64,000 bases of DNA, from assembly GCF_022818495.1 (NCBI RefSeq), contig NZ_CP089291.1, forward strand, positions 1,045,536 to 1,109,535. Direction: 5' to 3'. A program made the position numbers and the translations under genes. The notes below the pieces were generated by a model that was given only the letters and a program-made list of their open reading frames with translations, ran no database searches and was not told the origin of the DNA. Shown piece after piece: positions 1-64,000 of the stretch (position 1 is its first letter; each line of letters starts with the position of its first letter). Origin of the DNA: Fodinisporobacter ferrooxydans. Lineage in GTDB: Bacteria > Bacillota > Bacilli > Tumebacillales > MYW30-H2.

Positions 1-245
1 AATAGTTCCTTGACCCGATCACGCGCCAAATTTTCGACGATATCTACGTATTCGCATCCGCCATAATACCGTTTGCCAGGATATCCTTCCGCATATTTAT
101 TGGTAAGTACCGTTCCTAATGCTTCCAGTACCGCACGGCTTACAAAGTTTTCGGATGCAATCAATTCAATCTTTGAACGTTGTCTTCCCAGCTCTAACTG
201 GATTGCTTTTGCAACTTCCGCATCAATTAATTGTAAATGGCTCAT
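1..245 (-). CDS. glyA: Serine hydroxymethyltransferase, N-terminal part (cut by window start)
   Basis: PLP enzyme converting serine plus tetrahydrofolate to glycine plus methylene-tetrahydrofolate, the main one-carbon source. Only the first 81 codons are inside the window. They read [15 protein letters not shown], then the family signature [11 protein letters not shown] and the substrate-loop stretch [16 protein letters not shown]. The ATG at 245 follows an AAAGGAGAG ribosome binding site. It lies downstream of ywlG on the same strand, as in the Bacillus subtilis ywl-glyA order. The gap to ywlG is about 120 bases, so it may have its own promoter. Confidence 0.95.
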
Positions 246-364
246 CGATTGTCTCTCCTTTATCTCGATCCTTACATTCAGGCTTTCGATATTTTACGAA
301 CATTATAACATATATACATGACAAATCTAGGGTATTTTCATTAAAAACACGAATATTGTTTGGT

Positions 365-973
365 TTATTCCAAATTATATACGGCTCTTGCCCCGCCGAT
401 CAGCTTTGGACGGGTAACCGCTGTTACGACGTGCGCTGCACCAATTGTTTTCACAGAAACGCGTACAGGTACAGCCACTGCTTTTAAATGCATGCCAATT
501 AACGTATCACCGATGTCGATCCCGGCATGTCCGCGAATGGCTTCCACCGCCACCGGTGTTTGAAAGGTTCGGTATGCTTGTGCAGATACGGCCCCGCCTG
601 CTTTCGGTACAGGAATCACAGTAACCTCTTCTAGAGAGTATTCTTCCATTGTCCGCCTTTCACATACAAGTGCCCGATTCAAATGTTCACAACATTGAAA
701 TGCGAGCTGAAAACCATATGAATTGCGGGCATCAAACAGCGCTTGTACAATCGCCTTCGCCACTTCTTCCGAACCGGACGTGCCGATTTTCTTCCCTAAC
801 ACTTCACTGCTGCTGGCGCCGACCACGAGAATCTGCTTCGCATCCAATTTGGCGGTCTGCTGCAATTCCTCCACGACTTGACGTGTTTGCCGATACACCT
901 CTTGATACAACGCTCCCGATTCCATATCTGATTTTTGGGACAAATCCGAATCCCCTTTTAACGAGCCTGACAT
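365..973 (-). CDS. ywlG: YwlG-family protein (TIGR01440)
   Basis: 202-residue protein of the YwlG/TIGR01440 family, whose biochemical function is not established to my knowledge. The family pattern is clear: a helical N-terminus, the ILVVGASSSEVLGKKIG segment, the CCEHLNRAL motif, and a glycine/alanine-rich C-terminus with DIGDTLIGMHLKAVAVPVR. The ATG at 973 overlaps the end of rpiB by 16 bp and has an AAGGTG ribosome binding site 7 bases upstream. A later ATG at 925 would avoid the overlap but has no better ribosome binding site. The overlap indicates translational coupling with rpiB. Confidence 0.9.
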   Translation of the reverse strand: MSGSLKGDSDLSQKSDMESGALYQEVYRQTRQVVEELQQTAKLDAKQILVVGASSSEVLGKKIGTSGSEEVAKAIVQALFDARNSYGFQLAFQCCEHLNRALVCERRTMEEYSLEEVTVIPVPKAGGAVSAQAYRTFQTPVAVEAIRGHAGIDIGDTLIGMHLKAVAVPVRVSVKTIGAAHVVTAVTRPKLIGGARAVYNLE

Positions 974-1437
974 CCTTGCACACCTTCTTCACGGCCATAC
1001 TGTTGTTCAATCTTCTCGATTTTGCCGAGGCGATTCGCATGTCGTCCGCCTTCAAACTCTGTAGTCAACCAGAGACGGGCAATTTCAAGAGCCAGGCTGG
1101 GTCCAATCACGCGGGCGCCCATTGCCAAAATATTTGAATCATTGTGTTGGCGAGTTACTTTCGCTGTAAAGCAATCATGAACCAATGCGCAGCGAATCCC
1201 TGGTACTTTATTGGCTACAATGGACATTCCGATGCCAGTTCCGCAAATTAAAATGCCACGATCATACTCACCGCCGGCAACCTTCTCGGCAACTTGTATG
1301 CCAAAATCGGGATAATCCACAGAAGATTCATTAAATGTTCCAAAATCTTTATATTCAAATCCCAATTCATCGAGCAACGGCTTCATTTCCTCTTTTAGAG
1401 AATAACCGCCATGATCGGCCCCTAACGCAATTTTCAT
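958..1437 (-). CDS. rpiB: Ribose-5-phosphate isomerase B
   Basis: Interconverts ribose 5-phosphate and ribulose 5-phosphate in the non-oxidative pentose phosphate pathway. 159 residues, RpiB/LacAB family. Diagnostic segments are ALGADHGGYSLKE at the N-terminus, the SVDYPDF segment, the catalytic-cysteine stretch ILICGTGIGMSI, and the RHNDSNIL-like region (here RQHNDSNILAMGARV). The ATG at 1437 has a GGAGG ribosome binding site. The C-terminal tail EGVQGCQAR overlaps the start of ywlG. A terminator upstream (1517-1547) separates it from ywlE, so rpiB-ywlG probably has its own promoter in 1438-1516. Confidence 0.96.
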   Translation of the reverse strand: MKIALGADHGGYSLKEEMKPLLDELGFEYKDFGTFNESSVDYPDFGIQVAEKVAGGEYDRGILICGTGIGMSIVANKVPGIRCALVHDCFTAKVTRQHNDSNILAMGARVIGPSLALEIARLWLTTEFEGGRHANRLGKIEKIEQQYGREEGVQGCQAR

Positions 1438-1516
1438 CGAACCATTCCTCCCGAAACCATTTATGTATTGGCCTATGCTTTTTCATTCCAAAGCACAATT
1501 TTCTATCTATTGTATC

Positions 1517-1547
1517 AAAAAACCGCAACATATCCATCCTGTTGCGG
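1517..1547 (-). terminator. Rho-independent terminator after ywlE
   Basis: On the minus strand an 8-bp stem CCGCAACA/TGTTGCGG with a 9-base loop is followed by TTTTTT. It lies between the ywlE stop and the rpiB start, so it should end transcription from ywlE. Confidence 0.8.
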
Positions 1548-1634
1548 CCGTTTATCCAATCTTCTTAATCACATATTTCTCATCCATGTTTGTGTTCATG
1601 TCCGCGATCCCGTGTCGGGGAATTTCATGGCTGT

Positions 1635-2132
1635 TTATGATGAACGATGCAATTGCTCCTGTATTTTTACATATAACCGCTCGATCGCACGTTCCAATTG
1701 ATCGGCACATGCTTCATAACGCTCGCGATCACCGCCATATGGATCTGACACATCCATGCTCCATCCATTCGCCGGCATCTGTTGCGGGTCTTCTTGTATA
1801 TATTCCAGCAATGCGAACGCCTTTCCGCTGCTCTCCGGATATTGGGATACCAAGATATGTTTATGTGACATTGTCATTGTCAAAATCATATCTGCCCACT
1901 CCACCAGCCTTGCATCTACAGGTGTTGATTGATGGGAATCCAATCGTATATTTCTTTGTTTCAGCACCTCAATGGCATGTGCCGATGCTGCTGCTGCTTG
2001 CATCGCCGAAATTCCTGCAGAACGAACCTGAACAAGGGATTCATAAGGATCTGCTTCGAATTTTTTCTTTAATAAATGTTCAGCCATCGGGCTTCTGCAA
2101 GTATTGCCTGTACATACAAATAGGATGTTCAT
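1635..2132 (-). CDS. ywlE: Protein-arginine phosphatase (low-molecular-weight PTP fold)
   Basis: Low-molecular-weight phosphatase with the P-loop CTGNTCRS right after the start. The threonine inside the loop (Thr11 if translation starts at the ATG at 2132) is the residue known in B. subtilis YwlE to set arginine-phosphate preference over phosphotyrosine, so removal of McsB-type arginine phosphorylation is likely. The C-terminal DPYGGD motif carries the general-acid aspartate. The open frame reaches back to a GTG at 2159. ATGs at 2144 and 2132 are both possible; 2132 places the P-loop where the family has it. A MITE-like copy sits just upstream. Confidence 0.92.
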   Translation of the reverse strand: MNILFVCTGNTCRSPMAEHLLKKKFEADPYESLVQVRSAGISAMQAAAASAHAIEVLKQRNIRLDSHQSTPVDARLVEWADMILTMTMSHKHILVSQYPESSGKAFALLEYIQEDPQQMPANGWSMDVSDPYGGDRERYEACADQLERAIERLYVKIQEQLHRSS

Positions 2133-2175
2133 CCTATGTCCCATCCTATCTTCCCCCACTCATTTGATACTATTA

Positions 2176-2266
2176 GCGGATGTTCAAAAAGTGGTCAAAA
2201 CTCCACGGCGGATTGCTTTGCCGAAGCACTCCTTGTGTCTTACTTAACCACTTTTTGAACACGCAC
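2176..2266 (+). mobile_element. MITE-like element, copy A (91 bp, internally deleted)
   Basis: Starts GCGGATGTTCAAAAAGTGG and ends with the inverted counterpart ACCACTTTTTGAACACGCAC. It is flanked by TATTA at 2171-2175 and 2267-2271. The middle of the 155-bp form is missing between GCTTTGCCGAA and GCACTCCTTGTG. It lies between mntP and ywlE, in the presumed leader of ywlE. Confidence 0.85.
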
Positions 2267-2320
2267 TATTATTAGTATATCCCTGCATATACGAACGATG
2301 CAATCCGTTTGAACCCCTGT

Positions 2321-2881
2321 TTAAAAAAGAAATTTCAATCCAAATACAAGCAAAATCAATCCGCCTAACACCTCACTGTATGTTCCCAGCAGCTGACTGA
2401 CCCGTGTACCGATCGCCAATCCAATCGCAGCCATGCTTGCGCCGACAATCCCGAAGAGTGTAACGACCAAACCAATATGTACTTCAAACAGTCCCAGGCT
2501 GAAGCCAACCGACAATGCATCGACACTTACACTCATCGCAAACAACAGCAATCCCCATCCGGCCGTCTTGCTGATTTCCGGTGCATGATCCGGTCGAATC
2601 GCATGATACAGCATTTGCAGCCCGAATACAATGAGCAGGATAGCCCCAAACAACTGTGTAATATCGCCAACGATTTTATGCAAATATAAACCCAAAAACA
2701 TGCCTATAAGCGGCATAATCACATGAAAGATACCGATCGTCAGACTGATTTTGGCAATTTCAACGTTTCGCAATCCTTTCATCCCAATCCCCAGCCCCAA
2801 TGACATCGCATCCATTCCCAACGCAATTGCAACGAGCAGCAAGGTTATGAATTGCTGAACCATACTCATTTGAAAATGCAT
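2321..2881 (-). CDS. mntP: Manganese efflux pump MntP (YwlD)
   Basis: Six-helix membrane protein of the MntP (DUF204) family that exports Mn2+. 186 residues, two homologous three-helix halves. The first half has ALGMDAMSLGLGIGMKG and the second has MSVSVDALSVGFSLGL, each bearing the conserved membrane-embedded aspartate pair region. The ATG at 2881 has an AGGAGGG ribosome binding site. The position between ywlC and ywlE matches B. subtilis ywlD. I looked for a yybP-ykoY manganese riboswitch in the upstream 300 bases and could not recognise one. Confidence 0.93.
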   Translation of the reverse strand: MHFQMSMVQQFITLLLVAIALGMDAMSLGLGIGMKGLRNVEIAKISLTIGIFHVIMPLIGMFLGLYLHKIVGDITQLFGAILLIVFGLQMLYHAIRPDHAPEISKTAGWGLLLFAMSVSVDALSVGFSLGLFEVHIGLVVTLFGIVGASMAAIGLAIGTRVSQLLGTYSEVLGGLILLVFGLKFLF

Positions 2882-3208
2882 ATATTCACCCTCCTGCTAT
2901 CCCAATACAGCCCCAGAATCATATGTATGCGTAGCGCCGCCAAAACATGTCCCACACGGGAGACCCGGCATATACGCGTGACTTTCCATTTTAACGGCAT
3001 ATTTCCAGCTGCTTAAGCCGCGTGTCATTGTTGGCATGGCAATGATACGATCACAAAAATAGTCGATGATACATATACTGCTCCCAAGACTTCAGAATTC
3101 TTTCAATTTTTGGGGACAAAGAGGATTGAATCCTTGCAAAAAATGAGTTAACATAAATGTACTTAACGAATTTACTCTCAATCCATCTAAAAAAGGAGGA
3201 TGCCCGAT
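2882..3208. other. Intergenic region upstream of mntP
   Basis: About 330 bases between the divergent mntP and the small plus-strand gene at 3209. No convincing open frame. It should carry the mntP promoter (minus) and the promoter of the small gene (plus), but I could not place either with confidence. Confidence 0.4.
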
Positions 3209-3340
3209 ATGGATTTGAACAAACCTATTGATCTTGAACAGTATCATGAAGAATTATCGATTATGCGCCATTTGGAGAAAATGGATCCGAGCAACAATCC
3301 TAAACAATCGACACAGGAGAAAGAAGAAGAATCCAAATAA
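3209..3340 (+). CDS. Small acidic/charged protein, 43 residues
   Basis: Not recognised. The ATG at 3209 is preceded by a near-perfect AAAAGGAGG 9 bases upstream, which is why I call it. The product begins MDLNKPIDLEQYHEELSIM and ends in a charged low-complexity tail (QEKEEESK). It has no membrane segment or signal peptide and is probably helical in the middle. It is the only plus-strand gene between mntP and ywlC and is followed by a strong hairpin at 3454. It could be a small sporulation or stress protein; nothing in the sequence decides that. Confidence 0.6.
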   Translation: MDLNKPIDLEQYHEELSIMRHLEKMDPSNNPKQSTQEKEEESK

Positions 3341-3453
3341 GCTGGCAATGCCATATTCGGGTTATGAATTTGGTCTATCGGCAGAGTTTGTCAATGCTAA
3401 GGAGGCTATGTGTACGTGACTGTACACTCAATCTCAAATCTTGATTTCATACG

Positions 3454-3496
3454 ATAACAGCCCGTCTCTCAGTAAGAGCGGGCTGTTATTGTTTAT
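3454..3496 (+). terminator. Strong hairpin, probable terminator between convergent genes
   Basis: ATAACAGCCCG pairs with CGGGCTGTTAT; the stem continues partly into the loop (TCTCT/AGAG). On the plus strand it is followed by a T-rich stretch. It lies between the small plus-strand gene and the end of ywlC and may serve both. Confidence 0.7.
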
Positions 3497-3521
3497 TGTT
3501 TATTGTTATAACCGATTATCG

Positions 3522-4604
3522 TTATACCCGAATGATGGAATGGCCGGCTGCCTTTCTCATTCGATTCATGACTGCTGCACCAAATCCTTGCACAGGCACA
3601 CCTTCTGCCAAAATTTTCGCCACGTTTTTTTCGTCAAACTCTCGCAACCACTGATACAAGTGCTGGCCGGTTTCCTGGATATCTGCATTACCTTGTGGTC
3701 GTATGATCCATTCCACACCCATTTGATCGAGCTGCTCACAAAACGCCTCATCGCCTGTTTGATTTGTGGTTAACAATACTCCCACTCGTTGGTTCGGCTG
3801 CTCAAGAAGCATTTGTTGGCACAGTTCCCGTATCGATGTTCGAATCCGCTTAGGATCTCCTTCTAAAACTGTCATATCGCCTTGCGGTGCATAATGGGTA
3901 TATTTCATGCCCGGACTTTTCGGCGCATGATGCTCTTCCAGCAAACCTGCATCCATGGAAACGTCACCAATCACCTGTTGCAACATTTCTTGTGTAATTT
4001 CCCCCGGACGCAAGATGATCGGCGGGGAAACTGTACAATCCAAAACGGTCGATTCCAGACCGACTGCCGTTTCACCGCCATCGAGGATGAGTGGGATCCG
4101 ATCTTTTAAATCTTCCCATACATGCTGTGCACATGTGGGACTGGGACGGCCCGATCGATTGGCGCTGGGAGCTGCGATCGGCAAGCCTGTCTGGCGGATC
4201 AATCGCATTGCCACCGGATGATTGGGCATGCGGATTCCCACTGATGGCAGATTTGCCGTTACGTACTTCGATAGCGTTGGTCCTTTCGGCAGAATCAGCG
4301 TCAATGGCCCTGGCCAAAATTTCTCCATACATATTCTTGCAACGTCCGGAATTTCCGAGACAATCGCATCTAATTGCTGAAAATCTGCAATATGAACAAT
4401 CAGAGGATTATCCGCAGGACGTCCTTTCGCCTCGAAAATTTTCCGAACTGCTTCGTCATTTGTCGCATCTGCCCCTAATCCATAGACAGTCTCGGTTGGA
4501 AATGCCACAACTTCGCCTGCCTGCAGCAACTTTACAGCAGTCTCATAGCCGCTGTCGTCTTTTCTTGCATCCATTACAACTGTAGTTTCCCGGCTTTTAT
4601 TCAT
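3522..4604 (-). CDS. ywlC: L-threonylcarbamoyladenylate synthase (Sua5/YwlC)
   Basis: Makes threonylcarbamoyl-AMP from threonine, bicarbonate and ATP for the t6A37 modification of ANN-decoding tRNAs. Two parts: the TsaC/YrdC domain (roughly residues 15-205, with GEVVAFPTETVYGLGADA, KGRPADNPLIVHI and the SANRSG loop), then the linker and the Sua5 C-terminal Rossmann-like domain (SPGMKYTHYAP to the end). This makes it the long Sua5 type, not short TsaC. The frame opens at a GTG (4613), but the ATG at 4604 is better spaced from GGAGAG. Its upstream region carries the DnaA-box cluster described separately. Confidence 0.95.
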   Translation of the reverse strand: MNKSRETTVVMDARKDDSGYETAVKLLQAGEVVAFPTETVYGLGADATNDEAVRKIFEAKGRPADNPLIVHIADFQQLDAIVSEIPDVARICMEKFWPGPLTLILPKGPTLSKYVTANLPSVGIRMPNHPVAMRLIRQTGLPIAAPSANRSGRPSPTCAQHVWEDLKDRIPLILDGGETAVGLESTVLDCTVSPPIILRPGEITQEMLQQVIGDVSMDAGLLEEHHAPKSPGMKYTHYAPQGDMTVLEGDPKRIRTSIRELCQQMLLEQPNQRVGVLLTTNQTGDEAFCEQLDQMGVEWIIRPQGNADIQETGQHLYQWLREFDEKNVAKILAEGVPVQGFGAAVMNRMRKAAGHSIIRV

Positions 4605-4626
4605 GTGAATCACATACTCTCCATTT

Positions 4627-4828
4627 TTATCAACAACTTATCCACATCATGTGAATTTCTTTTTTCGAATTCCAAATTTAAGAATACTCTTATAATCCCT
4701 TCTATATCAAGTATTTTTAAAATGAAATACGCTTAGATCATGCAAACGTTCGTTCCGTTATTCACATTATCAACACCCAATTGTGGATATGTTGGTAAGT
4801 TCCCGTGTATAAGAGTCGGTTATCCACA
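4627..4828. promoter_or_regulatory. DnaA-box cluster between ywlC and spoIIR
   Basis: Exact matches to TTATNCACA are at 4638-4646 (TTATCCACA), 4758-4766 (TTATTCACA) and 4820-4828 (TTATCCACA), all on the plus strand. One-mismatch copies TTATCAACA are at 4627-4635 and 4767-4775. A reverse-strand near match (ATATCCACA) is at 4782-4790, and TTATCCGCA lies at 4874 inside the spoIIR 3' end. Three perfect and three near boxes in about 200 non-coding bases is far above chance. The region also contains the ywlC promoter, so DnaA could both be titrated here and control ywlC. Confidence 0.75.
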
Positions 4829-4851
4829 AACCGAATGGTTTTTGTATTCCA

Positions 4852-5628
4852 TCAAGCATTTGTCTTGTGGCTTTTATCCGCAGAACTGTGGAAAAGTTCT
4901 TGAAACAAGTGCTCGATCGCAAATATAAGCTTTTTTCCATAATCGAGAATGGCAAATCGAACTTGAACCGTTTCTCCTTGACTCGTGGCTGTTTTTCCAA
5001 CTTGAATGGTCGCCGCCGGCTTATGATCGGGGAAATCCTTCGTATTCGGGACTGCATCCCCATTGGCCAAATCCACAAAGCACAAGGGCGGAAACAATAC
5101 ACACCACCAATTTTGACCTTTTCCCTGACCGATGATGATGCGCAACGCTTCATAATCACCGGCAGGATAGACTTGATTGCCATATAATTTGGTCGGAAAT
5201 GCTACAACACCTACTTCCGTCTGAGTCGGATACGTATACCCTTCTTGACGGATGACGCTTTGTGCAATCTGATCCAAACGGGGAACCGCCCGTTTCAAAA
5301 TCGTTTCCGCTTGCTCTTTTGTTGTGGCTCCGTGCAATAATTGCCCGACAGCAGCGATGATTTTATCCCGTACATCCCGTTTTAACTGCTGATCTGATGA
5401 ACTGTCGCTATTTGCAATGATGCGCAAGCGCACCGCATTCTGAGGTATGGTCCCCTTCAGTAGAGCCACTTCATCCTCCAGGTCTGCAGTTGCTTGTGGT
5501 GAAATATTGGCTTTTGGAGTGACTTGTACAGTGGAATTTGCCAATGCCATGGAGCTGAAAGAATTATCGGTCAGGAATAATGCCAGGCTGATGAGTGCAA
5601 TTTTTTTTATGTAAGGAATAGTGCTCAT
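4852..5628 (-). CDS. spoIIR: Stage II sporulation protein R
   Basis: Signalling protein made in the forespore under sigma-F and exported to the intermembrane space, where it triggers SpoIIGA to process pro-sigma-E in the mother cell. About 258 residues: an N-terminal hydrophobic signal segment (IALISLALFLTDNSFSSMALA) and then the SpoIIR domain with LRIIANSDSSSDQQLKRDVRDKI and GQGKGQNWWCVLFPPLCFVD, the family hallmark. I chose the ATG at 5628 because GGAGG lies 8 bases upstream; the ATG at 5643 overlaps that ribosome binding site. Placement between prmC and ywlC follows B. subtilis. Confidence 0.94.
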   Translation of the reverse strand: MSTIPYIKKIALISLALFLTDNSFSSMALANSTVQVTPKANISPQATADLEDEVALLKGTIPQNAVRLRIIANSDSSSDQQLKRDVRDKIIAAVGQLLHGATTKEQAETILKRAVPRLDQIAQSVIRQEGYTYPTQTEVGVVAFPTKLYGNQVYPAGDYEALRIIIGQGKGQNWWCVLFPPLCFVDLANGDAVPNTKDFPDHKPAATIQVGKTATSQGETVQVRFAILDYGKKLIFAIEHLFQELFHSSADKSHKTNA

Positions 5629-5745
5629 ATCCGTTGCCTCCATTTTCTATCAATCTCGTATGTAGCAACTAGTATGAGCAGAATTACTAGAGTTTAAACA
5701 TGTGCATAAAAAACTATTGACTTTTAATTTTACACGCACTAATAG

Positions 5746-5772
5746 TAAAAAAGGCTCAACGGCATGTTGAGC
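5746..5772 (-). terminator. Terminator overlapping the prmC stop codon
   Basis: On the minus strand GCTCAAC/GTTGAGC with a 5-base loop runs into TTTTTTT. The prmC stop codon lies inside the hairpin. It separates prfA-prmC from spoIIR. Confidence 0.8.
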
Positions 5773-6712
5773 TTTTTCTGATTCCCACAACGATTCGATT
5801 GATTCCGGCAAGGTCCTGATGGATCTCTGTACGCATGCAGAGCGGGTCTTGCCGAAGCATATCTGCAACACGTTCGGCTTGTCCCGCCCCCACTTCAAAC
5901 AAAACGGCAGATGGAAGATCTTTTGCAGATCCGAACCACTCACATTGTCCGATTATATGGCGGTACGGATCCATCCCATCCATTCCGCCCTTTAATGCCA
6001 AATGCGGCTCAAAGTTCCGCACTTCCGTTTGCAGTGTCTGTATATCCATATCGGGTATATAGGGGGGATTTGATACGATCATATCGACAGCCATGCCTTT
6101 TTCTATCATCGGCTGCAAGCCGTCACCCTGGTGAAATGTGATCTGTGCGCCAAGTCGCTGTGCATTTGCTGTCGCGACGTGCAGAGCGGATGCAGAAATA
6201 TCAATCCCATGTATCTCAAATGGGATATTTTTACGCGACATACGAGCAGTCAACTCCAATGCCATGGTAATGGCAATGGCGCCACTGCCGACACCGATAT
6301 CAACCACGCGAAGAGGGCGACCGCCGTGTTCCGGAATCTCCTGAAACAGTTGCAGGGCGCGTTCCACCAGACATTCCGTCTCAGGTCTCGGTATGAGTAC
6401 GGCTGTGTTCACTTGAAATGTCCGCCCGTAAAACTCCGCTTCTCCCAAAATATATTGCAAAGGCTCCCGCTGCCCTCTTCGTTTCACCCAATCGATAAAC
6501 ACCGCCTGTACCGGACCTGGCAAAGGCTCATTCCATTTTGTCAGCCAATCCAGACTGCTCCACTTGAGCAAATGCCGCAACATCCATTCTGCATTGCGTT
6601 CCGGATATATGACACCTTTTGCATCTAAAAAACGGGATGCCCATGTGTGAGCCTCCCGTACCGTATACGATGCATCCGGTGATAGAGGGAAATCTGCGTC
6701 CACTCCTGTCAC
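5756..6712 (-). CDS. prmC: Release factor glutamine N5-methyltransferase
   Basis: Methylates the glutamine of the GGQ motif of release factors using S-adenosylmethionine. 318 residues: the N-terminal helical release-factor-binding domain, PLQYILGEAEFYGR near residue 84, the SAM-binding DIGVGSGAIAI (138-148) and the catalytic NPPY (215-218). It starts 11 bases after the prfA stop, so the enzyme and its substrate RF1 share an operon. The extreme N-terminus (MTGVDADFPLSPDAS) is longer than usual and poorly conserved. Transcription ends at the hairpin overlapping its stop codon. Confidence 0.95.
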   Translation of the reverse strand: MTGVDADFPLSPDASYTVREAHTWASRFLDAKGVIYPERNAEWMLRHLLKWSSLDWLTKWNEPLPGPVQAVFIDWVKRRGQREPLQYILGEAEFYGRTFQVNTAVLIPRPETECLVERALQLFQEIPEHGGRPLRVVDIGVGSGAIAITMALELTARMSRKNIPFEIHGIDISASALHVATANAQRLGAQITFHQGDGLQPMIEKGMAVDMIVSNPPYIPDMDIQTLQTEVRNFEPHLALKGGMDGMDPYRHIIGQCEWFGSAKDLPSAVLFEVGAGQAERVADMLRQDPLCMRTEIHQDLAGINRIVVGIRKSSTCR

Positions 6713-6723
6713 CCCATTTTTCC

Positions 6724-7791
6724 TTATTGCGCTTCCTGCAATGCCTGCATTCGCTCTTCTGCGATCAATGCATGAATAATTTCATCCAAATCGCCATCCA
6801 ATACCGCATCCAGACGATGCAATGTCAATCCAATCCGATGATCTGTCACACGACTCTGGGGAAAATTATAGGTGCGAATCCGCTCGCTTCTGTCGCCTGT
6901 ACCCACCTGACTTTTCCGTGCAGCCGCTTGTTCCTGCATTTGTTCCTGCTGATACTTTTCAAAAATGCGGGCACGCAATACACGCATCGCTTTTTCCCGA
7001 TTTTTGATCTGGGATTTTTCATCCTGACAGGATACGACAATTCCAGTCGGCATATGTGTGATACGAACTGCTGATTGTGTAGTATTGACAGATTGTCCGC
7101 CGGGACCGGTGGAACAAAACGTATCGATGCGGATATCTTTTTCATGTACTTCCACTTCCACTTCTTCTACCTCAGGAAGTACGGCAACTGTGGATGTGGA
7201 TGTATGAATGCGCCCGCCCGATTCGGTAGCCGGGATCCGTTGCACGCGGTGTGCGCCGCTTTCAAATTTGAGCTTGCTATACGCACCTTTTCCATGAATC
7301 ATAAAAATCGCTTCTTTAAATCCGCCGATATCCGTATAATTGGCATCGATCATCTCGATTTTCCAACCTTGCCGTTCTGCAAAACGGCTATACATGCGGA
7401 AGAGATCCGCTGCAAATAATGCTGCTTCATCACCGCCGGCAGCACCACGAATCTCTACAATTACGTTTTTATCGTCATTTGGATCTTTTGGCAAAAGCAG
7501 AATGGTCAACTGCTCGCGCAACCGTTCTTCACGTTCTGTCAATTCATCGATTTCCATCTTCACAAGTTCCCGCATCTCATCGTCCAACTTGTCGTTAAAC
7601 ATCGATTTGGCATCTGCAAGGCCTTGCGATACCTGTTTAAATTCCCGGAAGACTTGAACCGTCTCTTCCAGATCCGATTGTTCTTTGGCATATGTCCGCA
7701 GCTTTTGCGGATCCGATATGATTTCCGGATCACATAAAAATTCACTTAATTTATTGTATCGATCATCTAAGGCCTGTAAGCGGTCTAACAT
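6724..7791 (-). CDS. prfA: Peptide chain release factor 1
   Basis: Recognises UAA and UAG stop codons and triggers peptidyl-tRNA hydrolysis. 355 residues, full length. The stop-codon-reading tripeptide PAT is at 187-189 (in [10 protein letters not shown]), which identifies RF1 rather than RF2, and the catalytic GGQ is at 231-233 in [10 protein letters not shown]. First gene of a prfA-prmC pair. A promoter with TTGCCT and TATACT separated by 18 bases lies upstream at 7840-7869. Confidence 0.97.
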
Positions 7792-7839
7792 CGATCGTTC
7801 ACCTCATTGCAAGAGATATTCCTTTGATACCATCCATAT

Positions 7840-7869
7840 AGTATACGATATAAATGCAAGAAAAGGCAA
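7840..7869 (-). promoter_or_regulatory. Probable sigma-A promoter for prfA
   Basis: On the minus strand TTGCCT (7864-7869), an 18-base spacer and TATACT (7840-7845), about 50 bases before the prfA start. Confidence 0.5.
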
Positions 7870-7911
7870 ACAGGGCAGGATAAAAAAACATTCGGTTAAA
7901 AACAACAGAAT

Positions 7912-7951
7912 AAAAAATAAAAAACAGGAAACCGATCGATAGGTTCCCTGT
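7912..7951 (-). terminator. Terminator after rpmE
   Basis: ACAGGGAACC/GGTTTCCTGT (one mismatch, 8-base loop) followed on the minus strand by TTTTTATTTTTTA. Confidence 0.8.
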
Positions 7952-7981
7952 CATTAACTACAACCGCATTTTCTGATCACT

Positions 7982-8179
7982 TTACAGGTTGTATTTTTTC
8001 TTGAATTTATCCACACGTCCACCGGCATCTACAAACTTTTGTTTTCCCGTATAGAAAGGATGGCACTTGGAACAGATCTCAACACGCAAATTTTGCTTTA
8101 CTGAACCTGTTTCAAACGTCTCACCACAAGCACAGGTAACAGTGGTCACTTTATAGTTAGGATGGATTTCTTGTTTCAT
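7982..8179 (-). CDS. rpmE: 50S ribosomal protein L31 (zinc type)
   Basis: Ribosomal protein L31, 65 residues. The four cysteines of the zinc-binding form are present: C16, C18, C36 and C39 (TCACG and [11 protein letters not shown]). This is therefore the type-A protein and not the cysteine-less YtiA-like form used in zinc starvation. The [18 protein letters not shown] segment is typical. It has its own terminator downstream. Confidence 0.97.
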
Positions 8180-8497
8180 ACTTTCACCTCTTTCTTAAAA
8201 CAAGCATCATACAATGACTCTATACCTATCGAACACACTAGACGAAATTATATCATAGGTCAAGTTGCAGCCGCAAGTCTATTCCTTTGTATCCGTGAAA
8301 ATTGTACCTGTTAATTTATGACTGATGAGGCAAATCATTTTTATTACTGGCAAGGCACAATCATTTTTATCGATATCAGGTTAGAATCGTTATAAATATT
8401 AAATTAATTTAATAATTGATGTATTGATATTTTAAAACATGTCAGTATAATTAAGTTTGCAAACAATAATATTCCATTTATGGAAGGGGTTATTTTC
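8180..8497. other. Divergent intergenic region rpmE / small exported peptide
   Basis: About 320 bases. It holds the rpmE upstream region on the minus strand. On the plus side there is a direct repeat AATCATTTTTAT at 8333-8344 and 8359-8370 (27-base period), a strong promoter at 8424-8451 and a perfect palindrome GTTTGCAAAC at 8455-8464. No gene seen. Confidence 0.6.
8424..8451 (+). promoter_or_regulatory. Strong sigma-A promoter of the small exported peptide gene
   Basis: TTGATA (8424-8429), a 16-base spacer and a consensus TATAAT (8446-8451). The palindrome GTTTGCAAAC at 8455-8464 covers the expected transcription start and could be an operator. Upstream repeats AATCATTTTTAT could bind an activator. 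Confidence 0.7.
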
Positions 8498-8668
8498 ATG
8501 AAGCGCATTGTAAAAGTTCTTGCTGGACTCACCCTTTTGGTTGCCATGTTTACGGTTCTGGGTACGAATCAATACAACAGCGCCGCATCAACCGCGCCAA
8601 CTTCAACCCAGACATTGACAGCCGCGACTGTACAGCCAGACGAAGCATATTACCCGCGCCCCAGATAA
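8498..8668 (+). CDS. Small exported peptide precursor (56 residues), function unknown
   Basis: Starts at the ATG at 8498 after GGAAGGGG; an in-frame ATG at 8480 lacks a ribosome binding site. N-terminus MKRIVKVLAGLTLLVAMFTVLG is a typical signal peptide (positive charges, hydrophobic core), followed by a Ser/Thr/Ala-rich linker and the C-terminal tail DEAYYPRPR. Size and architecture resemble secreted signalling-peptide precursors of the Phr/PapR kind, but no Rap, NprR or PlcR-type receptor gene is next to it and I recognise no family. The strong dedicated promoter argues that it is a real, well-expressed gene. No clear terminator before the convergent radical SAM gene. Confidence 0.65.
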   Translation: MKRIVKVLAGLTLLVAMFTVLGTNQYNSAASTAPTSTQTLTAATVQPDEAYYPRPR

Positions 8669-8712
8669 AGTACTGTCGATCCATCCTGATTTTGCAAGGT
8701 TTTGTTCGCTTT

Positions 8713-9969
8713 TTATACACGCTTTCGCATGCCTGGGGGAACGTGGGTAAATGAACCTAGAACAACATCCGGACATTCCTCTTTAAAAATCTCCATCATG
8801 GTATTCATTCCTAAAATTTCGCTTTTTGTCGGTGGAATGTGTGCCAGATAATATTCAGGATCAATATTTAAATTCCTTAATTGTATCAGACGCACACCTG
8901 TTTTTCGAATAAACGCAACCATTGCTTCAATTTCTTCTTCCCTGTCGGTAACTCCAGGAAAAATCAAATAATTAATCGATGTATACACACCATGATCGGA
9001 TGCGTAACGGAGGGATGCCGCAACATCGTCAACTCCATATTTTCTGGGTCGATAGTACGCATTGTAATGATCCGGAATGGCACTGATCGTACTCACACGA
9101 ATTAAATCGAGGCCTGCATCGACGATCCTCTTGATTTGTTCTGTGAGCCCGGCATTTGTATTGATATTGATGAATCCTTTTGCTGTGATAGCCCGTGTGC
9201 GCCGTATGGCTTCCGCGATTTCACGTCCGCGGGTCGAAGGTTCTCCCTCACACCCTTGTCCAAAACTGATAATCGAATCTTCATTTTGCAGATGATTGAC
9301 CATTACTTCAACCATTTCATCAACGGTTGGAGCAAATGTCATCCGTGTCTGCGGGGAAGGAAATACGGAGTCGTCCGGCTGCTCCGAGATACATCCGACA
9401 CATCCGGCGTTGCATGTAGAAGATACAGGCAGCGCCCCTTCCCAGCGACGGAAAAACGTATTCTGAGAAGTCAGGCAGCCATATACAAGAGCACAATGAG
9501 AAAGATGTTCATACAAACGGTTATTCGGATAACTTGCCCGCATTTCTGCAACTGTTCTCTCCACTTCATTCTCGGGAAAATTTAGCGGATTCCACTTTTG
9601 CGGCTCGTCACTGCATTTTGCTGCCACATAAAACTGATTGTCTTTCCAAACAACTGCCGTATACCCAAACAAAGGGAAAGGTTCAACATCTTTTTGTTTA
9701 ACGTATCCCGGCAAAAGCAATCGGGTAAACCCTTGCGGCAATAATGCGCCTACAGCGTGATACGTGTCAGGCAAACGCCGTGTCTCATTGGACGTTTTAT
9801 CAACGCCAATTACGCTGGTACCAGGCAATGATACGAGTGTTGCACCCTCCGGCAACGGAATCAATTCATCTTCCATAATATCCGTCAACTGGTCTGCAGT
9901 TCTTCCTAATGCCAGCAAATCCGGATCATCATATATATTGCCATCCAGATCTGCGTACACCGTATACAA
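8713..9969 (-). CDS. Radical SAM protein of unknown substrate
   Basis: Carries the radical SAM cluster motif CNAGCVGC (CX3CX2C; C186, C190, C193 from the TTG start), followed by the glycine-rich GQGCEGEPSTRG and a TIM-barrel-like sequence. The ~180-residue N-terminal part before the cluster motif is unusual and contains two further cysteines (SHCALVYGCL). I place the start at a TTG at 9969 because GGAGGGG lies 6 bases upstream; the ATGs at 9996 and 9984 would overlap that ribosome binding site. It directly follows rho on the same strand. Substrate and reaction cannot be read from the sequence. Confidence 0.85.
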   Translation of the reverse strand: MYTVYADLDGNIYDDPDLLALGRTADQLTDIMEDELIPLPEGATLVSLPGTSVIGVDKTSNETRRLPDTYHAVGALLPQGFTRLLLPGYVKQKDVEPFPLFGYTAVVWKDNQFYVAAKCSDEPQKWNPLNFPENEVERTVAEMRASYPNNRLYEHLSHCALVYGCLTSQNTFFRRWEGALPVSSTCNAGCVGCISEQPDDSVFPSPQTRMTFAPTVDEMVEVMVNHLQNEDSIISFGQGCEGEPSTRGREIAEAIRRTRAITAKGFININTNAGLTEQIKRIVDAGLDLIRVSTISAIPDHYNAYYRPRKYGVDDVAASLRYASDHGVYTSINYLIFPGVTDREEEIEAMVAFIRKTGVRLIQLRNLNIDPEYYLAHIPPTKSEILGMNTMMEIFKEECPDVVLGSFTHVPPGMRKRV

Positions 9970-10013
9970 TACTGACCCCTCCATTAATAAACACAACCGA
10001 TTATAAATTCGCC

Positions 10014-11309
10014 TTATGAATTCGCCGAACTCGCGGACCTTCCGGAGACGATTCGCTCCCTGCCCCGATCGTTATCCTTTTTTAAGCTTTCAAGAAATTC
10101 AATATTTGTCTTGAATTCTGAGAATTTCTTCAGGAATGCTTCAGAGAAATCAGGAGAATCGCTCATCGTCTTCCGCAATGCCCAAATCTTTTCAAGCTCT
10201 AACGGCGTCATCAGCAATTCCTCACGACGCGTTCCGGATTTGCGGATATCCAAGGACGGGAAAATACGTTTTTCAGCCAATTTCCGATCCAAATGCAATT
10301 CCATATTGCCGGTTCCTTTAAATTCTTCATAGATCACATCATCCATTCGCGAACCTGTTTCAACAAGTGCAGTCGCAAGAATTGTCAGACTTCCGCCTTC
10401 TTCAATGTTCCTGGCCGCTCCAAAAAAGCGTTTGGGGCGATGGAATGCAGCAGGGTCAATCCCGCCTGAGAGTGTACGGCCGCTTGGCGGAATGACGAGA
10501 TTATACGCACGAGCCAAACGTGTAATGCTATCGAGCAATATGATGACATCCCGCTTCGACTCGACCAAACGCATGGCACGTTCCAATACCAATTCAGCCA
10601 CTTTTATATGATTTTCCGGTACTTCATCAAATGTTGATGCCACAACTTCCCCACGGACAGATCTCTGCATATCCGTAACTTCTTCCGGACGTTCATCGAT
10701 TAACAATACAAACAGATCAGCATTTGGATAATTTATCGCAATACTGTTTGCGATTTCTTTCAACAGGAGAGTTTTACCGGCTTTTGGCGGGGCTACGATT
10801 AATCCGCGTTGTCCAAACCCTACAGGAGCTAGTAAATCCATAATTCTTGTCGAAATTTTGTCAGGTGTAGTTTCCAGAATTACTTTGCGTTGCGGAAACA
10901 AAGGAGTTAGGGCGGGGAAATGAAGTCGTTCAGGTGATGATTCCGGGCTTTCTCCATTGACGGCACCTACTTGCAAAAGCCCAAAGTACCGTTCGTTTTC
11001 CTTTGGCGGCCGCACTTTACCGGAGACCAAATCGCCTGTTCGCAAATCAAACCTTCGAATCTGTGAAGCAGCCACATAAATATCTTCATTGCTCGGAAGA
11101 TAACCGATCGGCCTTAGGAAACCATACCCTTCCGGCAGAATTTCCAGAATTCCTTCCGCAAACATCAACCCATCTTTCTCAGCGGCTGCTTTCATAATCG
11201 CAAATATTAATTCTCTTTTCTTTAATGTACCATAATATGGTATCTGATACTCTTTCGCCAACTTGTATAATTCCGTTAATTTTTTTCCCTCTAAATCTGA
11301 TACGAGCAA
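10014..11309 (-). CDS. rho: Transcription termination factor Rho
   Basis: Hexameric RNA-dependent ATPase that ends transcription of untranslated RNA. The N-terminal SAP-like and cold-shock RNA-binding region ([20 protein letters not shown]) is followed by the ATPase domain with Walker A APPKAGKT and the Q/R-loop region [21 protein letters not shown]. Normal length (about 431). The frame opens at GTG 11324, but a TTG at 11309 has AGGGAG six bases upstream, so I prefer it. The C-terminus has a short Ser/Arg-rich tail. Upstream lies a 670-base non-coding region with a MITE copy. Confidence 0.96.
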
Positions 11310-11997
11310 ATGGCACTCCCTCACATTCTAATTGTGTCTAACTGAAATACAATAAATGAAATACAGAAAACAAAATACAATACAACGTGTAATGTGGAAT
11401 TGCGAAGCTGCGTTGTTTTCAATCGCTTTTTGTTATTGATTTACATACGATGCCAGTCCGTCTTTTGAAGAGGATGTTCGAAAAGAGAAACTGGTATTTT
11501 TCATAATACACTAGCAAGATAAAATCTTACATGACATTAAGATACAATCTTACTTTAGGATATTCAAGTATATCATTACTATAACATGTTTGCCCGAGGA
11601 TTCCTATCTTATGCATAGAAAAGAAGTTTTTTCTCCATATTTTCGAGGTCTTTAACAATTTTCAGCACGCAATTCTATTAGAGGATGTTCAAAAAGTAGT
11701 CAAAACTCCACGGCGGATTGCTTTGCCGCATCCCAAAGAGATTTACTCATGTAGCAAACACGTACACTCCGTCGGCTTTTCGTGCTTCGACTTCGCACTC
11801 CTTGTGTCTTACTTGACTACTTTTTGAACACTCACTATTAATTTTTAAGATAGTACCAGAAAACAAAGGAAAAGAGAGGAAAAGAAAGGTTTCTGAAACG
11901 GGAAAACCGATTATCTTCATCATAATGAAAATAACCAATGAAAATAACCGGCCCCTCTTTTACGATCTTACAGCTTATCAATTATGCCATCGTTCAA
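11310..11997. other. Long intergenic region between glpX and rho
   Basis: About 690 bases without a credible gene. It contains MITE copy B (11681-11835) and, at 11470-11485, a 10-base match to the element left end (GAGGATGTTC followed by GAAAAG) that may be a decayed relic. The stretch AATGAAAATAACC occurs twice in tandem at 11925-11950. The rho promoter and leader must lie here. Confidence 0.5.
11681..11835 (+). mobile_element. MITE-like element, copy B (full length, 155 bp)
   Basis: GAGGATGTTCAAAAAGTAG at the left end, CTACTTTTTGAACACTCAC at the right. Target duplication TATTA at 11676-11680 and 11836-11840. Interior has the conserved ACTCCACGGCGGATTG and TCCTTGTGTCTTAC blocks. No coding potential. 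Confidence 0.9.
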
Positions 11998-12966
11998 TTA
12001 CACCATTACCAAATTCGGTTTTCGATCAATATGATGGCGGGACTCCACCATCCGAACCGTACCCGTTTTGGCCCGCATGACAAGGGAATGAGTTGTCGCT
12101 ATATGATTGGGGAGAAAACGTACCCCGCGCAAGAGTTCGCCGTCTGTTACTCCGGTAGCTGCAAAAAAAGCATCATCGCCTTTTACCAAATCATCCATTA
12201 ACAATACTTGGCTTGGATCGGCAATTCCCATATCCACACAGCGCTGAAATTCTTGCTCTGTCTGCGGCAATAAGCGCCCTTGCAATTCGCCTCCCAGACA
12301 CTTGAGTGCTGCAGCAGCCAGCACACCCTCCGGAGCGCCTCCCGTACCGAACATAATATCTACCCCTGTATTTTCAAAAGCCGTATGGATGGCAGCTGCC
12401 ACATCACCATCTGTCAGCAGTTTAATGCGCGCGCCAGAAGCACGAATTTCCTCGATCAATTTTTCGTGACGAGGCCTTTCCAGTACTACGGCAACCACAT
12501 CTTCCACTTGCTTTCCGGTGGCTCTCGCTACATTTTCAATATTTTCCCGCGCGCTTGCATCGATATGAACCTTCCCCTTTGCCAAAGGGCCAACTGCAAT
12601 CTTGTCCATATACATATCAGGCGCGTGCAATAATGTACCTTTCGGCGCAATCGCAACAACAGCCATTGCATTCCACAAACCGCGTGCCAAAATATTCGTT
12701 CCTTCCAATGGATCTACCGCAATATCCACAAAAGGTTCCACACCTGTTCCCAATCTTTCTCCAATATACAGCATTGGCGCTTCATCCATTTCACCTTCAC
12801 CAATCACTACACAACCATCCATCGCTACCGTATCGAAAACCGTCCGCATGGCTGTGGTCGCTGCTTGATCTGCTTCATGCTTTTTTCCCATACCCATCCA
12901 TTTTGCAGCTGCGATTGCGGCCGCTTCTGTAACACGGACAATCTCTAACGTTAATTCACGATCCAT
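11998..12966 (-). CDS. glpX: Fructose-1,6-bisphosphatase, class II
   Basis: Gluconeogenic hydrolysis of fructose 1,6-bisphosphate. GlpX type: [18 protein letters not shown] (metal site), DPLEGTN, and the long [16 protein letters not shown] loop. About 322 residues. I start at the ATG at 12966 (GGAGGG 7 bases upstream); an ATG six bases earlier overlaps that site. In B. subtilis glpX (ywjI) lies near rho, murAB and tal; here the suf region follows where murAB would be expected. Confidence 0.96.
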
Positions 12967-13243
12967 TTCCATTCCCTCCGGACAAAAGATTCATCTGTAC
13001 AATTGGACAACTTCATTCTACTATCTGTTATTAAATATAGTATCACATTTAAAAACTATGTTATACAAAATAATATATTTTTCTGTTTTTATTCTACTTA
13101 TACTCGGTTTAGAGAGTATTCATGCGATACAGAAGGTGTTTATGCAATACATATGAAAGTGGGTTGGAAAAATAATTCATATACTCTATCTTGCAGGAGT
13201 TAAAGGATTGTATGTGGAATTTCTCATATCTGGAGGGAACCTC

Positions 13244-14899
13244 GTGGCAAAGAACACAACAATCCAATCTGAAATTGGAAAAATAAAAAAGCGGCAATGG
13301 CGGAGTTGGTTAATCTATCAAATCTCTGTTGCAATCATCGGCACGAGCATGATCGTCTCCTATGTCTATACGCCAACGGGCGGCTGGCAGCATCAATGGT
13401 CAGCCATTCGCAACAAGATCCGGACGTTTTCAACACAGGTTGCGGCACATATCGGATCGTACTCGAATGGGATTACCCCCGCGCCTGTCTCGACCAAACC
13501 ATCTGCAACCGCAGGGGAACCGAATGTATCAGACCGGATATCCTATACGCTTCATGCACAATTATTGCAAGCAACACATTCCATTGAAGGTACGGAAGAT
13601 ATATGGATACCCCAGTTAAATGATAAAGAAGTGAATTTCTACTTATTCACAGAAGATGATCAACCCATTCAGATTCAGGCCGTGACAATGGGAAAGGAAC
13701 GCTTGCCGTTTTCCACAACTGAATATAATTTGCATGTTGCCTTGCCGACGCGTATGAAAGATGCAAATTTGCACATTCAATTTCGCACTCCGGTTTTACA
13801 AGGCGGATTTCGGTATGGAGAAATCGATGATGTCTGGACCATTGGGTATTGGTATCCAATGTTGGCTGTTCGGACTGCACAAGGCAATTGGATCCCAACT
13901 CCAACGCCGCTGGGATTTGGGGACCCATTCATTGAAGACAATGCGGATTATGACGTGACATGGACTTCACCTTCCAATTTCCATTGGTTTACAACCGGCT
14001 CCTTATTGGCGACCAGACAAGCCAACCATTTACAAACCAGTGAATGGAAGATTACGAACGTTAGAAATTTCGCTATGGTTGGCAGCCCGAATTTTATCGA
14101 TCACCCGATTACGACATCCGCTGGAACAACGGTTCATATAGTGACACTGAAAGATTCTACAAGCCATGAACAGCAATTGCACGAAATTGTAAATCAGGCG
14201 GTTGCCGTATACACAAAGGATTTTGGCATGTATTATTATCCGGAGTTGTCTGTAGTCGAAATGCCTTCCGGAACCGTTTTTGCTCAAGAATATCCGGGAT
14301 TGGCGCTGTTTTCCTCAGATATTTGGAATTGGCCGACAGACACCCATTGGATTGCACATGAAATTGCACATGGTTGGTGGTATTATTCCGTAGGAGACTA
14401 TGAAGCAATCACTGAATGGCTGGATGAAGGTTTGGCCGAGTATTCCAGCTTGCTCTATTTAGAAGCGACAAAGGGAAAACAGGCATACGCTCAGCAACTG
14501 AATGATTTACGAAAGTTATGGTTACACCAGGAATCTTTATTGCCAGACGGACAAACGACAAAGATTCCTTCATTGCCGGATAAAATCGATCAGCCGTATG
14601 ACTCGTTTCATACTGCACCTGAGTACTACTATATGATTTATTTGCGCACGACGCTTATGTATGCGGATCTGCGGGAAAAAATGGGAGACCGATTGTTTTT
14701 CGATTGGCTGCGGCAATTCTATTTAAAAAATTCAGGCCATGTAGCCACTCGCAAGACGCTGACAGAAGCTTTGCAAGATACGGCGCCTGCTTTTGTACCA
14801 GTTTTAAACCAGTGGCTCGATACGCCGAATAAAGATTGGATTCCGCACGTTCAGGCGGAAACGAAAACAGGTCAGAAGCAAATGATCGGAAGTAAATAA
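13244..14899 (+). CDS. Membrane-anchored M1-like (gluzincin) metallopeptidase
   Basis: Zinc aminopeptidase-like protein, about 551 residues. It starts at a GTG at 13244 with GGAGGG 6 bases upstream. A short basic N-terminus is followed by one transmembrane segment (residues about 20-42, WLIYQISVAIIGTSMIVSYVY), so the catalytic domain is outside the membrane. The zinc site HEIAHGWW begins at residue 372 with the third ligand Glu395 in EWLDEGLAEY, exactly the HExxH-x18-E spacing of family M1. The usual GAMEN exopeptidase loop is not evident (MPSGTVFAQEYPGLALFS is in its place), so aminopeptidase activity is uncertain. A small membrane protein follows 16 bases later. Confidence 0.88.
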   Translation: MAKNTTIQSEIGKIKKRQWRSWLIYQISVAIIGTSMIVSYVYTPTGGWQHQWSAIRNKIRTFSTQVAAHIGSYSNGITPAPVSTKPSATAGEPNVSDRISYTLHAQLLQATHSIEGTEDIWIPQLNDKEVNFYLFTEDDQPIQIQAVTMGKERLPFSTTEYNLHVALPTRMKDANLHIQFRTPVLQGGFRYGEIDDVWTIGYWYPMLAVRTAQGNWIPTPTPLGFGDPFIEDNADYDVTWTSPSNFHWFTTGSLLATRQANHLQTSEWKITNVRNFAMVGSPNFIDHPITTSAGTTVHIVTLKDSTSHEQQLHEIVNQAVAVYTKDFGMYYYPELSVVEMPSGTVFAQEYPGLALFSSDIWNWPTDTHWIAHEIAHGWWYYSVGDYEAITEWLDEGLAEYSSLLYLEATKGKQAYAQQLNDLRKLWLHQESLLPDGQTTKIPSLPDKIDQPYDSFHTAPEYYYMIYLRTTLMYADLREKMGDRLFFDWLRQFYLKNSGHVATRKTLTEALQDTAPAFVPVLNQWLDTPNKDWIPHVQAETKTGQKQMIGSK

Positions 14900-14915
14900 A
14901 TAGGGGGATTTTCTA

Positions 14916-15083
14916 GTGAAAAAGCAGAAAAAAAACCGCAAATCCCCCCGCCAAAATCATCGAATGCCAGAGAGAACCATCCGCGATTCCAGACGACGGC
15001 GTTTTCTCCGTTGGACTTCACTCGTACTCATCAGCATCATGATCGTTTCGATTTTTGCGGGCTTCTTTGTGGTAAAATGGTAA
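14916..15083 (+). CDS. Small basic single-pass membrane protein (55 residues)
   Basis: Starts at a GTG at 14916 with TAGGGGGA upstream, 16 bases after the M1 peptidase stop, so the two are almost certainly co-transcribed. The first 33 residues are extremely basic (many Lys/Arg, for example DSRRRRFLRW), followed by one hydrophobic helix TSLVLISIMIVSIFAGFF and a short VVKW end. Likely topology is cytoplasmic N-terminus and one membrane pass. No family recognised. It could be a partner or stabiliser of the peptidase. Confidence 0.6.
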   Translation: MKKQKKNRKSPRQNHRMPERTIRDSRRRRFLRWTSLVLISIMIVSIFAGFFVVKW

Positions 15084-15090
15084 CAAATCT

Positions 15091-15561
15091 TTACTCTTGT
15101 ATAATAATAGGCAACTCATTTTCAAAATTCCTCGCAGCTTTTGGCCCTTGTGTGTCATTTAATACATCTGCAAGTGAAATGCCGTCCAGTGCCCGCGCCA
15201 TACTCTCCGCGAGTTTGGCCCAAACACTGCGGGTATCACAAAACTGTGAGCGACTGCAGAAATTTTCCGGCATATCTTCTGTTGCACATGCCATCGGAGA
15301 TATCGACCCTTCCAATGTCCGAACGACTTCTCCCATCGTAATGTCTTTTGGTTCGCGTTCCAACATGTATCCGCCATTGGCGCCGCGAATGCTGCGAACC
15401 AATTGCGCACGGCGCAACGTTAAAAAAATCTGATCCAAAAATTGCTCCGAGATGTCTTCGTTTTCCGCAATCACACGCAACGGCACAGGACTTCCGTTTG
15501 ACAGTTTAGCCAAACATACCAACGCACGCAAACCATATTCGGTACGATTTGACACTTTCAT
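15091..15561 (-). CDS. Rrf2-family transcriptional regulator, probably Fe-S binding
   Basis: 156-residue winged-helix regulator: KVSNRTEYGLRALVCLA at the start, DNA-reading helix around ISEQFLDQIFLTLRRAQLV, wing GANGGYML. Three cysteines, C92, C102 and C108, form C-x9-C-x5-C in the position of the IscR [2Fe-2S] cluster (E. coli uses C-x5-C-x5-C). Last gene downstream of sufCDSUB, so an Fe-S-sensing repressor of the suf operon is the natural reading. A 15-bp palindrome at the suf promoter is a candidate operator. Confidence 0.88.
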   Translation of the reverse strand: MKVSNRTEYGLRALVCLAKLSNGSPVPLRVIAENEDISEQFLDQIFLTLRRAQLVRSIRGANGGYMLEREPKDITMGEVVRTLEGSISPMACATEDMPENFCSRSQFCDTRSVWAKLAESMARALDGISLADVLNDTQGPKAARNFENELPIIIQE

Positions 15562-15622
15562 GTTCGAACTTCACCTGCCATTCCTTGCAATCCTATATTC
15601 CTATTAACAATTCCAGGAGTTA

Positions 15623-15934
15623 TCATGCATCGATTTCAATGAACAATGAATCTCCTTCGACTTCCACCTCATATGTGTCGATCGGTGTCACACATGGAAA
15701 CGCGACAGCCTTTCCCGAACAGACGTCAAATTTGCCGCCATGCTTGGGACAAGCAATGATGTTGCCAGCCAATTTTCCTTCTGTTAACGATTCATTTGCA
15801 TGTGTGCATACATCAGATGTGACAAAATACTTTCCATCTATATTATAAAGTGCAAGATCTTCATACCCAATCACAATGCGTTTCATCTCACCAGGTTGAA
15901 GATCTGACGTTTTGCCGATATTGACTCTTGCCAT
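15623..15934 (-). CDS. Rieske [2Fe-2S] ferredoxin-like protein
   Basis: 103 residues from the ATG at 15934 (GGAGA upstream; the longer frame to 16018 runs into the sufB-Rieske gap). Cluster ligands C43-x-H45 (DVCTHANESL) and C62-x2-H65 (ACPKHGGKFD) are intact. It resembles NirD/biphenyl-dioxygenase-type small ferredoxins that donate electrons. It sits 99 bases after sufB and before the Rrf2 regulator on the same strand, suggesting a role as an electron carrier or Fe-S recipient tied to cluster biogenesis. It has no oxygenase partner nearby. Confidence 0.9.
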   Translation of the reverse strand: MARVNIGKTSDLQPGEMKRIVIGYEDLALYNIDGKYFVTSDVCTHANESLTEGKLAGNIIACPKHGGKFDVCSGKAVAFPCVTPIDTYEVEVEGDSLFIEIDA

Positions 15935-16033
15935 TTTTCTCCGACCTTCCCAACAAGATAGCAAGACTCCAACCGTTGTCCGATACCTACCGAAACGATA
16001 CAAAGCAGTTGGAGTCAAAACTGTATTGCGATA

Positions 16034-17431
16034 TTAACCGATGGAACCTTCCATTTCAAATTTGATCAAACGGTTCATTTCCACCGCATACTCCATTGGC
16101 AGTTCTTTTGTGAATGGCTCAATGAATCCCATGACGATCATTCGGGTCGCCTCTTCTTCAGAAAGACCCCGACTTTGCAAATAGAATAATTGGTCTTCAC
16201 TGACTTTCGACACGGTTGCTTCGTGTTCAAGTGTCACACTGTCATTTTTAATTTCATTGTATGGAATCGTATCCGAAGTAGAACGATCATCCAGAATTAA
16301 TGTATCGCATTTAATATTTGCTTTTGAATTCTCCGCATTTTCGGCAAATTGCGCAAGTCCGCGATATGTGGTTTTTCCGCCATGTTTGCTGATGGACTTG
16401 GAAACAATGGTGGAAGTACAATCAGGAGCTGCATGCACAACTTTCGCACCCGCATCTTGATGTTGTCCGGTGCCGGCAACAGCGATCGACAGGACAGTTG
16501 CTTTTGCCCGCGGCCCCATCATGTATACAGCAGGATATTTCATCGTTAGTTTCGATCCGATATTGCCATCGACCCATTCCATTGTCGCATCTTCATAGGC
16601 AACCGCACGTTTTGTAACCAAGTTGTAAATATTGGGTGCCCAGTTTTGAATGGTCGTATACCGGCAGCGGCCGCGATCTTTCACAATAATTTCTACAACG
16701 GCGCTATGCAAAGAGTTGGTACTGTATATCGGCGCTGTACATCCTTCTACATAATGGACAAAACTGTCTTCGTCGGCAATGATCAATGTCCGCTCAAACT
16801 GTCCCATATTCTCCGAATTAATCCGGAAATATGCTTGCAATGGCACTTCACAGCGTACGCCTTTCGGAACGTAGATAAAACTGCCCCCGCTCCAAACCGC
16901 ACTGTTTAACGCTGCAAATTTGTTATCTTCCGGTGGAATGATAGTGCCGAAATACTCTTTGAAAATTTCCGGATATTCACGCAATGCCGTATCTGTATCT
17001 GTAAACAGGACTCCCATGTCTTCCAGATCTTTTTGCATGCTATGGTATACAACTTCCGACTCGTATTGGGCAGAAACGCCTGCAAGGAACTTTTGTTCCG
17101 CTTCGGTAATTCCGAGGCGATCGAACGTATTTTTAATTTCTTCCGGCACTTCTTCCCAGGATTTCCCCTGCTTTTCGGAAGGCTTTACATAATAAATGAT
17201 ATCATCAAAATCAATCTGGCTTAAATCTCCACCCCATTTCGGCATGGGTTTGGAATTGAAGATTTCCAGTGAACGCAAGCGAAAATCGGTCATCCAACCG
17301 GGTTCGTTTTTCATCATGGAAATTTCTTCAACGACTTTTCGACTTAACCCTTTATTGAACTTTACAACAGAAACGTCTTTATCTCGAAACCCATACTGGT
17401 ATTCTTCCAACTCGGGTAATTGCTTTGCCAT
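16034..17431 (-). CDS. sufB: Fe-S cluster scaffold protein SufB
   Basis: 465 residues. With SufC and SufD it forms the SufBC2D scaffold on which [4Fe-4S] clusters are assembled. Typical sequence: [22 protein letters not shown] at the start, [35 protein letters not shown], and the C-terminal [25 protein letters not shown]. Full length. Separated from sufU by 38 bases in the sufCDSUB operon. Confidence 0.97.
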
Positions 17432-17469
17432 TGGGTAGCCCTCCTTTAGAGTTGCTGATCGGTATTCCT

Positions 17470-20424
<2,955 letters not shown>

Positions 20425-20441
20425 CACCCAATCCCTCCAAA

Positions 20442-21230
20442 CTACGCTTCAACGCCGACAGTTTCATCGACGATTCCAAGTTCAGCTTTTAACCAATCAT
20501 ATCCCTTTGCTTCCAATTCCAATGCCAACTCTTTGCCGCCGGAACGAACAATCTTGCCTTGCATCATCACATGAACAAAATCCGGTACGATATAATCCAG
20601 CAACCGCTGATAGTGTGTAATAATCAAAAATCCCGTTTCTGCAGAACGTTGGGCGTTTACTCCTTGCGCCACAATTTTCAATGCGTCAATGTCAAGTCCG
20701 GAATCGATCTCATCAAGAATGGAAATTCTCGGTTTCAACATCGCCATTTGCAGAATTTCATTGCGCTTCTTTTCACCGCCTGAAAATCCTTCATTCAAAT
20801 ACCGTTCCGAAAAAGAAGGATCCATGCTCAGGTTTTTCATTTCTTTCACCAATTGGCGATGGAACTGCAATACCGGAACCTCATTGCCTTCGCCAAGGCG
20901 GGAATTAATAGCCGTACGAATAAAGTTCGCATTGCTTACGCCAGGTACTTCACTTGGATACTGCATCGCCAAAAATAATCCGGCACGCGCCCGTTCCGTC
21001 ACGGACATCTCCAGAACATCTTGTCCATCCAACGTTACAGAACCATCCGTAATCGTATATTTGGGGTGTCCCATCAGCGCAGATGCCAATGTGCTTTTAC
21101 CGGTTCCGTTCGGTCCCATGATTGCATGAACTTCGCCGCCCTTGATTTCCAGATCCAATCCCTTGAGAATTTGCTTCTCATCAATGGAAACATGCAGGTT
21201 ACGAACTTGAAAATGTGGTTGATTCGACAT
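20442..21230 (-). CDS. sufC: Fe-S cluster assembly ATPase SufC
   Basis: ABC-type ATPase of the SufBC2D complex, first gene of the suf operon. 262 residues: Walker [10 protein letters not shown] near 40, ABC signature [11 protein letters not shown], Walker [13 protein letters not shown], and H-loop [14 protein letters not shown] ribosome binding site. A candidate promoter (21346-21373) and a palindromic operator (21320-21334) lie about 100 bases upstream. Confidence 0.97.
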
Positions 21231-21319
21231 ATAAATAGACGCCTCCTACATACTGTGTTACAATATCAGTTGATTTGTATTTAAATGAACATCATTTCTC
21301 GTCATCGAAAATACAATGT

Positions 21320-21334
21320 TGACTAATTTAGTCA
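21320..21334. promoter_or_regulatory. Perfect 15-bp palindrome, candidate Rrf2 operator of the suf operon
   Basis: TGACTAATTTAGTCA, perfect except for the central base. It lies just downstream of the predicted suf transcription start (about +5 to +19), a position typical of repressor sites. An Rrf2-family gene closes the same operon. Confidence 0.55.
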
Positions 21335-21345
21335 TCTTTACTCTT

Positions 21346-21373
21346 ATGTTACCATAATTCTTGCAAAAAACAA
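21346..21373 (-). promoter_or_regulatory. Candidate sigma-A promoter of the suf operon
   Basis: On the minus strand TTGTTT (21368-21373), a 16-base spacer with TATGG before the -10, then TAACAT (21346-21351). Predicted start near 21339. Confidence 0.4.
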
Positions 21374-21677
21374 GTAAAATCCTTTTTGTTAATCCTCGAT
21401 TTCGTGAAGTTATTTGTGTGTATTATGTGTATCTCCAATGTCTTCAAACATGGAAATCCATTGACAAATCCTTCGATCGATCCCTGGAAATCAATATATT
21501 GGGCAATTCCTTACATGACAATTCCTTAAGTGCGCGTTCAAAACTTTCATGGCCTTATGGCCACCACATTGAATGAAAATGTTATTTTCGTATAAAAGGC
21601 AGTTAAGTAAGGCACAACGAAAGAAAAACAAAATAAGGCATATCCCCCCAGAAAATATAAAGGAAGTATGCCTTATA

Positions 21678-21832
21678 GAGGATGTTCAAAAAGTAGTCAA
21701 AACTCCACGGCGGATTGCTTTGTCGAATCCCCAAAAGGCTTACTCATGTACCAAACACGTACACTCCGTCGCCTTTTCGTGCTTCGACTTCGCACTCCTT
21801 GTGTCTTACTTGATCACTTTTTGAACACTCAC
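21678..21832 (+). mobile_element. MITE-like element, copy C (full length, 155 bp)
   Basis: Same ends and length as copy B, with scattered substitutions. Flanked by TTATA at 21673-21677 and 21833-21837. That differs from the TATTA flanks of copies A and B, which shows the flanks are target duplications and not part of the element. Confidence 0.92.
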
Positions 21833-21897
21833 TTATAATAAAAAATAGAAACAAAAGAATGTCCCGCGCTTAAGCGATGCATTTTTATACTATGTGA

Positions 21898-22206
21898 TTA
21901 AAACATATATCGCATAGCGAGCTTTGCTTCTTCTGACATCATTTCTTTATTCCATGGGGGATCAAAAACAAGATTGACATCGACCGTTTCCACATCGCCG
22001 GCTTTCTTGACAGCTTCGATTACTTGCTGACGAATCCCTTCAAAAGCAGGACATCCCATCGTCGTCAAAGTCATGGTAATCTTCACATGTTTTTTCTCTT
22101 CATCGATATCGATTCCGTATACCATCCCCATATTGACGATGTCAATTTTGATTTCAGGATCGAGTACGTCCATTAAATTCTCGCGAACTTGTTCTTCTGT
22201 AATCAT
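21898..22206 (-). CDS. SufT-like MIP18/PaaD-family Fe-S assembly protein
   Basis: 102 residues from the ATG at 22206 (GGAGGGG 7 bases upstream). DUF59/MIP18 domain: DPEIKIDIVNMGMVYGI, TLTTMGCPAFEGI with the conserved cysteine, and LVFDPPWNKEMMSEEAK. Proteins of this type assist Fe-S cluster maturation in Bacillota. It is near but not in the suf operon; 670 bases with a MITE separate them, though both are on the minus strand, with this gene upstream. Confidence 0.9.
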   Translation of the reverse strand: MITEEQVRENLMDVLDPEIKIDIVNMGMVYGIDIDEEKKHVKITMTLTTMGCPAFEGIRQQVIEAVKKAGDVETVDVNLVFDPPWNKEMMSEEAKLAMRYMF

Positions 22207-22327
22207 TCGTCTACCCCTCCTCGACAACTATATTTCCACAATGGTAAAAGCACCTTCTCTGCGAAATCCCTAAGCATAGCTACATTATACCAAGGTACTG
22301 CAAGAAGGTGCACATGTACTGATCAAA

Positions 22328-22972
22328 TTAAGCTTTTCGGTTGTTCCAATCCGATAAGAAACGCTCGATGCCTTGGTCTGTCAACGGATGTTTGATCATT
22401 TTATCAATAATGGAATATGGCACTGTTGCAATATGCGCTCCAGCCAGAGCCGCCTGTGTAACATGAATCGGATGACGTACGCTGGCCGTGATAATTTCGG
22501 TTTCCAATTGGTGAATTTTAAATATATCGGAAATATCCTGAATCAATGGAATTCCATCTTGATTTATATCATCCAAACGACCCACAAAAGGACTTACATA
22601 GGTTGCCCCAGCCCTTGCTGCCAAGAGTGCCTGATTGGCGCTGAAAATCAATGTTACGTTTGTTCGGATCCCATTTTTCGAAAATTGATGTGTTGCTTTT
22701 AATCCTTCTGCTGTCATTGGCACTTTTATCACAATATTCGGCGACAATTGCGCAAGTTTTTCTCCTTCTTCAATCATGCCTTTGGAATCAAGAGAAATCA
22801 CTTCTGCACTAATCGGCCCATCGACAATTGAGATTATCTCTTTTAACGTTTCTACAAAATCCTTCCCTTCTTTTGCAACAAGGCTCGGATTCGTCGTAAC
22901 GCCAGCGATAACTCCTAAACTATGAGCTTTTCGAATTTCATCGACATTTGCTGTATCAATAAAAAATTTCAT
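22328..22972 (-). CDS. tal: Transaldolase / fructose-6-phosphate aldolase family protein
   Basis: 214-residue short transaldolase (TalC/Fsa subfamily; B. subtilis ywjH). Starts [14 protein letters not shown], contains [13 protein letters not shown], and the Schiff-base lysine in NIVIKVPMT, then [26 protein letters not shown]. Short members can act as transaldolase or fructose-6-phosphate aldolase; which one cannot be decided here. It follows fba in order and strand as in B. subtilis. Confidence 0.95.
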
Positions 22973-23012
22973 GCGTTTCTCTCCCTTGCAGTCTCCTATT
23001 CCTAGCCTTGAA

Positions 23013-23876
23013 TTAGGCCTTGCCGTTTGACCCGAATTCGCGGATCTTGCCTTTCACTGTTTCCTTAATTGCATCCCGGGCAGGCCCCAGATATTTGCGC
23101 GGATCATATAAGTCGGGTTTTTCAGCAAGAACCTTGCGAACGGTTGCTGCGGAAGCCAATTGATTCTCTGTGTTTACGTTGATTTTTGCTGTACCTAAAG
23201 AGATGGCCCGCTGAATGTCATGTGTTGGAATCCCAGTACCGCCATGCAATACAAGAGGTACTCCAGTCAATTTCATAACTTCCTCCATACGGTCAAAACC
23301 TAACTTCGGTTCCCCTTTATAAGGTCCGTGAACAGATCCCAGCGCAGGTGCAAAACAATCAACGCCTGTTTCTCTTACGAGGCGATCGCATTCTGCAGGA
23401 ATAGCGTACATGGCATCCGCTTCATCCACGCTTAAATCGTCTTCCTGACCGCCGATACGACCAAGTTCCGCTTCCACAGACACGCCAAGAATACGGGCAA
23501 CTTCCACTACTTTCTTGGTCAACGCGATATTTTCGTCCAGCGGATGGTGAGAGCCATCGATCATGACGGAAGTAAAGCCGGCATGTATGGCTTTTACACA
23601 ATTTGCAAAACTCGAACCATGATCCAAATGAATCGCAACCGGAACCGTAATGTTGTACTCTTGCATCAAGTTCTTTACCATGCCGACAACAAACTTGAAG
23701 CCTCCCATATATTTCGCAGCGCCTTCACTGACACCAAGAATGACAGGGGACTGTTCTTCCTGCGCCGCCAGCAGAATCGCCTGCGTAAACTCCAAGTTGT
23801 TAATATTAAATTGCCCAACTGCATACTTGCCTTCAACTGCTTTCTGCAACATGCCAGTCATTGAAACCAAAGCCAT
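23013..23876 (-). CDS. fba: Fructose-bisphosphate aldolase, class II
   Basis: Zinc-dependent aldolase of glycolysis and gluconeogenesis. 287 residues. Metal and substrate motifs: [46 protein letters not shown], and [15 protein letters not shown]. Good AGGGAGG ribosome binding site. A TATACT -10-like hexamer is present at 23915-23920 but the matching -35 is weak. tal follows 40 bases later. Confidence 0.97.
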
Positions 23877-24157
23877 ATTATGTATACCTCCCTAAATCTC
23901 TTCAGTTCATTCAGTATACCACGTTTTGCAACTTTTCGCCTTTTCCGTTCATCTTCATTTGTATGATATCCGCCCAAAAAATTTTAATACGGCATTTAAT
24001 ACCTGTTCCTTCCGAAAATTCGAAACAGGTAAAGCCTGATAACGCTTTATGTATATGGATGTATAATGTATGTATATTTATAATTCCGTTGCATTGCATA
24101 TCCCCATGCATATCCTCATGTATATCCCAATTGCATCCAATTCAACGATTGTTCGCT

Positions 24158-24556
24158 CTATGCGGACTGATCGACCGAATCAGGGAGCGCTCGTACATGG
24201 TGATTGACGCAAGACCGTAATTCATCGATATCAAACGGTTTCGTAAAATGCGCCAATGCACCCAGCTCTGTTGCTTCTTTAATCAAATCCAATTCTCCAT
24301 ATGCGGTCATCATGATTACTTTAATATCCGGGACCAAGTTTCGAACATGTCTTAAAATCTCCAACCCATCCATTCCAGGTATTTTCATATCCAACAATAC
24401 AAGACTCGGTTTTTCTTTTTTTACAATTTCTAATGCAATATGACCGTTAGGAGCTTGGAAAATTGTGTACCCTTCCTTCTCCAGGACTTCTTGCAAAAGC
24501 ACCCGGATACCATATTGATCATCCACAATCAAAATCGTTTGTTCCACAAAGTTCAT
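24158..24556 (-). CDS. spo0F: Sporulation phosphorelay response regulator Spo0F
   Basis: Single receiver domain that carries phosphate from sporulation kinases to Spo0B. 132 residues. Acidic pocket in [14 protein letters not shown], phosphoacceptor Asp in [14 protein letters not shown], Thr in MMTAYGE and Lys in [11 protein letters not shown]. No output domain. A TTCACG-17-TATATA promoter candidate lies at 24582-24610. Order pyrG-spo0F-fba is as in B. subtilis; ywjG is missing. Confidence 0.95.
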
Positions 24557-24581
24557 CTCCCTCCACCATGAATATGACTGT

Positions 24582-24610
24582 TATATATTGTTAACGTACA
24601 TATTCGTGAA
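24582..24610 (-). promoter_or_regulatory. Candidate promoter of spo0F
   Basis: Minus strand TTCACG (24605-24610), 17-base spacer, TATATA (24582-24587). I did not find a convincing sigma-H or 0A-box match. Confidence 0.35.
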
Positions 24611-24644
24611 TATTTTCTGAATTCCTTTTTTCTCCTTTCAAAAT

Positions 24645-24696
24645 TGAAAAAATATAAAAACCTGCCAAATCGTAACAATCGGTGATTTGGCAGGTT
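24645..24696 (-). terminator. Terminator after pyrG
   Basis: 13-bp perfect stem AACCTGCCAAATC/GATTTGGCAGGTT, then TTTTATATTTTTT on the minus strand. It begins 16 bases after the pyrG stop. Confidence 0.9.
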
Positions 24697-24711
24697 ACTA
24701 TCTTGAAAGAT

Positions 24712-26455
<1,744 letters not shown>

Positions 26456-26489
26456 CATCATCATTATTAACCGTTCTATATCCTAAAGT

Positions 26490-26518
26490 ATATTACAGTC
26501 GATTGCACTGTTAGTCAA
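26490..26518 (-). promoter_or_regulatory. Sigma-A promoter of pyrG
   Basis: Minus strand TTGACT (26513-26518), 17-base spacer, TAATAT (26490-26495). Predicted start near 26483 with the initial transcript GGAUAUAG. Confidence 0.7.
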
Positions 26519-26530
26519 GTAAATCTATAT

Positions 26531-26555
26531 GACAAATAAACCGCGCAAAGCGCGG
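26531..26555 (-). terminator. Terminator after rpoE
   Basis: CCGCGC/GCGCGG with a 3-base loop followed by TTTATTTGTC on the minus strand. Confidence 0.7.
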
Positions 26556-26584
26556 CTTATATATGTCAAATCTATACGCTGAAA

Positions 26585-27127
26585 TTAGATATCTTCTTCC
26601 TCTTCGTCAAGCTCTTCGCTTTCCTCTTCCTGCAATTCATCAAGAGATTCCTCGTCAATCAAAGATTCTTCTTCTTCCTCTTCATCAATATCAAAGTCTT
26701 CATCATCCGGTGCGACTTCATCATCTTCATCAAAGGAATCAAAATCATCCTCTTCACTATTGATGTCATCATACAGTTCTTCATCTTCGTCATCGTAAAA
26801 ATCTTCATCAACATCTTTACGTATAAATCCTTTGGGTCCTGTACTCTTTTCCATGGTCTTATCAACCGGGTACCAGCGTTTCAATCCCCAGATGTTATTG
26901 CCGATGCAAATAAATCTACCATCGATGTTGATTTCTGTATATAAACGAGCAATAATTTCGTTAATTTCAGTTTCCGATAACTTACGAACCTTTGCAACTT
27001 CCTGCATCAGATCCCGATAATAAATAGGCTCATTCGTATTGCGCAAAATTTCATACGCAATATCTACAAGTGCCATTTCTTCCAATTCTTCTTCACTAAA
27101 CCGCAATACTCGAGCTTCGTCAGCCAT
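26585..27127 (-). CDS. rpoE: RNA polymerase delta subunit
   Basis: Small RNA polymerase subunit of Gram-positives that helps recycle polymerase and lowers initial-complex stability. 180 residues: folded N-terminal HARE-HTH domain (residues about 10-90, MALVDIAYEILRNTNEPIYYRDLM, ending NIWGLKRWYP) and a long, disordered, almost purely acidic tail rich in Asp/Glu. The tail makes the coding DNA a GAA/GAT repeat-like tract. Gene order rpoE-pyrG is as in B. subtilis. Confidence 0.95.
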   Translation of the reverse strand: MADEARVLRFSEEELEEMALVDIAYEILRNTNEPIYYRDLMQEVAKVRKLSETEINEIIARLYTEINIDGRFICIGNNIWGLKRWYPVDKTMEKSTGPKGFIRKDVDEDFYDDEDEELYDDINSEEDDFDSFDEDDEVAPDDEDFDIDEEEEEESLIDEESLDELQEEESEELDEEEEDI

Positions 27128-27365
27128 TTTCTACACTCCTTCTAACATCCGGCAGATGTGCAGCAATCTACAACCAAAAAGACAATATTATGTAATGATA
27201 ACCATATTTTAGAAAACTATGCATATGAAACAAATACAGTCAAACATATTTGTCCTTCTTTTCAATACTACGTATACAAAAGATTCTTGAATTTGGTATG
27301 GAAAACAAGAAAAATGAAGGACAGTGCGAGAATTATAACACATTTCACTGCCCTAGTCACGAATT

Positions 27366-28355
27366 TCAGGAAAAATTATCTTTCTTGCCAAGCAGGTCTG
27401 CGATGAATGTTTTCGCTAGTTTTTTTGCCAATTGCTCTAATTGATAGGAATGTGTCGGCAACTGTCCGATTGTTTTTTGCAAATCTGCTTGGGCAGCCCG
27501 TACTTGACGATCCAATTCCCCAAGCAATAAATGCACCCATTGTCCGGCCTGTTTGAGCTTTCGAACTTCAGTTGCCGCATCTGTTTGCAAAAACTCTGCA
27601 TGCCCACATATTGCTTTCCATAGCGATACAATCGGGTCTTCCTTCTGAAACGTCGGTTGATTTTGATACTGGGGCAAAATCGTTCGGACAATCGGAGGAC
27701 GCCAAGCTTTATGTGTCAAATCCAGCATATCCTCGATTTGCCTGACCGTCCGATCCGATCCCGGCAAATCTGACTTATTGACGACAAAAATATCCGCTAC
27801 TTCCATAATGCCTGCTTTTGCCGCTTGAATTTGATCACCTGCCGCCGGACTTGTCACCACGACAACCGTCTGTACTGTATACATGACATCAAGTTCCGAC
27901 TGCCCGACTCCCACCGTTTCTACAAGGATGGTATCACATCCATATGCATCAAGTGTCTGGATCGCCCGTTTGGTAGAGCGGGATAAGCCTCCCAAGCTGC
28001 CGCGCGTACCCATGCTTCGAATAAATACATACGGATCGAGGGCATGCGCATTCATACGAACCCTATCCCCTAAAATGGCTCCTCCGGAAAACGGACTGGA
28101 CGGATCGACTGCAATTACCCCCACATTCTGCCCGATCTGCCGCAAATACCGTACCAATACATCTGTGAGAGTGCTTTTTCCCACTCCGGGAGGACCTGTC
28201 AACCCAATGACCCTGGCATTTCCCGAATACGGCAGCAGCCCTGCCATGATTTCATCAACAATTGGATCTTCGTTGTCGATTAGCGTGATTGTCCGGGCCA
28301 CTGCACGACGATCACCTGCGCGTATTCCATGAATAAGACGGTCTGTATATTCCAT
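27366..28355 (-). CDS. meaB: Methylmalonyl-CoA mutase-associated GTPase MeaB (ArgK family)
   Basis: G3E-family GTPase that loads and protects B12-dependent acyl-CoA mutases. 329 residues. Walker A GLTGPPGVGKST (51-62), ILVETVGVGQSELD (Walker B region), and base-recognition NKSD in IFVVNKSDLPG. It ends an operon with four beta-oxidation-type genes, 18 bases after acd. No mutase subunit is in the window, so its client (methylmalonyl- or isobutyryl-CoA mutase) is presumably elsewhere. Confidence 0.92.
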   Translation of the reverse strand: MEYTDRLIHGIRAGDRRAVARTITLIDNEDPIVDEIMAGLLPYSGNARVIGLTGPPGVGKSTLTDVLVRYLRQIGQNVGVIAVDPSSPFSGGAILGDRVRMNAHALDPYVFIRSMGTRGSLGGLSRSTKRAIQTLDAYGCDTILVETVGVGQSELDVMYTVQTVVVVTSPAAGDQIQAAKAGIMEVADIFVVNKSDLPGSDRTVRQIEDMLDLTHKAWRPPIVRTILPQYQNQPTFQKEDPIVSLWKAICGHAEFLQTDAATEVRKLKQAGQWVHLLLGELDRQVRAAQADLQKTIGQLPTHSYQLEQLAKKLAKTFIADLLGKKDNFS

Positions 28356-28372
28356 ATGGACGCAAATTCACC

Positions 28373-29524
28373 TTAATCCTTTAATAAATAGCGGGAAATA
28401 ACCATCCGCTGCACTTCATTCGTACCCTCATAAATTTGCGTGATTTTGGCGTCACGCATAAACCTCTCTACCGGATATTCGCGAGTATACCCGTATCCGC
28501 CAAAAATCTGTACAGCTTCTGTAGTTATTTCCATCGCAGCATCCGATGCGAATACTTTCGACATGGCAGAAGCTTTTCCGTACTCCAACCCTTGATCCTC
28601 CAGCCAGGCCGCCTGGTATGTAAGCAAACGGGCTGCTTCAATCTTTGTCGCCATATCGGCAAGTTTAAACTGTATGGCTTGAAAACCGGAAATCGCTTGC
28701 CCAAACTGTTCGCGCTGTTTCGCATAGGCAGTCGCCGCATCCAGTGCGCCCTGCGCAATCCCTAATGCTTGCGCGGCAATTCCATTTCGGCCGCCATCCA
28801 ATGTCATCATTGCAATCTTGAATCCGTAACCTTCCGATCCTAACATGTTCTCCACCGGTACTCGACAATGATCAAAATGCAATTGCAATGTAGGCGACGA
28901 CTTGATTCCCATTTTCTTTTCTTTCTGGCCAAACGAAAACCCCGGAGTACCTTTCTCAACGATAAACGCGCTGATCCCCCGCGATCCCTTGCTTGCATCC
29001 GTAACAGCAAACACGATGTAGATCTCCGCTTCTCCGCCGTTCGTTATAAATACTTTACTGCCATTCAAAATATAAGAATCTCCATCCCGGACGGCAGTTG
29101 TCTTCATGGCGCCTGCGTCAGTGCCGGATCCGGGTTCTGTCAAACAGTAGGCGCCCATTTTTGTACCTTCCGCCAGCGCCCGCAAATAGGTTTGCTTTTG
29201 CTCTTCCGTACCAAATTTATAAATGGGCCAACCGGCTAGCGATGTTTGCACAGATAGCGTGACACCGGTAGACGCACAGACTCTTGATAATTCTTCAATC
29301 GCAATCACATAGCTGACAAAATCCATTCCTGCCCCGCCGTATTCTTCCGGCCAAGGGATTCCTGTCAACCCGATGTCGGCCATTTTCTCAAAGATTCCCC
29401 GATCAAACTCTTCCTTTTCGTCCCGCTCGGAAGCACTGGGAGCTACTTCTTTTTGCGCAAAATCCCGTACCAACTTTTGAATGGCCTTTTGGTCTTCTGA
29501 TAATAGAAAGTTCACTTTGTCCAA
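28373..29524 (-). CDS. Short-chain acyl-CoA dehydrogenase
   Basis: FAD enzyme forming trans-2-enoyl-CoA. 383 residues, full length. Signatures [20 protein letters not shown] and the C-terminal catalytic-base region [19 protein letters not shown] with Glu366, the position used by butyryl-CoA and other short-chain dehydrogenases. TTG start with AGGAAG upstream. It lies downstream of crotonase and upstream of meaB in one operon. B. subtilis MmgC or AcdA are the nearest functional comparisons. Substrate chain length is inferred only. Confidence 0.93.
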
Positions 29525-29549
29525 CTCGCTTCCTTAGTATAGATGGTCG

Positions 29550-30326
29550 TTAAAATTTCGGCGAACGCTTTTCAATAAATGCCTGAAACCCCTCTGCGTG
29601 CTCATCTACGGAGAAACTCAACGCAAACATTTCTGCCTCATACTTTAACCCACGATCCAGATCCATCTGTGTCCCTTCATTGACGGCCTGTTTGGAAAGT
29701 CCCACGGCACATTTGCTCTGCTTGCAAATACGCTCCGCCATGCTGCGTGAGAAATTCAGCAGCTCCTCTTTTTCGACTACATGATTGACAAGCCCAATCG
29801 AAAGTGCCCGTTCAGCGGAAATCATATCACCGGTAAACAAGATTTCTTTCGCAATGCCGGAACCTACCAAACGCGGCAGCCTTTGCGTTCCGCCATACCC
29901 CGCCGTAATGCCTAGCTTCACTTCCGGCTGTCCGAATTTTGCATGTGCTGCAGCAATGCGAATATCACAGGCCATCGCCAGTTCGCATCCGCCTCCGAGT
30001 GCGAACCCATTGACAGCCGCAATGGTGGGCTTGGGCAATCGTTCCAGCTTTGTACACACCGATTGCCCAAACAGTGCCAATGCACGTGCTTCCATGACAG
30101 AATACGCTTGCATTTCTTTAATATCCGCACCGGCTACAAATGATTTTTCACCGGCTCCAGTTACGATCACACAACGAATTTCATCGTTTTGCGCAATTTG
30201 ATCAAGTATCTGATCCAATTCTTGCAGGAGTTCTCTGTTCAACGCATTCAATGCCTTTGGACGATTGAATGTCAGAATGGCAATTTGGCCTTCCCGATCG
30301 AATAAAACATAGTTGTTTTCACTCAT
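29550..30326 (-). CDS. Enoyl-CoA hydratase (crotonase family)
   Basis: Adds water to trans-2-enoyl-CoA to give L-3-hydroxyacyl-CoA. 258 residues. Oxyanion-hole segments KSFVAGADIKEM and NGFALGGGCELAMACD. Both catalytic glutamates are present, Glu115 in GGGCE and Glu135 in GQPEVKLGI, as in true hydratases. GCGGGAG ribosome binding site, 17 bases after hbd. Confidence 0.94.
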   Translation of the reverse strand: MSENNYVLFDREGQIAILTFNRPKALNALNRELLQELDQILDQIAQNDEIRCVIVTGAGEKSFVAGADIKEMQAYSVMEARALALFGQSVCTKLERLPKPTIAAVNGFALGGGCELAMACDIRIAAAHAKFGQPEVKLGITAGYGGTQRLPRLVGSGIAKEILFTGDMISAERALSIGLVNHVVEKEELLNFSRSMAERICKQSKCAVGLSKQAVNEGTQMDLDRGLKYEAEMFALSFSVDEHAEGFQAFIEKRSPKF

Positions 30327-30343
30327 TTCCGACTCCCGCCTTC

Positions 30344-31198
30344 CTACTCATATCGATAGAATCCGCGACCTGTCTTCCGTCCAAGCCATCCAGCCTTCAC
30401 ATATTTCCTCAAAAGCGGACAAGGGCGATATTTTGAATCCCGAAAGCCTTCATACAATACTTCCATGATGGCGAGACATGTATCCAGTCCGATAAAATCG
30501 GCTAATGTCAAAGGACCCATGGGGTGGTTCATCCCCAGCTTCATCACTTCATCGATCGCTTCCGGTGCGGCAACACCTTCATATACGCAATAGATTGCTT
30601 CATTGATCATTGGCAATAAGATGCGATTGGACACGAATCCCGGGAAATCATTGACGGATACCGGAATTTTGCCCATTTGTTTGGCTAATTCTTCTACGGT
30701 TTGATAGACTTCATCCGTCGTGGCCAATCCACGTATCACTTCTACCAGCTTCATTACTGGAACCGGATTCATAAAGTGCATGCCGATTACCCGTTCCGGA
30801 CGGTTGGTCACCGCAGCAATTTCCGTAATCGGCAATGAGGACGTATTCGTTGCAAGTATCGCCTCATGTTGACACACTTGGTCCAATTTACGAAAAATAT
30901 CCGCTTTAATCTGCATATTTTCTGTCGCTGCTTCTACCACAAAGTCTGCTTCCGCCGCATGCTCAAGAGAAGTAGAAGACTGTATGTTTTGCAGAATCGC
31001 CGTTTTTTCCGCTTCCGTCAGTTTTCCCTTCTCTACATTTTTGCCGAGCAGTCTCGCAATGGTTTGCATACCGCGATTTACATATTCATCTTTGATATCG
31101 TGCAAAACGACATTCAATCCCGCCTGTGCAGCTACCTGTGCAATTCCGGCACCCATTTGTCCCGCTCCAACAACCAGCACTTTTTGGATTGTCAACAT
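30344..31198 (-). CDS. 3-hydroxybutyryl-CoA dehydrogenase
   Basis: NAD(P)-dependent oxidation of 3-hydroxyacyl-CoA or the reverse reduction. Starts at the ATG at 31198 (GAAGGAG 5 bases upstream), 284 residues. Rossmann motif [19 protein letters not shown], catalytic His in [17 protein letters not shown], and the C-terminal helical domain ending GRGFYRYE. MmgB/Hbd type. Same operon as thiolase and crotonase. Confidence 0.95.
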
Positions 31199-31253
31199 GT
31201 TCACTCCTTCTATCTCGATGTATCATCCATTTGCTTATCCCTGGCTTATTTCT

Positions 31254-32438
31254 TTACTGCTTCACTTCCAGCAATACTGCATCCCCTTGCGCCGCTCCGC
31301 TGCAGATGGCTGCGATCCCCAGTCCGCCGCCACGCCTGCGCAATTCATAAATCAATGTCATTACAATCCTGGCTCCGCTTGCGCCAATCGGATGGCCAAA
31401 CGCAATGGCTCCGCCATTGACATTCACTTTGTCGTAATTCAGGCCGAGGAGTTTACCGCTTGTCAAAACAACTGCAGCAAACGCTTCGTTCAACTCAAAC
31501 AAATCGATATCGCTCAGTTTTAGTTGATGTTTTTGCAATAATTTTTGGATTGCCAAAGCAGGTGTTGTAGCTATATACGGTGCAGGAGCACCCACCTCCG
31601 CATGCCCCAGAATGGTCGCAAGAGGCTGTTTGCCTAATGCATGCGCCCTTCCCTCCGACATGACCAGCAATGCGCCTGCTCCGTCATTGACACCTGGCGC
31701 ATTCCCTGCTGTAATCGATCCGTCTTTCGCAAACACGGGAGGCAAGCTCCTCAGTGTATCTAAGGAAGTGTTCGGACGCGGACATTCATCCGCATCCACC
31801 CGTATAGTTTCTCCCTTTTTACCGGGAACTTCGACTGCTACGATTTCCTCCGTAAAAATCCCGTTCTTTTGCGCCGAGATGGCAAATTGTTGGCTGCGCA
31901 CCGCATACACATCCTGCTCTTCTCTTGTAATGCCATATTCTTTTGCCACTTCACTGCCGTGAACTGCCATATGAACACCGTCAAAGGCGCATCGCAACCC
32001 ATCGTGGATCATCAAATCCACTACGCTCGCATCTCCCATGCGCATGCCGAATCTCGCTCTGGGCAGCGAATATGGGGCATTTGACATGCTTTCCATACCG
32101 CCGGCCAGAATGACATCCGCATCATGTGCACGAATCAACTGATCAGCTAAAGTCACTGCCCTTAGCCCGGATGCGCATACTTTATTGATTGTCTCCGTAG
32201 GCGTTGTCCAAGGCAGTCCGGCGTTTCTTGCTGCTTGCCGGGAGGGAATCTGGCCCGCACCCGCCTGCAAAACCATGCCCATGATCACTTCATCGACCTG
32301 TTCCGGCTCCACCGCTGCTCTCTCCATGGCCGCTTTCAAAACTACTCCGCCTAAATCAACCGCCCTCAAACCGGATAAGCTTCCGCCAAATTTCCCAAAT
32401 GGTGTCCGTGCCGCACTCACTATGACCGATCTTCCCAT
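31254..32438 (-). CDS. Acetyl-CoA acetyltransferase (thiolase)
   Basis: Condenses two acetyl-CoA or cleaves 3-ketoacyl-CoA. 394 residues, first gene of the operon. Nucleophile Cys88 in [11 protein letters not shown], His349 in [14 protein letters not shown], and second catalytic Cys379 in [13 protein letters not shown]. The usual CxGGGxG after the second cysteine reads CSGAAQG here. GGGAGG ribosome binding site. A TetR-type operator lies 44-59 bases upstream of the start. Together with hbd, crotonase and acd this makes a complete four-step cycle of short-chain beta-oxidation, or butyryl-CoA synthesis run in reverse. Confidence 0.95.
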
Positions 32439-32481
32439 TGACGAAACCTCCCAAAAGCAAGTCTTAAAATTGGCTATATAC

Positions 32482-32497
32482 TACCAAACGGTCGGTA
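32482..32497. promoter_or_regulatory. TetR-type operator in front of the beta-oxidation operon
   Basis: The minus strand reads TACCGACCGTTTGGTA. It is an imperfect palindrome that fits, from memory, the TACCGACCGNTNGGTN consensus of the Thermus TetR regulator PfmR (fatty-acid and phenylacetate degradation). It lies directly upstream of the thiolase start, overlapping the expected promoter. No tetR gene is in the window. Confidence 0.65.
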
Positions 32498-32645
32498 TAT
32501 ATGTATAAAGAAAGCAACCTGCGTATTCTCTACTATTACATATACATATACATGTTTTTCTTGAAAAAAGCGATATGGGAATTTTGTCAATATACACAAT
32601 TACTCGCGATTTCAATTTACAATCTCAACCAAACGGCAAAAATTG

Positions 32646-32675
32646 CAAAAAATAAAAACCTTCTTATGCAGAAGG
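32646..32675 (-). terminator. Terminator overlapping the GNAT stop codon
   Basis: CCTTC/GAAGG with the stop codon in its 7-base loop, followed by TTTTTATTTTTTG on the minus strand. Confidence 0.75.
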
Positions 32676-33143
32676 CTGTAATACTTGATTCATATAGACC
32701 ATTGCTGTTTCATCACAAACGGGAAACTTGCTGCAATTCATGCAATCTTTCCAAACCTTATGAGGCAGTGATTCTTTTTGAACAATTTCAAATCCAAGTT
32801 TTTCGAAAAAAGGCACTTGATACGTAAGAGCGATGACTTTTTCCAAACCTAGTTTTGCAGATTCTGCAATCAAGTGCACGACCAATTGCTTTCCAAGCCC
32901 TTGATTCACTGCTTTAGGATGAATGGCCAATGAACGTATTTCCGCCATGTCTTCCCATAATATATGCAATGCACCCAATCCAACGATTTCTCCTTCATCT
33001 TCAATCACTGTCATGGCATGCAAATTCTCATATAGCGATAACTTGGATCGAGGCAAAAGCAATCCTTTTTCCGCATAGTAATTTAACAATTGATAGATTG
33101 CTTCCACATCAGGAATGGTTGCTTTCCGAAATGTCGCCCCCAT
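32664..33143 (-). CDS. GNAT-family N-acetyltransferase (ArgA-like)
   Basis: About 159 residues from the ATG at 33143 (GGGGGT 8 bases upstream). Acetyl-CoA-binding motif AEIRSLAIHPKAVNQGLGKQLV is clear, followed by FFEKLGFEIV. The C-terminal DCMNCSKFPVCDETAM with three cysteines is typical of the short ArgA-like (COG1246) group. N-acetylglutamate synthesis is therefore possible, but the substrate cannot be fixed from sequence. It lies downstream of the Nudix gene. Confidence 0.82.
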   Translation of the reverse strand: MGATFRKATIPDVEAIYQLLNYYAEKGLLLPRSKLSLYENLHAMTVIEDEGEIVGLGALHILWEDMAEIRSLAIHPKAVNQGLGKQLVVHLIAESAKLGLEKVIALTYQVPFFEKLGFEIVQKESLPHKVWKDCMNCSKFPVCDETAMVYMNQVLQPSA

Positions 33144-33225
33144 CTGCCCTACCCCCAAACATTCATTTTCCTGAGGATTATTATACAATGTTGTGCATAT
33201 ATATTCAATCAAAATATTTTTTCAT

Positions 33226-33714
33226 TCACCTTTCCGCAATTGCTTGTGATTTCAATATATCTTGTGATTTCAAAATATATTGATAATGCAGCGACGGCAG
33301 TTCATCGATTTCCTTTAGCTTGTCTGTTGTGTACCACTCTCTTGCCACGACTTCCTCGTTGACCGCAAAGGGAAGCTCTTTGATTCGTTTACAATGAATA
33401 AATATATCGAACTTAGCCCGGGTCAAGGATTCAATCCCCAAAATATGCAATGGCTCAATGCTGCAGTTCGCTTCCTCAAGCAATTCCCTGCGTATCGTTG
33501 CAAAAGGTGCTTCCCCATATTCCATGTGTCCGCCGGGCAGACGGATCGGCTCATCGTAAGTATGATGCAGCAAAAGGACTTCTCCTTTTTCATTCCATAC
33601 GACTCCGACAACTCCCACGGTATGTTTGGCGGAAAGCAGCCGTACGATGTATTTTGTAAACCGCTTGGGAAGGTTTCGATATACGACGATGCTCAATCGC
33701 TTTAAGACTTTCAT
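33226..33714 (-). CDS. Nudix hydrolase
   Basis: 162 residues from the ATG at 33714 (GGAG upstream). Complete Nudix box GGHMEYGEAPFATIRRELLEE (GX5EX7REUXEE), with the preceding TVGVVGVVWNEKGEVLLLHH strand. An N-terminal extension of about 30 basic residues precedes the fold. The 3' end contains a tandem 18-bp duplication, visible in the protein as ILKSQDILKSQ, which lengthens the C-terminus. Substrate unknown. Confidence 0.88.
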   Translation of the reverse strand: MKVLKRLSIVVYRNLPKRFTKYIVRLLSAKHTVGVVGVVWNEKGEVLLLHHTYDEPIRLPGGHMEYGEAPFATIRRELLEEANCSIEPLHILGIESLTRAKFDIFIHCKRIKELPFAVNEEVVAREWYTTDKLKEIDELPSLHYQYILKSQDILKSQAIAER

Positions 33715-33839
33715 GATTTCTCCATCTGCCATTTTATGATTTTTTATTTTGGATGCTTGCCTGATGCAATATGAACTATCTTATCATACGTTACAAAAGG
33801 ATATTCAAATGTTTTATTTCTTTTGACAGGATGATCCGA

Positions 33840-34628
33840 ATGGCGAACTCAGCGCAAAAACGACCAGAAATGGGGAAATGGCTGCTTTGGAAATTTTTTC
33901 ACTCCGACTCTGCCATCCGCCCGTTTCTCCCACCAACCAAACGCCTTTCCCTCTCTACATGCCGAGAGTTTTTAAACAGATATTCGGCTGTTTACCTGAA
34001 ACCTGCCGGCGGATGGGGAGGTAAAGGAATCATACGCGCTTGGCGTACACAATCCGGCTATGCGTTTATTCGAGAAAAGGGACAGACATATCATTGCAAG
34101 TCGATCGAGGATCTCTATCAAACGATCACACCATTTCTGGCGAATAAAGTTTACATTGTCCAAAAGGCAATCGCCCTCGCCAAATGGAAAGGGCGGCCGT
34201 ATGATATCCGTCTGATGATGCTGCGAAACGGCGAGGGCAAGTGGCAGTACGCAGGAATGCTGGCAAAAGTCGCCGGTGAAAAAAGCATCATCACAAATAT
34301 TGCTCGCGGACGCGGCTTTGTTTTGGATGTCGACTCCGCATTTCGGCATTCATTCGGATGGAATCAGGAGCAGATTCTCCGCATGAAACAAAACATGACC
34401 GAATTGGGATATGCCACTTGCAAACGCTTTGATGCGTATAAATACTATTGGAACATTGGACTCGATCTGGCCATCGATCAGAAAGGGAAATTGTGGATCA
34501 TCGAAGAAAATACAGGTCCTGCCCTTTTCTTATTTGCAAAATTAAAAGATCAAAAAGCGTATCAAGCGATTCGAACGATCATTGCTGGAAGACGGAAAAA
34601 TCGAAAAAAATTAACGGATAAAAAATAA
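33840..34628 (+). CDS. YheC/YheD-family ATP-grasp protein (endospore coat-associated)
   Basis: Plus-strand gene among minus-strand ones. The core is of the YheC/YheD type: YLKPAGGWGGKGIIRA, YDIRLMMLRNGEGKWQYAGMLAKVAG, and WNIGLDLAIDQKGKLWIIEENTGP, which is the ATP-grasp metal-binding end. YheC/D proteins are coat-associated in B. subtilis spores. The start is uncertain: ATGs at 33831 and 33840 follow AGG-type sites, while the frame opens at 33771 without a ribosome binding site. The C-terminus is strongly basic (GRRKNRKKLTDKK). Shorter than typical YheC (about 350-400), mainly at the N-terminus. Confidence 0.8.
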   Translation: MANSAQKRPEMGKWLLWKFFHSDSAIRPFLPPTKRLSLSTCREFLNRYSAVYLKPAGGWGGKGIIRAWRTQSGYAFIREKGQTYHCKSIEDLYQTITPFLANKVYIVQKAIALAKWKGRPYDIRLMMLRNGEGKWQYAGMLAKVAGEKSIITNIARGRGFVLDVDSAFRHSFGWNQEQILRMKQNMTELGYATCKRFDAYKYYWNIGLDLAIDQKGKLWIIEENTGPALFLFAKLKDQKAYQAIRTIIAGRRKNRKKLTDKK

Positions 34629-34700
34629 ACGGTCATAAGAAATCTCAGCTCATCTCAATGCTGCCTTTCTCTTTTAATGAGAAAAGGATTGTCCTATTTT

Positions 34701-35108
34701 CTACTCGTTTGTTTCATTTGCCACAAGATGCCGTTGCAAATGTTCGCGAAGCTCGTTTGGGATGGGCTTGCTTTTTTGTTCTGAAAAATCATAATGTACC
34801 ATTACTGCGGTGCCTTTTGCGACTACTTGTCCCTTTTGAATCGCTTCATGATACACAACAAAGCTGGAATTCCCAATCTTTTGAATACCTGTTCGAATCT
34901 CAACCTCATATTCCATATAAATTTGTGCGATATAGTCCACATTTATATTGGCGACAATCAATTTCCATTGAGTTGTATCCAAATCCGGAACAAAAATTTT
35001 GAAAATCTCTACACGTCCTGCCTCAAACCATATGGGAACCACGGTATTATTGATATGGCCGAGGGCGTCCGTTTCGGAGAATCGGGGCATTAGCTGAATG
35101 CTGAACAT
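34701..35108 (-). CDS. Acyl-CoA thioesterase, 4HBT hotdog family
   Basis: 135 residues, single hotdog domain. Catalytic region RFSETDALGHINNTVVPIWFEAGR has the aspartate and His-Asn pair of 4-hydroxybenzoyl-CoA/YbgC-type thioesterases. Later strands VEIRTGIQKIGNSSFVVYHEA and GTAVMVHYDF fit the fold. Stand-alone, with AAAGGATG about 12 bases upstream. Likely a cytoplasmic acyl-CoA thioesterase; the acyl group is unknown. Confidence 0.88.
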   Translation of the reverse strand: MFSIQLMPRFSETDALGHINNTVVPIWFEAGRVEIFKIFVPDLDTTQWKLIVANINVDYIAQIYMEYEVEIRTGIQKIGNSSFVVYHEAIQKGQVVAKGTAVMVHYDFSEQKSKPIPNELREHLQRHLVANETNE

Positions 35109-35691
35109 AAAAAGCTTTCATCCTTTCTGTTGCAATGATTCTGACTACATAGTTTTTTGCTATTCGGAAACCAATATAAATTCTGAAACCCATATAAAAC
35201 CGAATCCGTGACAAAAATTACCGAGTGCAGGGGATGGCACGAGTACACATGCAGTCGCTCAAACAGCGCCGATCGCCTTGCTTTGATTAAGATTGCAAAA
35301 GATGCGTTTTTTGTTTTATTAGTTTGTTCCATTTATTAAATTTATTATTTCATTTATACATATTGTTTTTATTTTTAATTTATTTTTTATTTTTTAATAT
35401 ATTCTATTATATTAAAAATATAAATTTATTTGATATATTATAATATTCTTAAATTCATTTCATTGCAATAATTTCCTATATAGAACTTTACTCATTTCAG
35501 ATGTCTAAAACAAGTAAAAATTTGCGAGATATACCCGTGACTGCTTATATCGACAAAACTCGTCAAAATGCTATCTGATTTTCTCTTTTATGCGTTTTAG
35601 GTCTTTTATGTTTCGACAATTGTTTTAACAAGGTGTTTTCTTTTTCGAAAAGAGGAAGGAAGCAGTCTGCAAATATTTTTTAGCGTACAAA
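35109..35691. other. Intergenic region with an extreme A/T stretch
   Basis: About 580 bases. 35330-35480 is almost entirely A and T with many T-tracts and TATATTA runs, while 35215-35285 is of normal composition. No credible gene: the minus-strand frame 35090-35332 has no ribosome binding site and overlaps the thioesterase start. Confidence 0.5.
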
Positions 35692-36189
35692 TTAATGGTT
35701 TGCCAGGTAATGCTCAGTGCAATGATCCGTGATTTCATGAAACTGTAATTGTAACAACATGCGACTGTTTTCCCCACCGAATTTCATTTGATACTCGACG
35801 TTTAATTTACCTGATTGGAGGTTCTCTTCAAAGTGAAATTGCAGTTGTTCTGTTTTGATCGTCAAATCAAACGTTCCAAAAGGTGTTTGGTAGGACGTAT
35901 GCGAAACCGTTCCTCGTTTCCATACATACCGCATTTGTGTACCGCCAAAGCGGATGACTGTTACTTCATTAAGAAGCGGATCGATTTTTAATGTAGTTTT
36001 GCTGGATTCCAAGCCGCTTTGATTCGTTTCTTCATACGTGACAAAGATCGCAGTGCCCTTTTTGTATAAAATTCCTTGTGTGGTTGTTTCATAATATGCG
36101 GGCATTTCACCACGTTTGATTTGTTTGGTATGCAATTGAAGTTTGACAGATTTTTTAAACGATTGTTCTTGTATGTTTGTATCGGTCAT
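35692..36189 (-). CDS. ywiB: YwiB-family protein (DUF1934)
   Basis: 165 residues, calycin-like beta-barrel family DUF1934. Typical features: SVKLQLHTKQIKRGEMPAYYETTTQGILYKKG, FVTYEET, VIRFG, and the late segment GTFDLTIKTEQLQF. In B. subtilis ywiB lies near argS; here it lies downstream of speE-speB. Biochemical role unknown. GGAGCG ribosome binding site 6 bases before the ATG. Confidence 0.88.
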   Translation of the reverse strand: MTDTNIQEQSFKKSVKLQLHTKQIKRGEMPAYYETTTQGILYKKGTAIFVTYEETNQSGLESSKTTLKIDPLLNEVTVIRFGGTQMRYVWKRGTVSHTSYQTPFGTFDLTIKTEQLQFHFEENLQSGKLNVEYQMKFGGENSRMLLQLQFHEITDHCTEHYLANH

Positions 36190-36220
36190 TGTATTCGCTC
36201 CATCAATGGATGTAAAATGC

Positions 36221-36248
36221 AGAAAAAGGAGGAAACGATTCCTCCTTT
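36221..36248 (-). terminator. Terminator of the speE-speB operon
   Basis: Perfect 10-bp stem AAAGGAGGAA/TTCCTCCTTT with a 4-base loop, then TTTTTCT on the minus strand. MITE copy D sits between the speB stop and this hairpin. Confidence 0.8.
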
Positions 36249-36286
36249 GCTCATATTTACCCTTTATCCTTTTCTTTATCTTTTAG

Positions 36287-36338
36287 AGGATGTTCAAAAA
36301 GTAGCCAAAATCCCTTAACCACTTTTTAAACACGCACT
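36287..36338 (+). mobile_element. MITE-like element, copy D (52 bp, deleted)
   Basis: Left end GAGGATGTTCAAAAAGTAG and right end CCACTTTTTAAACACGCAC joined almost directly. The flanks (TTTTA, TTACT) are not an exact duplication, so this copy is older or damaged. It begins 5 bases from the speB stop codon. Confidence 0.75.
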
Positions 36339-36343
36339 TACTT

Positions 36344-37216
36344 TTATCGAATAAACGACAACAAGGCTTCCCGAATGATTTTTGAAGCCAGGATCTGTGT
36401 TTGTTCTGTCGGGTCTAAAACAGGCGCGACTTCCACCAGATCAAACCCGACAACATTCAGTTGCTTCATCAAATGCACAGCTTGCAATACTTCAGCCGAT
36501 GTGATCCCGCCAGCTTCCGCAGTTCCCGTACCCGGTGCAAAAGCCGGGTCTACCACATCAATATCGATTGTTACATACACAGGTCGGCCTTTTAATTCTT
36601 CGATTCGCTGCTTTAAAGGTTCTAAAACAGTAAACGGGTGAAAATTGGTGTTCTCCTTCGCAAACATGAATTCTTCACGCATTCCGGATCGAATCCCGAA
36701 CTGATATACGTTCTTCCCGCCGATCATGTCGACTATTTTCCGAATCACTGCCGCATGGGAGTATGGCTCTCCTTCGTAATGTTCCCGCAAATCGGTGTGT
36801 GCATCCAAATGAACCAATGCAAGGTTAGGATACTTCTCATATACGGCTTGTACCGGTCCCCATGTGACCAAATGCTCCCCACCAAGTCCGATCGGCAATT
36901 TCCCATGCGCCAACAGTTGTTTTACATAATCTCGGATCATCTCTACGCTTCGAGCCGGATTCCCAAAAGGCAAAGGAATATCTCCGGCGTCGAAATACGC
37001 GACCTCTCCCAGTTCCCGATCCAGATAAGGGCTATACTCTTCCAGACCGAGGGACACCTCGCGAATGCGCTTAGGACCCAAGCGTGTTCCCGGTCGAAAG
37101 GACGTGGTCCAATCCATTGGCATGCCATAAATCACTGCCTGCGCTTTTCCATAGTCGCTCGTAGCGCCAATAAATACATTTCCTGAATATGCATCATCAA
37201 ATTTCACTTGTGTCAT
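36344..37216 (-). CDS. speB: Agmatinase
   Basis: Manganese ureohydrolase releasing urea from agmatine to give putrescine. 290 residues. All metal motifs are present: GGEHLVTW, HLDAHTDLRE, and DIDVVDPAFAPGTGTAEAGG. It lies directly behind speE, a gap of one base, so the two steps agmatine to putrescine to spermidine are in one operon. AAGGGATG ribosome binding site inside the speE end. Confidence 0.95.
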   Translation of the reverse strand: MTQVKFDDAYSGNVFIGATSDYGKAQAVIYGMPMDWTTSFRPGTRLGPKRIREVSLGLEEYSPYLDRELGEVAYFDAGDIPLPFGNPARSVEMIRDYVKQLLAHGKLPIGLGGEHLVTWGPVQAVYEKYPNLALVHLDAHTDLREHYEGEPYSHAAVIRKIVDMIGGKNVYQFGIRSGMREEFMFAKENTNFHPFTVLEPLKQRIEELKGRPVYVTIDIDVVDPAFAPGTGTAEAGGITSAEVLQAVHLMKQLNVVGFDLVEVAPVLDPTEQTQILASKIIREALLSFIR

Positions 37217-37217
37217 T

Positions 37218-38048
37218 TCATCCCTTTAATAAATTCTCAACAAATTTCGGCAATTGAAATACAGATTTATGAATGCGCGGACTATAGTATTTGGTTTCAA
37301 AATCCTTCAGTTGCGCTTCATCCACTTCCAACGGATCGTATTTTTTTGACCCCAGTGTGAATGTCCATAATCCGCTTGGATACGTCGGAATAGACGCTGT
37401 ATACAACCGGGCAATCGGATAAATCGTAGAGATATCCTGATATACCCGGCGAATCAAATCCCCGTTCAAGAATGGCGATTCCGTCTGTGCGACAAAAATT
37501 CCGTCTTCTTTCAATGCCTCATAGATGCCTTGATAAAAATCTCTTGCAAAAAGTCCGACTGCAGGGCCTACAGGCTCTGTAGAATCGACAAGAATCACGT
37601 CATATGTATTTTTATTTTCATGAATATGCTTGATCCCGTCGATCACTTGGACATCCACCCGGGGGTCTCCTAAAGCGCAAGCGATTTCCGGCAAATACTG
37701 CTTCGATACTTCAATCACGCGTCCGTCAATTTCTGCGAGGACCGCTTTCTCAACAGACGGATGCTTGATGATTTCACGAATCGCTCCACCGTCGCCGCCG
37801 CCGACAACCAGTACTTTTTTCGGATTGGGATGTGTATGTAATGCAATATGGGAAATCATTTCATGATATACGAACTCATCTTTGATTGTCGTCATCACCA
37901 TGCCGTCCAATACGAGCATGCGTCCCCATTGAAGTGTTTCAATCATGTCAATTTCCTGAAATTCTGAAGTTTCCTTATGTAATGTCTTTGCAATCTTTGC
38001 AGTAATTCCATAATTTTCTGTTTGTTTTTCTGTGTACCACAGTTCCAT
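37218..38048 (-). CDS. speE: Spermidine synthase
   Basis: Aminopropyltransferase: putrescine plus decarboxylated SAM to spermidine. About 276 residues from the ATG at 38048 (GTG 38060 also possible). Signatures are [49 protein letters not shown] (dcSAM site), and [18 protein letters not shown] with the catalytic Asp. Pairs with speB. Confidence 0.96.
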
Positions 38049-38263
38049 TCCTATCATCACCTTTCAATCAATTCGACTCGTATTATACCAAATTCACTCA
38101 GAAAATAAACGATTCTTTTTGTTTAATCTCCACAAGGGATTCCCATACTGATTACTACCATTCGTATTTTTGCCAGAATTTTTTTGCATGAATAAAAAAT
38201 TCAAGAAAAATGTAAAAAAACTGCAAAATCCAAAATGTTGAATTATTAAAGAAGGGAATTTGT

Positions 38264-40363
38264 ATGAATAAACAGACATATACTCCCGATACGTATCATC
38301 CTGTTCAACAGAATCCGCCAAGTGATCGGAAACCGATACTGCTGCGTATTATTCTGGCATGTTTGATCGGCATTGTATGTGCAGGAGTTACGTGCTTTTT
38401 GTATTTGCGATATGCACCTTTGCCTCCAAATGCGATTATTGATACGTCAAAAGTATATAGTGCCGATGGCACCATTCTTACCGATTATGTAAGCGGCGGA
38501 AGTCGGGTCAAAGTTCCATTAAACAAAATTCCGAAGAGTCTGCAAGAAGCTACGCTTGCAGTAGAGGATGCTCATTTTTACGATCATGGCGCTTTAAACT
38601 GGCGAAGCATTGCCAGGGCTATTTGGGTGAATCTCAAACACGGGGAAGTGGAACAAGGCGGCTCGACCATTACCCAACAGCTGGCACGTAATCTTTACTT
38701 AACACAAGCTCGCACATGGTCAAGAAAAATTCGGGAAGCGATTCTCTCATTGCAATTGGAAATGCATTATTCCAAAAATAGCATCCTTGATCAGTATCTA
38801 AATGTCATTTATTACGGAAATGGAGCAAAGGGCGTAGAATCTGCAGCGGAATTTTATTTTGGCAAGCCAGTCGAGTCACTGGATCTCGCAGAGTCGGCCA
38901 TGATTGCCGGCATTCCCAATGGTCCTGCCATTTACGCACCTTTCACATTGGATCATGGCAAACGGGATTTTTCCAACTATTCCAATGCAAAATTGCGCCA
39001 AAAAACCGTTTTGGAAGCCATGTTTCATCAACATCTCATCACATTGGCACAGGAACAGCAGGCTTATCAGGAACCATTGAATTTTTCAAAAGCAAAACAA
39101 CCGGAAAGTTTGGCGCCTTATTTTACCGATTATGTCAAAACAACTTTACAGACGAACTATGGCTTTAGCAAAGATGACCTGTATCGCGGAGGTCTCAATA
39201 TCCATTCTACGATCGATGTAGCATTACAAAAAGCGGCAGAAAGAGCGATTGCAAATCACATACCGGCCGGCAGTCATCTGCAGGTCGCTCTCGTTGCCAT
39301 GGATCCGCAAAATGGCGATATAAAAGCGATGGTCGGGGGTACAAATTATCGCCAAAGTGCCTATAACCGCGTATTGGCGCCGAGGGAGCCCGGATCTTCT
39401 TTTAAGCCGGTTTTGTATTTGACCGCGCTACAAAATGGATTTACTCCGGCTACCCGCATCAATAGTGAACCGACCACATTTCTTTATGGTACACATGATC
39501 AAACATACGAAGTCCATAATTTTGCAAATATTTATCAACATCATCCAATTGATATGCGGGAAGCAATTGCCCGCTCCGATAACGTATATGCAGTTGCTAC
39601 AGGACTTGATACCGGGTTAAACAAAGTCATCGAGACGGCAAAGGCGTTAGGAATCGATACAAATCTGAAATCAGATCCGATGAAACCTTATCCCTCTTTG
39701 GCGCTTGGGGTGTTTCCCGTATCCCCGTTAGAAATGGCGCGCGCATATAGTGTGCTTGCTAACGGGGGCGAACTTGTGCAGCCGCGAGCGTTTACAGAAA
39801 TTGATAATGCATATGGAAGCCAAGTGATCAAGCAAGAGGTGCAGAAACAGCAGGTAGAAGATCCGCGCTATACGTTTATTCTTACAGATTTAATGAAAAG
39901 TGTATTTGAGCAAGACGGAACAGCCGCCCGCATTGCCAGCGAGATTACACAGCCTGCTGCCGGCAAAACGGGAACCACCGATACAGATGCCTGGATGATC
40001 GGTTATACACCGGATCTTGTGACTGTGGTATGGGTTGGATATGATAAGAATCATTTATTGTCTGCTACAGAATCCCATTTGGCTGCACCCATTTGGGCAG
40101 ACTTTATGCATGCGTATGAACAAACGACGACTCCAAAAGAGTTTGCAATACCGACAGGAGTCACACGTGTGCAGATCGACCCACAAAGCGGGCAATTGGC
40201 TACAAATGCTTGTCCGATCAAAGAATGGGATTATTTTCTCGACAATGAAGCGCCAAAGGAAACTTGCACGCTTCACCCGGCACAACCACAACAGAATCCA
40301 TCAAACCATTCGAAGCATAATTCCTGGTTGGATTCCCTTTGGAATTGGGTTACGGGGAACTAG
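38264..40363 (+). CDS. Class A penicillin-binding protein (PBP1A/2D type)
   Basis: Bifunctional peptidoglycan polymerase and crosslinker. 699 residues. Cytoplasmic tail about 1-25, one membrane helix 26-48, then the GT51 domain with catalytic Glu101 in VEDAHFYDHGALNW and QGGSTITQQLARN (131-143). The transpeptidase domain has active-site Ser378 in EPGSSFKP, SDN in ARSDNVYAV and KTG in AAGKTGTTDTDAW. Short tail with Gln/Pro/His-rich linker and an amphipathic end. In B. subtilis pbpG, a sporulation PBP, is also next to speE-speB, so this may be its counterpart. Confidence 0.94.
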   Translation: MNKQTYTPDTYHPVQQNPPSDRKPILLRIILACLIGIVCAGVTCFLYLRYAPLPPNAIIDTSKVYSADGTILTDYVSGGSRVKVPLNKIPKSLQEATLAVEDAHFYDHGALNWRSIARAIWVNLKHGEVEQGGSTITQQLARNLYLTQARTWSRKIREAILSLQLEMHYSKNSILDQYLNVIYYGNGAKGVESAAEFYFGKPVESLDLAESAMIAGIPNGPAIYAPFTLDHGKRDFSNYSNAKLRQKTVLEAMFHQHLITLAQEQQAYQEPLNFSKAKQPESLAPYFTDYVKTTLQTNYGFSKDDLYRGGLNIHSTIDVALQKAAERAIANHIPAGSHLQVALVAMDPQNGDIKAMVGGTNYRQSAYNRVLAPREPGSSFKPVLYLTALQNGFTPATRINSEPTTFLYGTHDQTYEVHNFANIYQHHPIDMREAIARSDNVYAVATGLDTGLNKVIETAKALGIDTNLKSDPMKPYPSLALGVFPVSPLEMARAYSVLANGGELVQPRAFTEIDNAYGSQVIKQEVQKQQVEDPRYTFILTDLMKSVFEQDGTAARIASEITQPAAGKTGTTDTDAWMIGYTPDLVTVVWVGYDKNHLLSATESHLAAPIWADFMHAYEQTTTPKEFAIPTGVTRVQIDPQSGQLATNACPIKEWDYFLDNEAPKETCTLHPAQPQQNPSNHSKHNSWLDSLWNWVTGN

Positions 40364-40397
40364 ATCAAGTCTTATCCCATCTTCCATATACATTTGC

Positions 40398-40439
40398 TGC
40401 CCCCGAATGTGTTGCGTAACCCGCACACATTCGGGGGCA
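40398..40439 (+). terminator. 15-bp hairpin after the PBP gene
   Basis: TGCCCCCGAATGTGT pairs perfectly with ACACATTCGGGGGCA around a 12-base loop. There is no T-run on either side, so it may be a processing or Rho-stalled structure and not a classical terminator. Confidence 0.5.
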
Positions 40440-40540
40440 AAACCATTCACCCATTTTCCCTTTGTTCATACACTGAAATCGAGAAGAGTTGTCACGGTTT
40501 TTGTGAGAACAACTTTGGCATAAATAGGAGGTCGCCGAAA

Positions 40541-41143
40541 ATGGAAGCCAATGCGCACACCCGGCGGGATGTAAGCTATCGTTTGCAAAAACTTGAGCGA
40601 AAACTCAAAACTCTGGATCCCACGCAACCGACCTACTCATTGGAACGGGAGCTTTTACAAAAGGAAATAAAATTAATGAAGGGTGAACTGCCTGTTGTAC
40701 CCAATTCAAACACAAATCGCAATACGACTGCTGCCAAAGTATCGAAATCAAGCAATGGGCGATTACAAAACACGAAAAGCCGCAGAAAACAAGCACGCAA
40801 AGGAAATTCAAAAGCTGTCGTTCCAATCATCCCCAAAAGCCAAGTTACACAAATACTTTCCAAAGATCCTGTCTCAGCCATCACCAATATTCGCACATTC
40901 TGCAAACAATGCCTGCGTTACATTCAACAAGCCGATAAAATGATCGATACTCTATTTGTTACGACAAATTCCTTAAACCAATCTGGTGTACTGCAAAAAC
41001 TCATCAAAGAAAAAGGGAAAAATTTGAATACAGAAGACCTTACGAATATTTTAATGGCATTGATGAACTCACCGGCCGGCAGTGATTTTTTGAAGAAAGC
41101 CGGAGATAATAATCAAGAACAACCGCCGCAACAAGCCACGTGA
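40541..41143 (+). CDS. Basic helical protein of unknown function (200 residues)
   Basis: Starts at the ATG at 40541 behind a strong AGGAGG; the longer frame to 40394 is not supported. Three zones: an N-terminal charged helix likely to form a coiled coil (YRLQKLERKLKTLDPTQP), a very basic Ser/Asn/Lys/Arg linker (about 55-90), and a C-terminal helical domain (ISNIRTFC-like start at VSAITNIRTFCKQCLRYIQQ, ending SPAGSDFLKKAG) with two cysteines, followed by a Gln/Pro tail. Not recognised. It converges with the SpoVIF-domain gene and shares its terminator, in a spore-gene-rich zone, so a spore role is possible. Confidence 0.75.
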   Translation: MEANAHTRRDVSYRLQKLERKLKTLDPTQPTYSLERELLQKEIKLMKGELPVVPNSNTNRNTTAAKVSKSSNGRLQNTKSRRKQARKGNSKAVVPIIPKSQVTQILSKDPVSAITNIRTFCKQCLRYIQQADKMIDTLFVTTNSLNQSGVLQKLIKEKGKNLNTEDLTNILMALMNSPAGSDFLKKAGDNNQEQPPQQAT

Positions 41144-41155
41144 AGGAAATATAAG

Positions 41156-41190
41156 AACACCCTCCAGTTTTTGACTAGAGGGTGTTTTCT
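41156..41190 (+). terminator. Terminator between convergent genes
   Basis: AACACCCTC/GAGGGTGTT with a 13-base loop followed by TTCTTGATTT on the plus strand. Confidence 0.75.
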
Positions 41191-41202
41191 TGATTTGAGT
41201 GA

Positions 41203-41649
41203 TTATTCGTTTGGTTTCACAAACTTTTTCATTTCTTTTAGCAAACTGTCATCTGCGACGCCTTTGCCGTATTTTTTAACCAAGGATTCCACATTTGCAT
41301 CCGGACCGTTTGCACCCGAGTTTTTCGTCGCATCTGTAAATGCGTTCATAAAAGCGTTCAAGCGTTCTTCGCTGACTGGCAAATTTAATTGTTGCGCAAA
41401 ACGTTTTGCCATATTGCGAACGGTCTCCGGATCTTTCCAATCCTCCTGATTCGTATTTTTCACTTTATTCAACATTTCCAATAATCCGCCTTTATTGACG
41501 CCTTTAAGATTTTGCTTGAGTACGTCAACACTATTCATTTGCGGCTGTTTTTGAGTTTGGTTGGCCCCTTGAGCGGCAGCATTCACACTAGTTGCTTTGC
41601 TTTGTTTATTTGTTGATGTTGCTTTTTTTCTGATCGGCTTTTTTGGCAC
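41203..41649 (-). CDS. SpoVIF-domain protein (stage VI sporulation protein F-like)
   Basis: About 148 residues starting at a GTG at 41649 (GGGAGGG 7 bases upstream); the frame extends further back without good support. A basic, Gln/Asn/Thr-rich N-terminal 45 residues is followed by a stretch similar to SpoVIF/YjcC: LLEMLNKVKNTNQEDWKDP, then ETVRNMAKRFAQQLNLPVSEE. SpoVIF in B. subtilis is needed for coat assembly with GerE. Here the domain carries an extra N-terminal tail and a longer C-terminus (GKGVADDSLLKEMKKFVKPNE), so the role may differ. Confidence 0.72.
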   Translation of the reverse strand: MPKKPIRKKATSTNKQSKATSVNAAAQGANQTQKQPQMNSVDVLKQNLKGVNKGGLLEMLNKVKNTNQEDWKDPETVRNMAKRFAQQLNLPVSEERLNAFMNAFTDATKNSGANGPDANVESLVKKYGKGVADDSLLKEMKKFVKPNE

Positions 41650-41762
41650 AATTTGTCCCTCCCGTTCATTCATATGTCCCGCCATCCATTCACATATGTG
41701 AACTTTGCAGGAGTTTCTATTTATCATATGGTAGGAGGGATTCATTTGCCCGAGATAAATGC

Positions 41763-42101
41763 CTATTTTTGTTCGTTTGAGCTGCGCCGGATCATCTGTC
41801 CCAAGCGGCCGATCGGTATCGCTATCTGTTCCTTCGAGGAAACAAAATTTCCCCAGGCCATGATGCCGTGTAAATGATCGACACAAAAATCTTCCTCTTG
41901 TCCTTCGACACGATACTCGCCATGAATGACAATGGTTTTCGGATCGACCAGATACGACTTTGCCAAATAAAATTTTTGCTCCAATACTTGCAATTCAGAC
42001 TCTGACAATAAGCCTGACTGGTGCTTTTTCATACCCTCTTCCCGCAATCGCTGCATTTCCAGTTGTATCTCTTCACGCGTCATTTCACTATATCGTTTCA
42101 T
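41763..42101 (-). CDS. YfhH-family protein (DUF1811)
   Basis: About 112 residues from the ATG at 42101. Family pattern RYSEMTREEIQLEMQRLREE, then YLAKSYLVDPKTI, a beta-rich second half HGEYRVEGQEEDFCVDHLHGIMAWG, and AIPIGRL. Structures of this family show a small barrel plus helical hairpin. Function unknown. Lies between the toprim gene and the SpoVIF-like gene. Confidence 0.82.
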   Translation of the reverse strand: MKRYSEMTREEIQLEMQRLREEGMKKHQSGLLSESELQVLEQKFYLAKSYLVDPKTIVIHGEYRVEGQEEDFCVDHLHGIMAWGNFVSSKEQIAIPIGRLGQMIRRSSNEQK

Positions 42102-42171
42102 TCGATTCACCATCCAAAAGATAAGATCCACTCAATACAGTATGATATATCGAGTGGATCAAGAAAAACAG

Positions 42172-42531
42172 TCAGAATTCTGTCATCTCTCCTGACAAAT
42201 ATTCTTCATGGACTACAAAATGCGCTTTCCATAAAATTTCTGCAAGATAGGACAAAGGTGTCTTGGCAACTTCCCGATATACACGCCTTGTATACAAATG
42301 GCGGGCGTTCGGCAATTCCTGTTTTAATCGGCTTCGCAGGGCATTACCGGAATCATCGGCATCAACAAAAATATACACATCCTCATCGTGCAGCGGGACA
42401 ATCAACTGTTCAATTTTTTCTTCACTTAAAGTACCGAAAGTGCAAATAAAGCAAACTGGCTCATCAATAATCTTTTGCAAGCGTTCTTTATCCGTCTTTC
42501 CTTCAACTATCAGTACTTTTGAGTCGATCAT
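42172..42531 (-). CDS. Stand-alone toprim-domain protein (YusF/RNase M5-like)
   Basis: 119 residues, essentially one toprim fold: VLIVEGKTDKERLQKII with the catalytic Glu, and VYIFVDADDSGNALR with the DxD metal pair. The C-terminal half is short, unlike RNase M5, which has an added domain, so I favour the small YusF-like group of unknown substrate. 30 bases downstream of the rhodanese gene. Confidence 0.85.
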   Translation of the reverse strand: MIDSKVLIVEGKTDKERLQKIIDEPVCFICTFGTLSEEKIEQLIVPLHDEDVYIFVDADDSGNALRSRLKQELPNARHLYTRRVYREVAKTPLSYLAEILWKAHFVVHEEYLSGEMTEF

Positions 42532-42560
42532 GTGGAGTTAATCATCCCTTTACTATGCGT

Positions 42561-43403
42561 CTACTCTCGCTCAACCGGGTTGTCCGGATAGGAGCACCAA
42601 TCACTCCAACTCCCCGGATACAACTTGACATTGGTAAAACCTGCTTCCTTGAGTGCAAGTATATTCGGACAAGCGGTAACACCGGAACCACAATATACGA
42701 TGACTTCCCGATCCTCCCGAATTCCCTGAAAACGATCCCGTTGTTCCTTTGCATTCTTCCAATAACCGTTATCGTTCAAACTATCTTTCCAGAAATAATT
42801 TCTCGCTCCCGGTATATGCCCCGCAACCGGATCGATATGTTCTTCCAAGCCCGCATACCGTTTAAATTCTCGTGAATCAATAAGCGCAACGTCATCGCAA
42901 TCGAGCTTTTGTTTTACTTCCTCCATGTTGACCACCCAATCATACTGCGGCCGTACAGTAAAGGATTTTGGACGCATGGCCGGAATCTCTGCAGCAACCG
43001 GATATTCACTGTTTTGCCATGCTGAAAATCCGCCATCCAGCAGGAATACGTTCGAATGGCCAAAATATTTCAACATCCACCAAAGCCTGCTGGCAAACGC
43101 TCCTCCTTGATCATCATATGCGACAACCGTTACGTGTTCATCAATGCCGGCTGCACTCATGATTTCCGTAAACCTTTCCGGAGTCGGCAAAGGATGCCGC
43201 CCTCCATGAATTTGTTTCGGTGCGGAAAGATCCCGTTCCAGATGCAAATAAAGAGCACCTGGTATATGCCCTTGCCGATAGCTTTGTTCACCAACATCCG
43301 GCTGTCCCAAGACAAAGCGGCAATCAAGAATTCGCAGATTCTCTTCCTGCAAATGTTCATGCAGCCACTGTACATGGACCAAATTCGAATGCAAAGCCCC
43401 CAC
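42561..43403 (-). CDS. Sulfurtransferase with two rhodanese domains
   Basis: About 280 residues (GTG 43403 or TTG 43394). N-terminal inactive domain (RILDCRFVLGQPDVGEQSYRQG, GHIPGALYLHLERDLSA) and C-terminal active domain with ALIDSREFKRYAGLEE and the loop VYCGSGVTACPN bearing the catalytic cysteine. CGSGVT is the loop found in 3-mercaptopyruvate sulfurtransferases. Moves sulfane sulfur to thiols or cyanide; the physiological acceptor is unknown. Confidence 0.92.
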   Translation of the reverse strand: MGALHSNLVHVQWLHEHLQEENLRILDCRFVLGQPDVGEQSYRQGHIPGALYLHLERDLSAPKQIHGGRHPLPTPERFTEIMSAAGIDEHVTVVAYDDQGGAFASRLWWMLKYFGHSNVFLLDGGFSAWQNSEYPVAAEIPAMRPKSFTVRPQYDWVVNMEEVKQKLDCDDVALIDSREFKRYAGLEEHIDPVAGHIPGARNYFWKDSLNDNGYWKNAKEQRDRFQGIREDREVIVYCGSGVTACPNILALKEAGFTNVKLYPGSWSDWCSYPDNPVERE

Positions 43404-43539
43404 CTCTTTTCATCCTCTTATATGTTTTATGATATAGAAGACTGCCGATAGATACAACCTACATGTGGCCTTACATGCAAATCCGGCATACTTTATTCGA
43501 AATACTTTATGTGTATATTTTTTCAAAAAAATAGTCTGT

Positions 43540-43590
43540 AAAATAAAGAAACAGGAGCGGCAATGACAATTTGTCCGTGCCGAACTCCTG
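43540..43590 (-). terminator. Terminator after the CotF-like gene
   Basis: CAGGAG and CGGCA pair with TGCCG and CTCCTG (2-base bulge), followed by TTTCTTTATTTTA on the minus strand. Confidence 0.65.
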
Positions 43591-43613
43591 TGCTGTGTAC
43601 CGGAAAACGCAAG

Positions 43614-43961
43614 TTATTGTATTGGCAAAGGGTAAGGAAATTGGGTTGTGTAACCATTGAATTGTTGATTCATTTGATCCAACTTTTGCTGCTGTTCCGC
43701 TTCAAGTTTGTACCAGCCATTTTCAAACATCAGGTTGTACACATCGCGAGCTGCGCGGTGGCAATCGTTCAAAATCAGCATGATATCTTGGTGCAGCAAA
43801 TCGTGGCTTGCTTCCCGCGCTGCGACATTAAAACTGTCCGTTAAGTATTTTTCCGTTGCCAATATATCGTTGAGCCGATCACGGTCATTTAATTCCGGCC
43901 CTTTGACTTGCGGTTCATTTGCCGGTTTGGGGTTTTTAATTACATTGTTCTGTTGTTGCAT
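43614..43961 (-). CDS. Spore coat protein, CotF family
   Basis: 115 residues. Core ELNDRDRLNDILATEKYLTDSFNVAAREASHDLL and DIMLILNDCHRAARDVYNLMFENGWY is the CotF ferritin-like helical pattern. The C-terminus is Gln-rich (EAEQQQKLDQMNQQF). AGGAGG ribosome binding site. It follows a second, Gln-rich coat-like gene in the same direction, forming a pair that recurs in spore formers. Confidence 0.88.
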   Translation of the reverse strand: MQQQNNVIKNPKPANEPQVKGPELNDRDRLNDILATEKYLTDSFNVAAREASHDLLHQDIMLILNDCHRAARDVYNLMFENGWYKLEAEQQQKLDQMNQQFNGYTTQFPYPLPIQ

Positions 43962-44026
43962 ACGTGTGTCCTCCTAGTGATAAAGGATAGCTCGAATCCT
44001 TTGCGATGCCACTTATTTCTCTGCCA

Positions 44027-44407
44027 TTATTGCATATGGGAAGGGTACATCTGCTGCCCATACTGTTGTTGCTGCTGCACGTATTGTTGCTTTTGCTGCT
44101 GTTCATACTGTTGTTGTTGCACATTTTGCATCATCACGGCATTATTCATTTGGCTATTCCGCAGCAGCATATTGTAGTGACGTTCGTGCATTTGACCGAT
44201 TTGATTGATCAACTGTGCGATTCTTTGATCTTGACATTCATTTGCAAAATGTTTGCATTTTTTCATAGCCAGCAAGAGCCATGACATCTGGTCTTTCAGA
44301 TACATCGCATCTTTTGTCGTGATGACCCGCGGCGGCCGCATCATGACAGGTTGTTGTTGCATATAGGACTGTTGTTGATTTGGCTGATACATGTGTTGTT
44401 GCATATT
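44027..44407 (-). CDS. Gln-rich CotF-like spore coat protein
   Basis: About 126 residues from the ATG at 44407 (AAAGGGG upstream; the longer frame is unsupported). Gln/Met/Tyr-rich ends flank a helical core TTKDAMYLKDQMSWLLLAMKKC, then HFANECQDQRIAQLINQIGQMHERHYNMLL, close to CotF-type proteins. The C-terminal tail is a run of QQQ/YEQQQKQQ. Low-complexity, cross-linkable composition fits an outer spore layer. Next gene downstream is the CotF homologue. Confidence 0.82.
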   Translation of the reverse strand, partial: NMQQHMYQPNQQQSYMQQQPVMMRPPRVITTKDAMYLKDQMSWLLLAMKKCKHFANECQDQRIAQLINQIGQMHERHYNMLLRNSQMNNAVMMQNVQQQQYEQQQKQQYVQQQQQYGQQMYPSHMQ

Positions 44408-44561
44408 CAAACCCCTTTCTGAATTGATTCCAGGTTTCCTACATAATGTGCGTAAAAATCTGGTTCCCATACGCGAAGTCGGCTACTTTACACAAAATTG
44501 TCACATGATTTAAACTACATTTGAACCACACTAAAATTGCGGCGGATTGTCCAAATTGTAT

Positions 44562-44594
44562 TAAAAAAGCCTGCAGGATAAACTCCCGCAAGCT
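44562..44594 (-). terminator. Terminator after the ABC transporter operon
   Basis: 11-bp stem AGCTTGCGGGA/TCCTGCAGGCT (two G-U pairs), 5-base loop, then TTTTTT on the minus strand. Confidence 0.75.
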
Positions 44595-44649
44595 CTGATA
44601 CCAAATCTATTCCATTTGAAATTTCAATTTGCAATACCAATTTGTGATG

Positions 44650-45981
44650 TTAATTTTGGGAAATTGCCGCATTGGATTTCTTTACAGCATCCTTTAATGT
44701 AGCATCCACATTCGCATTTTCCACCATGATTTTATCCATCGCATCCTGAATATATTGCGTAACCTGTAAATATGCCGGTGACAATGGCGCCTCTTGCGCA
44801 TATTGCAATTCCTCTACTGGCACTTGATGGTTTGGCTTTTGTTTAAAATAATCTTTCATTTGCTGAGAATCAACAGCACTCTTCATGACTGGCATATATC
44901 CCGTCTTTTGACTCCAATGAATCGTTTGTTCTTTGGCTGTAAACCACTCGATAAACTTCCAGGCCGCCTGTTTTTCCGCTTCCGGCGCTTTCGCCAAAAT
45001 TGCCGCATTGGCGCCGCCGGTCGGTACCGCATATTGTTTGACCATCGGTACATAGCTCGCTTTGAAATCCATGCCGGATTGCTCGATCTGGCCCATATCT
45101 CCGGCAGACCCGACATACATGGCAGCACGGCCATGTGTAAAATCTGCAATTGTCTGATCCCAATCTTTCGGGCCTGTTTGTACAGTCAACACGCCATCTT
45201 TTTTCATTTGCTGCCATGCTTTCATGCCTGCTTCTGCTGCCGGCGTATCAAAGGTCGCTTGGGTCAATCCTTGATTCATCAATTGTCCGCCGCCCGACCA
45301 TACGAGGGACTCAAAGAACCACCATTGATTAACAGGTTCAAATCCGTATACTGTCGTTTTGCCATTTTCTTTTTTCGTCAAAAGCTTTGCGTCTTTTGCG
45401 ACATCATCCCAAGTCTTCGGCGCTTCGGTAATGCCTGCAGCTTTAAACATTTTGTCATTGTAATAGAAGACAGGAACACTGCGATTGAACGGAACGCCAT
45501 ACGTTTGGCCTTTATACGACGTGCTTTTTAACAACCCTTGGATAAAGTCGGATTTTTTATGATCTGTGCTTTGCGCCATATAAGAATCCAATGACTGCAA
45601 CGCACCACTCGCCGCAAATACAGGAATGGAGTGAATCTCCAATTGCACAATATCAGGCACTTTGCCGGATGCAATCGCCGCCAACAGTTTTTGCTGCAAT
45701 GGTCCTTTTCCGGAATAGGAGCCTTGGTAGATCGCGTTCACATGGATATCCGGATGTGTCTTGTTAAACTCGTCCACCATGTTTTTTAATACATCGCCCA
45801 ATTGCCCGGACATACCATGCCAGAATGTCACTTCGATTGGCTTGCCTGTTTTGGATGATGCGTTTGTTGTCGAATCTGCAGTTGCAGTAGTCGAGGAAGA
45901 AGCAGACCCGCAACCAACCAGCCCGACTGCCAAAGCTCCCGCTAATCCCATTATCATGACTTGCTTCATGTGTTTTTTCAT
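44650..45981 (-). CDS. Carbohydrate ABC transporter substrate-binding lipoprotein (UgpB-like)
   Basis: 443 residues. Lipoprotein signal: MKKHMKQVMIMGLAGALAVGLVGCG with the lipobox LVGC, then a Ser/Thr/Ala linker. The mature part starts EVTFWHGMSGQLGDVLKNMVDEFNK and has GVPFNRSVPVFYYNDKMFKAAGI, both characteristic of UgpB-type (glycerol-3-phosphate or its diesters) family 1 binding proteins. Third gene of a permease-permease-binding-protein operon; no ATPase is encoded, so a shared MsmX/UgpC-type ATPase must be used. Exact ligand uncertain. Confidence 0.9.
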   Translation of the reverse strand: MKKHMKQVMIMGLAGALAVGLVGCGSASSSTTATADSTTNASSKTGKPIEVTFWHGMSGQLGDVLKNMVDEFNKTHPDIHVNAIYQGSYSGKGPLQQKLLAAIASGKVPDIVQLEIHSIPVFAASGALQSLDSYMAQSTDHKKSDFIQGLLKSTSYKGQTYGVPFNRSVPVFYYNDKMFKAAGITEAPKTWDDVAKDAKLLTKKENGKTTVYGFEPVNQWWFFESLVWSGGGQLMNQGLTQATFDTPAAEAGMKAWQQMKKDGVLTVQTGPKDWDQTIADFTHGRAAMYVGSAGDMGQIEQSGMDFKASYVPMVKQYAVPTGGANAAILAKAPEAEKQAAWKFIEWFTAKEQTIHWSQKTGYMPVMKSAVDSQQMKDYFKQKPNHQVPVEELQYAQEAPLSPAYLQVTQYIQDAMDKIMVENANVDATLKDAVKKSNAAISQN

Positions 45982-46029
45982 CGTTTGTTAACTCCTTTTG
46001 TGTGTATCATGTTTTGTTTGATTTTTGTG

Positions 46030-46932
46030 TTATCCTTTGACGCCACTGCTCGCTGCACTGCTGACAAAATATTTTTGACCAAAGATGAACAACAATAAGG
46101 ACGGCAAAATTGCTATGATATTGGCGGCCGATACCAGATTCCACGGTGTGCCGCTGCCGTCATTGGCCAACATGAAAGACAATCCTAAAGGAACGGTACG
46201 CATCGTATCACTTTGCGTGACAACCAGCGGCCAGAAAAAGTCATTATAATGCCAGACAAAATTCAGGATCATCAATGAAATGATGCTGGGCTTTGAAAGA
46301 GGCAGAACAATCCGGAAGACGATCCAAAAATGACTGGCGCCATCGACCTCTGCCGCTTCCATAATCGTCCTTGGAACCTGTTGAAACGCCTGATACAACC
46401 AGAATGTCGCAAATGCCGATCCGATAAAAGGCACAATCAAGCCCAAATAGGAATCAATCCAGTTCAACTGTTTCATCGTTAAAAACAGCGGAATGAACGT
46501 TACTTGCGTAGGAACCATCAGTGTCAGCATAATTAACCAAAATGCCAGTTTATGGCCGGCAAACCGAATCCTTGCCAACGCATATGCCGCCAGACTTGCT
46601 GTGATCACTTGCCCGCAGACGATCAGCCCGGAGACCAGAATCGAATTAAATAAGTAATGACCCATAGGCCGGTAATTCCAGGCTTTGATCCAATTCATCC
46701 ACTGGGGATGCCGCGGCAGCAAATGCGGAGGATAACTGAACACCTCTTGCAGCGGCAGCAAAGCAGTGATGATCATCCACAACAAAGGAACAATCATCAG
46801 CAATCCGATGAGCGCCATCACACCAAAACGAACCATTTGCATCGCATTGCGCTTTTTCTTCCGGATGGATTTCGTAATGGAGATCAATGGCTCCGGCTGA
46901 TAAACAACTGTTACATCTGATGATGGACCCAT
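46030..46932 (-). CDS. ABC transporter permease (UgpE/MalG type)
   Basis: 300 residues, about six membrane segments after a basic cytoplasmic N-terminus (ITKSIRKKKRNAMQMVRFG). The EAA loop EAAEVDGASHFWIVFRIVLPLSKP contacts the ATPase. It overlaps the upstream permease by 22 bp. It pairs with the 47 kb permease and the UgpB-like lipoprotein. Ends in GQKYFVSSAASSGVKG, the usual C-terminus for this subunit. Confidence 0.93.
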   Translation of the reverse strand: MGPSSDVTVVYQPEPLISITKSIRKKKRNAMQMVRFGVMALIGLLMIVPLLWMIITALLPLQEVFSYPPHLLPRHPQWMNWIKAWNYRPMGHYLFNSILVSGLIVCGQVITASLAAYALARIRFAGHKLAFWLIMLTLMVPTQVTFIPLFLTMKQLNWIDSYLGLIVPFIGSAFATFWLYQAFQQVPRTIMEAAEVDGASHFWIVFRIVLPLSKPSIISLMILNFVWHYNDFFWPLVVTQSDTMRTVPLGLSFMLANDGSGTPWNLVSAANIIAILPSLLLFIFGQKYFVSSAASSGVKG

Positions 46933-47825
46933 TTTTCCGACCCCCTGAATTGTAAATACGTAACCAGGAATAAAAACATCAACATGAGAATGGAAATCGC
47001 AGCGGCGTTTCCAATATGGAAAAACTGAAATCCTTGTTTGAAAAGATAGAAGACAATCGTCGTGGTACTGTCTGCCGGACCGCCGTTCGTCAAGACAAAA
47101 ATCTGGTCAAAGGACTGTACGGAAAAAATTATCGACATGGTAACTGTGAAAAACAGGGTTGGTGACAGCATCGGACATGTGACATGGCGAAATTGCGCCC
47201 ACCAAGACCCGCCGTCAACTTTGACAGCTTCATATAAAGACTCTGGTATACTTTGCAGTCCGCTTAAAAATAACATGGTAAAATAGCCGCTAAACTGCCA
47301 TACATAAATAAATATCAGACTTATCAATGCAGATTTGGGATGACTTAGCCACGTATACCCGGAAAACCCGAATAGGTGCAAAACATAATTCACCAATCCA
47401 AAGTGCGGTTCCAATAACCATCCCCAGGCAATGGCCGCAGATACTGCCGGTATCACATACGGTACAAAAATCATGCCGCGCAAAAGGGCAATCCCGCGAA
47501 CCGGCTTGTTTAACAACAATGCAAAAATTAATGCGAGCGGCAGTGTGATGCCTGTCGTCCCAAGCATATAAAAGAATGTCCGAATGACTGCTTTTTGAAA
47601 ATCGCGATCCTTTACCATATCGATGTAATTTTTAAGACCGACAAACGTCGGATGCGGGCTGATCAAGTTCCACTGAAAGAAACTCAAGTACAATACATAA
47701 CAGATCGATGCGATGACAAATACACTCAAAAATCCGAAAGTCGGCAGAACAAACAGCCATCCAAGCAGATTTTTCTGCAAGCGATAGGACATTGACGACA
47801 CTCGTATTCCTTGGGCTCCATTCAA
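46911..47825 (-). CDS. ABC transporter permease (UgpA/MalF type)
   Basis: About 296-304 residues; starts at ATG 47825, GTG 47801 or ATG 47792 are all possible (AAGGA fits the GTG best). Six membrane helices and the EAA loop EAVKVDGGSWWAQFRHVTCPML. First gene of the operon. A pair of 19-bp direct repeats lies upstream (47870-47911). Confidence 0.92.
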   Translation of the reverse strand: MNGAQGIRVSSMSYRLQKNLLGWLFVLPTFGFLSVFVIASICYVLYLSFFQWNLISPHPTFVGLKNYIDMVKDRDFQKAVIRTFFYMLGTTGITLPLALIFALLLNKPVRGIALLRGMIFVPYVIPAVSAAIAWGWLLEPHFGLVNYVLHLFGFSGYTWLSHPKSALISLIFIYVWQFSGYFTMLFLSGLQSIPESLYEAVKVDGGSWWAQFRHVTCPMLSPTLFFTVTMSIIFSVQSFDQIFVLTNGGPADSTTTIVFYLFKQGFQFFHIGNAAAISILMLMFLFLVTYLQFRGSEKWVHHQM

Positions 47826-47869
47826 AATTCAATACCCCCTTCTTCACTCTTTTAAAAACAAATTCAACC

Positions 47870-47911
47870 GTTCAAGTCGCGAGTCGTTTCCTGTTCAAGT
47901 TGCGAGCCGTT
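47870..47911. repeat. Two 19-bp direct repeats upstream of the ABC operon
   Basis: GTTCAAGTCGCGAGTCGTT (47870-47888) and GTTCAAGTTGCGAGCCGTT (47893-47911), two differences, 23-base period, about two helical turns. Position just upstream of the permease start suggests tandem binding sites for a regulator. Confidence 0.6.
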
Positions 47912-47925
47912 TTACATATCCCTTT

Positions 47926-48249
47926 TTAATGCATCGTACTGCTGATATTCAGACAGACAACTCCCAATATAATGACGAGAATGCTTATGATTTTCAGAGG
48001 ATTGACCGACTCATGAAACACAACCATACCGATAGTCCCGATGAGCGCAGTTCCGATTCCCGACCAGACTGCATAGGCGACGCCTACTTCCAGTCGCTTT
48101 AAAGCAAATGTTAAAATAGTAAAGCTGAGTATATAACATCCAAACATATAGAATGCAGGGATGATTCTTGTAAAGCCATTTGATAGTTTCATTGCTATGG
48201 TTCCGGATACTTCAAAGAGAATTGCGATCAGCAACAGCAACCACCCCAT
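47926..48249 (-). CDS. Small multidrug resistance (SMR) family transporter
   Basis: 107 residues from the ATG at 48249; the upstream part of the frame is unsupported. Four helices, with the essential membrane glutamate Glu13 in LLLIAILFEVSGTIAMKLS and the AYAVWSGIGTALIGTIGMVVF signature. Probably a dual-topology proton antiporter of quaternary ammonium compounds or similar cations. Divergently transcribed from a GbsR-type regulator about 280 bases away, which likely controls it. Confidence 0.9.
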   Translation of the reverse strand: MGWLLLLIAILFEVSGTIAMKLSNGFTRIIPAFYMFGCYILSFTILTFALKRLEVGVAYAVWSGIGTALIGTIGMVVFHESVNPLKIISILVIILGVVCLNISSTMH

Positions 48250-48532
48250 ATGATTTATCCCTGAGCCATACATGCCCATCCATGGCTCTTGATGCACGGA
48301 TTACGCAAAGACTCTGCCTCCTTTTATTGCTTTGTTCAATAAAAATTGTACGATAAATCATTTTAAAAAGTGTTGAGATTCGATTAATCTTTTGTTTTTT
48401 CTTCTTTACTATTTTAAAAAAAGCTTTACATAGGGATTTATAGGATCGTAGATTATAATTGAAATAGCCTGCAACGAAAATTGCCATCCTTGATTTCATT
48501 CAATAGTTTTTGAATATATTGGAGTGTTGGAA

Positions 48533-49099
48533 ATGGAACAGAAAGAAAGACTGACGGAATATCGCAACCAAGTGATCGAGGCCATTGCCCAAACGATGGA
48601 TTTGTATGGGGCAACCACATCCAGCGGCAGATTATACGGCATCCTCTTCTTTGAAGATCATCCTCTCACTTTAGACGAAATGAAAGAACGTATGGGAATG
48701 AGCAAAAGCAGTATGAGCTATGCGGTACGCGCATTGGAAAAATCAAAAATGGTAGAACGGATTTCCGCCGATCATTCCAGGAAAGATCAATTTCAGGCGG
48801 AAAGCAATTTTTTCGACGCATTCCGCAACTTTTTCATCGACAAATTACAATTTGAAATCGATGTTATGACAACAGCCATACAAGATGTAATTCCAAAACT
48901 GAAAGAAATGATTCTCGATTGGGAATTGGATGAGGATATCCGCCGATTGGCACTGCAGGATTTAAAAAAACTGCATCATGCGGAAGAATATTACGATTGG
49001 CTGCAGCAATTTGTCGAGCAACTGCAATCAGGGGAAGTATTTCACTACTTTAAAGAGAAACCAAAAATCCGTACAGGCAAACAAAATCAGATGCCCTAA
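48533..49099 (+). CDS. GbsR/OpcR-type MarR-like transcriptional regulator (first copy)
   Basis: 188 residues from the ATG at 48533 (GGAG 8 bases upstream). Winged helix with YGATTSSGRLYGILFFEDHPLTLDEMKERMGMSKSSMSYAVRALEKSKMV region typical of GbsR, followed by a long helical effector/dimer part. GbsR and OpcR respond to choline and glycine betaine in B. subtilis. It lies divergent from the SMR pump. A second family member is at 59.1 kb beside an OpuA-type transporter. Confidence 0.85.
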   Translation: MEQKERLTEYRNQVIEAIAQTMDLYGATTSSGRLYGILFFEDHPLTLDEMKERMGMSKSSMSYAVRALEKSKMVERISADHSRKDQFQAESNFFDAFRNFFIDKLQFEIDVMTTAIQDVIPKLKEMILDWELDEDIRRLALQDLKKLHHAEEYYDWLQQFVEQLQSGEVFHYFKEKPKIRTGKQNQMP

Positions 49100-49123
49100 G
49101 CCATTCAGCAAAGAAAACGTATC

Positions 49124-49182
49124 GTGCGTGTTCAAAAAGCGGTGAAGTAAGACACAAGGAGTGCGAAGTCGAAGCAAGAAAA
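49124..49182 (-). mobile_element. MITE-like element, copy E (right-end fragment)
   Basis: GTGCGTGTTCAAAAAGCGG and the adjacent right-half sequence (GTAAGACACAAGGAGTGCGA) match copy F. The left half is absent; similarity fades where the darB terminator begins. No target duplication because one end is missing. Confidence 0.8.
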
Positions 49183-49211
49183 CGGAAACCAAATAGTAAG
49201 ATTGGTTTCCG
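49177..49211 (-). terminator. Terminator of the CBS-domain gene
   Basis: CGGAAACCAA/TTGGTTTCCG with a 9-base loop and TTTTCTTGC after it on the minus strand. It abuts the stop codon and the broken end of MITE copy E. Confidence 0.75.
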
Positions 49212-49649
49212 TTACTGTTGTTGGCGAAAATATCGATAGACTAAAGCTAGAATCGATCTGCGCGTGATGATTCCTGTAAAAATCCCTTCATTTTCGATGC
49301 AGATAAACGGGTTGTTGATGGACAACTCCATCGCACGTGTAAATGTATCGCTTTCCTTCATGCGCGGAACTTTCGGATTCATGACTTCTTCGACTTTATG
49401 GCTGCCTAGTCGTTCATACTCAATTTGTTCCATACCGAGGATCGAATCTAAAATCATTGTTTTACTGACTAATCCATGCAATTTATATGTATGATCCAAT
49501 ACCGGTATAGCTGAGTATCCTGATTTGATTAAAACCAATAATGCGTGCTCAAGCGTATTTCCCAATTGGACGTGTGCTACATTATCGCTAGGAATGATAA
49601 GTTCCTTAATTTCATGTTCAAACATAAATCCATTTTGCAAATTTTTCAT
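49212..49649 (-). CDS. darB: CBS-domain c-di-AMP receptor DarB/CbpB
   Basis: About 145 residues from the ATG at 49649 (GGAGTG upstream). Two CBS motifs. Strong family match to B. subtilis YkuL/DarB: DNVAHVQLGNTLEHALLVLIKSGYSAIPVLD and YKLHGLVSKTMILDSILGMEQIEYERL. In B. subtilis apo-DarB binds Rel and pyruvate carboxylase and is released by c-di-AMP. Stand-alone gene with its own terminator. Confidence 0.88.
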   Translation of the reverse strand: MKNLQNGFMFEHEIKELIIPSDNVAHVQLGNTLEHALLVLIKSGYSAIPVLDHTYKLHGLVSKTMILDSILGMEQIEYERLGSHKVEEVMNPKVPRMKESDTFTRAMELSINNPFICIENEGIFTGIITRRSILALVYRYFRQQQ

Positions 49650-49724
49650 TAAAAAAATCACTCCGTTTTAAAAACCATACTGTTCCTTCACCATTCACAA
49701 ACTTACCGCCCACAATCCTACAGC

Positions 49725-50096
49725 CTATTTCTTTTTCCACATACCCAGCAAAAAACCCTTTAAAACCACTGCATTGTTGTGTTGGCTGTCTTTTGCAGCA
49801 AACAAAATGGTTACCTGCTCTTCTTCTGCCCATTGGATAATTTGCAAGGCCTGCACTTGTGCTGCAGAATTGTTTCTAAGCTCATCCAAATAACTGGAAC
49901 GAAACTCTTCAAATCGGGTCGGTTCGTGTGCAAACCATTTCCGCAATTCCGTACTCGGCGCAAGATCTTTCAACCACTCGTCGATACAAGCCGTTTCCTT
50001 TGCAACTCCCCTTGGCCAAAGCCGGTCTACCAATATGCGTTTGCCGTCCGTTACTTCCACTGGTTCATATACTCTTTTCGTCTGCAACAACAACAT
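49725..50096 (-). CDS. DUF488-family protein (YeaO type)
   Basis: 123 residues. Signature VTDGKRILVDRLWPRGVAKE, then EWLKDLAPSTELRKWFAHEPTRFEEFRSSY and the late VTILFAAKDSQHNNAVVLK. DUF488 proteins are small, widely distributed and uncharacterised. GAGGAG ribosome binding site. Confidence 0.88.
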   Translation of the reverse strand: MLLLQTKRVYEPVEVTDGKRILVDRLWPRGVAKETACIDEWLKDLAPSTELRKWFAHEPTRFEEFRSSYLDELRNNSAAQVQALQIIQWAEEEQVTILFAAKDSQHNNAVVLKGFLLGMWKKK

Positions 50097-50117
50097 GTCA
50101 CAAGTCTCCTCACATAT

Positions 50118-50309
50118 TCAGTATATGTAAGATGCTTCTATTTGACCATGGTAGATTTCATACGCGATACGAATGATTCTTATATAATCCCAATTGTACA
50201 TCAGATCGATTGTATCAGCTAATAAACTTGGATCTTTCCGATAAAATAAATACGCCCGTACCACATGTTTCGTGAATACGGGTAGAAAGTTTGAGCAATT
50301 AAGAGCCAT
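50118..50309 (-). CDS. Small hypothetical protein (63 residues)
   Basis: Not recognised. Read from the ATG at 50309 (MALNCSNFLPVF); AAAGG lies immediately before it, closer than usual, so the start is uncertain. Rich in aromatic and charged residues: VRAYLFYRKDPSLLADTIDLMYNWDYIRI, with no signal or membrane segment. The regular composition suggests a small folded helical protein, but no neighbour gives a clue. Confidence 0.4.
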   Translation of the reverse strand: MALNCSNFLPVFTKHVVRAYLFYRKDPSLLADTIDLMYNWDYIRIIRIAYEIYHGQIEASYIY

Positions 50310-50362
50310 CCTTTCGGGACAGCCCACTTGAAGATCTGTGAGGATACCATGATGATGCTTAA

Positions 50363-50560
50363 TTAAACATCAGATGCATCATCGTAGTCGTATCGGAGAC
50401 CATCCCGTGCTTGCTGTGTCGAGCTTTGTGCGGATGGTTGCGCTACTGCCTGACCCAGCTTTGCCGCAAGTTCTTCGACCTGATTGGTTAAACGGGATTC
50501 AGCGGCAACCTGCTTTGCGGCATTTAACCCCTTTTGAATAATATTGTTGTTATCCATTGA
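50363..50560 (-). CDS. Small hypothetical protein (65 residues)
   Basis: Starts at the ATG at 50560 with a strong AAAGGAGG 8 bases upstream. N-terminal half is a helix (MDNNNIIQKGLNAAKQVAAE, then NQVEELAAKLGQAV), followed by a Gln/Ser linker and the acidic tail YDYDDASDV. Soluble, no cysteine. No family recognised; length and Gln/Ser content would fit a spore or stress small protein. Confidence 0.6.
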   Translation of the reverse strand, partial: SMDNNNIIQKGLNAAKQVAAESRLTNQVEELAAKLGQAVAQPSAQSSTQQARDGLRYDYDDASDV

Positions 50561-50661
50561 AAATGCCTCCTTTACTTTGGATTTCGGCAAGACACCTGGA
50601 TCCGATCATCGAATCCATTGTATAGTATCCATGTCTTTTCTGCGCATTATCCCTGCAGCAC

Positions 50662-50693
50662 AAAAAATAAGAAAGAGGACACCGCTTGTCCTC
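50662..50693 (-). terminator. Terminator after the 90-residue hypothetical gene
   Basis: GAGGACA/TGTCCTC with a 5-base loop, then TTTCTTATTTTTT on the minus strand. Confidence 0.7.
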
Positions 50694-50726
50694 CCATTCG
50701 ACATTCCAATGTTTTTCGTTTTTTAA

Positions 50727-50999
50727 TTACTGTACAGCCGGCTCTTCACTCGGCATTAAAATTTCAAATACTTGTCCATGCTGCATAATGGTAATATCCC
50801 GCTTTTTTATTTTCATGACGGCAACTTCCGGTTTGTTGCGCATTTGTTCGATGTAATCTGCCGGAACATCGCCAGATTCGCTAACGATAATGCCCTCGAT
50901 TTCTTTTTCTTCATTTTCAGAAAACGTACTGTTTAAGATTTCTTCATAAATATCGGAAAATGTTTCATAACTATTGGTATACACCGTAATACATTTCAT
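50727..50999 (-). CDS. Hypothetical protein (90 residues)
   Basis: Not recognised. Begins MKCITVYTNSYETFSDIYEEIL, which looks like a beta-alpha start, then EGIIVSESGDVPADYIEQM and VAVMKIKKRDITIMQHGQVFEILMP. The alternation suggests a small alpha/beta cytosolic domain. AAGGAT ribosome binding site about 10 bases before the ATG and its own terminator. Conserved-looking but unassigned. Confidence 0.65.
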   Translation of the reverse strand: MKCITVYTNSYETFSDIYEEILNSTFSENEEKEIEGIIVSESGDVPADYIEQMRNKPEVAVMKIKKRDITIMQHGQVFEILMPSEEPAVQ

Positions 51000-51475
51000 T
51001 CTGATTTCGATCCTTCCTTGAGCAATTAGTCGCGTTTTTCTTCTTAGCTAGTTTCTCCTCATTTGTAAAGTCTATCCTTATAGATTCGACCAACCATTAT
51101 ACAAATGCTTTCCACATGTGTAGTTGCAATCCATATGTATTCACATATAAGAAGCGGACAGACAAAAGGCATGATCCGGCAATATTCCGTTAAAGAGATA
51201 CCATTGTTTCATTGTACACGATTGCAGCAGGATTTTCATGAGCTTTTAGAAAAATTTTCTTACGTTTAAAGTGCGTGTTCAAAAAGTGGTTAAGTAAGAC
51301 ACAAGGAGTGCGAAGCCGAAGCACGAAAAGGCGACGGAGTGTACGTGTTTGGTACATGAGTAAGCCTTTTTGGGATTCGGCAAAGCAATCCGCCGTGGAG
51401 TTTTGACTACTTTTTGAACATCCTCTTAAAGTGAAAATTGAATCAGGGCAAACACTTCTGGGATGGTTTCATTGC
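51000..51475. other. Intergenic region with MITE copy F
   Basis: About 480 bases between yrrO (stop 51476) and the hypothetical gene. One third is copy F; the rest shows nothing I can name. Confidence 0.5.
51271..51425 (-). mobile_element. MITE-like element, copy F (full length, 155 bp, inverted)
   Basis: Reverse orientation relative to copies B and C: starts GTGCGTGTTCAAAAAGTGG and ends CTACTTTTTGAACATCCTC. Target duplication TTAAA at 51266-51270 and 51426-51430. Exactly 155 bp, as B and C. Confidence 0.92.
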
Positions 51476-52765
51476 TTACACACGTTTGCGCATCATGTCG
51501 TATGGTTTCACAGGTTGATTTACACACATTTTCACTTTTTGCATGGGATGATTCGCTCCTCGTAACGGATTTCCTTCTTCATCCCATAATCCATCAATCG
51601 TTTGAACAAAATTCTCGCGATGGGGTCCGATGAATTCGACTTCCTGCCCGATTGCGAATGGGCTTCTTTGTTCAATCGTTGCCATTTGCGTGTTTTCATC
51701 GTAATCGATCACCAAACCTGCAAAATCAAATTTTGCCGGCTTCGGCGGAACTCCGAAAATTTGCGCGTCTTCTGCCGGCTTTTGATAATAAAAGGCGGTC
51801 GTCAGAGGGCGATTGGCCGCTTTGTATATTTCATCCAGCCATTCCTGCCTGAATGTAAATCCTTCCGGATTGTCATAATATGCGTCGATCACTTTTCGAT
51901 ATGCACTTACGACGGTAGCCACATAGTGGATCGTTTTCATGCGGCCTTCAATTTTCAAACTGTCAACACCGGCTTCGATCATATCGGGAATATGTTCAAT
52001 CATGCACAAATCTTTGGAACTCATCGTAAAAAAGTCGGATGGCTCCTGCAAAAGGGAACGCGCTTCCGATCCATCCGCTTGTTCCTCATCTGCATCGGAG
52101 AGATCGACAAACAAATCATATTTCCAACGGCACGATTGGGCACATCCTCCGCGATTGGCATCCCGATTTGTCATATGATTGGATAACACACACCGACCGG
52201 AGTAGGAAATGCACATCGCGCCGTGAATGAACGCTTCAATTTCCAGATCCACATGCTGCTTGATCGCCCGAATTTCTTCCATGGAAACTTCCCTGGCCAA
52301 TACAACCCGCGCTACGCCTTCATCAGCCCAAAATCGGATGGCTTGCCAATTTGTCGTCGAAGCTTGTGTACTCAGGTGGATTTCCAATCCGGGTGCTGCT
52401 TCTTTACAAATTTGGATGATCGCAGGATCTGCCACGATCACTGCATCGATACCGATTTCCTGCAGTGTTTGGAAATACTCACTCATCCCCGCAAAATCTT
52501 CATTGTGTGCAATAATATTGGCAGCAACAAATACTTTCGCATCGTGTGCATGAGCGAATTGAACTCCTGCACGCATATCTTCATAGGAGAAATTGCCCGC
52601 TTTGGAACGCAAGCCAAACTTCTGTCCGCCGATATAGACTGCATCCGCTCCATATAAAACTGCAAATTTCAATTTTTCCAAATTCCCGGCGGGCGCCAGC
52701 AATTCCGGCTTTTTGCGGGTGTAGCTGGACTTTCTTTGCAATGTTTGTTCTGTTGCCGTACCCAA
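51476..52765 (-). CDS. yrrO: U32-family tRNA hydroxylation protein YrrO (TrhP2-like)
   Basis: 429 residues. U32 family: PELLAPAGNLEKLKFAVLYGADAVYIGG at the N-terminus, the signature EAFIHGAMCISYSGRCVLS, then ANRGGCAQSCRWKY with Fe-S-type cysteines and the C-terminal barrel domain. In B. subtilis YrrN and YrrO are needed for 5-hydroxyuridine at tRNA position 34 (prephenate-dependent, from memory). TTG start with AGGAGG 7 bases upstream. Downstream of yrrN; the methyltransferase gene yrrM is not here. Confidence 0.9.
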   Translation of the reverse strand: MGTATEQTLQRKSSYTRKKPELLAPAGNLEKLKFAVLYGADAVYIGGQKFGLRSKAGNFSYEDMRAGVQFAHAHDAKVFVAANIIAHNEDFAGMSEYFQTLQEIGIDAVIVADPAIIQICKEAAPGLEIHLSTQASTTNWQAIRFWADEGVARVVLAREVSMEEIRAIKQHVDLEIEAFIHGAMCISYSGRCVLSNHMTNRDANRGGCAQSCRWKYDLFVDLSDADEEQADGSEARSLLQEPSDFFTMSSKDLCMIEHIPDMIEAGVDSLKIEGRMKTIHYVATVVSAYRKVIDAYYDNPEGFTFRQEWLDEIYKAANRPLTTAFYYQKPAEDAQIFGVPPKPAKFDFAGLVIDYDENTQMATIEQRSPFAIGQEVEFIGPHRENFVQTIDGLWDEEGNPLRGANHPMQKVKMCVNQPVKPYDMMRKRV

Positions 52766-52817
52766 TGTACATCCTCCTATACCGTATCCGTAACTCTTGA
52801 ATGCATCTATTCTAATA

Positions 52818-52863
52818 GAGGATGTTCAAAAAGTAGCCAAAACTCCACTTTTTGAACACGCAC
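52818..52863 (+). mobile_element. MITE-like element, copy G (46 bp, minimal hairpin)
   Basis: GAGGATGTTCAAAAAGTAG joined through a short spacer to CCACTTTTTGAACACGCAC. Target duplication TAATA at 52813-52817 and 52864-52868. The deletion joins two CCAC tetranucleotides of the full element. It lies in the stop codon of yrrN. Confidence 0.9.
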
Positions 52864-53795
52864 TAATAGATTTGCTCCTTAAAATAAAATCCGGTGCCCA
52901 AGGGCCTCTGCTGTGGCTGCATGCTGCGAATCGCTGCAAGCAAGCCCGCATCAAAAGGTGCCGAAGGATTCTCCAAATACTGATCCATCGCTTTGCGGTA
53001 AATGGCAATAACTGCTTCATTGTATTGCACAGGTTTTAAAATCGTTTCGATTTTTACCGCGTCAATACCCGCTGCGATCAATGGACCCATATGCTCCAAC
53101 ATACAAATATCTTCATGGCTCATAATATGTGTACCGTGATAATCTTCAAAAACAGGGTATTGCTGCTCTTCCCGTTTATCCTCTTTTAGATACATAGATG
53201 AATCCGACAGATTCTCCTTTGCTTCAAGAGCTTGCCCTTTGTGCTTCATAAAATTGCTGACAAGTTCCCGTTTGGAGTGAAAAATGCATGTCATTCCATG
53301 AATTTGCGCCTGTATTTCGATCCGGGAATGTTGCTTGATTGCAAGGACATTCTGCAACGATAATTCCCGGGCCAGAACCGCTCGTACAGCACCTTTCGCA
53401 GCCCAAAAATTCACTGTATGAAAATTCGTCGACGTGGTTTCCGTATTCCAATGCAACTTCATTTGCGGCGCGTGTTCACGAACTGTAAACAATACGGCCG
53501 GATCCCCAAATACGACGGCATCCACATCCAAATTTGCAAGATCCATGATATAACCTTTCAGATCGGAAAGTTCTTCCTGATGCAAAAGTGCATTGATAAC
53601 CACATAAACTGATTTGTTCCGTGCATGAGCCAATGTTGCCGCTTCGCGAATGTTCGCCAGATCAAAAGACCCCGGCAACCGCAACCCATATCGTTCATTT
53701 CCAATGGCAACTGCATCGGCACCGGCGAGAAGAAACTTCTCCACATCCTGTACAGAGCCGGCAGACACTAATAATTCCGTCCTTTTTTTGCTCAT
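52863..53795 (-). CDS. yrrN: U32-family tRNA hydroxylation protein YrrN (TrhP1-like)
   Basis: 310 residues, shorter U32 protein paired with YrrO. N-terminus TELLVSAGSVQDVEKFLLAGADAVAIGNERYGLRL, core QIHGMTCIFHSKRELVSNF in place of the HGAMCISYSGRC signature, ending PLGTGFYFKEQIY. The TAG stop spans the MITE target site: TA from the duplication, G from the element's last base. Weak ribosome binding site (AAAGGATT, about 12 bases). Upstream partner of yrrO. Confidence 0.88.
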   Translation of the reverse strand: MSKKRTELLVSAGSVQDVEKFLLAGADAVAIGNERYGLRLPGSFDLANIREAATLAHARNKSVYVVINALLHQEELSDLKGYIMDLANLDVDAVVFGDPAVLFTVREHAPQMKLHWNTETTSTNFHTVNFWAAKGAVRAVLARELSLQNVLAIKQHSRIEIQAQIHGMTCIFHSKRELVSNFMKHKGQALEAKENLSDSSMYLKEDKREEQQYPVFEDYHGTHIMSHEDICMLEHMGPLIAAGIDAVKIETILKPVQYNEAVIAIYRKAMDQYLENPSAPFDAGLLAAIRSMQPQQRPLGTGFYFKEQIY

Positions 53796-53880
53796 CGTTC
53801 GTTTTTCAATCCTTTTTCATTCTGGTTTCAAATAGCGAAAATCGTGCTTCATCTGGCAACACATGCCAAAATAGCAGCAA

Positions 53881-53911
53881 AAGAAAAGAGGAGAGCACTC
53901 TCCCCTCTTCA
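53881..53911 (-). terminator. Terminator after the ric gene
   Basis: AAGAGGGGAGAG/CTCTCCTCTT (one mismatch) with a tiny loop, then TTCTTTT on the minus strand. Confidence 0.6.
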
Positions 53912-53945
53912 TCATACCAAGTATTTCTCCATCATCCCATACGAT

Positions 53946-54656
53946 TTATTCGCTGATTGTAACAAAACGCGGAAATAATACGTTATTTTCAAGATGGATA
54001 TGTTCAAACAGGTCCGATTCGAATTCCTGCAATTTTTGAAATGTTAATGTATAAGTCCGACACGCTTCCGGCGGCAACTGATACTCAGCGGTAACCTGTC
54101 GCATTTCTTTTACCAAGTCTCCGGCCTGCTCATGCTCGTTCTCCAATTCTTCCAGTTCTTTCACCACTCGCTGTTTCACATCCTCAGACGGATTCTGCTC
54201 ATATTCTTTGATGAGCGGGAAAAGAACCTGTTCCTCCCGAATCAAGTGCTGATCCAACTCCATCTTCACCTGGTGGAACAGACGATGGAGGGAAGCTAAT
54301 TCCGGATGGCCGGCTCCATGCACGCGCAAGATTTTGGTGGTGAATTCACTTAACAAAGGCATTTCCCGCTGCAAATAGCCGTGATGTTTGTTGACAATAT
54401 GATCAATCAGAAGTGCGGATGGCTCTTTGCGCCAATCGGCCTGCTTCGACTGTTCTTTCATGTCCCCATATGCCTGATTTAATTTCTCAAGAACTTCTTC
54501 TGCATTTAACTTTTGCTTTTCGATAACAGCCAGCAGAGAACGATTCCCGCCGCAGCAAAAATCAATTTTATATTCACGAAAAATATTGCTGGCACCTGGA
54601 AATTCTGCGACAATGTCACCGATCTTTTCTGTCCCTTGATACACGGATGTACTCAT
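53946..54656 (-). CDS. ric: Di-iron Fe-S cluster repair protein (Ric/ScdA/YtfE)
   Basis: 236 residues from the ATG at 54656 (GGAGGAA upstream; the longer frame is not supported). N-terminal ScdA domain with C34-C35 in IDFCCGGNRSL, then the hemerythrin-like four-helix bundle with His/Glu ligands (LIDHIVNKHHGYLQRE, HQVKMELDQHLIREEQVLFP, ELENEHEQAGDL, LFEHIHLENNVLFP). Repairs Fe-S clusters damaged by nitric oxide or peroxide. A Crp/Fnr-like box lies about 80 bases upstream. Confidence 0.94.
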   Translation of the reverse strand: MSTSVYQGTEKIGDIVAEFPGASNIFREYKIDFCCGGNRSLLAVIEKQKLNAEEVLEKLNQAYGDMKEQSKQADWRKEPSALLIDHIVNKHHGYLQREMPLLSEFTTKILRVHGAGHPELASLHRLFHQVKMELDQHLIREEQVLFPLIKEYEQNPSEDVKQRVVKELEELENEHEQAGDLVKEMRQVTAEYQLPPEACRTYTLTFQKLQEFESDLFEHIHLENNVLFPRFVTISE

Positions 54657-54730
54657 GTCTATTCCTCCTCGAATATAAGGTGCTTTCGCATCTTGATATC
54701 CGAATCGTAATATATATGGCTTTGGGACGT

Positions 54731-54746
54731 TGTGATGAAAGTCATA
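54731..54746. promoter_or_regulatory. Crp/Fnr-type box upstream of ric
   Basis: TGTGATGAAAGTCATA: TGTGA-N6-TCATA, close to the Fnr consensus TGTGA-N6-TCACA. A TATATT -10 candidate for ric at 54709-54714 places the box roughly 37-42 bases upstream of the start, the class II activator position. Confidence 0.5.
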
Positions 54747-54767
54747 CAAATCAATGAATTTTATTGA

Positions 54768-55103
54768 TCAGGAAACTGCCACAAGTTCCTGATTCAATTT
54801 TACCATCTGATCATAGTAGCCGGATGATAGTTCCTTTTGCTGCTGAAAAGATTGTATAATTGGAAACGATTCCACAGGCAATGCATGAAATATTTTTATC
54901 ATCTCCTGCTCTAGTATTTGAGCTGTCTCGGAATTCATCCTATTTAATTTTCGTCTATGATTTCGCAATAAATACGAAAACCGGCTTGGCTCAAATTGTC
55001 TGTACAACACAGACAAAGTCGTTGGTGATGGCAGCCATCCATTTGCTTCAATTACTTCCAAGCATGCAAACAACCGACCGTACTGATAATACTTTTGCAT
55101 CAT
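54768..55103 (-). CDS. Cas8c/Csd1 C-terminal-like (Cas11c-like) small protein, no CRISPR context
   Basis: About 111 residues (ATG 55103 or 55100; GAGGTGG just upstream). The order of features follows the C-terminal helical part of type I-C Cas8c (Csd1): an opening YYQYGRLFACLEVIEANG like the GRLFAVLEK helix, YRQFEPSRFSYLLRNHRRKL like the FPRLL...HHLSKL region, then IKIFHALPVESFPIIQSFQQQ and GYYDQM like FP...EQ...GYYHQR. In type I-C systems this part is also made alone as Cas11c. No cas genes, repeats or spacers are visible nearby. Relationship inferred from pattern only; it could be a convergent helical bundle. Confidence 0.5.
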   Translation of the reverse strand: MMQKYYQYGRLFACLEVIEANGWLPSPTTLSVLYRQFEPSRFSYLLRNHRRKLNRMNSETAQILEQEMIKIFHALPVESFPIIQSFQQQKELSSGYYDQMVKLNQELVAVS

Positions 55104-55199
55104 ATCCACCTCAAAATGGAAGGTTTTTCATTAGTATGATCTGTTACGGTGTGTTTTAATCCTGGCAACCTTTCTAATCCGCATAAAAAGACGAGACAG

Positions 55200-55235
55200 C
55201 AAAAAAAAGCCCCCAGACGATAGTGTCTGAAGGCT
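55200..55235 (-). terminator. Terminator after the aldo/keto reductase gene
   Basis: AGCC-CAGAC/GTCTG-GGCT with an internal mismatch pair and a 6-base loop, followed by TTTTTTTT on the minus strand. Confidence 0.75.
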
Positions 55236-55266
55236 TTTGGAACGATCCCATTGTGTTTTTTCCCGG

Positions 55267-56103
55267 TTAAAAGTTAAAATTATCCGGATCTGGTCCAATG
55301 CGTTTGTTTTGATTTAATGCATCGATCTTCAACATGTCCTCTTGGGACAACTGAAAATCGAAGATTTGCGAATTTTCCTTGATACGCTCCGCACGGACCG
55401 ACTTCGGAATGGTCACAACTTCATTTTGCAAATCCCAACGTAGAACCACTTGTGCAGGTGTTTTACCGTATTTTTGCGCCAATTCCGCAACGACCGAATG
55501 GCCCAGCAGTTCACCGCCGCGCATCAAAGGACTCCATGCTTCCAATTGAATTTGCTGCTCCCTGCAGAATGTCTGCAGCTCTTTTTGTGTTAAATACGGA
55601 TGATACTCCACTTGATTGACCATCGGTACGATTTCGCTTTCATTCATCACATCTTGCAAGTGATGAATTTGAAAATTGCTGACACCGATGGCCCTTACAA
55701 ATCCGTCTTTGTACAGTTTTTCCAATGCTCTCCATGTATCTTTATATTTCCCTTTGACCGGCCAATGAACCAAATAAAGATCGAGGTATTCCAGACCGAG
55801 CTTTTTGCGGCTGACTTCAAACGCTTGCAATGTGGATTCGTAGCCCTGGTCGCTGTTCCAAACTTTTGTCGTAACAAATACTTGTTCCCGATTTACGCCA
55901 GACTCTTTCAGCGCTTTCCCGACACCTTCCTCGTTCTGATAGAATGCTGCCGTATCAATGCTGCGGTAGCCCACTTCCAGCGCAGCTTGTACTGCCTGCT
56001 CCACTTCATTGCCTGCTTCGGCTTTATACACGCCAAGCCCGAACCAAGGCATATGTACCCCATTATGCAAGCGGGTCGTATCTGTTAAACTTCTACCCAT
56101 ATG
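55267..56103 (-). CDS. Aldo/keto reductase (YvgN type)
   Basis: 278 residues from the ATG at 56103 with AAAGGAGG 7 bases upstream. Catalytic tetrad visible: Asp and Tyr in [17 protein letters not shown], Lys in [11 protein letters not shown], His in [16 protein letters not shown]-binding end [19 protein letters not shown]. Resembles B. subtilis glyoxal reductase YvgN; the natural substrate is likely a small aldehyde such as methylglyoxal. Single-gene unit with its own terminator. Confidence 0.93.
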
Positions 56104-56264
56104 TATGCCTCCTTTAAAATGCAGTTCGTTTATAATGCAAGAAATTGCCTGTTCAAAGAGGCGAAAATCAGGAGAAATATCTTTCCAACCTTTCTGAACA
56201 GACACGTAGTGCTGCCAGGATAATTATACCATATGATTTGCCGTTGTATTTATTCTTTACAACA

Positions 56265-57179
56265 TCACTTCACGTATGAATATCCGTTATCAATAATTGG
56301 ATTTTCTTTCTTGTTCTCATAACGTTTGGCCTGCTTGTTTTTTGGTTTGGCACTTAGCCTTTTATTACCTAATCGCTGTGAAATTCTATCTAAAACAATA
56401 GCGATTATCACGATACTGATGCCTGCTTCAAATCCTTTTCCTACATCGACAGTCTCAAGTGCAGACATAACGTCCGCTCCCAGACCTCCCGCACCGATCA
56501 TCGATGCGATGACTACCATCGATAATGCCAACATGATCGTCTGATTGATGCCCGCTTTAATCGTCGGCATTGCTAACGGCAGCTGTACTTTGCGCAATAA
56601 CTGCCAATCGGTAGAGCCAAACGAGCGTGAAGCCTCCACCAACTCTTTCGGCACTTGCAAAATGCCGAGCCGCGTCAAACGGATCGACGGCGGCATCGCA
56701 AATACCATCGTCGCGAAAATCGCCGGAACCACACCGATGTTAAAAAACATCAGAACCGGCACCAGGTATACGAATGACGGCATCGTCTGCATAAGATCCA
56801 ATAAAGGCGTAACGATCCGGTGCAATCGTTCGCTTTTTGAAGTCATAATCCCTAACGGCAAGCCAATCAACAACGATAAAAGGGATGACACAATGACCAG
56901 CACCAATGTCGAAATCATATGCCTCCATAACTGCAAATCGTAGATAAAAAGCAAACCAACCACCGTTCCGATGGAAAGTTTCCATCGTCCGGACCGAAAT
57001 GCGAGCACTCCAAATAAGACAATGACAAGCCACCAGGGCAGCCACTGAACGAATTGGTCAATCCCTTCAATGATCGCCTTTACAACATTTGCAATTGCCT
57101 CAAAAAAGGGCCCTGTGGCATTATACAGCCAATTCACAAACTGATTGATCCAATGTGCTAATGGAAGTTTTGGAATCAT
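56265..57179 (-). CDS. Glycine betaine/choline-type ABC permease (OpuAB/ProW-like)
   Basis: 304 residues. N-terminal amphipathic region and about seven helices; ABC permease loop EASRSFGSTDWQLLRKVQLPLAMPTIKAGINQT and the ASMIGAGGLGADVMSAL segment typical of ProW/OpuAB. It starts with a 4-bp overlap at the end of the ATPase gene. The C-terminal tail is long and basic (SAKPKNKQAKRYENKKENP). The third component, a periplasmic-type binding protein (OpuAC), is missing from this locus; the next gene is an unrelated reductase. Confidence 0.9.
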   Translation of the reverse strand: MIPKLPLAHWINQFVNWLYNATGPFFEAIANVVKAIIEGIDQFVQWLPWWLVIVLFGVLAFRSGRWKLSIGTVVGLLFIYDLQLWRHMISTLVLVIVSSLLSLLIGLPLGIMTSKSERLHRIVTPLLDLMQTMPSFVYLVPVLMFFNIGVVPAIFATMVFAMPPSIRLTRLGILQVPKELVEASRSFGSTDWQLLRKVQLPLAMPTIKAGINQTIMLALSMVVIASMIGAGGLGADVMSALETVDVGKGFEAGISIVIIAIVLDRISQRLGNKRLSAKPKNKQAKRYENKKENPIIDNGYSYVK

Positions 57180-58375
57180 CTCTCTTCTCTGCCTCCTTGT
57201 TCGGCAATGGCCTCCAAAATCGAGCTTTTTAAAATCAACCCCTGCAAGACAGCATGCTGATCAACGACAGCCAATGGATAGCGCGTCGTGACGATCAGAT
57301 TGACCAATTCCTCAAGAGAGGTATCCGGCGCCACTTGAATCGTCTGCTCAAGAGGGCATTCCGCCAACGACTGAACTTTATTGGCCGCTGCCCGTGCCAC
57401 TGCATCCGCCATGATCAATCCCTGCAACCGCCGTTCCTGATCCACGACAAATCCGCTGGACAGACCCGCATCCCGCAATACCCGCAATGCTACATTCGGC
57501 CCTTCCTTGAGACGCAGAACAGGCGAAGGGCGTTTCATCACGTCTTTTGCCACCAACACTTTGGTGACATCGACGCCTTTGACAAATCGGGATACGTACT
57601 CATCAGCCGGATTTGTAATAATTTCTTCCGGTGTCCCCACTTGTACGACCGCACCGTCTTTCATTAGTGCGATCCGATCACCGATGCGCAGCGCTTCATT
57701 GAGATCATGCGTAATGAAGACGATCGTTTTTTTAAGCTTTTGCTGCAATTGCAAGAGCTCACTCTGCATATCGTCGCGAATCAACGGATCCAGTGCGCTA
57801 AACGCCTCATCCATCAACAAAATGTCCGGGTCGCTGCACAACGCCCGCGCCAAGCCGACCCGCTGCTGCATACCGCCGCTCAAATTCTGCGGGTATTGCT
57901 CTTCCCAGCCCTCCAGTCCGACAGCCGCCAATTTTTCGCGGGCGACTTGCAATCGCTGCTCTTTGTCCACATTTTGTATTTCTAGCCCGAATGCCACATT
58001 TTCCAAAACCGTTCGATGTGGGAAAAGCGCAAACTTTTGAAATACCATGGCCATCTTTTTTTGCCGGAATCGCTGCAGTTCGTTTTTTCCCATATCGACA
58101 ATGTTCTGTCCATCAATCACAATGGCCCCCAGCGACGGGTCGATCAGTCGGTTCAGACAGCGCAACAATGTAGATTTCCCGCTGCCGGACAAACCCATGA
58201 TGACAAACAGTTCACCTGGCTGAATGTTCAAATTGACATGATTCAATGCAATGGTTACGCCACATTTTTGTAATATCTGATCTTTGGACGCCCCGGACTC
58301 CAGCAGCCGGATCGCTTCATCCTGGCGACTTCCAAACAATTTTGAAACATTGCGAATGGTAATAATAGGTTCCAC
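57176..58375 (-). CDS. Glycine betaine/choline-type ABC ATPase with CBS domains (OpuAA/ProV-like)
   Basis: 399 residues. ABC domain: Walker A GLSGSGKST (61-69), signature LSGGMQQRVGLARAL, Walker B ILLMDEAFSALDP, and the ProV-type linker before the nucleotide site (DEAIRLLESGASKDQILQKCG). Two CBS motifs follow (about 275-395), the osmosensing module of OpuA. GTG start with GGGAGG. Permease follows by 4-bp overlap. A GbsR-type regulator lies upstream. Confidence 0.93.
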   Translation of the reverse strand: MEPIITIRNVSKLFGSRQDEAIRLLESGASKDQILQKCGVTIALNHVNLNIQPGELFVIMGLSGSGKSTLLRCLNRLIDPSLGAIVIDGQNIVDMGKNELQRFRQKKMAMVFQKFALFPHRTVLENVAFGLEIQNVDKEQRLQVAREKLAAVGLEGWEEQYPQNLSGGMQQRVGLARALCSDPDILLMDEAFSALDPLIRDDMQSELLQLQQKLKKTIVFITHDLNEALRIGDRIALMKDGAVVQVGTPEEIITNPADEYVSRFVKGVDVTKVLVAKDVMKRPSPVLRLKEGPNVALRVLRDAGLSSGFVVDQERRLQGLIMADAVARAAANKVQSLAECPLEQTIQVAPDTSLEELVNLIVTTRYPLAVVDQHAVLQGLILKSSILEAIAEQGGREER

Positions 58376-59053
58376 ACATTCTTCCTCCCTTTATTTCTAT
58401 TAACTGAATTTTTTATATACGAAATAAATGATGCGATCGATTAATAAATAGAATGATAGATCTCAGACATAAAAACAGACATAAAAAATCGTACATGATC
58501 GTACTCAAGCGTCCAAAATTAATAAAAACACATGCATTCGGCATATGGCATACGAAATCAAAATAACCGGCAAATACATAGAAAATAAAGGAAATAAGAA
58601 GGTAAAAGAAGGGGGAATAAAGTAGAAAGCAGCAAAATACAAAGGGTTAAATAAAAGGATAAAGCAGCAGAGTTTGTATATACAAACACCACAATCCATT
58701 TGCTGTTACTTTCTACGCTTGCGAAGTTAGCTGCCGGATTCGGGTTGAAAGTTCACCCTACTATTTCATTAGCCATTACCGGTAAGAAATAGATTCACCC
58801 CATTATGATGGGTCCCCCGCTTCTTTTCCTCAAAGAATTCAGCGTTTTTGATAGAAGCAAACGATATGGTTTTGTCTAGCACACTTTGTGCGCCAGTTAC
58901 GTGTTGTAGTCAGCAAATGAAAACATACCCATATAAATCATCTCCTCTCGTTTGTAATCATTCCAAACTCATTACCGAACTCAATACCAATCTCAATAAT
59001 AACAATTCAGGCAGATTTCATGCATTCCATATAACCTTTCACCAATCGCAACA
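58376..59053. other. Long leader/intergenic region upstream of the OpuA-type operon
   Basis: About 680 bases. The plus strand of 58560-58680 is strikingly purine-rich, so the leader RNA (minus) would be pyrimidine-rich. Around 58760-58815 are nested symmetries: CTATTTC/GAAATAG enclosing the palindrome TTACCGGTAA (58776-58785), and CCCAT/ATGGG at 58799-58812. TTCACCC occurs twice (58751 and 58793). Candidate operator or RNA-structure region. The frame 58505-58699 has no ribosome binding site and is not called. Confidence 0.5.
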
Positions 59054-59608
59054 TTAAGGAAACAGCCGTTTCACCATTTCCTCAGTGACTTGAATTTGCT
59101 TCATCACTTCATCGTTCTGAAAAAAATGGGATAATTCATGAAGCCAAGCATAATATATTTTCGCAGTTGCAACTTTCTCCAAATCTTTTTGTGCCTCTGC
59201 ATTCTCTGCTTCAGTCAGCTCTCCGGATGCCAAAAGCTTACGAATGGTCCGTTCCGTTTGAACGAGGCCTTTTTTATTGATTTCAATCTCCTGCTCCCAC
59301 AAATATACAAAATAGTCGATGAAAGCTCGAATCAGATCATGTTCAGCCTCGTACAGATCTTTCCTTACGCCTCTTTCCCATTTTTTCTTGACAAGCTTCA
59401 GACGGGACAATTCACGCACACCTGTACTCATGCTCGTCTTGCTCATTCCTGTTTGCTGACACATTTCATCCAGAGTCAACGGTCGATCCTGAAACAACAT
59501 GGTTCCATACAACAGCCCCATGGAAGGACTTAATCCATATAATTCGAGCGTCTCCGTCAACGATTGGATATAATGGCTTCGCGCTTGATCGAGCTTTGTT
59601 TCATCCAT
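59054..59608 (-). CDS. GbsR/OpcR-type MarR-like transcriptional regulator (second copy)
   Basis: About 184 residues from the ATG at 59608. YGLSPSMGLLYGTMLFQDRPLTLDEMCQQTGMSKTSMSTGVREL is the GbsR-type winged helix. The effector half is helical. It is a paralogue of the 48.5 kb regulator (both have the TLDEM...GMSK.SMS block). Placement upstream of the OpuA-type ATPase and permease suggests choline- or betaine-responsive control of that transporter. Confidence 0.88.
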   Translation of the reverse strand: MDETKLDQARSHYIQSLTETLELYGLSPSMGLLYGTMLFQDRPLTLDEMCQQTGMSKTSMSTGVRELSRLKLVKKKWERGVRKDLYEAEHDLIRAFIDYFVYLWEQEIEINKKGLVQTERTIRKLLASGELTEAENAEAQKDLEKVATAKIYYAWLHELSHFFQNDEVMKQIQVTEEMVKRLFP

Positions 59609-59617
59609 TGCAATCAC

Positions 59618-59958
59618 ACCGTCTTCTTCTGTTCGCCGATTTCAACATTACTTTTCAATCGGACATATTCTTTATGATGTTTATGATATTCATCTTTGAT
59701 TTATTCTGAAAATATAATGAATAACGTTTATATAGTTCATTCGGTTTTTTCCGTATGTTCTATTATATATTATCATACTTCTACGAATTGTAAATTCAAA
59801 ATTCCTGCATTTCCAATGTTTTCAAAAAAATGTTGCATTTATCCGTTACATCTACACGCAAATTGGCTTGTATTCCCGTCAATTTGCGTGTTTGCGTATT
59901 TGTGTCAATGATCGAAACATGATTCGTACATTGATTTTGAATCTGTGGATCCTCCTGC
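59618..59958. other. Intergenic region between yrhD and gbsR2
   Basis: About 340 A/T-rich bases; nothing coding. It contains a 12-bp stem ACACGCAAATTG/CAATTTGCGTGT at 59854-59891 that could end yrhD transcription although no T-run follows. Confidence 0.5.
59854..59891 (-). terminator. Hairpin downstream of the formate dehydrogenase operon
   Basis: Perfect 12-bp stem with a 14-base loop, 68 bases after the yrhD stop. Lacks a T-run, so the terminator role is tentative. Confidence 0.45.
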
Positions 59959-60453
59959 TCAACTTCTCGTCCGCAAGTCTTTGCCGAGTGCTTTTACCAC
60001 TTCCAACATGTATGATAGACCCGCAGCGATATCGGGATCCTTTAATGACCCCAACAACCGAAAAATGGTCATCGGATGAACTTCCTCCTTCTTTGTATCT
60101 TCAGCCACTTGTGTCATTGCTTGCAACATGGTATGAATGGTTGATACATCAAGGGATCCCAAGATTTCCAACAGTGCAATGGAATTTTTTATGCCGGTCG
60201 CGTACTGCGGCTGCTGTGCTTGATCGACAAGAATTTTCATGACACCTTCCCCTTGATCCAGCAACGCGTTCACAATCGGCAAAATCCCGCGAGCATGCAG
60301 CAAACTGATACATTTGACAAACTCCTGCAGCGCTTCTGCATTTGCTGCCATCGCATCCACGAATTGATCCATGCTTTTCTTTGCTGCGTCTTGTGTATGA
60401 AAAAATTCCATTTCCGGCGGTGCCGTTTGAATATTCGTAATTGCTTGTGCCAT
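59959..60453 (-). CDS. yrhD: YrhD-family protein (DUF1641)
   Basis: 164 residues. DUF1641 pattern: a helical N-terminus, then ALQEFVKCISLLHARGILPIVNALLDQGEGVMKIL and IKNSIALLEILGSLD, with MTIFRLLGSLKDPDIAAGLSYMLEVVKALG at the end. DUF1641 genes regularly follow the formate dehydrogenase gene in Bacilli (B. subtilis yrhE-yrhD). Probably a helical accessory or adaptor of the dehydrogenase. Strong AGGAGGTG ribosome binding site. Confidence 0.92.
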   Translation of the reverse strand: MAQAITNIQTAPPEMEFFHTQDAAKKSMDQFVDAMAANAEALQEFVKCISLLHARGILPIVNALLDQGEGVMKILVDQAQQPQYATGIKNSIALLEILGSLDVSTIHTMLQAMTQVAEDTKKEEVHPMTIFRLLGSLKDPDIAAGLSYMLEVVKALGKDLRTRS

Positions 60454-60492
60454 AGGATCACCTCCTGCTGTTTTCTGCTGTTACTTTTGCAT

Positions 60493-63480
60493 TTACATCG
60501 GCTCACGGATCTCCGTCGCTGTGCCGTCATCTGTTAACGGTATATAATCCTCTCTCTGCCATTTCTTTTCCACCATGACGCCTGGTTTCGGTTGCGGATT
60601 GCCGAGGCGAAAATTGCCTTTTACGAAAGGTGACGGACCTTCTTTTTGCAACACTTCCATCCGCACCGACAGTTCCTTATATGCCGGTGTGTGTGTGATC
60701 GCATCATGATAACTGCTCGTTAAATAATTCACCGCTTCTTCGTCTTTCGGTGTATTCATCGGCAAATATAATTCTTTTCCCTGCACGCGATCGGTTACTT
60801 CCACGCGAACTTTTACCGCTCCATACGGAGATACAATGCGTACCAGCGAGCCTGTTTCCACACCTCTTTCCCGTGCCAATTCAGGGGAAACCTCCACAAA
60901 TGTGGTAGGCACCTTTTTGCGAATGCCCGGTACCCGATACGTAAGATTGCCCTCATGAAAATGCTCAAGCAAACGTCCGTTATTCAGATGCAGATCATAC
61001 TCCTCATCCGGCTGCAATACCGGCTCATGGTACACGGGAATATGGAGTTTCGCTTTGCCATCCGAGAACGGAAAGCCGTTTGTATACAACAAAGGCGTAT
61101 CCTTCCCATCCTTGTCCACTGGCCACTGCAAACTTTTATATCCTTCCAGCCGTTCATACGTCACGCCAGCCATCAATTCCGTCAATGCTGTCGCTTCCTC
61201 CAGAATTTGCGCAGGATGCTCATATCCCCAATCGACGCCCAAGCGTTTTGCAAGCTCTGTCAAAATCCACCAATCCGGTTTCGCTTCTCCCAATGGTTCA
61301 AATACTTTATACAACCGTTGCATGCGCCGCTCCGTATTTGTAAATGTCCCGTCTTTTTCAAGACTTGGGCATCCTGGAAGGATCACATCGGCAAATTGTG
61401 CCGTTTTACTGAAGAAAATATCCTGTACGATGAAAAATTCCAATTTTTCAAAGGCGCCTTGCACATGATTGGAGTTGGAGTCGACCAATGCCATCTCCTC
61501 ACCCATCACATACATGGCTTTCAGTTTGCCTTCATGAATTTTTTCCACCATGTGATGGTTGTCCAATCCCGGATTCTCGGGGATTTTTGCGTTCCACACC
61601 GACTCGTATTTTGCTTTGACTGCAGGATCATCCACTCGCTCGTATCCCGGCAAATACAGTGGAGCACAGCCAAAGTCCCCGGCACCCTGGACGTTGTTAT
61701 GCCCCCGCAACGGATATGCGCCTGTTCCCCTGCGTCCGACATTTCCTGTCACAAGCAGCAAATTGCAAATGGCCGTACTGGTCTCGCTGCCGGCAATGTG
61801 TTGCGTTACACCCATCGCCCAACAAATGCATACGGAATGTACCGAATGGATCATGGTTGCCGTATCGATGAGCTGCTGCTTTGAAATGCCTGTTTGCTGT
61901 TCTGCATATTCCAACGTATAAGGCTTCAGCCAATTTACAAATTCCTCAAATCCATTGACATGCGCTTCGATAAATTCTTTGTCATGCCAATTTTGATCGA
62001 TGATGTATTTGGCAACGGCGGACAACCAGATCAGATCTGTCCCCGGCTTCGGGTGTAGAAACAAATCCGCCCGTTTGGCCAAATCGTTTTTCCGCAAATC
62101 TGCCACGATCAACTTTTGGCCATGCTTTTTATGTGCGCGGCGAATACGCGTAGACAACACTGGGTGGGATTCTGCCGGATTGGCGCCGACGATTATCACC
62201 AGTTCAGAACTCCCGATGTCTTCGATCGATCCGGTATCGCCGCCAAGTCCAAACGTCCGCCGCAATCCTTCCGTCGCAGGTGTTTGGCAGTACCGGGAAC
62301 AATTGTCAATATTATTGGTCCCCATGACAGCACGGGCAAATTTCTGCATTAAATAATTTTCCTCATTTGTACATTTGGAAGAGGAAATATACCCGATGGC
62401 ATCTGCGCCATCTCTTTCTTTAATTTCCCGCAGCTTGGCTGCTGTATAGTCCAACGCTTCTTCCCAAGTTACGGGAACAAATTCCCGGCCTTTCCGAATC
62501 AAGGGTTGTAAAATGCGTTCCGTACTGTTTACAAAATCCCAGCCAAACTTTCCTTTTACACAAGTGGATACTTGGTTGGCAGGCGCCTCCATTTGCGGTT
62601 CCACTTTTAGAATTTTTCGATCCTTTGTCCAAATATCAAAACTACAGCCGACACCACAGTATGTACAAACGGTTTTTGTCTTCTTGATCCGGGATTCCCG
62701 CATCTGTGCTTCAATCTCGGAAACGGTAAAAATCGGCCCATACCCAGGTTCGATCTCCTTCACCAAATGCACCATGGATTCCCACAATTCGGGCCCGATC
62801 CCCGTCAGGAAGCCAGCTTCCCCCAACATGTTTTTTTCCATCAATGCGTTACAAGGGCAGACAGTGACACAATGTCCGCAGGAAACGCAAGAAGACTCAT
62901 TGATCGGAACATCTTCATCCCATATGACCCGTGGCCGTTCTCTGTCCCATGCAATCGACAGAACTTCACTTACCTGCAAATTTTGACAAGCCTCTACACA
63001 GCGTCCGCATAAAATGCATTGATCAGGATCATACCGATAAAACGGGTGGGAATTGTCCTGTTCATAGGGTTTTGGTTCGAACGGGTATGTTTGATGTTCC
63101 ACACCCATCATAAGTGCCGTATTGTGTACGACACAATTTCCATTGTTATTGTCACAGACAGTGCAATACAATTCATGATTGCGCAGGATCCGGTTCAGCG
63201 CTTCCATTCTTGTTGATTGTGCCCGATCCGCCACCGTTTGAATGTTCATTCCCGGCCGTACCTGCATCGAACATGTTCGCACAAGCTTGCCATCTACTTC
63301 GGCAATACACGTGTCACATGTCTCAATCGGTCCCAATGCCGGATGATAACAGATGTGCGGAAATGCTTCCCGTTTCTGCAAAATCGCTTCCAGCACATTA
63401 CGATCCGCTTGTACTGCGATAGATGTCCCATCAACCATGACTTCAATTGTTTGAACGGATTGATCTGACGGTATTCGCAA
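60493..63480 (-). CDS. Formate dehydrogenase, molybdopterin-dependent (YrhE type)
   Basis: 995 residues, cytosolic multi-cluster FDH alpha subunit. N-terminal [2Fe-2S] domain (C44, C55, C58, C70), a His-Cys cluster site (H102, C106, C109, C116), two ferredoxin-like clusters (CILCGRCVEAC at 155; CVSCGHCVTVCPC at 198), then the molybdopterin domain with its own cluster (CTYCGVGC at 272) and active-site Cys398 in NCSRYCQTPA, i.e. a cysteine and not selenocysteine enzyme. C-terminal dinucleotide-binding domain present. TTG start with GAGGTG 8 bases upstream. Oxidises formate to CO2; electrons probably leave through the N-terminal clusters to an unseen NAD(P) or other partner. Confidence 0.95.
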   Translation of the reverse strand: MRIPSDQSVQTIEVMVDGTSIAVQADRNVLEAILQKREAFPHICYHPALGPIETCDTCIAEVDGKLVRTCSMQVRPGMNIQTVADRAQSTRMEALNRILRNHELYCTVCDNNNGNCVVHNTALMMGVEHQTYPFEPKPYEQDNSHPFYRYDPDQCILCGRCVEACQNLQVSEVLSIAWDRERPRVIWDEDVPINESSCVSCGHCVTVCPCNALMEKNMLGEAGFLTGIGPELWESMVHLVKEIEPGYGPIFTVSEIEAQMRESRIKKTKTVCTYCGVGCSFDIWTKDRKILKVEPQMEAPANQVSTCVKGKFGWDFVNSTERILQPLIRKGREFVPVTWEEALDYTAAKLREIKERDGADAIGYISSSKCTNEENYLMQKFARAVMGTNNIDNCSRYCQTPATEGLRRTFGLGGDTGSIEDIGSSELVIIVGANPAESHPVLSTRIRRAHKKHGQKLIVADLRKNDLAKRADLFLHPKPGTDLIWLSAVAKYIIDQNWHDKEFIEAHVNGFEEFVNWLKPYTLEYAEQQTGISKQQLIDTATMIHSVHSVCICWAMGVTQHIAGSETSTAICNLLLVTGNVGRRGTGAYPLRGHNNVQGAGDFGCAPLYLPGYERVDDPAVKAKYESVWNAKIPENPGLDNHHMVEKIHEGKLKAMYVMGEEMALVDSNSNHVQGAFEKLEFFIVQDIFFSKTAQFADVILPGCPSLEKDGTFTNTERRMQRLYKVFEPLGEAKPDWWILTELAKRLGVDWGYEHPAQILEEATALTELMAGVTYERLEGYKSLQWPVDKDGKDTPLLYTNGFPFSDGKAKLHIPVYHEPVLQPDEEYDLHLNNGRLLEHFHEGNLTYRVPGIRKKVPTTFVEVSPELARERGVETGSLVRIVSPYGAVKVRVEVTDRVQGKELYLPMNTPKDEEAVNYLTSSYHDAITHTPAYKELSVRMEVLQKEGPSPFVKGNFRLGNPQPKPGVMVEKKWQREDYIPLTDDGTATEIREPM

Positions 63481-63650
63481 CGATAAAACACCTCAACTTC
63501 CATTCCCATTTCTGATTCTGATGCTGATGCTAATTTTGCTCATAGTTATTTTCCCCCAATTTTTCCTGTCTAATCACGCAAATCTTACATAATTCCATGT
63601 TTCCTTCGGGCAAACTACAAAAATTCGAAGCGGATAAAAGGAGTGATTCC

Positions 63651-64000
63651 ATGGCATTTCATACACCTCAGAGAATTGCCGAGTTAACGATTGATGCAGG
63701 AGAAAGAAAGGCGAATCTTCCAATAGGCACTGCTCTCATCTTAGGTTTTTTGGCAGGGGCATTTATTGCATTAGGATTTCTCTTGGATATTCGCGTCAGT
63801 GGGGATTTGTCTAAACAATGGGGCTCATTCGCCACATTTCTGGGCGCATCCGTATTCCCCGTCGGACTTGTATTGGTGGTTTTGGCAGGTGCGGAATTGC
63901 TCACAGGGAATATGATGTCATTGCCGATGGCATATTTTGCAGGCCGTATCAGTTTTGCCAAAGTATTTATCAATTGGTTTTGGATCTTGATCAGCAATTT
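63651..64000 (+). CDS. Formate/nitrite transporter (FocA/NirC family), cut by window end
   Basis: First 116 codons of a pentameric formate/nitrite channel. ATG at 63651 with AAAGGAG upstream. First helix GTALILGFLAGAFIALGFLL and second FLGASVFPVGLVLVVLAGAELLTGNMM, the latter being the FNT signature (the GAELLTGN motif). Divergent from the FDH gene; in B. subtilis yrhG is likewise near yrhE-yrhD, so it most likely moves formate for that enzyme. Confidence 0.93.
   Translation, partial: MAFHTPQRIAELTIDAGERKANLPIGTALILGFLAGAFIALGFLLDIRVSGDLSKQWGSFATFLGASVFPVGLVLVVLAGAELLTGNMMSLPMAYFAGRISFAKVFINWFWILISN

Follow-up and report, generated by a model that had tools for sequence, protein, structure and literature searches.

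Clusters of DnaA boxes located outside oriC are already known as a kind of element, from Bacillus subtilis. According to the accessible portion of the original description, DnaA binding region 6 of this bacterium lies "upstream of ywlC; downstream of ywlB", at 3,772 kb of the 4.2-Mb chromosome, and contains nine sites; its apparent Kd for ATP-DnaA is 0.25 uM and ywlC appears to be repressed by DnaA (PMC4447404). A ywlC-lacZ fusion (-240 to +73) was less expressed in a B. subtilis antisense-RNA mutant containing about twofold more DnaA and DnaN, a decrease credited to DnaA in the part of that report available to us (PMC12112137). Deletion of six extra-oriC clusters led to early initiation (PMC5295017, PMC13220808), which was partly relieved when one cluster was put back at various places; in the accessible text, no single cluster is given a significant role (PMC5295017). 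An approximately tenfold increase in DnaA caused no over-initiation in B. subtilis, as stated in the available part of a 2026 review, which also describes this species as lacking datA and DARS loci and IHF (PMC13220808). In E. coli, too, initiation is modulated by regions that bind DnaA outside oriC, namely datA, DARS1 and DARS2 (PMC5010248, PMC4585315). From what is accessible of the second of these papers, datA and DARS work by altering the nucleotide state of DnaA, which sets them apart from the clusters considered here (PMC4585315).

The locus under study was found in a window, that is, the whole stretch of 64 kb of DNA analysed here, which belongs to a genome assembled as a single contig of 4.857 Mb. 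Scanning the window for TTATNCACA, with one mismatch allowed, revealed ten matches at 4604-4895, three perfect and seven with one mismatch. The cluster lies between spoIIR and ywlC, with a slight reach into both genes. The features of the region are:

3522-4613, minus strand: ywlC (sua5), threonylcarbamoyl-AMP synthase for tRNA t6A, Pfam PF01300 and PF03481; the cluster lies upstream of it
4604-4895, no strand: DnaA-box cluster, ten matches to TTATNCACA, three of them perfect
4604-4612, minus strand: one-mismatch box TGATTCACA, over the ywlC start region
4627-4635, plus strand: one-mismatch box TTATCAACA, next box 11 bp off
4638-4646, plus strand: perfect DnaA box TTATCCACA
4681-4710, minus strand: weak sigma-70-like promoter match TTGATA-18-TATTCT, pointing at ywlC
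4758-4766, plus strand: perfect DnaA box TTATTCACA
4767-4775, plus strand: one-mismatch box TTATCAACA, directly adjoining the box at 4758-4766
4782-4790, minus strand: one-mismatch box ATATCCACA
4804-4812, minus strand: one-mismatch box TTATACACG
4820-4828, plus strand: perfect DnaA box TTATCCACA
4852-5643, minus strand: spoIIR, Pfam PF09551, the upstream neighbour of ywlC and not the gene that the cluster tracks
4874-4882, plus strand: one-mismatch box TTATCCGCA, within the spoIIR 3' end
4887-4895, minus strand: one-mismatch box TTTTCCACA, within the spoIIR 3' end

The initial annotation had placed a DnaA-box cluster between ywlC and spoIIR and counted three perfect and three single-mismatch boxes. 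The cluster is real and the perfect boxes were counted correctly; the single-mismatch boxes were underestimated, as there are five within 4627-4882 and seven over 4604-4895. The ywlC-ywlB cluster of B. subtilis that it invoked exists as well, as region 6 in the accessible part of PMC4447404. The gene order on the minus strand is prfA, prmC, spoIIR, ywlC, mntP, ywlE, rpiB, ywlG, the first five being identified with Pfam and the last three named by eye from their translations. A single sigma-70-like promoter match was found in 4400-5000, against 1.6 expected, which is no more than chance. A known structured RNA was rejected as a candidate, Rfam giving no match in 3000-6500 up to an E value of 0.1.

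Compared with region 6, as far as the source describes it, the present cluster is associated with the same gene, ywlC, on the same (5') side; it has a similar number of sites (nine there, ten here) and the same box consensus, and it is likewise origin-proximal. It differs in that spoIIR is directly upstream, with no ywlB between, and in that the sites here are predicted. The B. subtilis cluster was taken from the available portion of PMC4447404, B. subtilis not being by name among the sequences that we compared.

The density of boxes at this place is far above that of shuffled DNA. The densest 300 bp of the window hold ten boxes, three of them perfect, whereas 300 dinucleotide-preserving shuffles of the window gave maxima of two to five boxes and zero to two perfect ones. 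When the 292-bp region itself was shuffled 5000 times, it contained 0.58 boxes on average and at most five, with at most one perfect, so that none of the 5000 shuffles reached ten boxes or three perfect ones. Among 400 letter-permuted motifs, the real one included, the real motif scored ten in the region and all others five or fewer. In other parts of the 64 kb, 11 matches per 300 bp occur for one permuted motif and seven for two others, so that dense runs of one or other permuted motif are not unheard of here. Overall, the window shows no enrichment, with 78 matches against 71.8 expected, and the enrichment is therefore that of a local cluster.

The one-mismatch boxes were scored in 439 kb of the genome (the window and 20 further stretches) and the perfect ones genome-wide. 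It should be noted that eight of the stretches (L049-L056) were selected for boxes seen there or for oriC, while the other twelve, of 20 kb each (L057-L068), were taken by round coordinates. Equal or higher box density elsewhere in the genome would have spoken against the cluster; in the parts read, only the oriC stretch is denser, with 14 boxes per 300 bp. The best 300 bp hold eight boxes in the stretch at 1770 kb, six in L054, five at 540 kb and two to four in each of the other 16 stretches, including all twelve taken by round coordinates. The six boxes of L054 (11678-11950, one of them perfect) lie among proteins that look phage-like by eye, with a transposase-like gene adjoining. All 121 occurrences of TTATYCACA in the genome were enumerated (63 TTATCCACA and 58 TTATTCACA), and at least three of them within 300 bp were found only at oriC, the ywlC site, 540 kb and 1770 kb. 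By hand count, clusters included, 48 of the 63 TTATCCACA are in the chromosome half centred on dnaA.

The conservation of the cluster was examined in other members of the class, of which 207 out of 299 genomes contain SpoIIR. We compared 116 loci, namely 100 class genomes, 15 named loci and the window, the 100 genomes being hand-picked to spread over families and not drawn at random from the 207 with SpoIIR. In 108 of the 116, ywlC was found in one stretch with spoIIR; eight loci (L002, L013, L014, L015, L073, L074, L075 and L113) were dropped for having no ywlC match, L074 and L075 being 15-kb stretches with ywlC elsewhere. At least four boxes were found within 700 bp before the ywlC match in 60 of the 108 loci, and also in 60 when the distance was reduced to 350 bp; since some loci repeat species among the numbered genomes (L006 and L137, for instance, have contigs of equal length), the 108 loci are not 108 independent species. 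The remaining 48 loci have no box (34 loci), one (eight), two (five) or three (one), and the cluster is thus dispensable. With control motifs, the same comparison gave 0-1 of the 108 loci, except for TTTTNCACA, which is one letter from the real motif and gave 49. When no motif was assumed, the commonest 8-mers upstream of ywlC were TATCCACA and GTGGATAA.

The boxes are most dense from -300 to +100 of the start of the ywlC match, where the four bins contain 0.24-0.69 perfect boxes per locus and 100 bp, compared to 0-0.07 elsewhere. This peak stays with ywlC both at a distance of 0.19 kb and at one of 4.3 kb to the end of the spoIIR match, and in all gene arrangements the cluster keeps to the 5' end of ywlC. 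Outside the ywlC region, only three loci (L077, L099 and L136) contain at least five boxes per 300 bp in the 1.58 Mb scanned. In L077, a tandem array of seven boxes exactly 12 bp apart, at -745 to -665 of the ywlC match, is present besides the ywlC cluster. Among class genomes that lack SpoIIR, of which 20 were searched, five of 19 loci carry the cluster. A link to spoIIR or to sporulation was therefore rejected, because the cluster follows ywlC, also in genomes without spoIIR. Outside the class, the cluster was found in none of 27 loci, these being the 27 best-matching ones (192 of the 199 genomes of a phylum sample, some of them of the class, gave a match). The proposal of deep conservation across relatives is thus borne out by the comparison. 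Regarding the idea of a conserved site beside a tRNA-modification and a forespore-signalling gene, the part that concerns ywlC holds, whereas the proximity of spoIIR is incidental.

Alignments of related upstream regions point to selection on the boxes themselves. Box columns are more conserved than spacer columns in all of the 88 ordered pairs that 11 groups provided (nine genera and two families, the region of the window being in none of them). As these pairs are not independent, the same box layout was slid along each alignment. The true layout scored above the slid mean in 11 of 11 groups; none of 300 slides reached the true score in seven groups, whereas 5, 11, 24 and 34 of 300 did so in the other four, where the control is weaker. 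A spacing of 11-12 bp accounts for 33% of the neighbouring-box pairs, compared to 5% with random placement, and 50 of the 60 clusters have at least one neighbouring pair 11-12 bp apart, compared to 23% with random placement. Such one-helical-turn spacing would fit cooperative binding on one face of the DNA.

On a phylogenetic tree, the presence of the cluster requires six changes, compared to 32.4 for shuffled labels, and the well-supported branches force at least four. This tree, a quick LG+G4 reconstruction from the three linked genes encoding PrfA, PrmC and YwlC, comprises 102 rows, 60 with and 42 without the cluster; L004 and L008-L011 were left out by choice and L137 for lack of data. Every sampled row is without the cluster in the clades that we take to be Alicyclobacillaceae and Paenibacillaceae; a further clade lacking it is presumably Thermoactinomycetaceae, and the cluster-less clades include the named Alicyclobacillus, Paenibacillus and Shimazuella loci. 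The row of the window is placed beside rows without the cluster, with a support of only 86. Early presence followed by several losses is the simplest account, although the tree by itself does not separate gain from loss. A cluster in the same place relative to ywlC is thus found in wide relatives, and we consider it highly likely from these comparisons that the 4604-4895 cluster is a DnaA-binding cluster orthologous to that of B. subtilis.

The ywlC cluster is not the only one in this genome. Of the six high-affinity regions outside oriC in the B. subtilis list available from PMC4447404, the comparison covered sda, ywlC, gcp-ydiF and jag-trmE (ywcI-vpr and yydA being the other two), and all four have counterparts here. 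Besides ywlC, the clusters are:

1770213-1770614 of the genome (G000; L052 7214-7615): tsaD (gcp) cluster, eight boxes in 300 bp, five of them perfect
near 4366103 of the genome (G000; L259), plus strand: sda cluster, PF08970, six boxes at -210 to -99, three of them perfect
L051 4092-4370: jag-trmE cluster, seven boxes, one of them perfect, beside oriC
540402-540495 of the genome (G000; L049 8403-8496): five boxes, three perfect and two with one mismatch, adjoining a PAS-GGDEF gene

The cluster at 1770 kb comes after thiL-tsaE-tsaB-rimI-tsaD (thiL, tsaE, tsaB and rimI named by eye) and a phosphoribosyltransferase gene and before a LysR-type gene, the convergent ABC-F gene ydiF being farther on. 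Its place is the gcp-ydiF place, that of B. subtilis binding region 4; as in B. subtilis, gcp (tsaD)-ydiF, sda and jag-trmE all carry clusters here, with the difference that in this genome the phosphoribosyltransferase gene separates tsaD from the cluster and the LysR-type gene and others precede ydiF. Of 71 loci (70 of 80 matching genomes and our own, L212 offering only 165 bp after tsaD), 53 have four or more boxes in the 1.5 kb that follow tsaD, and ydiF is convergent with tsaD in all 29 loci of these 71 where it was found. One locus with a Paenibacillaceae code, L257 (G259), was scored as lacking the tsaD cluster and has nine boxes per 300 bp near ydiF, about 2.9 kb after tsaD; the 1.5-kb limit may thus undercount tsaD clusters.

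At sda, at least four boxes are present in 26 of 31 loci (our own and the 30 best-scoring of 53 matching genomes). The group at jag-trmE is a weak one, with a mismatch in six of the seven boxes; they lie below jag (a name given by eye), in and before the trmE start, the open frame of trmE containing the first two, and at least four boxes were found at trmE in only eight of 30 loci of other genomes (the 30 best-scoring of 119 matching genomes). We know of no B. subtilis counterpart of the 540-kb cluster. This cluster is also absent from the B. subtilis region list as available from PMC4447404. Regarding the ywlC and tsaD clusters together, 47 of 68 genomes have both, seven have only that of ywlC, six only that of tsaD and eight neither. 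Joint gain or loss of the two is unsupported among the three (starred branches) to five independent contrasts of the tree, where the mean is 0.5 in the same and 1.3 in the opposite direction.

The position of the ywlC cluster on the chromosome had been described as away from the origin genes. There is indeed no dnaA in the window, and the place is outside the dnaA-dnaN origin region, as expected of an extra-oriC cluster; yet dnaA, at 1.2278 Mb, is only 177 kb from the spoIIR match, or 3.6% of the chromosome, and the site is origin-proximal. In the 21 genomes with a cluster that were measured, our own included, the distance from cluster to dnaA is 3.6-10.4% of the chromosome, with a median of 5.2%. 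The ywlC block of 12 measured genomes without a cluster is 2.0-18.9% from dnaA, with a median of 4.1% (both percentages are those of the contig where an assembly has several). Nearness to oriC is thus a property of the gene block and alone no argument for a role of the cluster.

Taken together, these results make it very probable that the cluster works as a control site and did not arise by chance. Our preferred explanation, which we regard as probable, is that it is an ancestral cluster of the B. subtilis type that binds DnaA cooperatively, represses ywlC and holds DnaA off oriC. The conservation was observed here, and DnaA binding, ywlC repression and restraint of initiation would follow from the B. 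subtilis work. An oriC-proximal cluster would have been inherited from the ancestor of much of the class. DnaA would bind its closely spaced boxes cooperatively and assemble into a stable complex that covers the leader and upstream region of ywlC; when DnaA is abundant, ywlC transcription would be lowered. Together with the tsaD, sda and jag-trmE clusters, the site would keep DnaA from oriC and delay initiation until enough free DnaA is available. A part in replication control is taken over by analogy for the site in this genome, and repression of ywlC may be an equally good or additional function beside it.

The alternatives differ in what the boxes are thought to be for. Clustering by chance or through composition, in an intergenic stretch rich in A+T, could draw on the composition of the region (34% G+C), on how common one-mismatch matches are (78 in the window against 72 expected) and on the permuted motif that gets to 11 elsewhere in the window; it was rejected on the shuffles and permuted motifs, and as 60 of 108 loci have the cluster in this very position, with boxes better conserved than spacers, this reading is scarcely credible. 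That the cluster is a cryptic, relic or second replication origin is also very improbable: the number of boxes nears that of oriC (10 versus 14), but the dnaA and dnaN origin region, with its own clusters, is 177 kb away and the flanking genes are not origin genes. A relic origin was rejected as a candidate since the site is not adjacent to dnaA/dnaN, dnaA being at 1.228 Mb of G000.

The two other readings overlap with our preferred explanation and each emphasises one half of it. The boxes could be kept mainly for local transcription control, DnaA repressing ywlC and thereby coupling t6A synthesis to the replication state, with titration as a by-product; we hold this to be possible, although not likely. 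It agrees with the boxes keeping to the 5' end of ywlC in every arrangement, with their presence in 5 of 19 loci that lack spoIIR and, as far as the published accounts were available, with the lower ywlC expression in the B. subtilis mutant with more DnaA (PMC12112137) and the lack of over-initiation at tenfold DnaA (PMC13220808). In this genome, the LysR-type gene starts just past the tsaD boxes. On the other hand, the tsaD cluster is about as conserved (53 of 71 loci) and comes after the gene end with ydiF convergent in 29 of 29 loci where found, often leaving no promoter, and up to 11 boxes would be more than simple repression needs. That the tsaD clusters are mostly at gene ends suggests that promoter control is not the whole story. 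Conversely, the cluster could serve chiefly as a DnaA depot that lies near ywlC for historical reasons, with ywlC repression as a side effect, a reading that we find decidedly unlikely. The early initiation without six clusters and its partial relief by one returned at various places, as related in the accessible part of PMC5295017, argue for it, as does the position at 3.6-10.4% of the chromosome from dnaA in 21 genomes. Nevertheless, a pure depot would be free to drift near oriC, whereas across the tree the cluster stays attached to the 5' end of ywlC, an indication that the gene matters and that titration is not the whole story either; cluster-less genomes have ywlC about as near to oriC (median 4.1% in 12 measured). 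Part of the published B. subtilis evidence speaks against a strong titration role, tenfold DnaA overproduction having caused no over-initiation in the account available from PMC13220808 and no cluster being credited with a significant role in that of PMC5295017.

With regard to novelty, we found no paper on the conservation of these clusters beyond B. subtilis or on a link to t6A, in a search largely without subscription papers; the depth of conservation is likely new, which is not proven. We further put forward, as a speculation that we would not rate as likely, that a set of DnaA depots has come down to the class from its ancestor and that two persistent members of this set are at both t6A loci, upstream of ywlC/sua5 and at the end of the tsaD operon, forming a lasting physical link between the initiator and the decoding capacity for ANN codons. 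If this is true, a single DnaA pool would be the common reference for the timing of initiation and the capacity for translation, irrespective of sporulation.

The evidence for a role of the clusters in B. subtilis came from removing all six of them, and one review, in its available part, sees no significant role for a single one. Conservation at the same genes over much of the class, with boxes kept above spacers, indicates that selection does care about individual clusters. The natural losses in Paenibacillaceae, Alicyclobacillaceae, Thermoactinomycetaceae and others would be places to look for compensation, and, because clusters occur at both t6A loci, B. subtilis offers a direct test of a connection between the initiation of replication and the modification of tRNA.
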